Origin: Siphonodentalium dalli | Lineage: Eukaryota; Mollusca; Scaphopoda; Gadilida; Siphonodentaliidae | Direction of reading: 5' to 3' | NCBI GenBank assembly: GCA_032622095.1 | Contig: CP136069.1 | Span: 159,701,043 to 159,765,042 of the forward strand | DNA length: 64,000 bases | Shown here: one piece after another, positions 1 through 64,000 of the stretch | How positions within the stretch are numbered: the first letter of the stretch is position 1 | Layout of the letters: each line of letters begins with the position of its first letter | Made by a program: the position numbers and the translations under genes | The notes under the pieces: model-generated | The model's database searches: none | The model's input: the letters and a program-made list of their open reading frames with translations, nothing else | Told to the model about the DNA's origin: nothing

Positions 1-716
1 TTTTAAATACAAGACCATAAAAAATGGATTTTAACTAATTTTGAGAAATTGAGCCTCCGAAATTAGACGAACACCAAATTTTGGAGGCACATAACTCAAA
101 AAATACTGAACGTATCTAGGAAAGGTTTTCTGTTCTGTAATCAGGGTTGTGCACTCTACAAAATGGATATATAAATGGAAGGACATGTGAAAGGAAGTTT
201 TTTATAAACATCCTTAAAAAGCTATAAAATTAGTATTTTACCAAATTTATTTCACTAATTAATCAATTTCTCATTTCTTGATTCTTGTTGATTTTTAGTA
301 TATTATTTGTGATGGGTTAAAGTACTTATTCCCACTGAGAAACTTTGTGTTGCAATTATTTTGAGGTGAAACCATAAATGCACTGGACTATATCACAACA
401 GCTCCCTGCCTCAAAATATTTAACACAGTTACATAATTTCAATTTCTGGTTATATTCTAACCATTGTTACAAGCTCCTACTATGCTGTATGTTTATCAGT
501 GATTTGGTGCTGAAAATTCGAGTGACATTTTGAGAACAGCCTTCAGTTTTCACACCCCTAATTTTATTTCGCCCCCTACTCTTATTTGATTTTGATATAT
601 TTTCCACCCCCTATTTTTATTCTGCACCCTTCTTTTATTTGGATCCTGAGAGTACATTGTTAGCCACAAGCTTTTATTAGCTATACTATGTTGTCTATTA
701 GGCCATGGTTCATTAA
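1..716. other. USP14 intron, no feature recognised
   Basis: AT-rich intronic sequence. I searched it for the upstream USP14 exons (Cys box GNTCYMN, Arg-rich helix) and found none. Confidence 0.5.
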
Positions 717-969
717 CCTTTCCATGACTGGAGCTTCCAGTAATTTTGCGAAAACCCTGTGCCAATGCATTCTCTTATATATGCAAGTCTCTCATAGAGA
801 GCCTTGCATATAAAAGAGAATACATTGGCCTAACACTTTACCTTGACCTTGTAAGCCAGTGCATTCTCTTATATATTCGAGGCTCCCTATGGGAGACTCG
901 CATATATAAAAGAATGCACTGGCATAGAATCTTTAATGCTGCACCAGTGCAGCTTCCATCATGAAAGGG
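717..969. mobile_element. MITE-B copy 1, double hairpin with TTAA-type ends
   Basis: Ends read TTAA/CCTTTCCATGACTGG and CCATCATGAAAGGG/TTAG. Inside are two palindromic hairpins built on CCAATGCATTCTCTTATATA. It looks like a non-autonomous piggyBac-type element. Confidence 0.8.
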
Positions 970-1127
970 TTAGTTGTGCCCCGAAAAAAATGTTATGGTC
1001 TGGTATGGTCATTGAAGACTTAGAATTTAATGATTATTCTGGTGTCTAATCAAATAAAACTAGTTGTGTTAACAACATAGACAGTTGGAAGCAAAGTTTG
1101 ATTCAATGATTGTTCCCAGAATCTAAT

Positions 1128-1500
1128 TTTTATTCGCCCGTTTTGAAAAAAAAAAAACATATTATGTTATTGGTCTGTCTGTCCGTTCCCTTTTTTTAAT
1201 TCTGTGAGATAACTTTAGTAATTCTAAATTGAATGGACTGAAATTTGAAATATGTGTGTTAACTAGTACAAAATACAGGTCAAGTTCAAATTTGGGTTCC
1301 GTCTGCCAATTTTCAATAGAGCTACGGCCCTTTTTGTTGGAATATGCACTTAATTTTCGTTTCCGGATGACAATTGTAGTAAGTCTGAATTGAAGGGACT
1401 GAAATTTGGTATGTGAGTTTCTAGCCCAAAATTCAGGTCAAGTTAAATTTTGAATTCCGCCCGCCGATTTTCACCTGAGTTATGGCCCATTGTTGAAGTT
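1128..1500. repeat. CCGT-type dispersed repeat copy
   Basis: It contains GTCTGTCTGTCCG followed by two diverged internal units (GGATGACAATTGTAGTAAGT, then CAGGTCAAGTT). The same vocabulary recurs in more than a dozen places in this window. Confidence 0.6.
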
Positions 1501-2144
1501 ACCATGGGCATATTTTGCCACGCCCTCGCAATGCTCTTGTTTATTTCTAAAAACCACCAATCAAATAAAGCCACCTTATTTGGGAGGCATGTGGCCTAGC
1601 GGCCTTTTATTATCTTTTGATCAGGCTTCACTGGAATTTCGAAACAGAATTAAGTATTCGAGGTCTTATATCGACATCAACATTGTATCCAAATCGAACG
1701 AAAACGAGCACTGCTATAACAAGAAATCATAGCATCTAATATGTTCCTATCTCTATGTATGTGGCTTAACATGATGTACATGCACATCTCCTTGCACAAA
1801 CTTGTGATGACTGTGATTATTGACTTGGTATTCTGCACTCAGTTTGAGGGGGGATGGTGGCATTTATTACAATTACGCCATGAATGGAATGTGATCTATG
1901 GCTTTACTTCATGATAATTTATCCGTGTAAATACACACCAATATTTTCAGTTGAGGCGAAACAGAGTGTAGAAACAGATAACTATTTCCCATTCATTACC
2001 AATCAATTGTTGGGTTCTATTCCACTGATAAAAAAGCATTGATTGCCCTTGCCTCTCCTAATAAAAAACGAGAGTAGAATTTGGGAATACACAAATCAGG
2101 GAGACGAGAAGATGCCAAATCGATAAGATCACCGATTTCAACAC
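1501..2144. other. Intronic sequence, no gene seen
   Basis: The stretch from the first CCGT-type repeat to MITE-A holds only short chance open frames and no recognisable coding exon or RNA. Confidence 0.5.
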
Positions 2145-2148
2145 TTAA

Positions 2149-2539
2149 CCCTTTACCCAACAAACCGGCCAAAACCGGCCAAATAAAGCTTCAACAGCCT
2201 AAAATATCTTCGGTCTGTCTCAATAGAACCATACAAATATGGATATCATTGGAACCGGCTCCTTGACCACATTGTGATAGTTACAGTTATGCCCTGTGCC
2301 AATGCATTCTCTTATATATGCGAGTCGACCATAGGTCGCCTCGCATATATAAGAGAATGCATTGGCCTAAACAAATCTTTTTTTAACACTTTTTACCATT
2401 TTTTCTTACATTCTTTAACAATTTTATAATTTTTAATGTGTTAAGCCAATGCATTCTCTTATATATGCGAGGCGACCTATGGTCGACTCGCATATATAAG
2501 AGAATGCATTGGCACAGGGCCCTTCTGTTGGGTAAAGGG
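2149..2539. mobile_element. MITE-A copy 1, 391 bp, TTAA target duplication
   Basis: TTAA flanks both ends. The inverted ends are CCCTTTACCCAACA and TGTTGGGTAAAGGG. Two hairpins of about 70 bp with CCAATGCATTCTC arms sit around an AT-rich spacer. The ends are piggyBac-like. Confidence 0.9.
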
Positions 2540-2654
2540 TTAATCAAAATTTTGAATCTTCGCAGAGCCATAATTATGACTAGTATTGTTGATTATATAG
2601 TTATTACACTACATACTGCTTTTTATCGGATCACTCATATGTGTGTAATTTGTA

Positions 2655-2865
2655 AAGTAATGCCCTAAATAATTGACTCCTTAACCACAGCAGAATTATG
2701 GGTAATTTTTCAGGATTAAGTCGGAAATATGGCTTGTTGCCATTCAACGGAAAGCTCTCACTGAGCTTTCCGATGAATGGCAACAAGCCATATTTCCGAC
2801 TAAATCCTGAAAGATTACCCATAATTCTGCTGTGGTTAAGGAGATGATTATTTAGGGCATTACTG
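2655..2865. mobile_element. MITE-D copy 1, near-perfect palindrome, mariner-like
   Basis: The whole 211 bp folds on itself (arms contain CAGAATTATGGGTAATTTTT). It is flanked by TA and ends in AGTAATGCCC and GGGCATTACTG, typical of Tc1/mariner-type MITEs. It lies 50 bp before the first USP14 exon in the window. Confidence 0.88.
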
Positions 2866-2914
2866 TACATATCTATGCACAATAAAAATAATCTGCTTTA
2901 TCCTTTTTTTCAAG

Positions 2915-3045
2915 GATTGAGAGATTTGTACAAATCTATGGACAAATCAACGTCAGCAATACCACCTGTGATTTTTCTGCAAGTATTACATATGGCTTAC
3001 CCGAGGTTCGCTGAGAAAACAGATCAGGGTGGATATGCTCAACAG
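2915..3045 (+). CDS. USP14: USP14 exon (first in window)
   Basis: The acceptor is a T-rich tract ending AAG and the donor is GTGACG. The exon starts with two bases that finish a split codon, then reads LRDLYKSMDKSTSAIPPVIF and ends GGYAQQ. It matches the USP catalytic-domain stretch that precedes DANECW in human USP14. Confidence 0.93.
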
Positions 3046-6000
3046 GTGACGTATTTGTATGCCATTAAACTTTTATTAACCTCTTCGCTGCTATACTTCT
3101 GCTTTATAGGTCCGTATTGATGACCTAATTTAGAAAACCAGCAGTCGGCCATTATTCGTAACTGGAACTCTGAGATTGGTGCATCAGAATAATTGTATTT
3201 CGATGTTGGAAACAGTGTATCATCAGGATTGTGAATGATAATTGCCTTTCAACAGAGTCAGGTTTAGGGTTTTCCTGATATTCTCATTATAATGTTCCAC
3301 TAGAAAATGACCATAACGTCAATGTCCCAGCACATGATGTCATTCAGCAGTGAAGAGGTTAATAAATGGATTCACCCATTCACTTCTAAATGGATTCATT
3401 GGAATGGTCTATTATTCATCTAGAGGGGTGTTTTGAAAAATATTTAAATATTCTCATATTCTCTTTAGGGGGAGACGCACGTTTTTTGCATAAATCAGGC
3501 CAAAAACGGCAAGAGATTTTCAAGAAAGAAAATCTCTGGACCGTTCTGGTGAAAAATATTCATTTTATATAGAAACTGAGCAATTATTAAGAGATGATTA
3601 AAAACAATGGATACATTTGAGAGCTTGAAAATAATTGTTTTGTTTTTTTGTCTCTTTCGGTACAAAGAACTGCTAGAATAATTAATAATTTAGCACAAAA
3701 CTCCAATCACCAAATAGCTTATTGTCTTGGCTCTATGAGAGGTGGTTTCATTTGTATTAGAATATCTAGTTAAGATTTTTAATTGCATAATATAGCGTCA
3801 TATTCCCATGTATTATAATGAAGAATAAAGCAGTCACAAATATTCCAGCACAACGAAAAAAAATGTTGGCATACAGTGTGGTCCAATCAACTGGAATTCG
3901 GCCACAGTGTTAACCCTTTGAACCCTGACGTCCTGAACGTTAAATGACCCCAACCCGAGGCGCCTGACGTTATATAGTGTTCCGACGACGTAACTAATAA
4001 AGCTCTTAATTGGGACGTATATATACATGTATACACGCTCAACTATACGGCAATCTACTATGCTAACTTAACAAGTGTGCGGTGAAATATGTCACAATGT
4101 ATTTCAACGAGACAGTCTATTCCACGTTCAATATACATGTATATATATATTGCGGCTTCCTATGGCCGCGCTATATATTTATAACGAAATTCTTACATTT
4201 TGCCTACAATAGAAGGCATTTCTCAAAATGCACATGTGTGCTTGCGCGAAGAAACAGACCCGCTGTTTCCAATTTGGCTGCTAAAATCAAAGGTATGAAC
4301 ATGTGAGTCATTCGCGCAAAGTATAGAAGCACTATTCTAGTTAATTTGTGTTTTTATCGCGAAATTATTAACGAAATACTTCCCCTTTTCCGACGATAAA
4401 AAGCGGGTTTTTTTCCTCTAAATAGGCCTCTGCGCATGCGCAAAGAAACAAACCCTCTGTCGTCAGTTTGTCGATCAAAGTCACGTGGGTAAACGTGTGA
4501 CACGTGTGTGCAAAGTAGAAGTACAACTCTAGCTGATATGTGCGTTTATTGAGCTGTAATTTCATGTCAAATATCGTCTGATTTCCGGACCGGTATTCCG
4601 GTCTCCCGGGATATAGGAATATAAGGATTGGACCGGTATTCCGGTCTCTCGGGTTCAAAGGGTTAAGAGATATGGTGGTCAGCTTTAAGATGGTTATGAA
4701 CCCATGACCCATGACATGACATGAACATTCTCAAATATAGAATATTATTTGTGGGTAGTTGCCTTTCTAATTGAAAATAATCATTAAATTTCATGAATCA
4801 AGAAAAACTAAGTCTCCTCTCGTGATCTTCAGATATGATATCATGGATATATGAACTGCACGTTTGAAAACATTCTATTTTACAGAAGTTCTTGGTACCG
4901 GAAAACAGTGAAATGTTAAATATTTTTCATTCCATAAAAATAAAGTAAATGAGTTTATTATATCCAGTGGGTTGATGATTCATAAATTTTGTGTCAAAAT
5001 AAATTGTACCAAATTTCACAAAGAAACTCCTGACAGATTTGAGAAAATTTTGAAACACCTTGAAACACCAGGAAATTTTGGCAAAACGTGTGTCTGACCC
5101 TCAAACCCCGCTGTCAAGGGTGACTGAGCTATGGTGGCATTGTAGCCAAACAGATTGCAAGTTACAACCAGATTTTGGGACATGAAATCTTATCACTTAA
5201 AGGCCCACTTAATTTTCGAACCCCCAGATCACAATATATGCCATATTATATACCATTTGAAAGAGGAATATGTTGTTTTTGTTGAGGTACCGATGTGTTT
5301 TCAATACTTAAGTTTCAAAGCTATTATTTTCAATGGAAGGGGAATAACTCTATATCATAGTTTGAATTCTGTTGCATTCTGGGAGCGATATTGGTGAAAT
5401 GTTTCTATGATTTCAGCTATTTTCTATTACTCTAAGGGCACCTTCTGAGATACAGATGTTCCAAATGGTGATGAATGATAGTATTTTAATTATATTTTAT
5501 GTCACAGATTGTTAATAAAACCATATATCAAATAACTATAACAAAAATAATCAGTGACTCGAACATTAAATGGGCCTTTAAAGGTACTCAACCCGTAAAG
5601 AGGGTCCCCATCTCAACAGATTCCAACAACAACAATCCGATCAGAGGGTCCTATATTACTATTTCTTTGGCTTTGGGGGTAAAAAATATTTGATTCGAGT
5701 CGAGGAACCCATCAAACAAAGCTCAGAGTTATTAGATATTGATTTTTCAAATTTGTTATGTTCTCGAGATGAGTACTGATAACTGCCGTAATCTGCTCTG
5801 GATGTGTACTCCAAATCTATTCAAACAGACAAGGATGAATAACTCTAAAATCAAGTGGTAATTTTAACGCAATTTTTACTGAGTTCTGGGCCAGATAGTA
5901 TTCCCGATAATGAAAAATAATAGATTTCTAAAATCGATATCTAACAAATCTGAGCTTTGATGGGTGACTTCCTCGACTCGAATCAAATATTTTTGACCCC

Positions 6001-9000
6001 CGAAGCCATTGAAATAGTAATTGAGAGGAGTTTTATCGGGTTGAGTACCTTTAAATAGAATGTAAAGTTTGTTTTAAAATTCCCATAAAAAATATAAGAT
6101 ATTAAAATTGGTTCTAAATGGAACATTGATGTGAGATATTTTCTCAGTCAGTTTCTGTTTTTGATTTTCAGGACGCTAATGAATGTTGGACAGAAGTTGT
6201 TCGGTGTTTGCAACAGAAATTACCTGCTTTATCAGTAAGTAATTAAAAAAAGGGTTTTCTTCTCACAATAATGACTACCTCCCTGAATTTAACAAACAAA
6301 AAAATTAATTTTTAAACATGTTATAAAATTTGAAAAAAGTGACACCATTATAACATCCGCAGTTATGAAACTTTAATCTTTAATGATATTACGGAAACAT
6401 TCCATTACCCATCCCCCCTCCCACATGACCCAGATCCAACCCCCACACCCTGCACCCAACCAACATCCCTTCCAACCGATATCATCTCCAACTTCCAACT
6501 TTAATACCTGTTCTATCCAGAAGCAGATATATCTCTGCAGAGAGACAGAGAGAGAGACACAGGTCATAAATCTAGATTAGAATAATATATGTCATCTGGC
6601 AGCTTTGTGTAAACAACACTGCTAGCAAATTAAAACAAACTGCCTGAATTTAGTGTGTCTGACATTTGCAGAATGAGGTCCCCAGAGGGTGAATTTAGTG
6701 TTGCTACCCCATACAGCAGGCTAGCATCACCAAATACACCCCCAGGGACCTAATTCTGCTTAGGCATCATCTTCTGGGAAGTATCTTAAGTATCAAATTG
6801 AAATTTTGTTTTAGTTACTTTTTGACTTTTTCCCTTCTGTTCAGTTTCTATGTCCCCCTAATTTGCAGAAGATAGAATGCATAATTGAGGTGCTCAATGG
6901 GTGTGCATTACAAGCTTCAACTGTAGAACTTCAATCTGTTCCCAGGTTTCCCATGGCTGTTGAGGCCTAATCAGACTGAGGATGAATCCGGTGATGCTAG
7001 CCTGCCTTGCGGAATAGTGTCATTAAATTCACCTTTTGGGGACCTCATTCTGCAAATGTCAGACACACTATATTCAGACTTGGCTGGCATGTTATTTTCT
7101 TAACCACCACTTATCCAGATGAAATCATACCCTGATTTTTCAAAGAAAAATTGGGGGGTATATTGGATTGAATTTGTCTTCTGTCTGTCAGGCGGTCCTT
7201 CCATCCGTCTGTCTGTTGGGATGTCTATCCATCCGTCTATCAACAATTGTTTTCTTCTCCATATTAAAGACCAAATATGTTTATATATTTCAGTGTGCAT
7301 GTTTCCTAGGTGACTCGCAATCAGATTTGTTCAATAAGTTCATCAGATCAAATAGGTGCGAAGCTAGGGCCATAACTCTTTCCCTCCATAGTAAATCTTA
7401 AAACAATTTCTTCTCAAGAACCATTGAACCTATATTAACTTATATTTGGTATGGATGGGCCTTGGGTGACCGGGTTCAGATTTGTTCAAATGGGGTCATT
7501 TCAGGAAATGAGGTCCCCAGAGGGTGAATTCGTTGATGCTATTCCACCTTGGGGAATAGTGTCATTAAATTCACCTTTTGGGGACCTCATTCTGCAAAGG
7601 TCAGACACACTAAATACACACACTAAATAACCACACATTTTCTTAACCACCACTTATCCAGGTGAAATCATACCCTATTGGATATTGGGGATATATTGAT
7701 ATTACTAGATGAATGGATCTCATAGATGGGGATTCACATTTGTTCTAATAGGGGCAGAGATAAGAGATTTAACTCTCCTCTATCCTGTTTGGTACTGGTA
7801 TAATAATATTGATTTCTAGGCAGCCTGGGTGGGGGAAATGTTTGAGGCAATGGGGAAGGAGTGTAGAGGGGTGGAGTTTTGACCCCCTACTTTGATCAAA
7901 ATTTAAACAGTTGAAAATTTCATGCCTGATACAACATTAGTTGTAGATTATATGTTCACATTAAAAATAGGTTAGAATTGTTCTCATAGTTTGGTTTGAT
8001 TTTCCAACATGTATGTTTTTAAACCAACAGTCCATATGTTCCTACTTCAGGTTAAACTGTTGGACCAAATTGGCCACAAATTTTAACTTTATGGGGTTGG
8101 TAAATTTCAAACGTTTGAGAGCTTGAAGTACTGGTACCAGTTGTAAAATTCAACCTAAAAGGGATGTGCAAAAGGATTTTTGTAAACTTAGTACTGTGGT
8201 ATGGTTGTCTTCTTTAAAAGGTAAGAGCTTGGAGATTTGTCAGTGGTGTGCAATTAGAAATTTCAAGTTGAAGAGCCCTGCTCATCTGAGAACCTCCAGC
8301 TATGTCCATGTTTAGAACTACTTGTCTTAAGTGATATTTACTGACTCTTGTAGTCTTCTCCCAGTCTTTACAGTCTGGTGAGCGACCCACAGTCATTGAC
8401 TGTCTTGTTGTATAATAAATAGAACAATCATCATCTACATTGGGCGATTAGTAAATTTTAACAACTGAGCATCAGCCAATGGTTCCTCACTAGAATAGCA
8501 TGTCAGAATTACACTGTTAGAACATTATTAATTTATTTTTAATTATCATTACAGGCGCAGCCATCAATCACAGCATCTGGTGGTCGAGGATTCATGGACC
8601 AATACATGTCAGGAGAGTTTGAAGTTGTGTATCCTTTGAATACCTTTGTCAGTTTTAAAGGTACGGTTGGCCTTGGCGGTGGGTATCCTGTGAAAATATT
8701 TCCACCCGTCAAAAACCGCCACAAACAGAAAGAACATCAAAATGTAGACAGACTTTGTCCGTATACAAATAAGAAATATCGCATAAACAGTATGTTATTG
8801 TCATATTTTTTACCATTGTTATGTAAACAAAGGCATAAAAAGTTACTTTTCTGGTGTTTGTTTATATTATGATGGTAAACATAAAGAGCGTTCTTTGTGG
8901 GTGAATTCCTGATATGGAACGAATAAAGAGCGTTTATGCCATTTGTGTGTGATTAGCCAGCAGCATTGTGTTGTATTCTGTAACACAATCAGGCTCTTGC

Positions 9001-12000
9001 TTAGGTAAAATATAGTAAATCTTAATGATAACATGCTGTTTACGAGATGGTCATGGTATATATGAACGAAACTGAATGCGTTTTAATGTTTTTCTGTTTA
9101 CGGTGATTGGAACAAATATGAATATTTTCGACAACTAAGGCCGCACGTGCCTTTAATGATAATGATTAATTAGAACAACAACATAATTTTTATAAAACCC
9201 TGATTTAACCCTTTACCCAACAGAAGGGCCCTGTGCCAATGCATTCTCTTATATATGCGAGTCGACCATAGGTCGCCTCACATATATAAGAGAATGCATT
9301 GGCTTAACACATTAAAAATTATAAAATTGTTGAAGAATGTAAGAAAAAATGGTAAAGAGTGTTAAACAAATTTTTTTTTTAGGCCAATGCATTCTCTTAT
9401 ATATGCGAGGCGACCTATGGTCGACTCGCATATATAAGAGAATGCATTGGCACAGGGCTAATTGTAACTATCACAATGTGGTCAAGGAGCCGGTTCCAAT
9501 GATATCCATATTTGTATGGTTCTATTGAGACAGACCGAAGATATTTTAGGCTGTTGAAGCTTTATTTGGCCGGTTCTGGCCGGTTTGTTGGGTAAAGGGT
9601 TAAAGGCTACAAATATCTTTTTTGTGAATAAAATACAGATAAAACTGAAGATTGGGTATAATGTTTATCTGTAAAGGTAGAACAAAGTTGTTAATTTCAG
9701 ATGCAGCTGAGCGTGATTCACTAAGAAGATAGAGTTCTCCCTCCTGGTATGCTCCAGGTACGCTTTGAATGTTTTTGCGAGATTTCTCTTGTTAAAACGG
9801 CCCGTTACCATCCCGATAGAAGGTATTTTCTATGAGAAAATGTCTAAATAAAATTGATATTAATTGATAGAAACTTTTCCAGATAGGTGTCCTCGATTGA
9901 TATTTATTATTTGTTGCTCTAGAATCTATATAATGCTTGCTAGGAAATGATACACTATCTTTAAACCATATTCGTAAAGTGACATTTCTTGCTCTTCTTT
10001 GTTTTTTTTATGGCCCCAAAAAGGGGTCCATTTTACAGACCCTGTGCTGCCCTAGTGGAAACCCTGCATGGGTTATCGGATCTGAATGAAATTTGGTACG
10101 GATACTCACCATCATGACTGCTTTAAAAAGAGGGGCCATTGGCGTTGTTTCCATTTATGTTCTTCACTTTTTCTTTATCTGTTTATTTCAAATTTGAGAT
10201 TGGTCCTGTCCATGTTTCAATTTGGCAGTGTGGGTGTATGCCAGAAATCTTCTTGTTTAAAAATTACAACGAAAACCAAAATTTATCAGACATGAATAAA
10301 CCTCAGCAATCTTAATTAGCACATCGCGTGTCCAAGCTTTTGTTGCCGAATATCGAGAATGTTAATAACAGGATTTTATTGCATAAGTCTACATAAGATA
10401 GGTGAAAGTCACTCTCTTCTCAAAAACAATAAATTCGAGAATGGGGATTATTTACCGAAGCCAACATCTCATTAATCTACTTAATACAAATATGTCTCTT
10501 AAAATCTGGTTACAAAAGTAGACTTGTGATTGTGTCATGTTTCACAAAAGCCGGACTGCTATATGTTGCTGTTAATACTTAATAATTCAAACATTTGTTA
10601 TTTATATTTATATTTATAAGTTAGATTGATTAAACATTGTAATTAGACCTTAGATACTCTTCCCTTAATATACTTCAAGATCGATCAAGTTACCTCCTTA
10701 GGCTTTGAATGTACATCGGGTCTATAGAGTTACCTCCCGCATGACATTTCTCCAAACAGTGACCACGATAGTTTCAAAGAAATTTTTTTCCATGGAGTTT
10801 TTAATTTTGTTGTTATCAACAACCACGAAAACCACAAAAATTGGACCACCACGAAAAAATGTACTTTTACAGTATTCCTTATCTAAGCTTAGATTACAAT
10901 GTGATGAAGATTCAGAAGAACCTGTGACCAAATCCACCGAGACATTCTTCCAACTAAGCTGTTTCATAGAAAAAGGTTGGTTTGTTTTTCAGTCAAAAAA
11001 CATGATATTGGAAAATATGCTCTGCTCCCAGTTTATTACTATCTGTTGCTGCAACTCCATTAACTTGTATATATAGAGGATCTCTAATGAGTCGCAATTC
11101 TATTAAAAAGTTATTAACTGAGTGCACTAAATTTTATTGAATTTAGTGGACAAGGTTAAAGGTACTCAATCTGATTCGATGGTCCCCATATCATCCGATT
11201 CCAACAAAAATATTTTTTGAAATGCCGCTTCAGTTATCAGAATCGATTAATTGCCCGAAAATAATGCTAACAGTCATCTATAGTATAAAATCGCCCAAAA
11301 CGTGTGATTTATCAACATTTTGTTCAACAAAATCGGGCCAGATTGTCAATTTTCTAACACCGAAAGGCGGTTGAGTTTAGTGTTATCCATCATCGTCCGC
11401 AATTTGGTCCGAGACCATCGGCATGATGAATATTTGCCAGGCCAACAATAAGTACATATCTTGAAAAATAACAGATTTAAAAAATTTATATCTGATCACT
11501 CTTATCATTGATTGGTGGGTTCCGAAACCAAAGAAATAGTAATTTGGGAGCGTTAATTCGGATTATTAGAATTGCGATGAATTTGAGATCCATTTTATCA
11601 CATAACATTTTAGCAAGGATAAAATGATCTTGAAACGGCTGAGGTTAAAAAACTAATTAATATTGATTTCCTTATCACAACCAGAGGAAGTAAAGACACA
11701 TTCAAGAAAAAATATAGTTCCATTTTAAATGTGTCTTTTCATGTTGACAACATTGTTCAACCACCCTTATCACCCATGTTTATCTCACAGTCAACACTAA
11801 ATAACCCAACACAAATTGAATATCTTAATAACAAAGTCCCGGCTTTAACATTGACATCACTGCGCTAAGCTCTTACATCACTGTGCATGCCGATAATACA
11901 CTTGTGTCTTTCTAAAAAATATGAGGCCATGTTTAGGGGCTAATTATGTGATAAAAGGCTATTTTGCAAGCCTTGAAATAGTGTGTCTTGTCATTTGCAG

Positions 12001-15000
12001 AATGAGGTCCTCAAAGAGTCGGCAGGCTAGCATCATTAAATTCACCCTCGGGGACCTCATTCTGCTTAGGCCTCATAATCTGGGAAGGACCTATAGTCTA
12101 AACTTAACATTGTATTTAGTTATCTTTTTCCCTTCTGTTCAGTTTCTATATCCCCTAATTTGCAGAAGATAAATTTATAATCGAGGTGACTAATGGGTGA
12201 ATATCACCAACCTCAACTGGTCAACTTCAATCTGATCCTAGGTATCCCATAGCAGTTGAGGCCTAAGCAGAATATGAGGTTCTCAGAGGATGTACGGATT
12301 CGGGATAGCATCACAAAACTCACCCTCTGGGCACCTCTTTCTGTAAATGACAGGTTTCGAGTTAAGTGGAGTGTGACTGTAGAGTTAAGCTCTGTCCAAA
12401 TCTCACCACCTAGTTCTGACCCTTGAGCAAGGTCGCTTGTGCTGTGATGACTTCGCACCACTCATGCGTTAAACAAGTACCATTCAGCTTGTCATATTGG
12501 TGAGTATCAGCGCATGTCCTGATCAAACTAGCGCCTGTACAAAATGGCTGCAGCAGGTTCATTGGTTGTCTTGTACAATTGATTTATTTATGATTGTTAT
12601 AATAGTGTAATGTTTAAAAGTATCTAAGGGCAAGCAATTGCTCAAGTGCTATAGAAAACCGTCATTATTAAACTGGCCTGATGTGTTTCATATACATGTT
12701 CTTGGTAACCGTACATTCAATACTTATTATATATTGAAATTAATAACCATCTTTCTTCCTTTTCAGAACTGAAATATATGCAAACAGGGTTGAAAAATGT
12801 AAGTTTAATCTCAGCTCATATAATATCCCAAATGAAATTTCATCATTAATTTTATCTCCGAAATCCGAACACGGAAATCGACACCAACCGAATGCAGATT
12901 TGACATACTTGCATGATGTTGAGCTCATGTTGGCTTTAGTAAAGACTGGGGTTCCTTTCTAAGTTTAAATCTGGTCTACATTCAACTCTGAGTGGTCTTT
13001 TTCGTGATGGCTCATTCATTGTGACAGGTTGATTAAAACTGTATTGGTGACGATGCACTACCATTGTGTACTTTTTGTGAGCTTCATTATAGCGTTTAGT
13101 TTGGACAGTTCTCGTAAAGATAAAGAGCCCACCTCAGCGCAATGATTAATGTAAAAACAAAATCTCAGTGCTCTATTCTCTGTGAAGTCACCATTGTTCA
13201 CTCAATGTGTGAAATAAGCACACAGTTAACTAATCAGACACCTGCTATTATAATCCGGTTCAAATCGTTCAAATAGTCAGCTAATTAAATCGGTACTCAT
13301 TTACAAGAGTACGAAACTACAATACCTGTGCTACATTAATTTTGTCAGCAACATTTTCAAAAGCTGCAAATCACTGAAAAAAAATTCTTCCCATGTTTCC
13401 TGTCTTATCTATTTAAGAAATAACACTTATAACTCTTATTTTGATTAAGTTTATGCAGTTATAACCGAAAATTTAGAAGACAAATTATATAATGCGCATG
13501 TCGCATTATAGAAAATTTGTCTCCAAACGTTTTGGATATAACTCATAACCTTAATCGAAACAAGAGTTATTTCTTATAATTTAATCAGTCATTTAACTGG
13601 AGAACCATCATATGTAGAAGGTGGAAGTATAATGAGTGTACAACATTGGGACTATTCCAAACGAAACAGACATGGGAAGTTGAAAGAGACGCCTGTCACT
13701 CAAAACGTAAACTTATCAATTGATCAAGTGACGTCTGAAATTCAGTGTTTTTTATTGCTAGTCACAACTGATCAGGAACCGGCCAGCTGTATAGTTGCAC
13801 ATGAGATTCATAAATTCGAACGCGGTGACACTAACCCTTGTTTAATCTATTGTTATTATACCCCGACTTTCGAAGAAAATGGGGGGTATACTGGATTGAC
13901 TGCGTTTGTCCATCACACTTTCTCCCTCTGTGTGTCCGTCGCACCATCTGTCCGTCCGTCCATCCGTCCGACCTCATAACTCGAACAACTATGAACCGAT
14001 TTCAATAATTTTTTGTATGCAATCTCCTTAGGACTGGCTCTCTGCATGATGCTAATTGCGGTTTGGTCCGACTTTTTTTTTTTAAGTTACGCCTCATTTT
14101 CGACTTGATATCTCGGATGATATCTCAAGTTTGGATCCTTTAATTGCAAATACTGTTTTTTTGTAGATCAGTCATATCAAGATATAGGTTGAGTTCGAAT
14201 TTGAGTTTGATCCGATGATTTTTTCTAGAGTAATGGACTTTTTTCGACTTAGAAAATTCAATTTTTTTTTCTCCGGATGATAACTAAAGTTTGGACTGTT
14301 CAATTGAAAATTACGTTTTTGTGTGAGTCAATGATATCAAAATACAGGTCAAGTTCGAATTTGAGTTTGATCTGATGATTTTTCTCAGAGTTAAGTTGAA
14401 AATTAAATTTTTCTTGTTTTTTCTTTGGTTTCCGGATGATAACTCAAGTTTGGATTGTTTAATTGGAAATTCTGTTTTTTTTTGTGGGGCGTTCATATCA
14501 AATTGTAATACGACCCTGCCTAACTATGCTTAAAAGCCATGTCCTGATTGGCCAGTGGCCCGAGTTACCATGGCTATCTCGTTCCAGTTTTGTGGTACAA
14601 TTCTACTTTTTCCAATTGTACCACGAAAAAAATCGGTTTATTCAGATCGCCGCACGCGACTTTTCCCGTCTTTTCTAACTCCGCGCAAACGGGGCATCAA
14701 CGGAGTACACCCGCACCCGTAACCCTTTGAATTTTGCTACATCTTGACAATCTTGCGAATTTTCTAGCGATTTGTCGCTTGAAACCAGTTTGGTTGCCAA
14801 TGAATATGGTCCAAATGATGTTATGTTATATTGATATATGTTACGACCAAAGAAAGTTACTTAATAAGTATATTAAATGACAAAATAAATCCATGGGGCC
14901 GGGCCACAGAAGTTGGAATCACTGACTGTTATGCTATTTTTTGAGATTTTTTTGGAGTTCTAGGTATATAGTTGACAACTATATACCTAGAACTCCAAAA

Positions 15001-18000
15001 CAATCTAAAAAAATAGCATAACAGTCAGTGATTCCAACTTCTGTGGGCCGGGCTGTGCATTGGTCGATTCGAATCTCAATCATATTCGATATTTCGGAAT
15101 CAAGTTGAAAATGAAAGCGTGTGTTCACCAGTACAGAAGGGGAATAAGATTAGTTTAGTAAACTAGATCACTTAGATCGCTTAGATGATCATATTCATGT
15201 CCCAACAACGTTCAAAACAGAAATGACGGCAATCGTATTTCCTGTACAATTTAAATGAAACGCACGGGCGCCGCTGAAAACACATCGATTTTTTAGCCAA
15301 TCACAACGATTATTTCTAGAAGAGGTGCCTCGAAAAGTCAACGGGGGAATTTCATAACAAGACAAGACATTACCAGAGTACTCCATGCAAAGAAATCGAG
15401 TACGCCCAATACGAATTACACCACGAAATGTTTTCTCACCTGAGACCGAAAAAGCGGTGTATTTCGTTGACTATTCAGTCGAATTGTGACCATAAACTTT
15501 CAGTCGTATTACAAAAGAAATAAATACACGGTGTATCGGTGTGTATGGTCAAGTTGTACCACAAAAAACTGATTGTAGGACTCCGCTACGCGTCGTCCTA
15601 CAATCAGTTTTTTGTGGTACAACTTGACCATACACACCTCTACACCGTGTATTTATTTCTTAAATACAGGTCAAGTTCGAATTTGAGTTTGATCCAATGA
15701 TTTTTCCCAAAGTTATGGGCCTTTCGACTTCAAATTTTTTTTTTATAATTTTCTGTTTTTCTGTGTGAGGTTACCTTCATGGTGTAATCAACTCCTCCTA
15801 CAGTTTTGATCGTAGATATTTGAAACTTCCTTTTTTTTGGATGCTATCACACTCGACAAAAGCCATCTTAGATGTTAAGGTTGCGTTTCATTTTCTACCC
15901 TTTTTTTGGTTTCTGCAATCATTCGAACAAATATGAACCAATATCAAAATTATTAATCCAAATTTTTCTTTAACTCTTTCGCTGCCAAACGCGCATAAAT
16001 GCGAACTTCGCAGACGCTGCCAATCGCGCATTTTTGCGAATTTGATATGTAGTCTAATGTATGGGATATAACTCTATTCTTTCCGGCATGTTTGACAGTG
16101 TACAATGTATTTATCTGTAGTACTGTTGCGCGCGAACAATTTAAAGCCACAATGTGTTCAAGGTCATGCTATTTCTGACGTTATGGGAGTACAGTCAGAG
16201 CCAGATATTGCGTCATTGTTGTTAGCACGTGGTTATCAGTCGAAAATGGCCGCTCGCAAAAGACTCAGGACTGAAGAAGTTATTGTTATTACCTCTATAC
16301 TCTAATGATCGAGGGGCGCCTGCGGCGCATAAGATACTTATACCTATTATTTATGTGGGCAGTAGCCTCTATAGGGGCGTCTGCGGCGCATAAGATACTA
16401 TGGGTGGCGGGATGGGGTGGTAACTAACCTCTATACTCTAATGATCGAGGGGCACCTGCGGCGCATAAGATACTTATACCTATTATTTATGTGGCAGTAG
16501 CCTCTATAGGGGCGCCTGCGACGCATAAGATACTATGGGTGGCGGGATGGGGTGGTGGATGGGTAACTAACATCTATACTCTAATGATCGAGGCGCTCAT
16601 GCTGCACATAAGATACTTATACCTATTATTTATGTGGCAGCAGCCTCTATAGGGGCGCCTGCGGCGCATAAGATACTATGGGTGGCGGGATGGGGAGGTG
16701 GGTGGGTAACTAACCTCTACACTCTAATGATTGAGGGCGCCTGCGGCGCATAAGATACTTATACCTATTATTTATGTGGCAGTAGCCTCTATATATAGGG
16801 GCGCCTGCGGCGCATAAGATACTATGGGTGGTAGGATGAGGAGGTGGGTGGGTAACTAACCTCTATACTCCAATGATCTAGGGGCGCCTGCGGCGCATAA
16901 GATACTTATATCTATTATTTATGTGGGCAGTAGCCTCTATAGGGGCACCTGCGGCGCATAACATACTATAGGTGGTGGGTAACTAACCTCTATACTCTAA
17001 TGATCGAGGGGCACCTGCGGCGCATAAGATACTTATACCTATTATTTATAATACACCTTTACTGGTTTTGAACAACCCTTGTCTATTGTATCGTTTTCCA
17101 GTGGTGATAACAGGCAACTAAATTAATTATGCTGGTGAGTTGACCACGCGTACGTCCGCGTGACCCATATAATTCACATAAATCATTGTAAAACCCAAGT
17201 TTCCTGAAATTCAAGATGGCCGTCAAGATCATGTGACTTATAAGGGGCGGAGCAGGGTCATATGTCCCCCTGCAGGTATATATACATATTGGTATGGTTA
17301 TATATATATATCTATATTTGGAATTGTACCTATCAGGGAATATTCAAGCAACAAAAGCACGAACTCAACAAAGTGCGCCATTGTATCCCATTTTCCTACA
17401 AATAGGTGGCAACTTACATAAATCCAAGATGGACGCCAAGGTCACGTGACCTATTTTATGTCCAAAGTGGGTTCATATAGGTTACTCCCGTGTACCTTAC
17501 TGTTGGACATCGTATAATTGGGTTGAAAATTAGAAAACAAACAACACACCCATTCATACCCACACAAACTGTACATATACCGGCAAATAGCCACTAATCC
17601 AAGATGGCCGCCAATGTCACGTGACCTTGGTGGGCGTGTCCACGGCGGCATTCGACAGGGTATACCTATGTCTATATACATGTGAAGTTTCAACTAATTA
17701 TTTTAGAAACTGCTTGAGATATAATGTATTACCCATATATGCCTGAAATACATGGATATATGTACAGGATGCGTGGCACTGGGGGGTACGTCTGTGGTGG
17801 CGGGTGGCAGCGAAAGAGTTAAAGTTAAAAATCTTTTTTGTTGGGTTTACGGATAATGCGGGTTTAATTTGCCACGGTGGGGGTATGCTAGCACTCGAGT
17901 GCACACCTCTTGTTTATATTTTATTTGGTATTTTATTGAATAAAGTTAAATTAATCAATAATGAGTTGCTTGTGTTTCGACAACTCTTTGTAACACCTCT

Positions 18001-21000
18001 TTAAACCGAACAGAATGGCCTGTCCGAAAGGGGTTCGGTTTGGATTATATTCGATTATGTACATAATTTTGGGGTTCGAACCAGCCATGTCCATTTAACT
18101 TCCTGATACTCCAATGTGCTACCTGGCCGAAGTAGGTATTGTCATACCAAAGAGAAACTCCATCTCATTGGTTAAATTGCTATGCAGTAAATCATCCTTG
18201 ACTCCAGCACAATATGACAGTGAAGCATGATAGTTCTCTGGGATTAAGTTGATTTTCACTCAGTTTTTCAGGAATTGTTCATGATTTGATTTCTTTAACA
18301 GAGGTTGAAAGAATCAATAACAAAGAATTCCCCTACACTGGGCAGAGATGCCTCCTATACAAAAAGTGTGAGTATATATCTTATGTGTTAACTATTGGAT
18401 GAATTCTTCCATTTACTTATAAATATTTACATAGATATTTACATTTATATAGATCACATTATCATAGCTAAGAGTTTGGAAATCCTATATCGTTCTGACT
18501 TAATGTGCTGCATGGGCTAGTCTCAAATAATAGGCCATTATGTGAAAATAAATAAGAATACACTCAGGGTTTTTTTATGTGAATAAATCATCAAAAAGCT
18601 ATATAAATGTAAGAAATGAATGTTATGCGTGTATTATTGGGGGATACAGCATCGTAGTTGTTAGGGGCACATTTAATGTAAACTGCGAACAATGTATCAC
18701 ACCGACCACAGCGCCGTATCCTCCAATAACACACACACCTACTTTATTTATATCTTAAATAATTACTTTCACTCCATTTACTATTGTATTTTGCCATTGG
18801 TTTTTGAATGATTAATGTTTTTAAATAGGACAATTACATTAGGGCAGAAGTGAAATTGAGTGAACACAATCATGGCAACACACAATGTCACTGTAAAGTT
18901 CCTGTTATTTAACAATATTTCCAACTGAAAATGAATTTTCAGGTCGATATTTTTCACCGAGATGTAATTATATGTAATAATCATAGCTATCTAATATAAT
19001 TAAACTGTTTAAAGGGAATATGATGATTCACAAACTGTTTTTAAATTGCTTAAAGAGCATATGTAAAGTAAAGTTGGTGAATAAATTCATATCTGCCCAT
19101 GCACAGTAGGTGTTTGCTACTGTATATGGGGTGTTTGCCGCCACAGCAGGAAGAAAAGCCCCCCCCCCCCCCCCACCCAATTCCGGACATGGACTGGTGA
19201 TTGTGACTTATCTTGTTTTCTTTTTGTGAATTGTGTACATATATCATATTGAATATCATTTTAGATCCTGAATTGGTGTAATCTAATGGCCTGTTAGTGC
19301 TTTGCCGATTGAAATCAATAAAGTGGTTGATAAACTCTGTGTGTCTTTAATTACTAGAAATGCCTTGTTTTTTCAGAGCACGATAAAGAGATTGCCAGCA
19401 TACTTGACAATACAGTTTGTTAGATTTTATTATAAAGAAAAAGAATCTGTGAATGCCAAAATATTGAAGGTAAGCACTGGATAATGTCACCTAAATTATC
19501 CTCTGGACCTGGACACCTTACTCTGCATGGCCTCATCTGCTATGGGAGACCTAGACTTAGAATTAAGTTCTCAGATGGTGATGTGCACCCATTGGGCACC
19601 TCGAATATGCATTGTGTCATCTGCATATTTGGGGATATAGAGAAACTAAACTAAAAAAAGTAAAACAAACTTTCTACAGATGTTTCTAAAGAGACTAAAA
19701 AGCTTGTTGATTTGATAATAAAGATCCTTTCCAGAGAAGATGAGGCCTAAGCAGAATGAGGTCCCCAGAAGGTGAATTTAGTGATGCTAGCCCACAGTGC
19801 GGGTGTAGCGTCACTAAATTCACACTCTAGAGGACCTCATTCTGCTTGTGATATATAAGAGAATTGGCCTAACAATATTTACCTTGACCTTGTAAGCGAG
19901 TGCATTCTCTTATATATGTGAGGCTCCCTGGGATATATAAGAGAAGGCACAGGATCTTTAATGCTCAACAGCGCAGCTCCCGTCATGAAAGGGTTAATTT
20001 CGTTAACAGGTTATCAGCAGTGTATGAATAACAATTTATCAAAAGTTACGTATGACATATGCTTACTTATCAAAACAATGATGATTAACTGCCTGATAAA
20101 TTGTCCGCTTGACCTATTTCAGTTGTTGTGGTTCCCATCGATGCACATTTCCATTATCACTTTTGTCCAACTCAAAGTTTATCAGTTATTTTTATACCCC
20201 CATATAAAATGGGGGGTATAACTGGATTGACTGCGTCTGTCCGGCTGTCCGTCGTACCGTCCGTCCGTCACACTTTCTCCCTCCGTGTGTCCGTCCGTCC
20301 GACCTCATAACTCGAACAACTATGAACCGATTTCAATACTTTTTTGTATGCAATCTCCTTAGGACGCCTCTCCGCATGATGCTAATTGCGGTGCGGTCCG
20401 ACTTTCTTTTTTTAAGTTACGCCTTACTTTTCGACTTATTTTGACTTAGAAAATTCTGTCCGACTTAATAACTTTAACAAATATGAACCGATTTCAATAA
20501 TATTTGGTATACATGCTTCTCACAACACCCTCTCTACATGATGCAGCTCAGGGTTGGGTCGGACATTACACTTCATTTTCGACTTATTTTGGGATTATTT
20601 TTGTGTGGATGCTATCAAGTTAGGATATTTTCCGGAAGTTTCTTCGAATATGGATTCGGAACAATGATTTTTACCACAGTTTTGGGTCCGTCCGTCTTTT
20701 TTTCTGTACAAGCTTCTTGTGACACCATATCGATATTATTAATCCAAATTTTCCTTTAAAGTTAAAAATCTTTTTTGTTGGGTTTACGGATTATGTGGGT
20801 TGAATTTTCCACGGTGGGGGTATGATAGCACGCGAGTGCACACCTCTTGTTGTGCTCGTATCTTTATATTTTTGTTTTAGCTTTGGTTTACTCAATTATC
20901 CCATATTTTGGTTTCCAATATGGCCAAAGTTTCTGAAAAATGACCAAAATAAATCAGAAATAGCCAAAACAAAATTTAGGCTAGAGTGAACCCTGGTAAC

Positions 21001-24000
21001 TATTGACTTCTTATATATATATTTTTATTTCCTCTAGCTAGGAGAGTATTATCTTTAATAAAACTTCTGAATTTTGATTTTTTGATACTCACTTGTATAA
21101 AATTTTGACCTTGCAGGATGTTAAATTTTCTATGAATCTAGATGTCTATGATCTGTGTTCAGAAGAGCTTCAAAAGAAACTGGTACCAGCGAGAGATAAA
21201 TTCAAACAAGCTGAAGACAAGTTTCTTGAAGATGCTCAAAAGGTATATTTTGCTTTATCAACCACTGGGGTTAAAGTTTTATTTATCCCCTGCCCGAAAA
21301 TTTTCATCGGGGGGATACAGGAATGGGTTTCGTCCATCTGTCGGGGAGGGGAGTCTGTCCATCCCAAAAAGTTGTCCGGGAGTTATTTCGTACAATTATC
21401 AACAGATTTCAAAGAATTTTGGTATATGAGTTCACAAAGCGAATATCTTAAATGAGTTTTTAAACTAGGCCCGGGCAGATATTTTCACCAGCGTTACAGC
21501 CCTTTGATTGTCATATTTTTGAAAAGTTGTCCGGGGTGTTATTTCGAACAATTATCAACATATAAAATATTAGTCTCCCTTTAATTAGTTATCTGAGGTC
21601 AAAGGCACCTGTCGCATAATATTCCCCTGGCCATTATATTCCCCTGGTCATGTGAACATATGTTTACCAATTTTACTACATATCTTTTAAGCTTATAAGG
21701 AATGCTCTGTATTGCTCATTTATGCCCCTTCACAGATTACACAGATGCACCTCTGATAACCATTAAAGAAAGCCAGCAAACAGATGCACGGAATTTGTCC
21801 GGAATTTAGCTTTGGCACGCACCCCGTTGAAACCACATTCGTCTATATCATCTTGTTCGCATCATATCAGTAAAACATTGACTTGATAACCCCTTTGGGA
21901 AATGCATTATATCTCAGGTTGTCTTGCACCGATTGGCCTGAAATTTTGCATGTCTTATTCTGAGATGTGCCGCAGGATATGGTAAAAGTTTAGGTGCAAT
22001 CGGACATTAGGGTGATATATTTTTAAATGCACTAAAATCGTGACAAATAAACACTTGGTTCCATCTATAGATAGATTAATCTAGCTATATTAACCTAGCA
22101 TTTTTAACTTTAATATATCTAACTTGTTTGTTATGGTTATTTTAGCATGTTAAACTATGTTAACATAACATCTTAGAAATGTTACTCAATGTATGTTTAA
22201 CTACGCTAGAAAGATTTTCAAGTTCCCAGACCTCCAATGACAACATTTTTGATGCAGTTGATTTTATTAATGAATAATCACATGATTAAATACACCAGCT
22301 CTGATCACATCATTTTAAGATTGCAAAATATAATGACATATATGCTCTACTTAATTACTTCAGGCAAAGGCAGCTGGTAAAAAATTAAATAAGGAAGCGC
22401 CAAGTGATGGGCCAATGGAACCATATGCATTTGATGATGGTGAGTTTATCATTCTGCTTCCAAATTCCTATAAAACTCCACATAACATTCCTCCATTATT
22501 CCTTCACACGATTTGCAAGTACCATAACCGAATTGGAGCAATCTCAATCAACTTCATTGCCGCCACCTGCCATAGAATTCAAAGGAAAATTAAAACCAAA
22601 ATTGATCAACAAAATATCGTCAAAAATGTAGTGTCCAACGAGACTACGGGTGCCCCTAACAAGAAGTACGCCTGCTGTAGATGATGCGATGATACAATGC
22701 AAAGCACAGGTGTTCTTGCATCATCGCCAGCAGAACTCTAAATTTAAAAATTCATACTATAAGGCCAAGCCAGAGTTTAGTGAGCTTGTCATTTGCAGAA
22801 TGAGGTCCCCAGAGGGTGAATTTAGCATGGCAGGCTAGCATCACTAAATTCACCCTCTGGGGACCTCATTCTGCTTAGGCCTCATCTTCTCCGGAAAGTT
22901 TCTTTATTATCAAATTTCTATAGAAACTTATATTCTATTTCTTTTTTAGTTTAGTCTCTCTATATCCCCAAAATGGCAGACGACACATTGCATAATCAAG
23001 GGTTCCCAATGGGTGTACATCACAATCATCACCATTTGGGAACTTCAATCTGAGTCTATGTCTCTCATAGCTGATGAGGCCATGCAGAATGAGGTTCACA
23101 GAGGGTGAATTCAGTGATGCTAGCCCGATATGCGGGATAGTATCACTAAATTCATCCTCTAGGGACCTCATTCTGCAAATGACAGGCACACTAAACTCAG
23201 ACTTGTTTAAGGCCAAATAAAAAATTTCATTTGAGTCTCAGACACTGCCACATTGAAATAAATGGCCAGCTTTGGCCATATTATTTTGATTTTTGATATT
23301 ATGACACAAAAAGTTGAGCTTCAGTGTCACTGACACTTTCATTTTACTACCTTGCCAGAATAAAATATCTTCTTCAAATACTCAGTGGATTATACAACAT
23401 AGGTTCCATTTTTAGCTCAACTTACTTTGTAAGTTTGAGCTATTGCCATGGTTTGGCGTCCGTCGTCTGTGTGTGCGTGTGTCCGTCAACAATTTCCTTT
23501 GGCGCGGGATACAGGTCGTACCTTTGTTCTGATCTTTATGAAATTTGTCATGGATGTTAATATTGACATGTAGATGGGAACGAGTGATTTTGGGGTCGTT
23601 CGGCCATAAAACATGGCCGCCAGCAGCCATCTTGGATTTTACTCTTTGCATGACTAAATCCTTTGGCGCGGGCTACAGGTCGTAGCTTTGGTCGGAACTT
23701 CATGAAATTTGTCATGGATGTTAACAATAACATGTAGATGGGAACTAGTCATTTTGGGGTCATTCGTCCAAAAAACATGGCCGCCAGCAGCCATCTTGGA
23801 TTTTACTCTTTGCATGACTAAATCCTTTGTCGCGGGCTACAGGTCTTAGCTTTGGTCAGATCTTCATGAAATTTGTCATGGATGTTAACAATGACATGTA
23901 GATGGGAACAAGTCCTTTGGGGTCAATTGGCCAAAAAACATGGCCGCCAGCAGCCATCTTGGATTTTACTCTTTGCATGACTAAATCCTTTGGCACAGGT

Positions 24001-27000
24001 CAGACATTGCAATTAGCACCTTTCCTTTCCTATCATTAAATTATTCCCCTTCCTAAGTTGAGCTACAGTGTCATTGACACTTTCATTCTGTATACCAGCA
24101 TATCTGACTTTATGTAGAGCATAAATGTGTGGTACATGATGAATTATGTATACCATAATTCTCTTCCTTTATCACTAGATGTTGGTTCAAATAACAATGG
24201 ATATTACGAGCTGCAAGCAGTGCTGACACACAAGGGCAGGTCCAGTTCTAGTGGTCATTACGTCGCCTGGGTCAAACGGAAAGGAGGTTTGTATGCAACT
24301 AATTATATACCACATTATTATTTCTTAGGATGATAATTTTAGGGATGCTACATATTCACATATATACTGCATGCATGTGTGTTACTGGCCAATGATTTAT
24401 GACATGAGGGAGATGGCGTACAGTTGGCACGACACACAGCAATCGCAACAGTGCCATTTAAAACTATCATCAAGTAACACATGTGCAGTTCTTAGAAGAA
24501 TGTTCTTATTCACCTGTATTATCTTTCTTCTGCTCATATCTCCTTGACATCCTCCAGTTGAATATAGACCATTCCAAGGTAGACTCAGTTTTAACTGAAT
24601 GGGATAATCCATTTAGTAAAGAAAGGGTTAAACCAGTTTGAAATAGCTTTAAAGATGCATAATCTGAGGCTTACGGATGATCGTTTAGAATTCCGTAAAC
24701 TGTTTTAAATAGCTTATGGACTCAACTGAAAATTTTAACTGACTTTATCTGGAGCTTCTCTTCGAATGACTTTTTAACCATTAATTTATATCTGTGATTT
24801 TTTAGGATTTGCCATCTCTTAGACTTATTTTATCCGCGTGTTTGCTCTTTTATCCTATAGTATGATGTTCTTTTATATATATATATTTTATTTTTTTTAT
24901 CACATATTTTATGTAACAGCGCCTATGAACACAACTCTGTAGTGAAATAGGCGCTCTACAAATGTTAATAATAATAATAATAATAATCAATGATTAAGTG
25001 CCCTTCAATTACTATTTATTTGGTTTCAGGGATTAAATTATCTGATTCGAGTCGAGAAACCCACCTATCAAAGCTCAGAGTTATTAGATATCGATTTTTG
25101 AAATCTATTATTTTTCACCATCGATACTTATTAGTGGCCCAGTAAAGAGTCAACGAGTCGACGGCCTCAGGCCAAATTGCGGATGAAGATGGATAACTCT
25201 AAAATCAAGAGGCTTTGTGTTGATAATAAGGCCAAATTTCGTCGAACAATATGTTGATAAATAACATGTTTTGGGCAATTGTATACTATAGTTGACAGTG
25301 GTTAGCATTATTTTTGGGCAATTAATAGATTCTGATAACTGAAGCGGCATTTCTAACAATATTGTTGTTGGAATCTGATTATATGGGGACCATCAAATCG
25401 GATTGAGTACAGTTAATGACTCCAGTGTAATGATGATATTTTTCCAAGTTTGATCTGTATTATATTTTAAGAAGTTAATTCTCATATCCAGATTATGTCA
25501 TCAATACAAATGCTTCCATCAATTCATAGCTACTCAAATTTCCTTGCAGATGAATGGCTCATGTTTGATGATGACCGAGTCACTCCCGTCTTGGCAGAAG
25601 ATATCCTCAAGCTATCAGGAGGAGGTAAATATTTGTATTACCATATGCAGCTCTGTCCCTGTTCGTAACAGTAAAAGAAATAAGTTTTTAATGATCTTTA
25701 ACATTGTCAATATTTAAAGACCCACTTAATTTTCGAATGCCCATCTCACATTATATACAACATATTTCATATGTTATACCATTTGAAAGAGGCACCAAAA
25801 ATATGTATATTCAACCGGAATATGGAACATCTGTCCACAATGTGACAGAGATTCTCATATTCACACTAAGACTTCCCCTGTTATTAACCCCAGAATGCAT
25901 CATAATTCATAACTAAGAGATAGAGTTATTCCCCTTCCATTGAGAATAATAGATTAGCAGTACAGACTAGATCAAAATTAAGCACAGAACGCACGTCGGT
26001 ACCTTGACAAAAACAACATGACCACAGTTTAATCGACCGGATCAGTTGATAATACAATGTTTTGGAGCTTCCTCTTTCAAATGGTATATAATATGGAAAA
26101 TGTTTTATATAATGTAATCTGGGCATTCAAAAATTACAGTAATGCTCTAGATAACCACAGCAGAATTATGGGTAACTTTTCAGGAAATATGGCTTGTTGC
26201 CATTCATTGGACGGCTCTCGGGGAGAGCTTTCCGATGAATGGCAACAAGCCATATTTCCGACTAAATCCTGAAAAGTTACCCATAATTCTGCTGTGGTTA
26301 AGGGGTCGATTAATTAGAGCATTACTGTAAGTGGGCCTTTAAAGCTGGTGCATCTCTTCCCTGGACTTGCTGAAAAGATGTGGGGTTAAAAACTATTAAT
26401 TTTAACCCTTTTAGAGCTCTTTCCATCAATGTATCACAATATTATAATCAATAAATTTGAAATATGATCAAGGAAATATGGGTTGATACAAAAATCGGAC
26501 TTGGCACTGAAAGGGTTAAAGCTGGTGCATCTCTTCCCTGAAAAGATGTGGGGTTAAAAACTATTAATTTTAAGTCATTGATAACAGGGGCTTCTGTCAC
26601 AAGGAAATATCTTTTTTCTTAATATCACAAATCGATCTATTAAAATACTTTTAAGTGGAATGTGTGCAACACCAGATTAAGCCTGCAATTAGTGTGTCTG
26701 TCATTTTCAGAATGAGGTCCCCAGAGGGAGAATTTAGTGACACTATCCCGCACTGTGGGCTAGCATCACCAAATTCACCCTCTGGTAACCTCATTCTGCT
26801 TCAACTGCTATGGGAGACCTAGGATCAAATAGAAGTTCCCCAGGTGATGTTTACCCATTAGTCACCTCGATAACAGATAATGCATTTTATCTTCTGCAAA
26901 TTAGGGGATATAGAAACTTCCCAGAACAGAAAAAGTAACTAAAAACAATGTTAATTTGAGACAACAGATAAAACTATGTTAATTTGAGATTATAGATACT

Positions 27001-27291
27001 TCCCAGATGAGGACTAAGCAGAATGAGGTCCACAGAGGGTGAATTTGGTGATGCTAGCCCACTGAGGGATAGCATCACTAAATTCACCCTCTGGGGACCT
27101 CATTCTGCAAATGACACACTATTTGCAGGATTGAACCCTAGCTTTATTTTCTCCTTTCAGGTGACTGGCATTGTGCATATGTTCTGCTCTATGGTCCCAA
27201 ACTGTTGGAGAAACCAGCTGCTGAGGCTAGTGCTAACGAAGAAACAACAACAACAACGGAAGAAAAATCTCATGAGATGGAGACGAGCTAG
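2915..27291 (+). CDS. USP14: USP14 ubiquitin carboxyl-terminal hydrolase 14, 3' part, 12 exons (5' part outside window)
   Basis: USP14 is a cysteine deubiquitinase that docks on the 26S proteasome through an N-terminal ubiquitin-like domain and trims ubiquitin from substrates. The exons join as 2915-3045, 6172-6234, 8555-8628, 10893-10975, 12767-12798, 18302-18367, 19377-19469, 21117-21242, 22364-22439, 24179-24286, 25550-25624 and 27161-27291. All have AG/GT borders and compatible phases, giving 351 residues plus TAG. Compared from memory with human USP14 (494 aa), this is about residue 145 to the end. The catalytic Cys and ubiquitin-like exons lie upstream of the window. The His box (GHYVAWVKRK) and the Asp box (EWLMFDDDRV) are present, as is the RSSSSGHY blocking-loop serine run. 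The linker between exons 2 and 3 is shorter than in vertebrates. The C-terminus ends in a Thr/Glu-rich tail partly coded by an ACA run. Orthology is very likely; expression cannot be judged. Confidence 0.95.
3046..3909. other. USP14 intron
   Basis: No gene is seen. Bases 3355-3435 resemble the TTAA-element family E (AAATGGATTCATTGGAATGG), and the rest is unassigned. Confidence 0.45.
3914..4662. mobile_element. TTAA-flanked 749-bp element
   Basis: TTAA stands on both sides. The ends are CCCTTTGAACCC and GGGTTCAAAGGG. Inside are two diverged copies of a segment with GCGCAAAGAAACA / GCGCGAAGAAACA. No transposase frame was recognised. Confidence 0.85.
4667..5196. other. USP14 intron, no feature recognised
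   Basis: AT-rich sequence without recognisable coding or repeat structure. Confidence 0.4.
5197..5580. mobile_element. Element H copy 1, inverted ends
   Basis: It starts TTAAAGGCCCACTTAATTTTC and ends AACATTAAATGGGCCTTTA, an inverted pair. A second copy lies at 25719-26342. Confidence 0.7.
5578..6055. mobile_element. Element G copy 1, inverted ends
   Basis: The ends TTTAAAGGTACTCAACCCG and GGGTTGAGTACCTTTAAA are inverted. Internal arms with GATTCGAGTCGAGGAA and its complement also pair. It abuts element H. Confidence 0.75.
6172..6234 (+). CDS. USP14: USP14 exon, DANECW motif
   Basis: This 21-codon exon lies between TTTTCAG and GTAAGT and reads DANECWTEVVRCLQQKLPAL plus Ser. DANECW is the conserved QQDANE box of USP14-type proteases, and the preceding exon ends in QQ in the right phase. 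Confidence 0.95.
6240..6640. other. USP14 intron
   Basis: It includes a C/A-rich stretch (6410-6480) and a short GAGAGACAGAGAGAGAGACA tract at 6540-6560. No gene is seen. Confidence 0.4.
6643..7080. mobile_element. MITE-C copy 1, full-length double hairpin
   Basis: The ends TTTAGTGTGTCTGACATTTG and CAAATGTCAGACACACTATA are inverted. Each end carries an inner hairpin with GAATGAGGTCCCCAGAGGGT. This is the reference copy for the most abundant MITE of the window (about 14 copies). Confidence 0.85.
7135..7480. repeat. CCGT-type dispersed repeat copy
   Basis: TTGGGGGGTATATTGGATTG is followed by CTGTCTGTCAGGCGGTCC-like pyrimidine tracts and a GTTCAGATTTGTTCAAAT segment. Confidence 0.6.
7498..7612. 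mobile_element. MITE-C copy 2, single hairpin
   Basis: Only one GAATGAGGTCCCCAGAGGGT-type hairpin remains, ending CAGACACACTAAATA. Confidence 0.75.
7613..8554. other. USP14 intron, no feature recognised
   Basis: No gene or clear repeat unit is seen; only chance open frames occur. Confidence 0.4.
8555..8628 (+). CDS. USP14: USP14 exon
   Basis: The acceptor is ATTACAG and the donor GTATCC. It reads AQPSITASGGRG, then FMDQYMSGEFEV with a split Val codon that the next exon completes. It aligns with the human IDQFFGVEFETT region; the Ser/Thr-rich linker before it is shorter than in human. Confidence 0.88.
8629..9204. other. USP14 intron
   Basis: No gene is seen. GAACGAATAAAGAGCGTTTATG resembles an earlier ATAAAGAGCGTTC stretch (a short local duplication at 8880-8940). 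Confidence 0.35.
9209..9599. mobile_element. MITE-A copy 2, 391 bp, TTAA target duplication
   Basis: Same ends and the same 391-bp length as copy 1, in the opposite orientation relative to its asymmetric interior. TTAA is on both sides. Confidence 0.9.
10005..10265. repeat. CCGT-type dispersed repeat copy
   Basis: GGCCCCAAAAAGGGGTCCAT is followed by a GAATGAAATTTGGTACGGAT segment typical of this family. Confidence 0.45.
10266..10892. other. USP14 intron
   Basis: No gene is seen. The open frame that crosses the next exon is only partly coding; the coding part starts at 10893. Confidence 0.4.
10893..10975 (+). CDS. USP14: USP14 exon
   Basis: The exon reads LQCDEDSEEPVTKSTE, then FFQLSCFIEK, matching human MKCTESEEEE and LQLSCFINQ. 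The acceptor is AAGCTTAG. The donor GTTGGT is weak, but the phase joins exactly to the next exon, giving IEKELKYMQTG. Confidence 0.9.
11074..11960. mobile_element. Element F copy 1 with element G copy nested at about 11155-11560
   Basis: AGAGGATCTCTAATGAGTCG starts a unit shared with 35700-36052 and 46948-47445. It is interrupted by a G-type unit (TTAAAGGTACTCAATCTGAT) and resumes with GAATTGCGATGAATTTGAGA. Confidence 0.6.
11975..12365. mobile_element. MITE-C copy 3
   Basis: AAATAGTGTGTCTTGTCATT to TTTCTGTAAATGACAGG, with both hairpins and the interior GCAGAAGATAA segment. Confidence 0.75.
12767..12798 (+). CDS. USP14: USP14 32-nt exon
   Basis: This very short exon lies between TTTTCAG and GTAAGT. 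With the split codon from the exon before, it reads ELKYMQTGLKN, equivalent to human EVKYLFTGLKL. It is too short to stand out as an open frame and is supported by splice sites, phase and homology. Confidence 0.9.
12960..13330 (-). mobile_element. Fragment of a pogo/Tigger-like element
   Basis: TTTTTCGTGATGGCTCATTC and TCAATGTGTGAAATAAGCAC are shared, with the same spacing, with 63350-63745, where a helix-turn-helix coding remnant is visible. No coding frame survives here. Confidence 0.5.
13331..13854. other. USP14 intron
   Basis: It contains an imperfect inverted repeat at about 13420-13580 (AAGAAATAACACTTATAACT against AGAGTTATTTCTTATAA). No gene is seen. Confidence 0.4.
14503..15515. mobile_element. 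Inserted element with GTAATACGAC ends, containing a long palindrome
   Basis: TTGTAATACGACC and CAGTCGTATTACAA form inverted ends. Bases 14899-15053 form a near-perfect palindrome of about 155 bp (arms start GGGCCACAGAAGTTGGAATC, centre near GTTGACAACTA). Confidence 0.6.
15517..15660. repeat. 144-bp palindrome
   Basis: GAAATAAATACACGGTGTA to TACACCGTGTATTTATTTC; the arms pair through GTACCACAAAAAACTGATTG around a GC-rich loop. Confidence 0.8.
15974..17818. mobile_element. 1.85-kb TTAA element with paralogous empty site
   Basis: TTAA flanks the ends CTCTTTCGCTGCC and GGCAGCGAAAGAG. The same host repeat at 20750-20775 reads straight through TTTAAAGTTAAAA without the insert, so this is a TTAA-targeting (piggyBac-type) insertion. 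At 16246 a short frame MAARKRLRTEEV may be a transposase N-terminal remnant, but it stops after 20 codons. Confidence 0.85.
16286..17050. repeat. About 140-bp tandem repeat inside the TTAA element
   Basis: CTCTATACTCTAATGATCGA or close variants recur six times at about 140-bp steps, each with two GCGCCTGCGGCGCATAAGAT segments. Confidence 0.85.
18073..18121 (-). repeat. Possible tRNA-derived SINE head
   Basis: On the - strand TAGCACATTGG resembles box A and, about 30 bases on, GGTTCGAACC matches box B. No full cloverleaf could be drawn, so a tRNA gene is not claimed. Confidence 0.3.
18302..18367 (+). CDS. USP14: USP14 exon
   Basis: These 22 codons lie between TTAACAG and GTGAGT. They read RLKESITKNSPTLGRDASYT plus Lys-Ser, corresponding to human RLQEEITKQSPTLQRNALYI. 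The preceding intron (12799-18301) is the longest in this gene and is full of nested elements. Confidence 0.94.
18368..19376. other. USP14 intron
   Basis: A small inverted element may lie at 18630-18735 (GTGTATTATTGGGGGATAC against GTATCCTCCAATAACACAC). A run of C's is at 19160-19174. No gene is seen. Confidence 0.4.
19377..19469 (+). CDS. USP14: USP14 exon
   Basis: These 31 codons lie between TTTTTCAG and GTAAGC. They include RLPAYLTIQFVRFYYKEKES and end NAKILK, nearly identical to the human USP14 core of the catalytic fold. Confidence 0.96.
19487..19850. mobile_element. MITE-C copy 4, left hairpin eroded
   Basis: The interior (CTATGGGAGACCTAGACTTA) and right hairpin (GAATGAGGTCCCCAGAAGGT) are present. 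It is fused directly to a MITE-B fragment. Confidence 0.7.
19851..19993. mobile_element. MITE-B copy 2, 5' truncated
   Basis: It keeps the spacer CAATATTTACCTTGACCTTG, the second hairpin and the end CGTCATGAAAGGG/TTAA. Confidence 0.7.
20195..20852. repeat. CCGT-type dispersed repeat, uninterrupted copy
   Basis: ACCCCCATATAAAATGGGGG is followed by CTGTCCGTCGTACCGTCCGT and ends GAGTGCACACCTCTTGTT. It serves as the empty-site paralogue for the insertions in 13855-17908. Confidence 0.8.
21117..21242 (+). CDS. USP14: USP14 exon
   Basis: These 42 codons lie between CCTTGCAG and GTATAT. They start DVKFSMNLDVYDLCSEELQK and end in a charged Lys/Glu/Asp-rich stretch, as in human USP14 (DVKFPLMLDMYELCTPELQE). 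Confidence 0.95.
21275..21585. repeat. CCGT-type dispersed repeat, fragment
   Basis: GAAAATTTTCATCGGGGGGAT, GTCCATCTGTCGGGG and two diverged units with AAGTTGTCCGGG(A/G)TTATT. Confidence 0.45.
21586..22363. other. USP14 intron, no feature recognised
   Basis: AT-rich sequence; no exon, RNA or repeat unit was identified. Confidence 0.4.
22364..22439 (+). CDS. USP14: USP14 exon
   Basis: The exon lies between ACTTCAG and GTGAGT and reads AKAAGKKLNKEAPSDG, then PMEPYAFDD. It is a variable Lys-rich linker followed by the conserved EPF/YAF box before the His domain. It ends with the first base of a split Asp codon. Confidence 0.9.
22775..23205. mobile_element. MITE-C copy 5
   Basis: CTTGTCATTTGCAGAATGAG to CTCATTCTGCAAATGACAGG, both hairpins present. 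Confidence 0.8.
23410..24075. repeat. CCGT-type repeat with three tandem units of about 165 bp
   Basis: AACATGGCCGCCAGCAGCCA recurs near 23608, 23776 and 23937, each preceded by AAATTTGTCATGGATGTTAA. The ends TTAGCTCAACTTACTTTGT and AAGTTGAGCTACAGTG are inverted. Confidence 0.75.
24179..24286 (+). CDS. USP14: USP14 exon with catalytic His box
   Basis: The exon reads DVGSNNNGYYELQAVLTHKG, then RSSSSGHYVAWVKRKG. The His of GHY is the catalytic histidine position (His435 in human numbering, from memory). The preceding serines are blocking loop 2, which includes the serine phosphorylated by AKT in mammals. The donor GTTTGT is weak. Confidence 0.96.
24480..24629. mobile_element. Element E, right half
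   Basis: It ends CATTTAGTAAAGAAAGGG/TTAA, the right end of the TTAA family E. Confidence 0.55.
24630..25002. other. USP14 intron, including a short microsatellite
   Basis: No gene is seen. A run of AAT units lies at 24966-24987 and a TATATATATATA tract at 24875. Confidence 0.45.
25003..25410. mobile_element. Element G copy
   Basis: TGATTCGAGTCGAGAAACCC and the end GGGGACCATCAAATCGGATT match family G; the left end is eroded. Confidence 0.55.
25550..25624 (+). CDS. USP14: USP14 exon with catalytic Asp box
   Basis: The exon reads DEWLMFDDDRVTPVLAEDIL, then KLSGGG, between CCTTGCAG and GTAAAT. The FDDD segment holds the third catalytic-triad residue of the USP fold. Confidence 0.96.
25719..26342. 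mobile_element. Element H copy 2, interrupted by MITE-D copy 2
   Basis: AAAGACCCACTTAATTTTCG to TAAGTGGGCCTTTAAA. The arm near ATTACAG is split by a TA-flanked insertion at 26137-26327. Confidence 0.75.
26137..26327. mobile_element. MITE-D copy 2, nested, TA target duplication
   Basis: TA/CAGTAATGC to GCATTACTG/TA, a palindrome throughout. It sits inside the right arm of element H. Confidence 0.88.
26338..26585. repeat. Local duplication, about 180-bp step
   Basis: AAAGCTGGTGCATCTCTTCC and AAAAGATGTGGGGTTAAAAA occur near 26340 and again near 26519. Confidence 0.7.
26687..27132. mobile_element. MITE-C copy 6, next to the last USP14 exon
   Basis: TTAGTGTGTCTGTCATTTTC to CATTCTGCAAATGACACACT. 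It ends about 28 bp before the acceptor-bounded exon at 27161, so little of the original pyrimidine tract lies outside it. Confidence 0.8.
27161..27291 (+). CDS. USP14: USP14 last coding exon
   Basis: After CTTTCAG the exon reads GDWHCAYVLLYGPKLLEKPA, then a low-complexity acidic and threonine tail, and ends with TAG at 27289-27291. The tail contains five threonines coded by ACA repeats, so its length may vary. A MITE ends about 28 bp before the exon. Confidence 0.95.
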
Positions 27292-27437
27292 ACAGTGTAA
27301 TATTAAGAACTGTTTTATAATTCAAAATCCATGAGAGAATCAACACCAGGTCATATCAATGGATGAAATCGTTCAAAGAACTATCGTGACAGATCTAAAT
27401 TCAGCCATAAGATAGGAACAACACCAGGTCACATTAA

Positions 27438-27829
27438 CCCTTTACCCAACAGAACGGCCCTGTGCCAATGCATTCTCTTATATATGCGAGTCGACCATAG
27501 GTCGCCTCGCATATATAAGAGAATGCATAGGCTTAACACATTAAAAATTATAAAATTGTTAAAGAATGTAAGAACAAATGGTAAAAAGTGTTAAAAAAAG
27601 ATTTTTTTTAGGCCAATGCATTCTCTTATATATGCGAGGCGACCTATGGTCGACTCGCATATATAAGAGAATGCATTGGCACAGGGCATAACTGTAACTA
27701 TCACAATGTGGTCAAGGAGACGGTTCCAATGATATCCATATTTGTATGGTTCTATTGAGACAGACCGAAGATATTTTAGGCTGTTGAAGCTTTATTTGGC
27801 CGGTTTTGGCCGGTTTGTTGGGTAAAGGG
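27438..27829. mobile_element. MITE-A copy 3, 392 bp, TTAA target duplication
   Basis: CCCTTTACCCAACAGAACGG to GGGTAAAGGG with TTAA at both sides, 146 bp after the USP14 stop and so probably in its 3' UTR. Confidence 0.9.
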
Positions 27830-28004
27830 TTAACGAATGAAATCGTTCAAAGTACTATCATGACAAAAATAATTCAGCAATAAGATAGTAACTGGGCGTG
27901 GCATCCTAAACTTGTGGACTTGAGTATAGATAAAGTCCTTTACTGTTTGACATGGGAGAATCAACAGAACTGGGTGTGACATCTTGAAAACATGCTGAGT
28001 TATA

Positions 28005-28215
28005 CAGTAATGCCCTAAGTATATGATCCTTTAACCACAGCAGAATTAGGCGAAAATTTTCAGGATTTAGTCGGAAATATGGCTTGTTGCCATTCATCAG
28101 AAAGCTCTCACTGAGAGCTTACCGATGAATGGCAGATAGCCATATTTCCGACTAAATCCTGAAAAATTTCTCATAATTCTGCTGTGGTTTAGGTTGATTA
28201 TTTAGGAAATTACGG
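28005..28215. mobile_element. MITE-D copy 3, TA target duplication
   Basis: TA/CAGTAATGCCCTAAG to GGAAATTACGG/TA, palindromic, 211 bp as in copy 1. Confidence 0.85.
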
Positions 28216-29280
28216 TAGGGATTAAGTTTTAGACTAAAACCTTCATAGCTTGGAACAATAATTTGAGTCTCTTGTGTTTTCAATAACTTTAAACCTAGTA
28301 ACTTGGTAAAGAAAATCTGCTTTTAAAGTGGAAAAGTTAATCCTGGTTAAACTGTTAAAATTGGATATTGAGAAATACAGCCTGTCATGTATATTAGCAG
28401 TTTACAGAAGATGTGCCACGAATTCTAGATGCAAACCGTGTGCTAAAAGAGGCTATGGGTTAGATTTTTGTCTATGACAGCTTTTGGCGAGCTAATATCC
28501 CAAGCTGGTGTAGACAAAGAGATTTGTTGGATCAATTGAAACACAAGCGTTTAGGAAATTTTCAGAGCCCCCATAGCCTTCTTCAGATGATAGTATGAAC
28601 AGGTTACATTTCACAGATAAGACAGTCTGTCAGGTTGTACGTCAGTGCCAGACCATGACCTGACCATCTATTTTATTTTATTACCGAAACATACTGCCGT
28701 ATGTATCTCTCCGAGGCTACAGTGAAATACGATTTCATTATTTCATTGCAGCTATGTTGTTATTTCAATGTAGGGCTTGAAACTAACTCGATCTGCCAAG
28801 GTCAATCGAGTGATCATTGATTGCATGCACAATGTCCACTAGCCAATCAAAAGTGACTAATTTATGACGGCATGTGATCAATCAATAATTCTGTTTGAGT
28901 CACAGCGTGTCAGCTATAAGCCTGTTTGTAAACACTGACACATGCAGGGGTGGGTGGAAAAAAGTTTTTTCCGGGCACGTAGATGTTAATAATTTAATTA
29001 ACTATGAGTTAACTTAGCAACTTTGAGCATAAATAAGGCACATATAATAAAAATAATACCTACAGTTTTTTGTTTGAACACCTGAAACATCTCATTCGTG
29101 TCCGGAAAGAAATATATAATTTTCACTCGCGGCTGTATGTAGTCTCTATGTATTATCTTTGAAATGTAACATGTTTATGATATCATTTAGCTGAAGAAGG
29201 CCATGTATTATCTGTGTTTATGATATAATTTGGCTGAAGAAGGCTATGGGACCAAAAAGTTCAGAAAAATAAAGAATACT
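28216..29280. other. Intergenic or 3' UTR sequence
   Basis: It includes GAAGAAGGCCATG- and GAAGAAGGCTATG-type repeats near 29195 and 29235, with a matching inverted CATAGCCTTCTTC at 28570. No coding exon is seen. Confidence 0.4.
29046..29273 (+). promoter_or_regulatory. Candidate USP14 poly(A) signals
   Basis: AATAAA occurs at 29046-29051 and 29268-29273, the first clear matches I noticed after the USP14 stop. Using either would give a roughly 1.8-2 kb 3' UTR containing MITE copies A3 and D3. The choice is uncertain. Confidence 0.2.
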
Positions 29281-29284
29281 TTAA

Positions 29285-29468
29285 CCCTTTCTATACTAAA
29301 TGCTCATTGATGTTTTCAAAAGTTCCCTTAGGAAAAGTTCTGATAATAAGTCATTTGTTGAACTTATTATTTAAACATTTCCCACCAATATGATTTCTTC
29401 TGCACTTGTATTATCTTTTTGTCTGTCTGACGTCTGCTTTTATTAGAATCCATTTAGTAAAGCAAGGG
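29285..29468. mobile_element. Element E, full compact copy
   Basis: TTAA/CCCTTTCTATACTAAATG to CATTTAGTAAAGCAAGGG/TTAA. An internal inverted pair TAATAAG...CTTATTA is present. Confidence 0.8.
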
Positions 29469-29474
29469 TTAAAT

Positions 29475-30626
29475 TGATCCTCTGGACAATAATCCACAAA
29501 GATAATTAGTCTACAATCTTCCTTGCCTCTCATTCTGACTGAGAACAAACTTATTTGTCAAATTTGAATTTTCCACAAATCATTTGAATAAATCATTAAT
29601 TTATATACATCTTAAGTGAGTGTTTGATTTTATCCAAGATGAGATGATCATCCTCGGTTTCTTACTATTAATGGTGCAGTATTTTCATTTCAATATGTGA
29701 AGTGGGTTAATATTCATCTTTGGTAAGCTTATTTTAATAGATTAAATTCTAAATGACAGAGTTTATAGATTGGTGGTTGAGTGATTTCCAAATGTAGGAA
29801 TAATCTTGATCAGAGTTGACACTGGCCCAAAATTTGTAGTTAGGGCTGGTTAGGGAGCCCAGAAAGTTTTTTAATTAGTCGAGTTCGAAAGGTTTGATGT
29901 GCCTGAATTTTTGGGGAAGACCTGGCTAACGGAATAACTCAATTCTTATGTTCCACAATTACAGAATAAAGGGACCAGGCATCCAACAAAATTCATCCCT
30001 TGACCGATGATTACCAAACTCATATCGATCTTCAAGGTGACTACAAGATGGCAGCAGTTGATTTTTTCCCCAAAATTCATTACAAAATTATGGCTGCCAT
30101 CTTGGTTGTCAAATTTGAATCCATTGGCACATCCTGCATTTATTGGAAAAATATTTTAAAACTTTACAGGTGTGTTTAGGATCACCTCCAGATGGGAGCT
30201 ATCAAATTGTTCCGAATTTTGTTTAAAAAAACATGACCGCCGGTGGACATTTTGTTTACTCTGACTAAATCCTCTGGCACACCCTACAGACCACATCCTT
30301 AATACGATCGTCACAAAACTTTATATGGATCTTCTGGGTGACCACAAGAGGAGAGCTATAAAATGTTTTCCAAATAGCTCAACTTGGGGAGGCGTTAATT
30401 TTATGCTGTAGAATGATAAAGAAGGAAAGTTAAAAAAAAGTTTCCGTAAGGGATTGTCTTGTGCAAATGAAATTATTTTCATTTAGGGTTTGCCACAGGA
30501 TTTAGTCATGCAGAGTAAAATCCAAAATGGCTGCCCCCAGCCATGTTTTTCAACAGAAAAATAGATAGCTCCCATCTAGGTCAGTTTTGATGCCATTTAT
30601 TCAGGTGGTAGGAAACAAACTATCTT
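29475..30626. repeat. Intergenic region with a degenerate CCGT-type repeat
   Basis: From about 29820 it has the AAGATGGCAGCAG / GCTGCCATCTTGG / TAAATCCTCTGGCACA vocabulary of the 23410-24075 repeat, in both orientations. The first part (29475-29800) is unassigned. Confidence 0.5.
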
Positions 30627-30632
30627 TTTATT
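30627..30632 (-). promoter_or_regulatory. Candidate WDR36 poly(A) signal
   Basis: TTTATT on the + strand reads AATAAA on the - strand, about 115 bp after the WDR36 stop. Position and motif are typical, but this is unverified. Confidence 0.4.
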
Positions 30633-30746
30633 ATAGACATAAATAGGTCAATGAGCCTAAAGTGAGTATAACCCAGAGTGAGTGAAAGGAAAAAGAATGT
30701 GGAAACCATAAGACGACAATTAGTATAATTCAAAATTTAATAGGAA

Positions 30747-30896
30747 TCACAATGTGGCAGACCTCAGGTAATTCGTTAAGCATAGTGTCTGTGTGAACAA
30801 AGTCTGTAGGTTAATCCATGAACTGTCGAGCTTCGAGGAGAGATTCTTGGCAGCCTCTGCCAACATGGACTCCTGGGTGATGAGCTCGCCATGCAC
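30747..30896 (-). CDS. WDR36: WDR36 last coding exon 19
   Basis: After TTTTACAG it reads VHGELITQESMLAEAAKNLS, then SKLDSSWINLQTLFTQTLCL, then TNYLRSATL and TGA at 30747-30749. It matches the human end (WTHLQSLFNQSMCILNYLKSALL in outline). Confidence 0.95.
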   Translation of the reverse strand: MHGELITQESMLAEAAKNLSSKLDSSWINLQTLFTQTLCLTNYLRSATL

Positions 30897-33800
30897 CTGT
30901 AAAACAAAGGTATCAATGTGTGGACAGAGATGAATAAAGAGGTGTCACTGCTACAATGGGAGTACGTATCCCCCACATGTGCATACGGCTCACAAATTTA
31001 GAATCCATGTCCCCCAACAAGGTGGCTTTTACCAATGTTGGCTTTCTGAGGGGATATTGACTTTAAAAAAAATTATATTTTCTGAGTAGAGGTAACTTAT
31101 GTCACAATCTGGAAACTAAAATAATCACAGTTGAGAATGAATATGTAACTTTGACAAAAATGTTAAGTTTCTAAGTCTAAATAAACTCGAAGCATCGAGA
31201 ACCAGAGAGTATATACCTAGCGTCAACATGACAGTGGGAATAAGCCTGAGTTTAGTGTGCCTGTTATATGCAGAATGAGGTCCACAGAGGGTGAATTTAG
31301 TGATGCTATCCAGCATAGGAGACATAGACTCAGATTGAAGTTCCCAAATGGTGAATATTGTGATGTACACCCATTGTCATGTACACCTCGATTATGCAAT
31401 CTGTCGTCTGTCAATTTGGGGAGAGAAACTAAAAAAGAAATAGAATCTATGTGAAGAAGTTTCTATAGAAATTTGATAATGAAGAAACTTTCCCGAGAAG
31501 ATGAGGCATAAGCAGATTGAGATCCCCAGAGGGTGAATTTAGTGATGCCAGCTCGCTATGCGGGATAGCGTCACTAAATTCACCCTCTGGGGACCTCATT
31601 CTGCAAATGACAGACACATTAAAATCATGCTAGAGTGCGAATCAAGATATTGTCATATGAGAGTCCAATGATGTGCGCCTACTTCAGATAGAATTAAACC
31701 CTTTCTTTACTAAATACCCTTTTGGCGACAAGTTCTTTTAGGAAGTGTTCGGATAATAAGTTCAACAACAATTATTGAACTTATTATCTGAAAATTTCCC
31801 ACCAATCAATAGGATTCCTTCTGCACTTTTATTATCTGTTGTCCACTTATTTTTCCTGAATACCCCTCCAAATGAATAAAAGACCATTCCATGTATACTT
31901 TTTTAGCTTGGTGGGAGAATCCATTTAGTATAGAAAGGATTAAATATGCACAGTATGTCGGCTGATGTTCATGCTGAGTCTATGGCTGTGGGCCAATTTG
32001 AACTTTTATCCAAAGTTTTGCGGATAAAAAAAAAAGAATCCAGCAATATAAATTCCAATTTAGAAAATGAGACTGCTACAAGATCTGCTGATCAGAGGTG
32101 GATGTTATTACTCGCACCAGTAAATGGACGCTTATTGTCCCCCGAAAAAAAATTCGGGGGACTATTAAAATAGCCGGTGTCCGTCCGTGCGTCTGGAAAT
32201 GGTTTCCGGATGATGACTTTAGTTTCGGTTATTAGATCAAAAGCAAATTTCATAGGTGAGTTTATCAGACCAAAATAAAGGTCAAGTTCGAATATGGGTT
32301 TGCTGCGCCCATTTTTGCAAGAGTTATGGCCCTTTTTTTACTTAGAAAACCCCTGAAAGTTGGTTTCCGGATGATAACTTTATATATACTTAAAGGTACT
32401 CAATCCGATAAAACTCCTCTCAATTACTATTTCAATGGATTCGGGGGTCAAAAATAATTGATTCGAGTCGAGGAAGTCACCCATCAAAGATCAGATTTGT
32501 TAGATATCGATTTTAGAAATCTATTATTTTTTTCATTATCGGGAATACTATCTGGCCCAGAACTCAGTCAAAATTGCGTTATTATTACCACTTGATTTTA
32601 GAGTTATCCATCCTTGTCTGTTTGAATAGATTTTGGTGTACACATCCAGAGCAGATTACGGCAGTTGAAGGCAATTATTAGTACTCATCTCGAGTAAATA
32701 ACAAATTTCAAAAATCAATATCTAATAACTCTGAGCTTTGTTTGATGGGTTCCTCGACTCGAATCAAATATTTTATACCCCCAAAGCCAAAGAAATAGTA
32801 ATATAGGACCCTCTGATCGGATTGTTGTTGTTGGAATCTGTTCAGATGGGGACCCTCTGTTCGGATTTTTGGTAATAAATCTGTCATATTAAATCTGTCA
32901 TATTGGAAACCAGTAAAGGGGTCATGACATCACGACGCATATCATGATGTCACAACCTAACTCCAGACAGGACTGCATCGATGACCAGACAGCTGAGACT
33001 CGCATTACACAGACAGGCTAAATGATCCAACAGCTTCGTGTTTTATTATAATACATATTACATGCAAGGAAAATAAGTGGGCAATAATACTGCCCATTAG
33101 AAGCCCATTTATTTAACTTGCAACTTGGAAAATAAGTAATGATCGCACCTAAAAGATGCTTGCGGAATAAAAGACTAGCCCATGCCCGGATATACAATAG
33201 ATATTCAACAGTTGTCACCTCATGATAATAAGCAACATCTCAGTGAAAATAGCGATGACAACTAACACACCTCATTACTTTATTAGTGGGCGACAAAGAG
33301 TTATTGCACTTGGTTAAGCGGATTTATGTGATTATAATTATATAGAATGTTAGATTTGTGTTTGCGAATTTTGTTTTAATTTCTATTGTGAACCGCCCAG
33401 AAAATGAGGATTTAATTTGGCCAAATTATTTCTTTAATTTGGACAATAAAATTTTCATTTGGCATTAGACAGGTGTTGATTATTTTGATGTATCGTTACC
33501 ACTCAGCTGTAGAAATAGTCCCAGATAGGCATTGATTATTTTGATGTATCGTTACCACTCAGCTGTAGAAATAGTCCCAGATAGGCATTGATTATTTTGA
33601 TGTATCGTTACCACTCAGCTGTAGAAATAGTCCCAGATAGGCATTGATTATTTTGACATATCGTTACCACTCACCTGTAGAAATAGTCCCAGATAGGCAT
33701 TGATTATTTCAAAGTTCTTGTTAGATTCCAGAATGTTTTCCACAAGCTTTATGAATGAACACATAACTGATATGGATCCACCTGCATCTGGGGCCAGAGA

Positions 33801-36800
33801 ACGAATTTCCACATCTATGGCTGAAGGTCCGAGCTTCTTCATGTAATTCAGCACTGGGCCATCTGAAATGTATTGGATTCCATGCAAGCTTGCAAATTGT
33901 GTTTGTCATTTGCAGAATGAGGTCCCCAGAGTTTGAATTTAGTGATACTATCTTGCATAGTGGGCTAGCATCACCAAATTCACCCTCTGGGGACCTTATT
34001 CTGCTTTGGGTGGCTTTATGCATATTCGGTTAATGGCATAAGAAAAGCCATGCACCAATGCTATACAATTAAGTGAAATTGATTAGAGCAAAATTGGCAC
34101 AAGGACCCTTAACTTCAAATAATTTGAGAATTTGTGTCATTATGTACATTTGTCTATACATGTACTTCTTAAGTTAGTTCTCCCTGCCACAAAACTAAGG
34201 CAAAGTTGGTGTTACAAAATATCAAATTGGACAATACAACATGATTTAACGCCATAATGTGAAATTTAGATAATGACTTAGGGATTATTGTATACAGCAT
34301 TTATCACACTTCTTTTCCACCTACTTTATTATCTTTCTTGTCTATTTCATAATCTCCTCCCTTTTATCACTCCTCCATCTTTCTGATCCCTGCACTCGCT
34401 TAACTAACTTCCCAACATTTATTTGAAAACACAGAACAATATTCAAATTCCCGTCCTCTTTACCCTGTAGCTGTCTATTGACACTCGGGGTAACATTTTT
34501 GGAGGAAAAGATTTTTATAAAAGCCATAGGCTCATGGCTTGTTATCTAATCCTCATTTGAACTATGTTTTTTTCTCAATATGTATAATTGTCAATGTGAT
34601 GTTCTGTTCTTTTGTTCAAATAAATATTGTTTACACTAAATTGATATTGACGATAACTTGATAAGCAGTCGCTACACAACGAAAATAGGAGAGCTGTAAT
34701 ATGTAAATTAAAATTATGAAATAATGGTTCAGATATGGAGTCTTTATGTTCACATCATCACCCTGATAACTATGAATAACATCCAAACATAATTGTGAGA
34801 GAATGGCAGTATTTAATAGCATTGTTTTGGTAGAATGGCAGCATTTATTTTAATATTTTTTTTTTATTAGAGGTTATTTTAAAATGCCAACAGTAACCAA
34901 AACGAAACGAAATCCTAAAAGCGCACGCTCATTTATAGCGCTCGAAGTCCGGTTCAGATATTAATATGCTGCACAATTGAATTTGTTTTCAAAGTTCTTT
35001 TACCAAACAGAGGGAATGGTGAACTGACACATTTTGAGATGAAAAGTTGTAATCTTCATTGTAAGGTGTGATAATCTCAACTGTCAGTCTCACAGTTGAA
35101 GACACCTAACAATGTTTTCACAGCTCTCAGCAAGCAAGACTCAGGTGTGAATATATGTTTCCAGTTTGGATCAATAAAGGTGTTAATTGTTTTGATAACA
35201 CACAGTGAATGGACAACTGTGTGAAATCACTGTTGGCAGTGGTAAGGAAGTTAATTAGCATGAATATATGGGGGGGGGGGCATTTAATGCAATTCTGACA
35301 ATTATAGTGGTGGAGGAAAGACCATGCATGGGTTAACATAGAATTGGAAATGACACCATTGGATGTAAAATTCACAGACCCCTGTGATGGTCAGTGGTGA
35401 CCGTTTATTAGTAGACTATTTAATGAGCTAACCTGACTATTAACTAAGAAAATGAGGCTGAGCCATCACTGAAAGTGGTACATGTGTAAAAGAACACTAC
35501 ATAATACATGTATACAATTAAACAAGATGAATGGAAATCATGGATTCATATAAAATTACATATTACTTAAATATGTCATTTTGGGGTATCTTTTTGAGAT
35601 TTAAAAAAAAAAAAAAAAAAAAAAAAGCCTCCCTGCCTCGTCTGATATTTATGGAAAATTGCCTGAGAACACGGGTATTTTTTTTAATGGCCTACGTAGA
35701 AATTTTTATTGGCACGCTCAGTGACGGAAGAGCTTAGCACAATGATGTCGATGTCAATACATTTATTATTATGTTAATTAGAATGTAATTATGATATTTG
35801 ATTTGTGTTGGGTTATTTAGTGTTGACTTCGAGATAAACGTGGGTGATAAGGGTGGTTGAACAATTTTGTCAACATGAATAGACACATTTAAAATGGAAC
35901 TGTATTTTTTCTTGAAGGTGTCTTTACTTCCTGTTTGGTTGTTATCCACTAAATACAACTCGAGCCCAGCTAAAGCTTGGCTCGAATCGAAATAAGTGCA
36001 CTCGGTTAATATATTTTGTTAGAATTGCGACTCATTAGAGATCCTATATTTAATTTTGATAATATATATTTGATGAAGAAGAAAAATTGTTCCTGTTCAA
36101 GTTACTATGATGCGAGATAAGTCAAGATATGAAGAGAAGATCTTGATTTGTTTGTTGAATATCTCAAATACATTTTTTTTGGACAAAATAAGTAATAGAA
36201 GTAAATATTGTATATCAAATTTAAAAGATAAAGTATTATAGCAATAATCGATGCCTGGCTTAAAATTCTTTGATAATTCATAAAGTTTAGAGACTTACAG
36301 TTATCTGTCTCACTAGAGGCTACGATAAGTTTTCCAAGGTCTGATAGAGGCTGTATGCTGCCTGGTATGAGCTTGCTCGATTCCTGAAATGAAATATAGG
36401 TTTACATGCAAAGTAGCAAACAAATTGGCAATGATTTTGGCTTTAATTAATGACCTGTTTTACATGACTAAGTCATACTTGAACATCTATGAAAAAGAAA
36501 TAGCACCCATTCAACTTGGTTTTCAGTGATGGCAGGTCTAAACATGAGTTTATGGCTTTATACTTCAGACACTTATTGAGTTAACACTTTCTATATTGAA
36601 TGGATTCTCCCATTCAGTCATGAAGGTATACATTGTAAAGGTTTATAATTCATATGGTCGTTTGTTGAACTTATTATCTGAACATTTCCTAAGGGAACTA
36701 CTCAACAATGAGTATTTAGTATAGAAAGGGTTAATCTCAAACACGACTCACATATTTATGTTCGTATTAACTTCATTTGCACTAGGGAAAAATCCTGATA

Positions 36801-39800
36801 GCTAGTCTGAATTTAGAGTGAAAACAAAACCAAACCTAACCACGTGATTTTGGTAAAATAAAACGAACCACAGGTTAAAAATAATAAATACCAGTCCCTA
36901 TGATGAACACTGAAAACACTGGACAGTGTATATAATAGAAAAACATAATATAATACATGACAGGCAGACAAACAGATTATACAAGTGCAGAAGGATGCCT
37001 AGTAATTGATGAGTAATGTTCAGATAATAACCCACAGACAGTTTGTTAAAACTTATTATCTGAACATTTCCTAAGGGAACTACTCAGCATTGAGTATTTA
37101 GAAAATAAAGTGTTAATATAACAGACACGAATCTAATTAGATACTTTGTTATTGTACCTTATCCTTATCTATGGAATCGTCATCATAAGCAAATTTTGGC
37201 TGCAGTCCAGCAATGGTCGGAAGGAAGAAAGGTGCTGCTTTAGGTGCCTTTGGTGGTTCTTTTGGTTTATTTCTTTGCTGAAAAGAATAACTACATTTAA
37301 AGAGATACCCTTTTCTCATTTGAAGAATTTTAATGGTGCAATCAAGTCTTTAAATAGTGTGTCTATCATTGGAGGAATGAGGTCCACAGAGGGTGAATTT
37401 AGTGATGATATCCCACACAGTGGGCTAGCATCACCAAATTCACCCTCTGGGAACCTCATTCTGTTTAGTCATCATCTTCTGGGAAGTGTCTATTGTCTCA
37501 AATTAACATTGTTTTTAGTTACTTTTTCCCTTCTGTTCAGTTTCTAATCCACTAATTTGCAGAAGATAAAAAGCAAAATCAAGGTGACTAATGGGTGAAC
37601 ATCGCCAACTTCAAATGGGTAACTTCAATCTGATCCTAGGTCTCCCATAGCAGTCGAGGCCTAAGCAGATTGAAGTCCCCAGAGGGTGAATTTGGTCCTC
37701 TGTGGACTTCATTCTGCAAATGTCAGACACACGATATCCAGGTTTGGTATCTTTTCAGTAAAATATCAACAACAATGGTTGAAAATCTTCATAATGACTC
37801 ACCTTTATCACATCCAGGTTAATAACTCACTTCATAATGACTCACCATTATCACATCCAGGTTAATAACTCACTTCATAATGACTCACCTTTATCACAAC
37901 GAGGTCCAATAAGTTAAATCTTCATAATGACTCACCTTTATCACATCTATGTTAATAACTCACTTCATAATGACTCGCCTTTATCACATCTATGTTAATA
38001 ACTCACTTCATAATGACTCACCTTTATCACATCTATGTTAATAACTCACTTCATAATGACTCACCTTTATCACATCCAGGTTAATAACTCACTTCATAAT
38101 GACTCACCTTTATCACATCCAGAATAAATCACATAATGATGACTCACCTTTATCACATCCAGGTTAATGACTCACATCATAATGACTCACCTTTATCACA
38201 TCCATGATAATAAATCACATAATGATGACTCACCTTTATCACATACAGGTTAATAACTCACATAATGATGACTCACCTTTATCACATCCATGATAATAAA
38301 TCACATAATGATGACTCACCTTTATCACATACAGGTTAATGACACACCATTGTCACATCCAGGTCATAATGACTCATCTTTATCACAACGAGGTCCAATA
38401 AGTTGAATCTTTATAATGACTCACCTTTATCACATCTATGTTAATAACTCACTTCATAATGACTCATCTTTATCACATCCAGGTCATAATGACTCACCTT
38501 TATCACATCCAAGTTAACAACTCACTTCATGACTCACCTTTATCACATCAAGTTTAATAACTCACCTTTATCACATCCAGGTTAATGACTCACCTTTATC
38601 ACATCCAGGTTAATGACTCACCTTTATCACATCCAGGTTAATGACTCACCTTTATCACATCCAGGTTAATGACTCACCTTTATCACATCCAGGTTAATAA
38701 CTCACCTTTATCACATCTATGTTAATAACTCACTTCATAATGACTCACCTTTATCACATCCAGGTTAATAACTCACTTCATAATGACTCACCTTTATCAC
38801 ATCCAGAATAAATCACATAATGATGACTCACCTTTATCACATCCAGGTTAATGACTCACATCATAATGACTCACCTTTATCACATCCATGATAATAAATC
38901 ACATAATGATGACTCACCTTTATCACATACAGGTTAATAACTCACATAATGATGACTCACCTTTATCACATCCATGATAATAAATCACATAATGATGACT
39001 CACCTTTATCACATACAGGTTAATGACACACCATTGTCACATCCAGGTCATAATGACTCATCTTTATCACAACGAGGTCCAATAAGTTGAATCTTTATAA
39101 TGACTCACCTTTATCACATCTATGTTAATAACTCACTTCATAATGACTCATCTTTATCACATCCAGGTCATAATGACTCACCTTTATCACATCCAAGTTA
39201 ACAACTCACTTCATGACTCACCTTTATCACATCAAGTTTAATAACTCACCTTTATCACATCCAGGTTAATGACTCACCTTTATCACATCCAGGTTAATGA
39301 CTCACCTTTATCACATCCAGGTTAATGACTCACCTTTATCACATCCAGGTTAATGACTCACCTTTATCACATCCAGGTTAATAACTCACCTTTATCACAT
39401 CGAGTTTAATGACTCACCTTTATCACATCAAGTTTAATGACTCACCTTTATCACATCAAGTTTAATGACTCACCTTTATCACATCGAGTTTAATGACTCA
39501 CCTTTATCACATCCAGGTTAACAACTCACTTCATGACTCACCTTTATCACATCCAGGTTAATGACTCACCTTTATCACATCGAGTTTAATGACTCGCCTT
39601 TATCACATCCAGGTTAATGACTCACCTTTGTCAATTCCAGGTTAATGACTCACCTTTATCACATCGAGTTTAATGACTCACCTTTATCACATCCAGGTTA
39701 ACAACTCACTTCATGACTCACCTTTATCACATCAAGTTTAATGACTCACCTTTATCCCATCCAGGTTAATAACTCACCTTTATCACATCCAGGTTAATAA

Positions 39801-42800
39801 CTCACCTTTATCACATCGAGTTTAATGACTCACCTTTATCCCATCCAGGTTAATAACTCACCTTTATCACATCGAGTTTAATGACTCACCTTTATCACAT
39901 CCAGGTTAATGACTCACCTTTATCACATCCAAGTTAATGACTCACCTTTATCACATCGAGTTTAATAACTCACCTTTATCACATCCAGGTTAATAACTCA
40001 CCTTTATCACATCCAGGTTAATGACTCACCTTTATCACATCCAGGTTAATGACTCACCTTATCACATCCAGGTTAATGACTCACCTTTATCACATCGAGT
40101 TTAATGACTCACCTTTATCACATCGAGTTTAATGACTCACCTTTATCACATCCAGGTTAATAACTCACCTTTATCACATCCAGGTTAATAACTCACCTTT
40201 ATCACATCCAGGTTAATGACTCACCTTTATCACATCCAGGTTAATGACTCACCTTATCACATCCAGGTTAATGACTCACCTTTATCACATCGAGTTTAAT
40301 GACTCACCTTTATCACATCGAGTTTAATGACTCACCTTTATCACATCCAGGTTAATGACTCACCTTATCACATCCAGGTTAATGACTCACCTTTATCACA
40401 TCGAGTTTAATAACTCACCTTTATCACATCCAGGTTAATAACTCACCTTTATCACATCCAGGTTAATGACTCACCTTTATCACATCCAGGTTAATGACTC
40501 ACCTTTATCACATCCAGGTTAATGACTCACCTTTATCACATCGAGTTTAATGACTGACCTTTATCACATCGAGTTTAATGACTCACCTTTATCACATCCA
40601 GGTTAATGACTCACCTTTATCACATCGAGTTTAATGACTCACCTTTATCACATCCAGGTTAATGACTCACCTTTATCACATCGAGTTTAATAACTCACCT
40701 TTATCACATCCAGGTTAATGACTCACCTTTATCACATCGAGTTTAATGACTCACCTTTATCACATCCAGGTTAATGACTCACCTTTATCACATCGAGTTT
40801 AATGACTCACCTTTATCACATCGAGTTTAATGACTCACCTTTATCACATCCAGGTTAATGACTCACCTTTATCACATCCAGGTTAATAACTCACCTTTAT
40901 CACATCGAGTTTAATGACTCACCTTTATCCCATCCAGGTTAATAACTCACCTTTATCACATCGAGTTTAATGACTCACCTTTATCACATCCAGGTTAATG
41001 ACTCACCTTTATCACATCCAGGTTAATGACTCACCTTTATCACATCCAGGTTAATGACTCACCTTTATCACATCGAGTTTAATAACTCACCTTTATCACA
41101 TCCAGGTTAATGACTCACCTTTATCACATCGAGTTTAATGACTCACCTTTATCACATCCAGGTTAATGACTCACCTTTATCACATCGAGTTTAATGACTC
41201 ACCTTTATCACATCCAGGTTAATGACTCACCTTTATCACATCGAGTTTAATAACTCACCTTTATCACATCCAGGTTAATGACTCACCTTTATCACATCGA
41301 GTTTAATGACTCACCTTTATCACATCCAGGTTAATGACTCACCTTTATCACATCGAGTTTAATGACTCACCTTTATCACATCGAGTTTAATGACTCACCT
41401 TTATCACATCCAGGTTAATGACTCACCTTTATCACATCCAGGTTAATAACTCACCTTTATCACATCCAGGTTAATAACTCACCTTTATCACATCGAGTTT
41501 ATTGACTCACCTTTATCCCATCCAGGTTAATAACTCACCTTTATCACATCGAGTTTAATGACTCACCTTTATCACATCCAGGTTAATGACTCACCTTTAT
41601 CACATCAAGGTCCAATAAGTTTTGCCATCGTGAATTTGGTAGCAGAGAGAGGGTGATCAGTTCATTTGAAATTTGTTCTCTCGACTTGAATTCTGACATC
41701 TCGTATTTTTCTAATTCTTCTGAAGACTCCTCTTCTTGTTCTGTGAAACAATGAAATCATGAAAATGTCATAATGGGCAGAGCATAGTGGTTGCTAGAAG
41801 ATGCAATCATCTCCTCAAATACATTAATTAGTTTTACAGCCTATGCTTATGCAGGTTGACACACACAAGAACATACATTGTTCTAATCTTTAGTAGTGAA
41901 ATATTCATGGATAAATTTGCAACGCCAGTGCACAAATCACAAATTCAGTAAATTAATATTTGAAAACAATTTTTTTTTTTAATACAGTCAAACTTGCCTT
42001 GAAACATGAATAAGATTCCTTTGTGCGGATCAATATTCTGTGTTAACCGGTAATAATCACACCATCTGCATTCACACAATTAGCTTCAGTAAGAACCCTG
42101 TTTTTAAGTTATTAGGTCTAAATTAGGAACAGTCCCAGATAGGCATTGATTAAATAAAACAAATGGTCTTGTATATATATAGAATTAGTGCATAATAAAT
42201 TAATCAGATTCCTTTGTGTGGATCGAAATTATTACAGGAATTGAACCAGAATCGTTATTGCAGGATAGATTATGAAGGCTTAATGTACTTTGCACCTTAT
42301 TTGGTTAGAAGGAACTAAATGTTTTACATATGCCTCAGTGTTAAAGTTTGGCCACGCCCACGCTAAATTCCAAACTGAGCTACTAAAATCACCTTGTGAC
42401 AATCTTCCAGCCGCTGGCATGTGTAGAGTAACAGGAACATAATCTGAGGGCAAAGGTCGCAGGGAGACATGTGTGAACAATGTCATATTGGACCAGAGAT
42501 ATACCCCAATGTCGTCTACATGAGATGTCGCCAGGAAATCTCCAGTTGGTGAGAAAGACATCGAAGTTACAGCCAAGTCAACAAGAAAACAATCAATCAA
42601 CCTGAAATTTATTGAATCGAAAAATAAACAATCGATCAACCTGAAATTTATTAACAATAACATTAAACCTTCCATGACTGGAGCTTCCTGAAATATTATG
42701 AAAACCTTGTTCCAATCCTATGGGAGACTTGCATATATAAGAGAATACATTGGCCTTGCAATATTTACCTTGACCTGAAAAGCCAGTGCATTCTCTTATG

Positions 42801-45800
42801 TATATGATAAATTTCTTCTCATGATATTTTCATTGCAAAATGTATGGATCAAAAGATGTTAATATTTCGTTGACAAGAGCATCAATAGGGTGTGGCAAAA
42901 TACGCCCCCTGGTAATTTCAACAAAGTGCTATAACTCTGGTCAAAATTGGTGGTCGGAACCCAAATAAAAAATTTACCTGTATATTACAGGTATATTAGG
43001 CTAGTAAATTCACATACCAAATTTCATTTCATTCAGTTCAGACTTACTAAAGTTATCATCCGGAAACAGAAAATGTGTGCAAATTACAACAAAAAGGGCC
43101 ATACTCTGGTGAAAATTGAAGGACAGAACCCAAATTCGAAGTTGACCTGTATCTTGTACTAGTAAACCCACATAACAAATTTCATTCCATTTAGTTCAGA
43201 CTTACTAAAATTATCATCTGGAAACGAAAAAGCAAACAGACGGATGGATGGACTAATAACAAAATACAACCATTTTATATTCAAAACAGGCAAATATTAA
43301 AAGGTAAATTGCAATGAGAGGTCGCAAATCAGTTGATGAGGGTGAAAGTTGACTTTCATGAACTTAATTAGTTACTTTTTTAGTTAGCTTGCACAGAGAA
43401 AATTGGGGAGGAGAGTTTACTCATAATTACTCAGTATACCTACCTTCCTGTAGGCATGTCCCATATTCGGACAGATGAATCCATAGATGATGTTACAAAC
43501 CATCTCGCATCTGGACTGTATGTCTGAAAGTGAAAGGGTACAAAGTAAGTCCATGGATTCACATACCTTACAAAATATTCAGGATAATGAATGTTTTTTT
43601 GCAGAATTTGAGATAATAAAGTTCTGTTATTATTTTGAGATAATCAACATTTACTCAAAAGGTATGGAAACATCCATGATAAGGTATTTTGTGGAAAAAT
43701 GTTTCTGTTATTATTTTTCTCAACTCTGTGGACATCATTCTGAAAATGACAGGTACACTATTTGCAGACTTGTGCCCCTTTATGACTTACCATATCTGTT
43801 ATCACATTTGTGTGACCTGTGAAACTCCTGACCACATTTCTTGTGTCTATATCAATAATTACTACACTAAAGTTATCCAGAGAAACAGCCAACATGGAAC
43901 TGAAATGGACAAAATATTCTCTATTAAAAAAGGCAATCAAGGTAAGAAAAATGCTGACAAGATTCTGTATCTATTCCAGATATAGTTTCAGGGTATGGGA
44001 GACTCACATATATAAGAGAATGCACTGGCACAGGATTTTTAGTGCAATTTTTTCTACCTGAGTTCTGGCCCTTAGTTTGTCTAATATATTTTTAGCAAAT
44101 TTAAGACCTTCAGCATGATTTCTTGAACAAACATCACCGAAATCCATTTATATTTAGTTCTCTATGGAGCTTCATATGGATTGTTAACAACTGTATCTCA
44201 ATCGAGTTGGCTCACCTTTCTCTATGGAGCTTCATACGAGATAAGTATGAGTCTAGTTTTATATCACTTCCTAATGCTTCCTTTGTTTTAAATCTCCAGA
44301 ATTTTACACAGCCATCTGCTCCACCTGTCACCACAATCTGATTAAGACTGTCCACACATAATCCACGGACAGCATCATTATGAGCTGCAAAAGACATGGA
44401 AGACTGTAAGCAACTCTGGATATAGTGAGTAGGACATTTGCAAAAGGAGGTCCCCAGAGGTGAACTTTGCAGTTGATAAACAATTGGAGATTGTGAATAA
44501 AGAACTTGAAGAGAGGAATGTTATAAGGTAGCTAGAAGAGAGCGTGCATCAACGGGAGAAAGCAAAGGAGTTTGAAATATCAAAACTCTCTGTGGAGGTT
44601 AGCTAGCCTGGATATAGTGTGTCTGAAATTTGCATAATGAGTCCCTAGAGAGTGAATTTAGTGACATTATCCCGCACAGTGGGCTAGCATCACAATATTC
44701 ACTCTCAGGGACCCATTGTGCTTAGGCTTCAACTGCTATGGGAGACCTAGGATCAGACTGAAGTTTCCCAGTTAAAGTTGGTGATGTTCACCCTTAGTCA
44801 CCTCGATTATGCATTTAATCTTCTGCAAATTAAGGGATATAGAAACTTCCTAGAAGGCAAAAAGTGACTAAAACAATGTTAATTTGAGACTAAAGATACG
44901 TCCCAGAAGATGAGGCCTAAGCAAAATGAGGTCCCCAGAGGGTGAATTTGGTGATGCTAGCCCACCGTGCGGGATAGCATCATTATATTTACCCTCTGGA
45001 GATCTCATTCTGCAAATGGCAGACACACTATTTGCAGGCTTGCCAATTAGCAATTTTACCAGTGATAAAATGCTGATAAGTTCACCGGTCAACCACATAT
45101 TTTACCACTGAGAGGGGTAACCAATGTTTAAACTTCGCTATTCTGACATGGTCCCTATCTTGGACAGGTATTAATTTACCTTGGGGATTGCCAACGCTTC
45201 CTCTGTGGAGACCAGATTGTAGATTGTAGATGTCTACATGACCAGAGCTGTAACCTATCACAACGAAGTTACCGCATGACGTGATGTCTGCACACTGCAA
45301 GGATAAAGCAGCGTTAAAAGAATCAGAAACCAAAATATTAGGCTTTGCTTTTTGCAAATGGTACAAAGCCTGAAAAAAGACCCACATTTGAGACAAAAAC
45401 AAAAAGAAAGTGTCAATGACACGGAAGCTCAACTTGATAAAGGGTCTATTGTCAAATGTTACAGTTAATGAAGTGATAGAAATGCCCAAATACTAAACAC
45501 CCAATGGATTTAGTCATACAAAGAGTAAAATCCAAGATGGCCACTAGAAGCAATGTTTTTTAACAAAATTTGGAAAAAATGGTAAGCTGCCATCTATATG
45601 ATGCCATATTGGCATAAAACATAAAAAAAGAAAAAACCAAGGAATCAATAGTTTTTTTTGTGATCTCACCAGAGCTGCTGCTTGACAATGATCTGGTCCT
45701 GATTTGAATCTACTGTGTTTCAACATGTGTTCACCCATTGTGGCTCGCTGATAACTCCATGTGGTGGCCACACATACATTTCTATGACAAGCTACAATGT

Positions 45801-48800
45801 TATCCCAATCACTCTGTCGACATGGTTCTGTAAAAATAATAAACAGTACAGAAAACAAACCAATAAAATATATGTATGCAATGTCACACTATCAATACTA
45901 ATGGAAGGTATTTCCATTATATGACTTAATATCTCATGTATATGGGTAAAAAGAGTTTGTGCTATATAATTTATATACTCCCAATTGCTTCTTCTACGAA
46001 TCATATCTTAGTTCTATTTAGTGAATGAAAAACTAAACATAACACATAAACTAAGTAAAAACTAAAGATGTTTAACCTTTCTATACTAAATGAAAGTTAT
46101 GAAAGTACATTGGAATGGTCTAGTATTCATCTGGAGAGGTTTTCAGAAAAACTAAGAAAATGACAGGTAACTAGAGGTGTGACTGTCCCAATGGGACTAC
46201 GGATACCCCCGTTTTTAAAATACTAAGATGTTTCACATGTCAGTGAACATTTAGTTAAAATAATAAAATAACAGTTCCCATTGCAGGTGTACAATCATAA
46301 CCCTAATCTTAAACCTATTGACCGAAAAATGTAGGAATAAAAGCTTGGACAAAATTATGTATTTTGCGAAAAAAAATCTAAGTCGAAAAAGGGGAATAAC
46401 TCAACCAAAAAATGTCGGACAGACGTCATAATCGCAGGTGCAAAAGTTCCCATGGTACTAAATATATGTGCCACATTTTAAAAAAATTGACCGAAAAATG
46501 TAGGAACGGACGGACAGACAAGCTGACTCCAGTATACCTCCCCTAACTTCGTTGCGGGGGGTATAATAACAAGTACAGAAGGAATCCTAATTATTGGTAG
46601 GAAAACGTTCAGATGCTATGCTATGTGGGTTGCGTCACAAAATTCACCCTCTGGGAACCTCATTCTGCAAATGTCAGGCACCTTATTCTCAGGCCTGGTT
46701 TTGTGATGCTTATGAAAATATTTTAGAAACCCAAATTGAGTATTATTTTTACCTGATGTGAAGTGCACAATGGGTGGCATCTCATGTGTGTCATGTTTTA
46801 ATCCCTGTCGTCTCGACTTAGCTTTGTTGTATGATGCTCTGCCCAAGCTTTTATTGTGCTTGTCGTGAACCACAGAGAATGATCGTAGAGTACTGTCTTG
46901 ACCTGAAATTTAAAAAATAGTTGTATGGAAATTTCATTTACATGTTCTTTATAGAGGATCTCTAATGAGTCGCAATTCTAGACAAAATTTATTAATCGAG
47001 TGCACTAAATTTTGCCAGACTCGAATCAAATTTAGTGGATGAAGTTAACAAATTTTGTATAGAATTGCAACAAATTTGAGATCCAGTTGATCACATAATC
47101 ACAATTTAGCAAGGAAAAATGACCTCCAAATGGCTGGAGTTAAAAAACATTATTATTGATTTCCTTATCACAAATTGACTGTATTCACAATCAAAGAGGA
47201 AGTAACGGCACCTTCAAGAAAAAATACAGTTGCATTATAAATGTGTCTTTTCATGTTGACAAAATTGTTCAATCACCCTTATCACCCATGTTTATTACAC
47301 AGTCAACACTAAATAACCCAACACAAATTGAATGCCATAATTATATTCTAATTAACATAATAGTAATATTGATTGATATCATAGCGCTAAGCTCTTACCA
47401 TCACTGGGCATACCGATAACAGATGTGTGTCTTACTAAAAAATATGAGGCTGGGTTTAGGGGCTAATTATGTGATAAAATAATTGTAAGGTTAATTCACA
47501 AGAATCAGAGTACTGTATACACCCATCTGTAAGCCCATCCTCGAAGATAAGCCCAGTTCAATTTTGTTTTAACCCTAAATAAAACATGGGGTGCTCCTCG
47601 TAAATAAGCCCATAAGTTTTAATAAGAATTAGCTAGATTAATAAGCATTAGTGTAACTAAATTAACTTGTGAACACATCATATAACCAACCCTATTGTGT
47701 TTACAAATTAATCCCAAATTTACAACCTTATTTAAATTGACCCCAAATGTATCTGTCTATCACTGTTTCTGGTTATTATCATGTGATTTTATCTTCTTAA
47801 CTAGAGGTGTAAATGTCCCAATGGGACTAAGGATACCCCCCCCCTGTGTTTTTAAAATACTAAGATGTTTCACATGTCAGTAAACATTTAGTTAAAATAA
47901 TAAAATAACAGTTCCCATTTCAGGTGCACAACCCTAACCCTAATCTTAAACCTATTGACCGAAAAATGTAGGAATAAAAGCTCGGACAAAATTATGCATG
48001 TTGCGAAAATGTTCTAAGTCGAAAAAGGGAAATAACTCCACACAAAAAAGTCGGACAGACATCATAATCGCAGGTGCACAGGTTCCCATGGTACTAAATA
48101 TCAGTGCCAATATTAAAAAACATTGACCTAAAAATGTAGGAATAAAAGCTCGGACAAAATTATGCATGTTGCAAACAAATTTCTAAGTCGAAAAAGGGGG
48201 ATAACTCCACCAAAAAATGTCGGACAGACGTCGTAATCGCAGGTGCACAGGTTCCCATGGTACTAAATATTGTGCCAAGTTAAAACAAAATTTACCTAAA
48301 AATGTAGGAATAAAAGCTCCGACAAAATTATACATGTTGCGAAAAATTTCTAAGTCGAAAAAGGGGGGGGGTAACTCCACCAAAAAAAGTCTGACAGACG
48401 TCATAATTGCAGGTGCACAGGTTCCCATGGTGGTTGATGTCTGTGCCAAGTTTCACGGAAATTGATCAAAAAAACGACTGAGAAAAACTCCGGACAAATT
48501 TGTGTCCACGGACGGACAGACGAGCTGATTCCAGTATACTAATATAAATACTAATCCAGTATAAGGCCACATAAAAATGCAACTTCGTTTCTCAAGGACC
48601 GCCGTGTCTTAAAAAACTGTGCGCATTGGCACTTTTTATCGCCGGCTTATAATAAGCTTACTACCCTACCGCGCGTTCCAAATTTTCACTGTTGAGATTG
48701 GCAGGATGAAAGCAATGTAAGTATATACGGTAGAGTTATGCCTCTTTGGTGGTAAAAGTACACCGGATTCCGGGCTGCGAGATCGAGCGCACCTCCTCGT

Positions 48801-51800
48801 TGTTTCCGGTATGAAAAATGGCCACGCTCGTAACTAATAAATGTTGCCGTGTTTGAAAAGAAGCTGGGAGCACCTCTTCAACACCTTGTACCATGGACAG
48901 TTATACCATGCCCTAATACACATTCTTTTCAATTCCTTCGGGAGAAAGTTATTGACGAAAACAAACGGATAATTCTTACTGAATACCGAGAGGAAACTCA
49001 GGCGAACAATTCTGAAATCACTTTTCACACTGTTTCAAGTTCGCGTTTCAAAATTGAAAACATCGGATTTTTATTGTGTTGATGAACAGTTAAATGCCTC
49101 TGATGTTGCAACATCGTTCGGATGTCCGGTCGATACATACAACTCGAAATAATTATAAAAAAGGATGACATTGATGTTACAGTTCCAAATTATGCTGGTG
49201 ATTCATGTATTAAAAAAAAATGCTTTTGAACTTCTATTCTAATGAAGAAGGAAAGTACCACATTTCCAACATACAACAGCAAACAAAGAAGAGATGATTT
49301 ATCGAGAGACTTTGTGTGTTTCAATGAAATGAGAACACTTGGATTTCAAAAGGCATGCTCTTTATCAAAAATGTTTGAACATTTCATTGGGTATAATGAC
49401 CCCAAAAATAAAAAAATAATAAAAAATTTCTGCTTCTATATCATTTCTAATTGCATATATAAATTCCTTCCCAAATGGAATATAGTTTCAGACTTTCAGA
49501 TACTTTCCCATTTCAGATCTGTTATCATTTAGCTGCATGTACTCTGTCCACCACCTAAGGCTTTCCATGTTATATGATAAATTTGAATAAGGAGTGTTTT
49601 GTTTACACGGTATCATTAAAATAAAATTATAAACGAGAGGCCGATCACGATCGGCAGATGTTAACCCATCCCTTGGCGATAAAAATTTAATATGATCGGA
49701 TAAATGAGAGTTTTGGTGTTGAATTATAGAGTATACTGTTATGTACTATTATAGACAAATGTACATAACACAAATTATTGGAATTTATGGGTCACTGGCA
49801 TTTATATAAGAGAATGCACTGGTACAGGATCTGTAATGCTAAACCACCACAGCCAGCAAGTCCGTGGGTTAAATGTGTAGGTGTGACCTGGACATGGAAT
49901 ACTTGGGTTAAGAGAGTCCAATTTAAGTTTACAATAATAATGTGTCCTAGTATACAGATAAGCAACCTCACCACTGACCCATTAATATCAATTATATAGC
50001 ACAGCTGTCAAAAAATCACAGGAATTGTTTATGTTGAACACTGACCTCTATTAAACCAATAACAATTATAATGATATCAGACCATCTGAAGATATAACTC
50101 TGCAGCACAGATGTCCAAGTCCACTGTTAATATCATGTGATGTTTATTGTTGAATCTTATTTTAAATTAGATACCATAGCCTTCTTTATCAGATTATTTG
50201 CACATTGGCATAAGAAACATCAGAAAATAATATAGCTTTATCAATAGCTAAGTAGTCCAAATGCAATTGGTGAATTAATTAAAAAATTAAAGGGACACAT
50301 TGGAAATCTTTTTATCAACTTGTATCATAATCATCAATATCTAAATGAAAACAAATGACAATGTCAATGACATTTTTTTTATTGTTATTATAAAAGTTAA
50401 AAATATTTTTTTTTTTAAATCGATTTTTTTTTTCAAATTTTTTTTTGTTGAAAAATGGTCATAACTCCTTTAAAATAAATCGGATCAAACCCATATTCGA
50501 ACTAGATCTGTATTTTGGGCTGTGAAACTCACATACCAAATTTGGTTCCAATCAGATAAAAAATGTTTGAGTTATGGCAGAATGTGTGAATTCTAAGTCG
50601 AAAAAGGGCCATAACTCTGTAACAAAAACTCGGATCAAACCCAAATTCGAACTCGATCTGTATTTTGGGCTGATATACCCATATACAAAATTTGCTTCTG
50701 ATTGGATAGAAAATGTTTGAGTTATCGCATTACACGTGAAGTGTCTACGGACGGACAGACGGACGGACAGACGGACGGACGGACGGACGAACGACGAGTG
50801 GTCAATCCGGACAACGACACTATGTTTACCATACATGGTATGGGTAAACATAAAAACAAAAACCTGCCTCTCTCATCTGAAAAATTTGAAATAAATAATA
50901 ATAACATATACCTGCCTCCCTCATCACTTTTGAAAAAAAAAATTCCTTCAGAAACAAACACCTTTTTTTATGTGGCCTAATAATATAAATAAAACACATT
51001 ATTATATTTATTCAATACAAAACATGGTATTGGTATAAAATATGATGGTAGGTGCCTAGGGGGCACATGAAGGCAAACAGTATTTTTGCACAGGGGGGTT
51101 CCTTGTGAGTTAGCCCAGTACCCACTTTATTAGCAAAAACGTAAACTTCCCACCCCCCCCCCCCCCACCCGGGCATACTGACAGGTGTATACAATAATTC
51201 TTAAACTTACCTGCACTCAGAATGTTCTGTCCATTCTTGCCATAATGTTCCACTATGTTAGGTGGGGCACTGTGACCAGACCTCTCTCTTAGTAATCGGC
51301 CACCTCCATCAGCCAGATCAAATATCCAAACCTTCAAAATAATGATTATGACACAGTGTAAGGATATTCAGAAAATTAGCACAGGACTTATATATAGCTG
51401 TTGAATGTTAGGTTATAACTTAGTGCATTCACAGGATCAATAATAAATGCAATGATTATATGACTGGTTTTTCTCGCTAAAATACGGTATTTTTTGGTGA
51501 TTTTTTCCAGAGCATCGGAAACCACACTGCGTGGTTTTCCGATTCTGTATCAAGGTACTCTGAAATGAGAAAGAGTCCGGTGTACTGACGGATAGTGTAC
51601 CGGCAAAGCGAAAGAGAATTTGTGTTATTGAGAGCGATTCGGACAGTGATTTGACTTTATTGAAGACAATCGTATTGAAATTGTTCATTAAAATGTGAAT
51701 TGTTCATTAAAATGTGAATTGTTCATTAAAATGTGAATGTTTTAGCCCTTTCTTTACTAAATGGATTCCCATATCAGTTACAAAAGTATACATTGGAATC

Positions 51801-54800
51801 ATCAATTACTCATTTAGAGGGGTGTTAACCCTTTCATGACCAGAGCTGTGCTGGTGTAGCACTAAAGACCTTGTGCCAATGCATTCTCTTATATATGTGA
51901 GTCTCCCATAGGGAGCCTCACATATATAAGAGAATGCACTGGCTTACAATATCAAGGTAGATATTGTTAAGCCAATGTATTCTCTTATATACGCAAGGCG
52001 CAAGGGCGAGCCCGCATATATAAGAGAATGCATTGGCACAGGGTTTTCGTAAAATTTCCATTTGGAAAGATAACCACACAGTCAAACACACAATAAATAC
52101 AAGTGCAGAAGGATTTCTATTACTAAATTGGTGGGAAATGTTCAGATAATAAGTTGAGATAATGTTTGTTGAACTTATTATCTGAACACTTCCTGAGAGA
52201 ACTACTCGTCAATGAGTATTCAGCATAGAAAAGGTTAGGCAAAAACCTTAAGAGAGTTGTCTGGAGATGATGTGGTTAGTAGTGGTTCGTTCGGGAGGCA
52301 CTGCAGTCCAGTTATAGTGCTGTTATGTGCATCTCTGATCTGGCTCTGTAGCTTCTTCTCCTCAAGATTCCATAACGCTATGTGGCCATCCGTACTCCCC
52401 GATACCATTATGGGGTGTCCATCTGTTCAAAAGAAACACGCACAAACTCGTTACACATGAACCATAACACTATGTGGCCAGCCATACTCTGATACCATGA
52501 TGACATGCCCATCTGTTCAAGCTAGTTACATATGACCCGTAGATGTTTGGGTGTCAAACAGCCTTATACTTTGGATTGTTGAAATTGGGGGGGGGGGGGG
52601 GGGGGGGGGGGGGTGTTACTAGTATTTAAGGGGCCTTCCTTCATCCATTAAAATGCACTGTGGATGTTCTAAAACATTTTCTTTCAAAATTTATTTCCAA
52701 TCTTGGATCAAATGAAAGCCCTATCAATCTGTGAATCAATTGTTTGGATTCACAGATCAATTCCATTGCAATCCGATAATCCATGGTTGAGATATCTAGA
52801 ATCTGGAAATCATTATTTCATCTTGTTAATTAAAGTAAAAAAGTCTAAGCCTATAGCAATTGTTGGGCATATTTGTTGAAAATTCCCAATTAATATTCAT
52901 CGTTTTGCAGCAATTTTGACATTATATTTAATAATTTATTTTATTAATTTATCTTTAAATCTCCTTGAGCAACTTAATTATACCACATATCCTCAAGAAG
53001 AAACCAGAATCGGTCTAGCAAACTTTTAAAAAATAATCTCACAGGCTGGGACAAGTGTATTTACACAATATAAAAGAACGGGTATGTAATAACATTATGA
53101 TAACACATTATTTCTTACCTGTTCTGAATGATATTTGCTGTGACTGCTCCCCAGTCTTGTCTAAACTTTACAATCGTTTCGTCAAACCTGATGTTATGCA
53201 GGATAATTTCACCATCTGATAGTCCGATGGCAAACAACATCTATTGCAGGAGCCTGGTGTAAAAATAAAATAAGTCATTTTAATACCACTGATTTCATTT
53301 TATAGTATAATCAAGATGTGGACTATATTATATATATATATTTATTATATGGCTTCCGCCATTAAATAAATAGTGGGGAAATTATATCCATCACCAGTTT
53401 TGGTGAATTTTATAATGTAGCACATATAATAAAAAGAACACCTGCAGGTTTTGGTTTAATACCCAGACTCAATCAAGGATACACGGAAATACAGAATTTC
53501 CACTCGTGGCTGAAATCACTCATAGAAATACTGTATTTCCTTGTAGCCACTCATGAGATAATCTGGGTATTCAACCAAAAGCCGTGAGTATTCTCTATAT
53601 GTCAGAGTTTATGGATGCACGGACTCAGTATGAGTGTTCATTGCTTCAAATGTGCTTAATTGAGTGAGCGTGAACAAATTCTCAGTTCTTATCGTAATGG
53701 CCATGTCTCGATCGGAATGGCACATTGAGATGTCCCTCAACTCAGATCAAGCTTGAAATTTGGTCCCAATTATAAAAGAGGACCAGCCTAGAAGTTTCAA
53801 ATTGGGAGAAGTAATAATTTCTGAAGTTCAAGTTTTCACCCCAACATCACCCTTTTGTGATCCAATAAGTAAATAAGCCATAAAAGAGCCAATTTATAAA
53901 CCATTATAATGAGTAATGCACCATTTTATTATATGCTAAGCTATCAAATAGTAGTATTTTTCAACAGGATAAAAACCGCTATCCGTTCTAGTGAGATATC
54001 GATATCTCACTCGTATCCATCCGCGCTAAATGAAAAGTGATTCGGTTCTTGATGGAACACTGCCATAAGTCTGATTGTTCAGGTTGAACAAAACTTTAAT
54101 ATGTGATCAATTAAATATGTTTTTAAACATACTATGATGATAGCCCCTTATCCTCAACTAATCTGTCTGAAAAATGAAACTACTTTTATATGCGCAAGCT
54201 CATTACCATGGCTGTGCTTGTGTATACAATTGTTTTTGCACTTTTTACTCTTCTTTCGAGTTGAGTTATGGGCCAACTGAGCGGAGCCTATAATAAACAG
54301 AACATCTATACTTTTTGGTTGGATATGGGTAATTATCTCATTCGTGATGACAAAAACAATTCATTTTTTTTGTCATCACTCATGAGATAATTCCCATATC
54401 CAACCAAAAAGTGTAGATATTCTCTATGTAATCAGCTAGTATATACACTGTTTGGACATAAGCATTTGAGACTCAGAGAAGACACTTCTCCCTGGGACAA
54501 AAATAGAAAGAAGTGGCACAATTTGGGGAGAAGATATCTCCCAATCCACCCTCTAGGCTGGTCCTCTCCCAAGCCGCCCTCTAGGCTGGTCCCTGTGTTT
54601 GAAAATATATTTTGACAATCTGCCTCATGAACATTGTATACAGTCATATATACTATATATCTATCTATTGTCTCAAATTAACATTGTTTTAGTTACTTTT
54701 TCCCTCCTTGGGAAGTTTCTATATCACCTAATTTGGCAGAAGATAAAATGCATAATTGAGGTGACTAGTGGGTAAACATCACCAACTCAACTGGGGAAAT

Positions 54801-57800
54801 TCAATCTGATCCTAAATTAAATTCACCCTCTGGGGACCTCATTCTGCAAATGAGAGACACACTATTTACAGGCTTGTTTGAATAAAGTGTCGTTGTGTTC
54901 TTAAAGTGAATATGCTGCCATATTTTTTGGGAAATAGTAACCAGAAATACGCCATAATGTTAGCCTTACCTGCTCTAAGGACAGTGATTTCTTTGCCCCA
55001 GCCAGGGAACGTGTATAGTAGTTTGTTGGACTTTATATTCCACAGCTGCAAGGCTCCCTGTTTGCTGGCAAACAAAAGTTTGTTGAGGTATGTGCTCGGG
55101 TGAAGCAGACATGTTATCTGGAAAGACTTGTTCTCAAATTGTAGCTCTAAGTATATTCCTGTAAAAAGAGGGCAAGTCTTGAAATAGTGTGCCTGTCATT
55201 AGCAGAATGAGGTCCACAGAGGGTAAATTTAGTGATGCTACCCCGCATAGCGAAATGTTTCATATAAAAGTCTTTTCCTTGAATTCTGAGTATTTTGCTG
55301 TCGGATTATAGTTTTTGGAACGGGAAAAAAATTATAGCGGGCTAGCATCACCAAATTCACCCTCTGGGAACCTCATTCTGCTGAGTTGTAAGCAGAATGA
55401 GGTCCCCAGAGGGTGAATTTGGTGATGCTAGCCCGCTATGTGGGGTAGCATCCACTAAATTCACCCTCTGGGGACCTCATTCTGCAAATGACAGACACCC
55501 TATTTCAAGGCTTGTATCTATATAAATTTTAGCTTGCTTGGTGTAGAGACCTGCAAATCGGCACTTTTCCACATCTGATCTCAAATCAGGAGTCCAACGT
55601 TGATATCGAATCAATTCTCAAATCTCGAATTGAATTGGCTAGCGCAAGTGCATGGCATAGGTCCTCAAAGTCAATCGTTATTTTTGTTCCTATACGGCAT
55701 TGATGAATTTCAGTATATAAAGTATTTTGAATGAAAATAACATCCTATGTGCAATTCACCAGTTGTATAATTTGTATACATTCTGATTAAAGAGGTACTG
55801 GTAGAGTCATAAACTCGTTTTCATTATAATTACCAGTGTGTTTGCATCGTTCATAGAACACACAAGTGTATTTTGCACTAATACATGGCTCAAATCTCAT
55901 TCATTTGTTGCATATATGCTGTAGAGTACAAAATGAGATGGTCCCATAAATAGCAGGATTTAGCGTTACCAGCCCACCCCCCCCCCCCCCCCTTTAAAGT
56001 TTTAGCAATTAAACTAAATTATGCAGTTTACTAATAATCTAGATGTGATATTACTACAATAAAATCTGTGGTTGGATTTGTGCTGTAATCATGCATATGA
56101 CACTCACTAGCGATGTGTTTGTGCTGTCATCATGTAAACAACCCTATAAGTTAATACAATTAATTAGGAATGCACTTAAAATAATATTAAGGCAACACAA
56201 GTCAATTCCGGTTTCTCAGGCGAGTATGGTCCCTAAACCCCACGCATGTAACATTTGTATTCATACTCAATCTGTTGGGGAAAGTTTTAATCAGTACAAA
56301 ATTAATTGCAGTACATTTTTCATACAAACACATTGATTGCTTGCGAGTGCAATCTCAGTAAAAGATATGAATCGATCATACTTGATTAGACTATTTTTTA
56401 CTAAATAAATCGCAAGGAATCTATCAACTAACTTTTTATGGACATTTGGTCATGAAGTAATTGCCATGGCAATTGAAATAAAAGGTCACCAACCACGTTT
56501 CTTCATATTCCGATGAAGATAAACCATAATGTACCCAGCAATGGGCCGGTATGACCTGTAAACGCAATAATACCGTCTTCAAGGTTTACCGATTGTGAAA
56601 AAACGATGGTAATGGTATTGAAAATCTTACCGATTATAATCGGTATACCGAAATACCGGCCAACACTAACTAAAAGTAAAGTTATCCGCAAACAAAAATA
56701 ATCAGCAAATTTGACCTGTATCTTCATGTGGTTTATCCACATACCAAATTTAAAAACAATCAAATAACAAAAAAAGTTATCATCCGGAAACCTCAAAACG
56801 ACAAAATTATAAGTCGAAAAGCGGCCATAACGCCAGCAAAAATGGGCGGAACGAACACATATTCGAACTTGATCTGTGTTTTGAGATGATAAACTCACAT
56901 ACCAAATTTGGTTTTGATCCGATAGCCCAAAATAAAGTTCTCATCCGGAAACTTTCAGAACGGATGGCAAGACGGACACCAGCTATTTTAATATTTTCGG
57001 GGTCAATTAGACCCGGAGCTTGCCGATACGGAGGTGGAATGCTTCGTTGGTGTGTGTCCCAGAAATAAAAAATAAAATAAAAATATGCGCGCATGCTTTT
57101 CAAAATCTTTTGGCCTGAGAAATGACAAATTGACTTTGCATGGCTGCAGGGTCCGCGCTGGACCAAAATTTACTTTGCCAAATAATTTGCCAAATGCTAT
57201 CCCTGATAGTATAATTTTCTGCAACAATGAGTCTTATGTTGTGATTTATCATACAACATTAAACCAATCACCGAAAAATAAAATTGTTGAAGGGTTGCTT
57301 CATCCGAAGGGCACGTTATAAGAGGATTAGATATGTAAACACGACCACCACACTAAATACGGATAATCCCTCACTCATCAATACTAATGCTATCAGATTA
57401 ACTGCTTCTTAATAAAGGTGCTAATTTGTCCTAGACCTTATAAAACACCGCTAATATAATTATATTGTGAGAGTTTCCTGTAATGAATGGCATTGATTCA
57501 CCAATATTTTTAAACTTTCTTGAGGAATTAAAAAGTGACTTGCCAAAACTTTCGCCAAATGAAAATATTTTTTGCCAAATGTGAATTATTTTTGCCATTG
57601 GCAAATTTGGCAAGTGGTAGCACGAACCCTGCATGGCTGGCCATTGGATAAAAAAACAGAAGAATGTATCTAGGTTCCTAGGTGCAACCTCATTATACTT
57701 GGGAAATGAAAATATACAGATAGTAATTCTATGGTCTCAGTTCAGATGGGTGGGAAATCTTTAATCCAACCTTCAGTTTTGATGTCCCAGATGATGACAT

Positions 57801-60468
57801 GACCAGCATCGTCGACAGAGATTAGATTGTGTCCAAATGGCAGCAGGATTTGTACATTGTTCTTATGGCCTTCATATATATGGACAACCTGAAAATATAC
57901 CAAGGGTTGATAAGAACGAATACTCACATTAGGCCCAATAAATAAAAATACTGAGGCACCTCTCTCGTCACCTGCAGAGAGCCTCATCAAATAAATAAAA
58001 ATACTGTGTTCTCAGGCACCTCCCTCGTCATCTGATGAGAGCCTCATCAAAAATAAAAATACTGTGTTCATATTTGCGGCAAATTGCCAAACTCGGTCAT
58101 ACTTCAAAAAATATATTTGATGAATATAACAAGTTTCCTTTTGTTTTCTTCTTCTGAGTCAACTTCATTTTTTGAAATTAGTTTTTAATTCTCACTGCTG
58201 ATATATAATACTCAAAAAATATATTTCATGAATAAATCAAGTTTCCTTTTGTTTTCTTCTGAGTCGACTTCATTTTTAAAAATTATTTTACATACATTCA
58301 AAACATTGTTGCGAACACTATGCGTCACTTTAAACCTACCCTGGACCAGAAGGACAGACCTGGGACCAACCCAAAACTACATTTTCATGTGCTCTTTAAT
58401 ATATTGCCATCGGCCACTATAAGGAAGTAAATGAGAGTATTTCATTAGAGTGTTTCCACATTTTGAGCATAGGATTTTTCTGATGCCAGCATATGTTTTC
58501 CTTTGCACATTTGTGTTTGTTCATGCTATATTGGCAGAAAAGTAGAAAAACACAAAACCTTTAAATAACTTTTCTAACTGGTGACAGCTAGAACGGCAAA
58601 CCCACTTTTTTACGGGAATTCCCAACTCAAAAAATACCAAAGCTCCGCCTACTTAAATAGTACCAGTTCTATGGCAGCGGTCTGTGACTAGTATTGTTTT
58701 ACGGGAATTCCAAACTCCAAAAATATCAAAGCTCCACCTGCTTAATAGTACCAGTTCTATGGCAGCGATCTATGGAGTATGCACGGAGGGGCGCTGTTTG
58801 CAGTTTGGACCAATCCCTGCTATATATCTTTATTTAATATAGTGAATCCTGCACGTGTCCACTGTGGTTGGGATTAGATATTAAACAATATCTAATCACC
58901 CTTCTAAATGCATGTTGAAGACGTCACACATACAGAGAATAGCACCTAGAGAATACAGCACCAGCAGTTAAAGCACCAGTGACATTAATCAGCTACAGAT
59001 GATTACGAAGCCAACAACAACAACAAATAAATGCATGTACTTACATGGGTGTTCTTTTCATAAGCTTGAATCAAGTTATGATAACTTGTGAATACTAGTG
59101 TCTCATTTATAGCTAAACACTCAATATCAAATGGATGGCTGTTACCTGTAATACAAAAAAAGTAAGATGAGTTGTATGTCCCCAGATAAACTTTGTGGAA
59201 TTTTAAAAGTATAAATAGTAATAATTGATAAAAGTCACACACCCTCAGTGACAGTGAGCAAGGCTTGAAATAGTGTGTCTGTTATTTGCAGAATGAGGTC
59301 CCGCATGATGGGCTAGCATCACCAAATTCACCCTCTTGAAATCTCATTCTGCTTAGGCCTCATCTTCTGAGAAGTATCTATAGTCTCAAATTAACATTGC
59401 TTTTAGTGACTTTTCCCCTTCTGGGAAGTTTCTGTATCCCCTAATTTGCAGAAGATAAAATGCATAATCGAGGTGACTAAGGGACGAACATCACCAACTT
59501 CAATCTAATCCTAGGTCTCCCATAGCAGTTGAGGCCTAAGCAGAATGAGGTTTATAGAGGGTGAATTTGGTGATGCTAGCCCACTGTGTGAGATAGTGTC
59601 ACTAAATTCACCCTTAAGTTTGAGGACCTCATTCTGCAAATGACAGACACACTATATGCAGGCTTGACAGGGAGTACTTTACAGGATTGTAAATAAGTGT
59701 TCGAACTGGCCCACAAAAGATTGTGGTAAAATAATTTAGCTATTTCCAGATTTTTGTTTTAGCCAAATGAAAACATTTTAAGCCACTTTTTCCCCAGATG
59801 ACGTTTAATAACACAGATTAATTTTTTTTTTAATATTGTCCCTGTTACTATAAATGATTTCAATATCAGTATAACTGATAATAGAACATTGAAATAACTT
59901 GTACAATACAGCGCATTCATTAAGGATATCGCACATGTAGTTGCAACATACATAAACTTATATGATGAACTGATTGTAGATACTGCTGGCACAATCATTC
60001 TCATAAAACAGTCAGCAAGCTTGAATAATTGTCAACAATAGATTGGAACATCCCTCAAACTATAGCCACATGTTGTACACACATATTTAATATTCGTTGA
60101 GCTGTGGTATCGATTGGAGAGAATAATATGAATTTATGAAATGGACAACCAGAGAATACACAACGACTTAATCACACACACCTTCAAACTGCAGTGAGGT
60201 GACTCTCATTTGTGCAACTGCAATTAGCTGCATTCATGGTAATTAATTAGATCCGTGACAATGACGGCATGAAGCCAACGCCACTGTCGTTAATGTATGC
60301 TGTATATGTTTTACTTTTCATACACAATATACAGTAAAATGTTGTAAAATGAGCAGCTTGACTCAACGTACATGTAATACAAAATTTGTATGAAAACAAC
60401 GACAATTTGATATATTATTAACGGATAACTATGTACTCACTGACAGCTACAATGCCAAGTCTGGAACA
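30747..60468 (-). CDS. WDR36: WDR36/UTP21, UTP-B small-subunit processome WD40 protein, 19 exons (5' end not found)
   Basis: WDR36 (yeast Utp21) is a nucleolar subunit of the UTP-B complex, which binds early pre-rRNA with U3 snoRNP for 18S rRNA maturation. In transcript order the exons are 60468-60441, 59145-59045, 57888-57771, 55158-54970, 53253-53119, 52422-52247, 51331-51211, 46902-46753, 45827-45670, 45294-45180, 44384-44216, 43899-43791, 43523-43444, 42601-42393, 41740-41595, 37277-37158, 36383-36299, 33862-33675 and 30896-30747. Their lengths sum to 2547 nt, or 849 codons with TGA. Exons 1-14 encode WD40 blades of two propellers, and exons 14-19 the Utp21-specific C-terminal domain. Residue-level matches to human WDR36, from memory, run from its VQKLSLVAV stretch to the C-terminus. 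Exon 5 is frame-disrupted as read. Several exon edges are duplicated in the introns, and intron 15 holds a splice-donor minisatellite. Confidence 0.94.
31243..31630. mobile_element. MITE-C copy 7
   Basis: GTGTGCCTGTTATATGCAGA to GCAAATGACAGACACATT; the first hairpin is partly deleted. Confidence 0.75.
31698..31939. mobile_element. Element E copy
   Basis: ACCCTTTCTTTACTAAATAC to CATTTAGTATAGAAAGGA/TTAA, with the inner inverted CAACAACAATTATTGAACTT region. Confidence 0.7.
32130..32395. repeat. CCGT-type dispersed repeat copy
   Basis: CCCCCGAAAAAAAATTCGGG followed by GGTGTCCGTCCGTGCGTC and CAAGTTCGAATATGGGTTT. Confidence 0.6.
32390..32870. mobile_element. Element G copy
   Basis: TTAAAGGTACTCAATCCGAT to GAATCTGTTCAGATGGGGAC, with inverted GATTCGAGTCGAGGAA arms. 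Confidence 0.65.
32880..33470. other. WDR36 intron 18, no feature recognised
   Basis: No gene or repeat family was recognised before the 56-bp tandem copies. Confidence 0.4.
33496..33674 (-). repeat. Three 56-bp tandem copies of the exon 18/intron 18 junction, donors inactivated
   Basis: The string GTAGAAATAGTCCCAG recurs at 33509, 33565 and 33621 and, in the real exon, at 33677, an exact 56-bp period. Each unit holds 28 exon bases and 28 intron bases. In the three copies CTCAC has become CTCAG, so the - strand donor GTGAGT reads CTGAGT. Confidence 0.95.
33675..33862 (-). CDS. WDR36: WDR36 exon 18
   Basis: It reads GPVLNYMKKLGPSAIDVEIR, then SLAPDAGGSISVMCSFIKLV, then ENILESNKNFEIINAYLGLF and LQ, matching human SGPSGIETELRSLSPDCGGS and AYLALFLK. 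The donor is GTGAGT. Three intronic copies of its 3' edge follow in tandem. Confidence 0.96.
33898..34012. mobile_element. MITE-C copy 8, single hairpin, next to WDR36 exon 18
   Basis: GTGTTTGTCATTTGCAGAAT to TGGGGACCTTATTCTGCTTT. It lies about 35 bp from the exon-18 acceptor. Confidence 0.75.
34013..35699. other. WDR36 intron 17, unassigned part
   Basis: No coding exon was recognised. A run of 10 G's is at 35271-35280 and an A run of 24 at 35603-35626. Confidence 0.45.
35700..36052. mobile_element. Element F copy 2
   Basis: It shares GTGTTGGGTTATTTAGTGTT, GAAGGTGTCTTTACTTCCTG and GAATTGCGACTCATTAGAGA with the copies at 11074 and 46948, in inverted orientation. Confidence 0.65.
36299..36383 (-). 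CDS. WDR36: WDR36 exon 17
   Basis: It reads ESSKLIPGSIQPLSDLGKLI, then VASSETDN plus one base of a Tyr codon. It corresponds to the human QSKVVNLGVLA linker, less conserved. The acceptor is ATTTCAG and the donor GTAAGT. Confidence 0.88.
36585..36730. mobile_element. Element E copy
   Basis: TTAA/CACTTTCTATATTGAATG to GAGTATTTAGTATAGAAAGGG/TTAA in essence, 146 bp. Confidence 0.7.
36960..37113. mobile_element. Element E, right half
   Basis: CAAGTGCAGAAGGATGCCTA to TTAGAAAATAAAGTG/TTAA. Confidence 0.55.
37158..37277 (-). CDS. WDR36: WDR36 exon 16
   Basis: It reads QRNKPKEPPKAPKAAPFFLP, then TIAGLQPKFAYDDDSIDKDK, matching human NKPKEPPKVPKSAPFFIPTI. It joins LDVIK of exon 15 in phase 0. The acceptor is CTTTTCAG and the donor GTACAA. 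Confidence 0.95.
37352..37747. mobile_element. MITE-C copy 9
   Basis: TAGTGTGTCTATCATTGGAG to CTGCAAATGTCAGACACACG. It lies between exon 16 and the minisatellite. Confidence 0.75.
37786..41594 (-). repeat. Splice-donor minisatellite: about 28-bp tandem copies of the exon 15/intron 15 junction
   Basis: The + strand unit is TGACTCACCTTTATCACATC plus about eight bases. On the - strand each unit reads ATGTGATAAAG/GTGAGTCA, the end of exon 15 (codons for LDVIK) and its 5' splice site. Two main variants alternate (ATCCAGGTT and ATCGAGTTT). I estimate around 130 units from length and period, not an exact count. The distal part (37786-38530, and again near 39072) has longer units that keep AGGTCCAATAAGTT, the next exon-15 bases, which shows descent from the exon. 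The array fills nearly 90% of the 4.3-kb intron and abuts the authentic donor. Confidence 0.97.
41595..41740 (-). CDS. WDR36: WDR36 exon 15, source of the minisatellite unit
   Basis: It reads an acidic stretch (QEEESSEELEKYEM), then ITLSLLPNSRWQNLLDLDVI and Lys, matching human VTLSLLPESRWKNLLNLDVI. The donor is AAAG/GTGAGT. The last 15 exon bases (codons LDVIK) plus the first 13 intron bases make up the repeat unit that fills the intron downstream. Confidence 0.95.
41741..42392. other. WDR36 intron 14
   Basis: It contains the exon-18 fragment near 42131. Otherwise it is unassigned. Confidence 0.4.
42131..42151 (-). repeat. Dispersed exon 18 fragment in intron 14
   Basis: CAGTCCCAGATAGGCATTGA and the next bases match the 3' end of exon 18 (33680-33710), about 8.5 kb away in another intron of the same gene. 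Confidence 0.6.
42393..42601 (-). CDS. WDR36: WDR36 exon 14
   Basis: It reads LIDCFLVDLAVTSMSFSPTG, then DFLATSHVDDIGVYLWSN, then SLRPLPSDYVPV and further. It covers the last WD40 blade and the start of the Utp21 C-terminal domain. The acceptor is ATTTCAG and the donor GTGATT. Confidence 0.96.
42666..42808. mobile_element. MITE-B, 3' truncated
   Basis: ATTAAACCTTCCATGACTGG, half of the first hairpin, the TTTACCTTGACC spacer and part of the second hairpin. Confidence 0.65.
42855..43265. repeat. CCGT-type dispersed repeat copy
   Basis: GGTGTGGCAAAATACGCCCC to GACGGATGGATGGACTAATA; the same family as 1128-1500, inverted. Confidence 0.6.
43444..43523 (-). CDS. WDR36: WDR36 exon 13
   Basis: It reads TYSPDARWFVTSSMDSSVRI, then WDMPTG plus two bases of an Arg codon. 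The human counterpart is FSPDGRWLISAAMDCSIRTWDLPSG. The acceptor is CTTTCAG and the donor GTAGGT. Confidence 0.95.
43791..43899 (-). CDS. WDR36: WDR36 exon 12
   Basis: It reads SMLAVSLDNFSVVIIDIDTR, then NVVRSFTGHTNVITDM, matching human LALDDFSISVLDIETR and VREFSGHQGQINDM. The acceptor is CATTTCAG and the donor GTAAGT. Confidence 0.95.
43992..44044. mobile_element. MITE-B fragment
   Basis: GGTATGGGAGACTCACATAT, AAGAGAATGCACTGGCACAG, then TTTTTAGTGC. Confidence 0.55.
44158..44176 (-). repeat. Copy of the exon 11 3' edge without donor
   Basis: TTCTCTATGGAGCTTCATA occurs here and in exon 11 at 44218-44236, exactly 60 bp apart. Just outside the copy the donor is replaced (CTAAATA instead of AGGTGAG on the - strand). 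Confidence 0.8.
44216..44384 (-). CDS. WDR36: WDR36 exon 11
   Basis: It reads HNDAVRGLCVDSLNQIVVTG, then GADGCVKFWRFKTKEALGSD, and ends MKLHRE plus a split Ser codon. It matches human VRGVAVDGLNQLTVT and LKFWNFKNK. The donor is GTGAG; the exon edge is partly duplicated 60 bp downstream. Confidence 0.95.
44410..45045. mobile_element. MITE-C copy 10 with a detached hairpin fragment
   Basis: A fragment with GGAGGTCCCCAGAGGTGAA lies at 44430-44470, and a full double-hairpin copy spans 44607-45045 (ends ATAGTGTGTCTGAAATTTGC and AATGGCAGACACACTATTTG). Confidence 0.75.
45180..45294 (-). CDS. WDR36: WDR36 exon 10
   Basis: It reads CADITSCGNFVVIGYSSGHV, then DIYNLQSGLHRGSVGNPQ, matching the human VDITSCGNFAVIGLSSGTVD blade. 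The acceptor is CCTTGCAG. A second AG seven bases later would break the phase. Confidence 0.94.
45478..45600. repeat. CCGT-type repeat fragment
   Basis: TGGATTTAGTCATACAAAGA and AAAATCCAAGATGGCCACTA match the units at 23600-24000 in reverse. Confidence 0.5.
45670..45827 (-). CDS. WDR36: WDR36 exon 9
   Basis: It reads PCRQSDWDNIVACHRNVCVA, then TTWSYQRATMGEHMLKH and further. This matches human ARESDWDGIIACH and STWNYQKSTIG. The acceptor is TTTTACAG and the donor GTGAGA. Confidence 0.93.
46075..46620. mobile_element. Element E interrupted by a CCGT-type repeat
   Basis: The left part TTAACCTTTCTATACTAAATG and the right part CAAGTACAGAAGGAATCCTA are separated by a repeat at about 46175-46565 that ends CGTTGCGGGGGGTATAATA. 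MITE-C copy 11 cuts off its right end. Confidence 0.6.
46616..46703. mobile_element. MITE-C copy 11, half hairpin, 50 bp from WDR36 exon 8
   Basis: AATTCACCCTCTGGGAACCT to GCAAATGTCAGGCACCTTAT. Confidence 0.65.
46753..46902 (-). CDS. WDR36: WDR36 exon 8
   Basis: It reads QDSTLRSFSVVHDKHNKSLG, then RASYNKAKSRRQGLKHDTHE, then MPPIVHFTS. This matches human SQDGTLQSFSTVHEKFNKSLG and the basic loop after it. The acceptor is AATTTCAG and the donor GTAAAA. Confidence 0.94.
46948..47445. mobile_element. Element F copy 3
   Basis: AGAGGATCTCTAATGAGTCG to GCTCTTACCATCACTGGGCA; same order of blocks as at 11074-11960 without the nested G element. Confidence 0.65.
47513..48732. mobile_element. TA-flanked element with a nested CCGT-type repeat
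   Basis: TA/CTGTATACACCCATC and AAGTATATACGG/TA form short inverted ends. The middle (about 47805-48550) is a CCGT-type repeat with three near-identical units (GCTC(G/C)GACAAAATTATGCATG, then CGCAGGTGCACAGGTTCCCA). Confidence 0.5.
48733..49790 (+). other. Intronic region with two unidentified open frames
   Basis: Frames at 48849-49082 and 49242-49532 (+ strand) have a fairly protein-like composition (for example FLREKVIDENKRIILTEYRE), but I recognise no family. They may be remnants of a mobile element. No start context or splice sites support a gene. Confidence 0.3.
49795..49845. mobile_element. MITE-B fragment
   Basis: CACTGGCATTTATATAAGAG and GAATGCACTGGTACAGGATC. Confidence 0.5.
49846..50439. 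other. WDR36 intron 7, unassigned
   Basis: No exon is seen; a T/A-rich tract lies at 50390-50450. Confidence 0.4.
50440..50830. repeat. CCGT-type dispersed repeat with ACGG tract
   Basis: Two units with AACTCGATCTGTATTTTGGG or AACTAGATCTGTATTTTGGG, then GGACGGACAGACGGACGGAC at 50750-50790. Confidence 0.75.
51211..51331 (-). CDS. WDR36: WDR36 exon 7
   Basis: It reads VWIFDLADGGGRLLRERSGH, then SAPPNIVEHYGKNGQNILSA, matching the human RIWIFDGPTGEGRLLRFRMG region. The donor GTAAGT is strong. The acceptor (TTTTGAAG) has a poor pyrimidine tract but fits phase and homology. Confidence 0.92.
51332..51742. other. WDR36 intron 6 part
   Basis: It has a 16-bp tandem triplet AATTGTTCATTAAAATGTG at 51680-51738. 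The remainder is unassigned. Confidence 0.45.
51743..52236. mobile_element. Element E interrupted by MITE-B
   Basis: CCCTTTCTTTACTAAATGGA and GTATTCAGCATAGAAAAGG are the outer ends. A complete MITE-B lies within at a TTAA. Confidence 0.75.
51829..52067. mobile_element. MITE-B copy, nested in element E
   Basis: TTAA/CCCTTTCATGACCAGAGC, two hairpins (CCAATGCATTCTCTTATATA arms), and a decayed right end near TTTGGAAAGATAA. Confidence 0.75.
52247..52422 (-). CDS. WDR36: WDR36 exon 6
   Basis: It reads GHPIMVSGSTDGHIALWNLE, then EKKLQSQIRDAHNSTITGLQ, then CLPNEPLLTTSSPDNSLK, a WD40 blade matching human. The acceptor is TTGAACAG. The donor is GTTTTT, an unusually poor 5' splice site. A diverged copy of its 5' edge follows at about 52460-52530. 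Confidence 0.93.
52460..52530 (-). repeat. Diverged tandem copy of the exon 6 5' edge and acceptor
   Basis: CCATAACACTATGTGGCCA and the following ATACTCTGATACCATGATG, then CCCATCTGTTCAA, mirror exon 6 bases at 52367-52430 with scattered substitutions and a small gap. The copy keeps the CAG acceptor (CTGTTCAA on +). It lies upstream of exon 6 in the transcript. Confidence 0.85.
52587..52613. repeat. Poly(G) run of 27
   Basis: An uninterrupted G tract on the + strand in WDR36 intron 5; its true length is uncertain in any assembly. Confidence 0.9.
52614..53118. other. WDR36 intron 5, unassigned part
   Basis: No exon or repeat family was recognised, apart from a short inverted TCTGTGAATCAATTGTTTGG / TTGGATTCACAGATC at 52725-52765. 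Confidence 0.4.
53119..53253 (-). CDS. WDR36: WDR36 exon 5, frame-disrupted as read
   Basis: Segments APAIDVV, AIGLSDGEIILHNIRFDETI and VKFRQDWGAVTA followed by FRT match human WDR36 but lie in different frames. Three extra single bases explain this: one G after the acceptor CACCAG, one T in a TTT run and one A in an AAA run. The total length of 135 nt still keeps the phase of the neighbouring exons. Read literally from the AG, the frame meets a stop inside the exon. Homopolymer errors in the assembly are the simplest explanation; a true lesion cannot be excluded. Confidence 0.8.
53437..53596. mobile_element. Small inverted element
   Basis: GAACACCTGCAGGTTTTGGT and CAGATTATCTCATGAGTGGC-type arms on the opposite side (ATTCAACCAAAAGCCGTGAG). 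A relative lies at 29040-29130. Confidence 0.5.
54300..54423. repeat. 124-bp palindrome
   Basis: GAACATCTATACTTTTTGGT pairs with CCAAAAAGTGTAGATATTC through TCATGAGATAATT arms around an A/T loop. Confidence 0.85.
54662..54882. mobile_element. MITE-C copy 12, right half
   Basis: AAATTAACATTGTTTTAGTT to CTGCAAATGAGAGACACACT, ending about 90 bp from WDR36 exon 4. Confidence 0.7.
54970..55158 (-). CDS. WDR36: WDR36 exon 4
   Basis: It reads IYLELQFENKSFQITCLLHP, then STYLNKLLFASKQGALQLWN, then IKSNKLLYTFPGW to TVLRA. It is nearly identical to human WDR36 in QLWNVKSNKLLYTFPGW. The acceptor is TTTACAG and the donor GTAAGG. Confidence 0.96.
55179..55515. mobile_element. MITE-C copy 13, 20 bp from WDR36 exon 4
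   Basis: AAATAGTGTGCCTGTCATTA to GCAAATGACAGACACCCTAT. An unrelated 70-bp stretch interrupts the first hairpin. Confidence 0.7.
55516..56679. other. WDR36 intron 3, unassigned
   Basis: A C run of 16 is at 55977-55992. No exon was recognised. Confidence 0.4.
56690..57055. repeat. CCGT-type dispersed repeat copy
   Basis: AAGTCGAAAAGCGGCCATAA, ATTCGAACTTGATCTGTGTT and CATCCGGAAACTTTCAGAAC in the usual order. Confidence 0.55.
57056..57770. other. WDR36 intron 3, exon-proximal part
   Basis: TTTGCCAAA-type words recur (TTTACTTTGCCAAATAATTT, TTTTGCCAAATGTGAATT). No gene is seen. Confidence 0.35.
57771..57888 (-). CDS. WDR36: WDR36 exon 3
   Basis: It reads VVHIYEGHKNNVQILLPFGH, then NLISVDDAGHVIIWDIKTE. 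This is a complete WD40 blade with the GH and WD signatures. The donor is GTTGGA, which is weak; the acceptor is TTTTCAG. Confidence 0.95.
57945..58265. repeat. Local tandem duplications beside exon 3
   Basis: GAGAGCCTCATCAAATAAAT and GAGAGCCTCATCAAAAATAA are about 62 bp apart, and GTTTCCTTTTGTTTTCTTCT occurs at 58131 and 58239. Confidence 0.7.
58605..58770. repeat. Tandem duplication of about 90 bp
   Basis: ACGGGAATTCC, CCAAAGCTCC(G/A)CCT and AGTACCAGTTCTATGGCAGC occur twice in the same order. Confidence 0.8.
59045..59145 (-). CDS. WDR36: WDR36 exon 2
   Basis: The acceptor is TATTACAG and the donor GTAAGT. It reads NSHPFDIECLAINETLVFTS, then YHNLIQAYEKNTH, equivalent to the human NSVPQDICCMA and LVFAAYGN blade. 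Confidence 0.93.
59263..59670. mobile_element. MITE-C copy 14
   Basis: CTTGAAATAGTGTGTCTGTT to GCAAATGACAGACACACTAT; the first hairpin lacks its stem end. Confidence 0.75.
59671..60440. other. WDR36 intron 1, unassigned
   Basis: No exon or repeat family was recognised. Confidence 0.4.
60441..60468 (-). CDS. WDR36: WDR36 exon 1 in window, 28-nt microexon
   Basis: Between TTTCAG and GTGAGT it reads CSRLGIVAV plus the first base of a Ser codon that the next exon completes. It aligns with human VQKLSLVAVS. The flanking splice sites and the phase match support it despite its size. Confidence 0.85.
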
Positions 60469-60682
60469 CTGAAATAAAGTAAAGTAAATAACAGAAAATG
60501 AGTTGACACAACCATGAAAATATTCCAGTATGCATATAATTTACCTGTTCATTTTGGATACATATGAGTTTCAATAAGTTGCAAAATGTGATGGATTAAT
60601 TCATGTTTATTAATCATAAGCACAAAGTCTTAAATATATATATACTTTCCATTATAAATTCCATTGTCCAATGTGTTATATG

Positions 60683-60711
60683 TGCTTCTCGGCCTTTTGA
60701 CTAAGATCCAA
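60683..60711 (+). pseudogene. U2 snRNA 5'-end fragment
   Basis: GCTTCTCGGCCTTTTGACTA, then AGATCCAAG, matches the first 30 or so bases of U2 snRNA with one substitution and one extra base. Similarity ends abruptly. It is a truncated pseudogene or the head of an snRNA-derived SINE; a functional U2 gene is excluded by length. Confidence 0.75.
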
Positions 60712-60755
60712 GAATCTATAATGCAATTGACACATTATTTCCAGATCTAAGTTAT

Positions 60756-60800
60756 AGTACAGTAACACCTCTCAGATTAGAGAGGTGTTCGGTTTATAGA
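60756..60800. mobile_element. Possible pogo/Tigger terminal inverted repeat
   Basis: TA/CAGTAACACCTCTCAGAT is followed by its own partial complement (AGAGAGGTGTTCGG). TA target and CAGT start fit a pogo-type end. No partner end was identified. Confidence 0.35.
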
Positions 60801-60960
60801 TAATCGCGCCACCATCCGAATATATTGTCGCCGTTACAAAGAGTGACCAAGACACAAACACTGCATTATTGATTAATTAATGTGACTTTATTGAATAAAC
60901 TATAAATAAATAACTACAAATATAAATAACACAGATATAAAAAACAGATAAATATAGATA

Positions 60961-63104
60961 AGGCCAAAACAAAAATGATGCGTGTTTCCCGTAACCCGAC
61001 CGACCGTCTTCAAAACCCCCCGACCCAAGTTCATTTTATTGGTTTTAAATTAAAAAAATCAATCTATAAACCGACCGACCGCACTGATAACCAAACTATG
61101 TACACGTGGTTCCATTTTATCTGATTCATCTCACGAGATAAATAATATCTTTGATATATTTATATATTTTTTGCAAAGCCACATCGTCACTCTAACGGAA
61201 AGTCAAATTTAATACGATCTGATGCAATACCGGAAAATCACGAGTTATCGTTCCTCTTCGCTGACCGGAAGCACGTGTTTTTGTTGATATTTACATTAAA
61301 CATTGATGTTTTCCGCGGTTGATTCAAATCGATTTGGATTCGAATCGAACCGAATCGATTCGAACAAGTTCATCTCAACGATGGCGGTCGCACATGGGGC
61401 GATTCGAAGTCTCTGGGTAAAAAATGCCACTGAAAATGGAGACGTGTTCTCTTTAATATTTACAAGCTGTATAACCACATAGTCATACTACAATCGATGC
61501 AATCAGGTTCCTCGTTCGGTGTCCGGTTCGGAGATATATCGTCCGGTTTGATAGCACAAAATACACTGTTTTTGAATGTCGTTCTCTTTCTCAAGAATTG
61601 ACAAGTTACTGAATCAGATTTTTGGCGCATCAATTAGAATGGTTTTTCGTCACAAGAACACAACAATGATCGGATTGCCAGATCACAATTTTACTGGGTG
61701 CATACAAAATTCAGGATGTGTTGATAAAAATCTTATAAATGTTGTCTCACATTCAATTATGTGATTTAATCGCTCGTTTCATATATATAAAAACAGAAAT
61801 ATCATTTACATCTAAATATTAACTCAAATAATAGTTATCTTCCTCATAAACATGCAAGATTTGCGATCGAAAACTCGGAAAGTTTGTGCTGGTTGTTAGC
61901 AAGTGCAGGGCTTTGTATTTTTTTTCGCATGCATGTTAATCGCAATTTACAACAGATATAAAACACAAATTGAAGCCCATGGAATGACTTTGCATGAACA
62001 GGATGTTGTATTGTCTATTGTGGTATGGTAAGATATATTACATATAGAATACCTTTACTTTGTCCATAGTATGCACAATTTGAATTCCACATGCCATGCA
62101 TGATTAACTAACTGATAAGCTACATACTATGATATACTAGTAGATACCAACACTAACTAGTAATCAACAGAAAACCGACTTGCCACTTCAAATTTTCTGG
62201 TAACAAAACGTCCAACAGGACATCGAAAGTGGGCCTGTGATAACACAAAATTTCCATTCATGGGGTGTAAGGTCCACTCATGGAGTGTTAGGTCCATTCA
62301 TGGGGTGTTAGGTCCACTCATGAATATTCCCAGCTCAAAATTTTGCTTGGTTCAGGGGGTGTGAACTTCAGTTTGAAATAGGGGGTCCTGACATTTCCCA
62401 ACAAAGACCCTGAAGCCAACTAATAAATTACTCATCTCTCCCCTGCGCCCCCTAAAATGTTAACTGTCAACTAATAAATTACTCATCTCTCCCCGTGCCC
62501 CCTACAACAACTCATCTCTCCCCCGCATCCCCTACAATGTTAACTGTCAACTAATAGATTACTTATCTCTCCCCCATGCCCCCTACAACTCATCTATCCA
62601 CCACTCCCCCTACAACGTTGACTGTTCCCCGCACCCACTACAACATTAACTGTCCACTAACAAATTACTCATCTCTCCCACGTGCCCCCTACAACGTTAA
62701 CTGTCAATTAATAAATTACTCATCTCTCCCCGGTGCCCCCTGCAACTTTAACTCACCTCTCCCCTGTGCCCCCTACAACAACTCATCTCTCCAATGCGCC
62801 CACTACAACAACTCATCTCTCCCCCGTGCCCCTACAACATTAATTCATCTCTCCCCCGTGCCATGCGGACATGTAAACTGTCTACTGTTATCTGTTTTAT
62901 ATGTTTCCCCTCAATATATCAGTTTTGTCAGCAATTTGCCGGTTGCTCTGTGTCATTGTATGGTGTTTGATGGTGGTTAGGCATGGCCCACACGAGACCA
63001 TAAAAAAATAAAATGAAAAAATAAAATAAAATGAAAAGCCTACCGCCCGCCCCTATTTTTTTTGGGCTCGTTACGGGAAACACGCATTCATTTTGTTTTG
63101 GCCT
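60961..63104. mobile_element. 2.14-kb element with 35-bp terminal inverted repeats
   Basis: Left end AGGCCAAAACAAAAATGATG, then CGTGTTTCCCGTAAC; right end GTTACGGGAAACACGCATTC, then ATTTTGTTTTGGCCT. The interior is non-coding as far as I can see, with simple repeats at 62250-62870. No clear target duplication. Confidence 0.75.
62250..62870. repeat. Pyrimidine-rich low-complexity tandem repeats
   Basis: TGGGGTGTTAGGTCCA units (62270-62320) and many CTCATCTCTCCCC / GCCCCCTACAAC units (62425-62865). The proline- and threonine-rich open frame here comes from the repeat. Confidence 0.8.
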
Positions 63105-63205
63105 AAACATGAAATACATATTATAAATAATATATGAAATGATCGATTTTATGGTGATTGAGTCTGACTTTACAAAAGAAGCTATCTAGCGTTGACTGTG
63201 TATGG

Positions 63206-63400
63206 TCATATGCTGACTTGACGATCATTGTTATTATCATTAAGTTGCTTCATCTTGTCACGGTTTATAAACATGCCGATGCCATACTTTATGCTGAGCT
63301 CTTTGTATGTCAACTGAGGTGTAGACTGGAGACCTTTAATAATTTTCACTTTTTGGTCTGAATTCAACTCTGTACGCTGTTTTCGTGATGGCTCATTAAT
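63206..63400 (-). pseudogene. pogo/Tigger-like transposase helix-turn-helix remnant
   Basis: The - strand frame contains RKQRTELNSDQKVKIIKGLQ, then TYKELSIKYGIG. This is the pattern of the CENP-B/pogo N-terminal DNA-binding domain (basic start, KVKII helix, ELSIKYGI recognition helix). No catalytic domain follows downstream on the - strand, and the 2.1-kb TIR element sits there instead. Confidence 0.55.
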
Positions 63401-63745
63401 TATCGAAGATTGATATAAACAGCTATGGTAACATTTTATGAAGTAGTGATTGCGCACATAGTGCTCCTTCACCTTAACTATGGTAATACAGCACTATTGT
63501 GTATTCATAGCAAATTGGTGTTTGAACAATGGTTGTATAAACAGAGTCCAACACAGCACAATAACTGTTGTAAAAACAAACTGTCACTGCTCTAATTTTC
63601 CTTGTGGTCACCATTGTACACTCAATGTGTGAAATAAGTATACAGATATCTAATCAGACACCTGATTCCAGTTCAAAGCGTTCGCCAAACAAAAGACCAC
63701 AAATTAAATCGGTATGCTTATACTAGTACAACAGTACATAACTAC
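63356..63745 (-). mobile_element. 5' region of the pogo/Tigger-like element
   Basis: It shares CGTGATGGCTCATT, CACTCAATGTGTGAAATAAG and ATTAAATCGGTA with 12960-13330, block by block. It lies upstream of the helix-turn-helix frame. Confidence 0.5.
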
Positions 63746-64000
63746 TTTACATGTGCGCACACGCATTCGGTTACCAGAGGTAAAAATACATGTGTTGCTG
63801 AATTATTGACAAACAAACCTGTCCGATGTTCAGAATAGATTATAGAGAGGTTCCATTTCATAGAGATACATGTAACATTTAAGTTGCGAGAATGTATTTG
63901 GGTGAATGCAAGCCGAAACAGAGTCAACTTAAGAACGAATAACAACTGTTCATTACTTCGATTTTGAGGTGCACAATTGCTATAGAGCGCCATCGCAAAA
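63746..64000. other. Window edge, unassigned
   Basis: No exon matching the missing WDR36 N-terminus (the human GKSFHTYD region) was found up to the end of the window. Confidence 0.4.

Follow-up and report, generated by a model that had tools for sequence, protein, structure and literature searches.

We report a 3.8-kb minisatellite in an intron of WDR36, a gene for a ribosome-assembly protein, that is built from the end of the preceding exon together with that exon's own 5' splice site (donor). We propose, with a probability of about 0.7, that this array is a near-neutral minisatellite in which an exon-end duplication was amplified inside the intron, the exon-proximal donor is used and the decoy donors are removed with the intron. 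The window, i.e., the whole 64-kb stretch of DNA that was analyzed, contains no N, and the features that define the array and its gene are:

37786..41611, - strand: minisatellite with 122 donor-like sites and units of 28, 43, 40, 30, 27 or 47 bp, the first of which holds the real donor at 41595/41594
39222..41611, - strand: exon-proximal part of the minisatellite, the first 84 units, of 28 or 27 bp save two of 40 bp (boundary at 39222 obtained as the sum of unit lengths)
37786..39221, - strand: distal part, with 43-, 40-, 30- and 47-bp units, the three 47-bp units included, among 28-bp units
41595..41740, - strand: WDR36 exon ending ...NLLDLDVIK, source of the array (in-frame open reading frame, match to human WDR36)
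37158..37277, - strand: following WDR36 exon (QRNKPKEPPK...), at which the array-bearing intron ends downstream (open reading frame, match to human WDR36)

The 14 exons found in the window join into a single 657-aa frame, which requires the first donor, matches the WDR36/Utp21 Pfam models and aligns with residues 301-951 of the 951 residues of human WDR36 (E = 2.9e-225), confirming the gene assignment made in an earlier note on this DNA. That note had let its reading depend on where the array-bearing exon ends. It ends at the start of the array: the real donor, NLLDLDVIK/GTGAGT, lies at 41595/41594, and position 41595 joins 37277 in frame. The peptide LDVIK, described there as conserved, is identical at the corresponding place of human WDR36 and is followed by KKNKPKEPPK in the human protein and by QRNKPKEPPK here; the exon junction is therefore in frame and in place.

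Read on the - strand, the tandem array is contiguous over 37786-41611 and, first unit counted, makes up 3.8 kb of a 4.3-kb intron; TRF reports a period of 43 at 37787-39031 and a period of 28 with 109.9 copies at 38529-41611, so the minisatellite first noticed at 37786-41594 is real. Its TRF score of 3532 puts the array beyond doubt. A scan of the - strand allowing up to three mismatches located 122 donor-like sites, 108 of which are perfect ATAAAGGTGAGT, and 121 units between them, which take 29 distinct forms and fall into six lengths (28 bp, n = 87; 43 bp, n = 18; 40 bp, n = 6; 30 bp, n = 4; 27 bp, n = 3; 47 bp, n = 3). The 28-bp unit consists of GTGAGTCATTA and then ACCTGGATGTGATAAAG, i.e., 11 bases of the intron start and 17 bases of the exon end, and ACCTGGATGTGATAAAG differs from the exon sequence ACCTTGATGTGATAAAG at one of 17 positions. 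A unit of about 28 bp had been correctly given for most of the array, but its division into 15 exon and 13 intron bases is nearer to 17 and 11; likewise, a number of sites on the order of 130 holds for the GTGAGT motif (131 on the - strand), whereas 112 donors, counting the real one, reach its strength.

In the distal part, a series of unit lengths occurs twice, as block copies 684 bp apart, and the 47-bp units with donors at 38424 and 39108 sit in the block that is duplicated at this offset. Among the 87 units of 28 bp, common variants are found at three of the 19 positions outside the donor and at none of the nine donor positions (-3 to +6), an invariance that could hint at constraint but that rests on too few units and is biased because the units were located by a donor-like anchor.

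The three 47-bp units (donors at 37935, 38424 and 39108) carry, in register, AACTTATTGGACCT, the preceding bases of the exon, as had been noticed of longer units at the far end of the array, and also hold further intron bases, GTGAGTCATTATGAAGATTT in one unit and GTGAGTCATTATAAAGATTC in two. The last unit passes directly into the intron sequence GTGAGTCATTATGAAGATTTTC. A search of the genome DNA found a second, collinear WDR36 copy 229 kb away on the same contig, in which the exon end is the same and the array is ~225 bp long with six donor sites, the sixth being AAAG/TTGAGT. Because the three 47-bp units keep additional exon and intron bases and the second copy has only ~6 units against about 122, the exon is the source of the array and the array its descendant, as the earlier note held. 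An origin of the array from a satellite unconnected with the exon was rejected: the 47-bp units are in register with the exon, and a DNA query matched only the array and the second WDR36 copy (36 matches), in a search that skips very common words and is thus no proof of rarity.

By an exact-match rule, 10 of the 14 exons were placed in the second copy at 96-100% identity, and the aligned DNA of the two copies forms a mosaic whose identity ranges over about 83-99.7%. A protein search gave close exon matches in these two WDR36 clusters only, with three further matches at 23-28% identity. The WDR36 locus therefore occurs both with ~6 and with ~122 units, whether these are alleles or duplicates. 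Since several CCT exon matches also come as local pairs, the two WDR36 copies are likely, but need not be, unmerged haplotypes.

Donor strength was scored with a weight matrix built on 73 donors of other genes, among which AAG/GTGAGT stands at the 97th percentile. The array region has 416 GT sites, of which 112 equal or exceed the score of the real donor, itself one of them. No site as strong is found in three other intron stretches of WDR36 (4290, 2420 and 2530 bases; 9.2 kb), which contain 3, 1 and 1 sites above the survey median, respectively. Most decoys equal the real donor over positions -3 to +6, in accordance with the proposed series of near-consensus 5' splice sites, and strength over these positions cannot tell the real donor from its 111 equals; only position and flanks can. 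The survey median is reached or exceeded by 113 decoys; after splicing from any of these, translation would add three residues and then stop, with the loss of the 180 C-terminal residues, and none keeps the frame open; decoy use would therefore have one protein outcome and its transcripts would be a likely target of decay. The lack of a pyrimidine tract before AG led us to reject recursive splicing and sets the units apart from dual-specific sites of the UBC type: inspection of the array units revealed no polypyrimidine tract there, and ACCTGGATGTGATAAAG, the bases before the donor, has pyrimidines at six of 17 positions.

Based on these observations, we propose that a tandem duplication spanning the WDR36 exon end and intron start may first have produced a unit of ~47 bp, that the 43- and 28-bp units may have derived from it later, an order of events that we infer, and that unequal exchange or slippage may then have amplified them to about 122 units within the intron. 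The exon-proximal donor is most likely the one used, because the frame closes from every decoy tested and because the real donor, at the exon edge, would emerge first during transcription and pair across the exon, by oriented scanning or exon definition of the kind reported for human F7; the decoys would leave with the intron. Leakage to a decoy would lead to a premature stop three codons on and presumably to nonsense-mediated decay. The array would be tolerated and near neutral because the exon-proximal donor wins, and it may represent one extreme outcome in a genome where local tandem duplication is common and falls on splice boundaries roughly in proportion. In classic competition experiments, however, the donor nearest to the 3' splice site is often favored, which predicts decoy use and therefore speaks against the neutral reading.

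The frequency with which local repeats cover splice boundaries was surveyed with 80 exon matches, hand-chosen without regard to repeats from three families (among the matches listed, 40 of 53 for CCT, 26 of 53 for DEAD-box and 14 of 85 for myosin); intronless-looking matches, near-copies of chosen places and repeat-like matches were left out. Each exon was taken with 400 bases on either side, its boundaries were set by score and frame or by eye, with some corrected later, and a boundary was regarded as covered when an ungapped scan found a local direct repeat spanning it. Local tandem repeats cover five of 73 donors (6.8%) and two of 77 acceptors, compared with 4.3% of 53,066 intron points (3.7% without boundary-linked repeats) and 1.9% of exon points. 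With points treated as independent, the donors differ from introns at P = 0.20 (vs. 4.3%) and P = 0.13 (vs. 3.7%), in a survey small enough for a twofold donor excess to be missed. Coverage was three of 36 donors and two of 38 acceptors for CCT, and two of 37 and none of 39, respectively, for DEAD-box and myosin, which formed the second half. Dinucleotide-shuffled versions of the first 40 loci gave a covered fraction of 0.0000. Boundaries at L024, L036, L057, L058 and L059 were re-placed after the repeats had been viewed, and three of these, the L036 acceptor, the L057 donor and the L058 acceptor, count towards the seven boundaries found to be covered, which may have biased the result towards coverage, with L058 covered already at its first placing; duplications seen by eye near the L024 and L059 donors fall outside the definition and were left uncounted. 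The denominators exclude the unplaced donors of L040, L046, L055, L056, L063, L069 and L083 and the unplaced acceptors of L035, L055 and L082. Repeat detection by self-BLAST (two of 36 donors, none of 38 acceptors) was dropped, as it missed duplications plain to the eye. The genome is thus rich in local tandem duplication, and the background rate of five in 73 donors should be useful for gene annotation because exon fragments recur in introns.

WDR36 itself has other duplicated splice boundaries in the window:

33476..33709, - strand: second donor-spanning array, 56 bp x 4.2, with the real donor CAG/GTGAGT at 33675/33674
42602..42660, - strand: acceptor duplicated with a period of 39 (AATAAATTTCAG/GTTGAT), ahead of the exon at 42601
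52423..52520, - strand: acceptor and start of the exon duplicated with a period of 90, ahead of the exon at 52422

The three copies in the array at 33476-33709, which is absent from the second WDR36 copy, carry CAG/CTGAGT and not GTGAGT. As counted in the survey, two of 13 WDR36 donors (main array included) and two of 14 acceptors are covered. The donor at 44216 is also followed by a degenerate duplication, plainer in the second copy, that lies below the survey criterion.

Nor is the WDR36 array unique in its own genome. A triple AAGGTGAGT pattern with short spacing gave 424 matches against 55 for the reversed control, and a triple CAGGTAAGT pattern gave 1387 against 451, counts that are dominated by a few long arrays, with the control motif itself at about 20 places. 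Among the matches listed, 12 of 13 places for AAGGTGAGT and six of seven for CAGGTAAGT were examined, a 78-kb cluster being treated as one place. The first donor marks the end of an open frame in nine of these 18 arrays, and a clear acceptor opens the frame in seven of the nine (not in L010 and L100). Three of the nine have firm protein matches: SLC6 (L016, E = 7e-14; array of 40 bp x 58), USP47 (L101, E = 6e-12) and PPP1R12A (L104, E = 1e-5, with no match in Pfam). Two have weak matches below the cut-off (L010, zinc finger; L011, SLC6), and L009, L014, L018 and L100 have no usable protein match. Among the other arrays, no exon was found within the fetched flank of L008, L013, L015, L017, L103 and L105; L019 and L102 lie within satellites that extend past the fetched sequence, and L012 is ambiguous. 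In addition, one of the five covered donors of the survey, that of the CCT gene L037, has an array of ~10 copies of 39 bp.

The recurrence of such arrays could mean that splice boundaries are special hot spots of tandem duplication, e.g., via R-loops or U1-bound nascent RNA, which we regard as unlikely. The excess of triple-donor patterns over reversed controls at first suggested a strong boundary enrichment. Also in favor are the start of nine of the 18 examined arrays (among the matches listed) at apparent exon ends, the 6.8% of donors covered and a cruder first pass of the survey, in which four of 32 donors and two of 33 acceptors were covered vs. 77 of 1282 intron points and 25 of 568 exon points; the final exon survey did not confirm the enrichment. 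A few long arrays rule the pattern counts, the control motif recurs, acceptors are seldom covered, the second half of the survey alone gave only two of 37 donors and no acceptor, and the 6.8% of donors covered compare with 4.3% of intron points (P = 0.20, or 0.13 vs. 3.7%); therefore, no special boundary mechanism is needed. Less probable still is an assembly artefact or an over-expansion of the consensus. Several genes have local near-duplicates in the assembly, so that haplotypes may be incompletely separated, which would favor such an error; but the array has 29 unit types that vary in an ordered way, with unit length changing along it, a short version is present in the second copy, and the same form is found at other exons.

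A functional role, in which the decoys compete as a splicing rheostat, decoy transcripts decay and copy number (6 vs. 122) tunes WDR36 output, also appears improbable. Similar arrays in unrelated genes are what mutation and not function would be expected to leave, and a large loss of output from a ribosome-assembly gene should be costly. Such a role would accord with the 112 sites equal to the real donor in strength, counting that donor, with the uniform stop and with the difference in copy number between the two collinear WDR36 copies. The number of repeats in human F7 has been reported to correlate with mRNA level, but in the available text of that report the correlation is direct, with more repeats giving more mRNA, opposite to what a simple decoy model predicts (PMC3492156).

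The near-neutral minisatellite thus remains our preferred reading. It is a long shot that donor-derived minisatellites constitute a recurrent, fast-changing class whose length is a heritable dial on gene output; if they do, the dial would work via decoy competition and nonsense-mediated decay or via massed U1 on the nascent intron, and WDR36, with 6 vs. 122 units, would be its extreme case. Among the arrays examined and the published cases found, as far as their available text describes them, no other series of 5' splice sites equal in strength is as long as that of WDR36. Together, the 6-unit WDR36 copy and the SLC6-, USP47-, PPP1R12A- and CCT-like arrays form a natural dose series that bears on a long-standing question, how the spliceosome selects one donor where several are identical.

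Each repeat in human F7 carries a pseudo-donor, which fits the published description; oriented scanning at F7 was reportedly treated by Borensztajn in 2006, and studies by O'Hara and Grant in 1988, Marchetti in 1992 and Pinotti in 2000 are cited in the F7 literature. The earlier note knew of no described case of this form, a claim that does not stand: in the available text on human F7, which has the same architecture, the intron 7 donor lies within the first of several 37-bp repeats, and normally only the most upstream donor is used (PMC6627357). As in F7, the first unit of the WDR36 array contains the authentic donor and exon sequence (exon 41740-41595, with the frame continuing to 37277), and the downstream units carry near-identical donors (108 of 122 perfect). 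The F7 repeats number four to seven, with a variable copy number that directly correlates with mRNA level (PMC3492156), whereas the WDR36 array, in a different gene, has about 122 mostly 28-bp units. Use of the first donor only is reported for F7 and is what we infer for WDR36, and, unlike F7 as described in these excerpts, the WDR36 array shares its genome with donor arrays in further genes.

Other known systems resemble the WDR36 array in part, according to the sections of the papers available. Tandem repeats at human exon-intron boundaries in segmental duplications, surveyed by De Grassi and Ciccarelli 2009 (PMC2812944), share with it units of ~30 bp and the boundary position; they vary in number, have ~4 copies, average 160 bp and give novel introns, whereas the 3.8-kb WDR36 array is intronic and leaves the coding sequence unchanged. 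In polyubiquitin UBC, AGGT arrays serve as dual-specific splice sites (PMC10809524); AGGT motifs are repeated in register in both, but each UBC site works as a 5' and as a 3' splice site where coding repeats adjoin, while the WDR36 units are intronic and without a polypyrimidine tract. In intron gain by tandem duplication, the duplication includes splice-site motifs (PMC4974935); in contrast, the WDR36 copies are intronic and no coding copy is gained, and a new intron splitting the coding sequence by duplication was not found in WDR36, where the frame from 41595 to 37277 aligns to the human protein. The arrangement is thus already known, from F7 and from the human boundary repeats (PMC2812944), as far as the consulted portions of these papers describe them, though rare, and WDR36 is a giant example of it. 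What is new relative to the literature found is the size, with ~122 units where F7 has four to seven, the pairing with a 6-unit state and the recurrence of such arrays in several genes of one genome.

Besides its main array, the WDR36 gene of the window contains another donor-spanning array and two acceptor-spanning duplications, and large donor arrays are also found at exon ends on other contigs of the same assembly:

window 33476-33709, array spanning another WDR36 donor, 56 bp x 4.2
window 42602-42660, acceptor-spanning duplication in WDR36
window 52423-52520, acceptor-spanning duplication in WDR36
C4:245134600-245138200 (L016), large donor array of 40 bp x 58 at the end of an exon of an SLC6 transporter
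C5:5779200-5781900 (L018), large donor array at the end of an exon (open frame), 26 bp x 45

The sole match of the L018 open frame is OCIA, at chance level. Among the matches listed, C3:73127613 and C3:73527613 share the same printed letters at a spacing of exactly 400,000 bases, a pair that may be a real duplication or an artefact of the assembly or of the search.

A 20-base piece of the last-but-one WDR36 exon (ATCAATGCCTATCTGGGACT) is found again in an upstream intron of the gene, at window 42125-42145. The window also contains tandem arrays:

16291-17049, period 143 bp
23495-23994, period 164 bp
47954-48431, period 168 bp

The second WDR36 copy (C9:159.955-159.984 Mb, L005-L007) is collinear with the window gene at a distance of 229 kb, and identity between the two is a mosaic of about 83-99.7%. 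The array at 33476-33709, whose three additional copies all carry the dead donor CTGAGT, is missing from the second copy, where the acceptor duplications corresponding to 52423-52520 and 42602-42660 have higher repeat numbers of roughly 5 (an inexact count) and 3, respectively. Local pairs are present for CCT genes too. Together with the second WDR36 copy, these pairs suggest either unmerged haplotypes or many local duplications.
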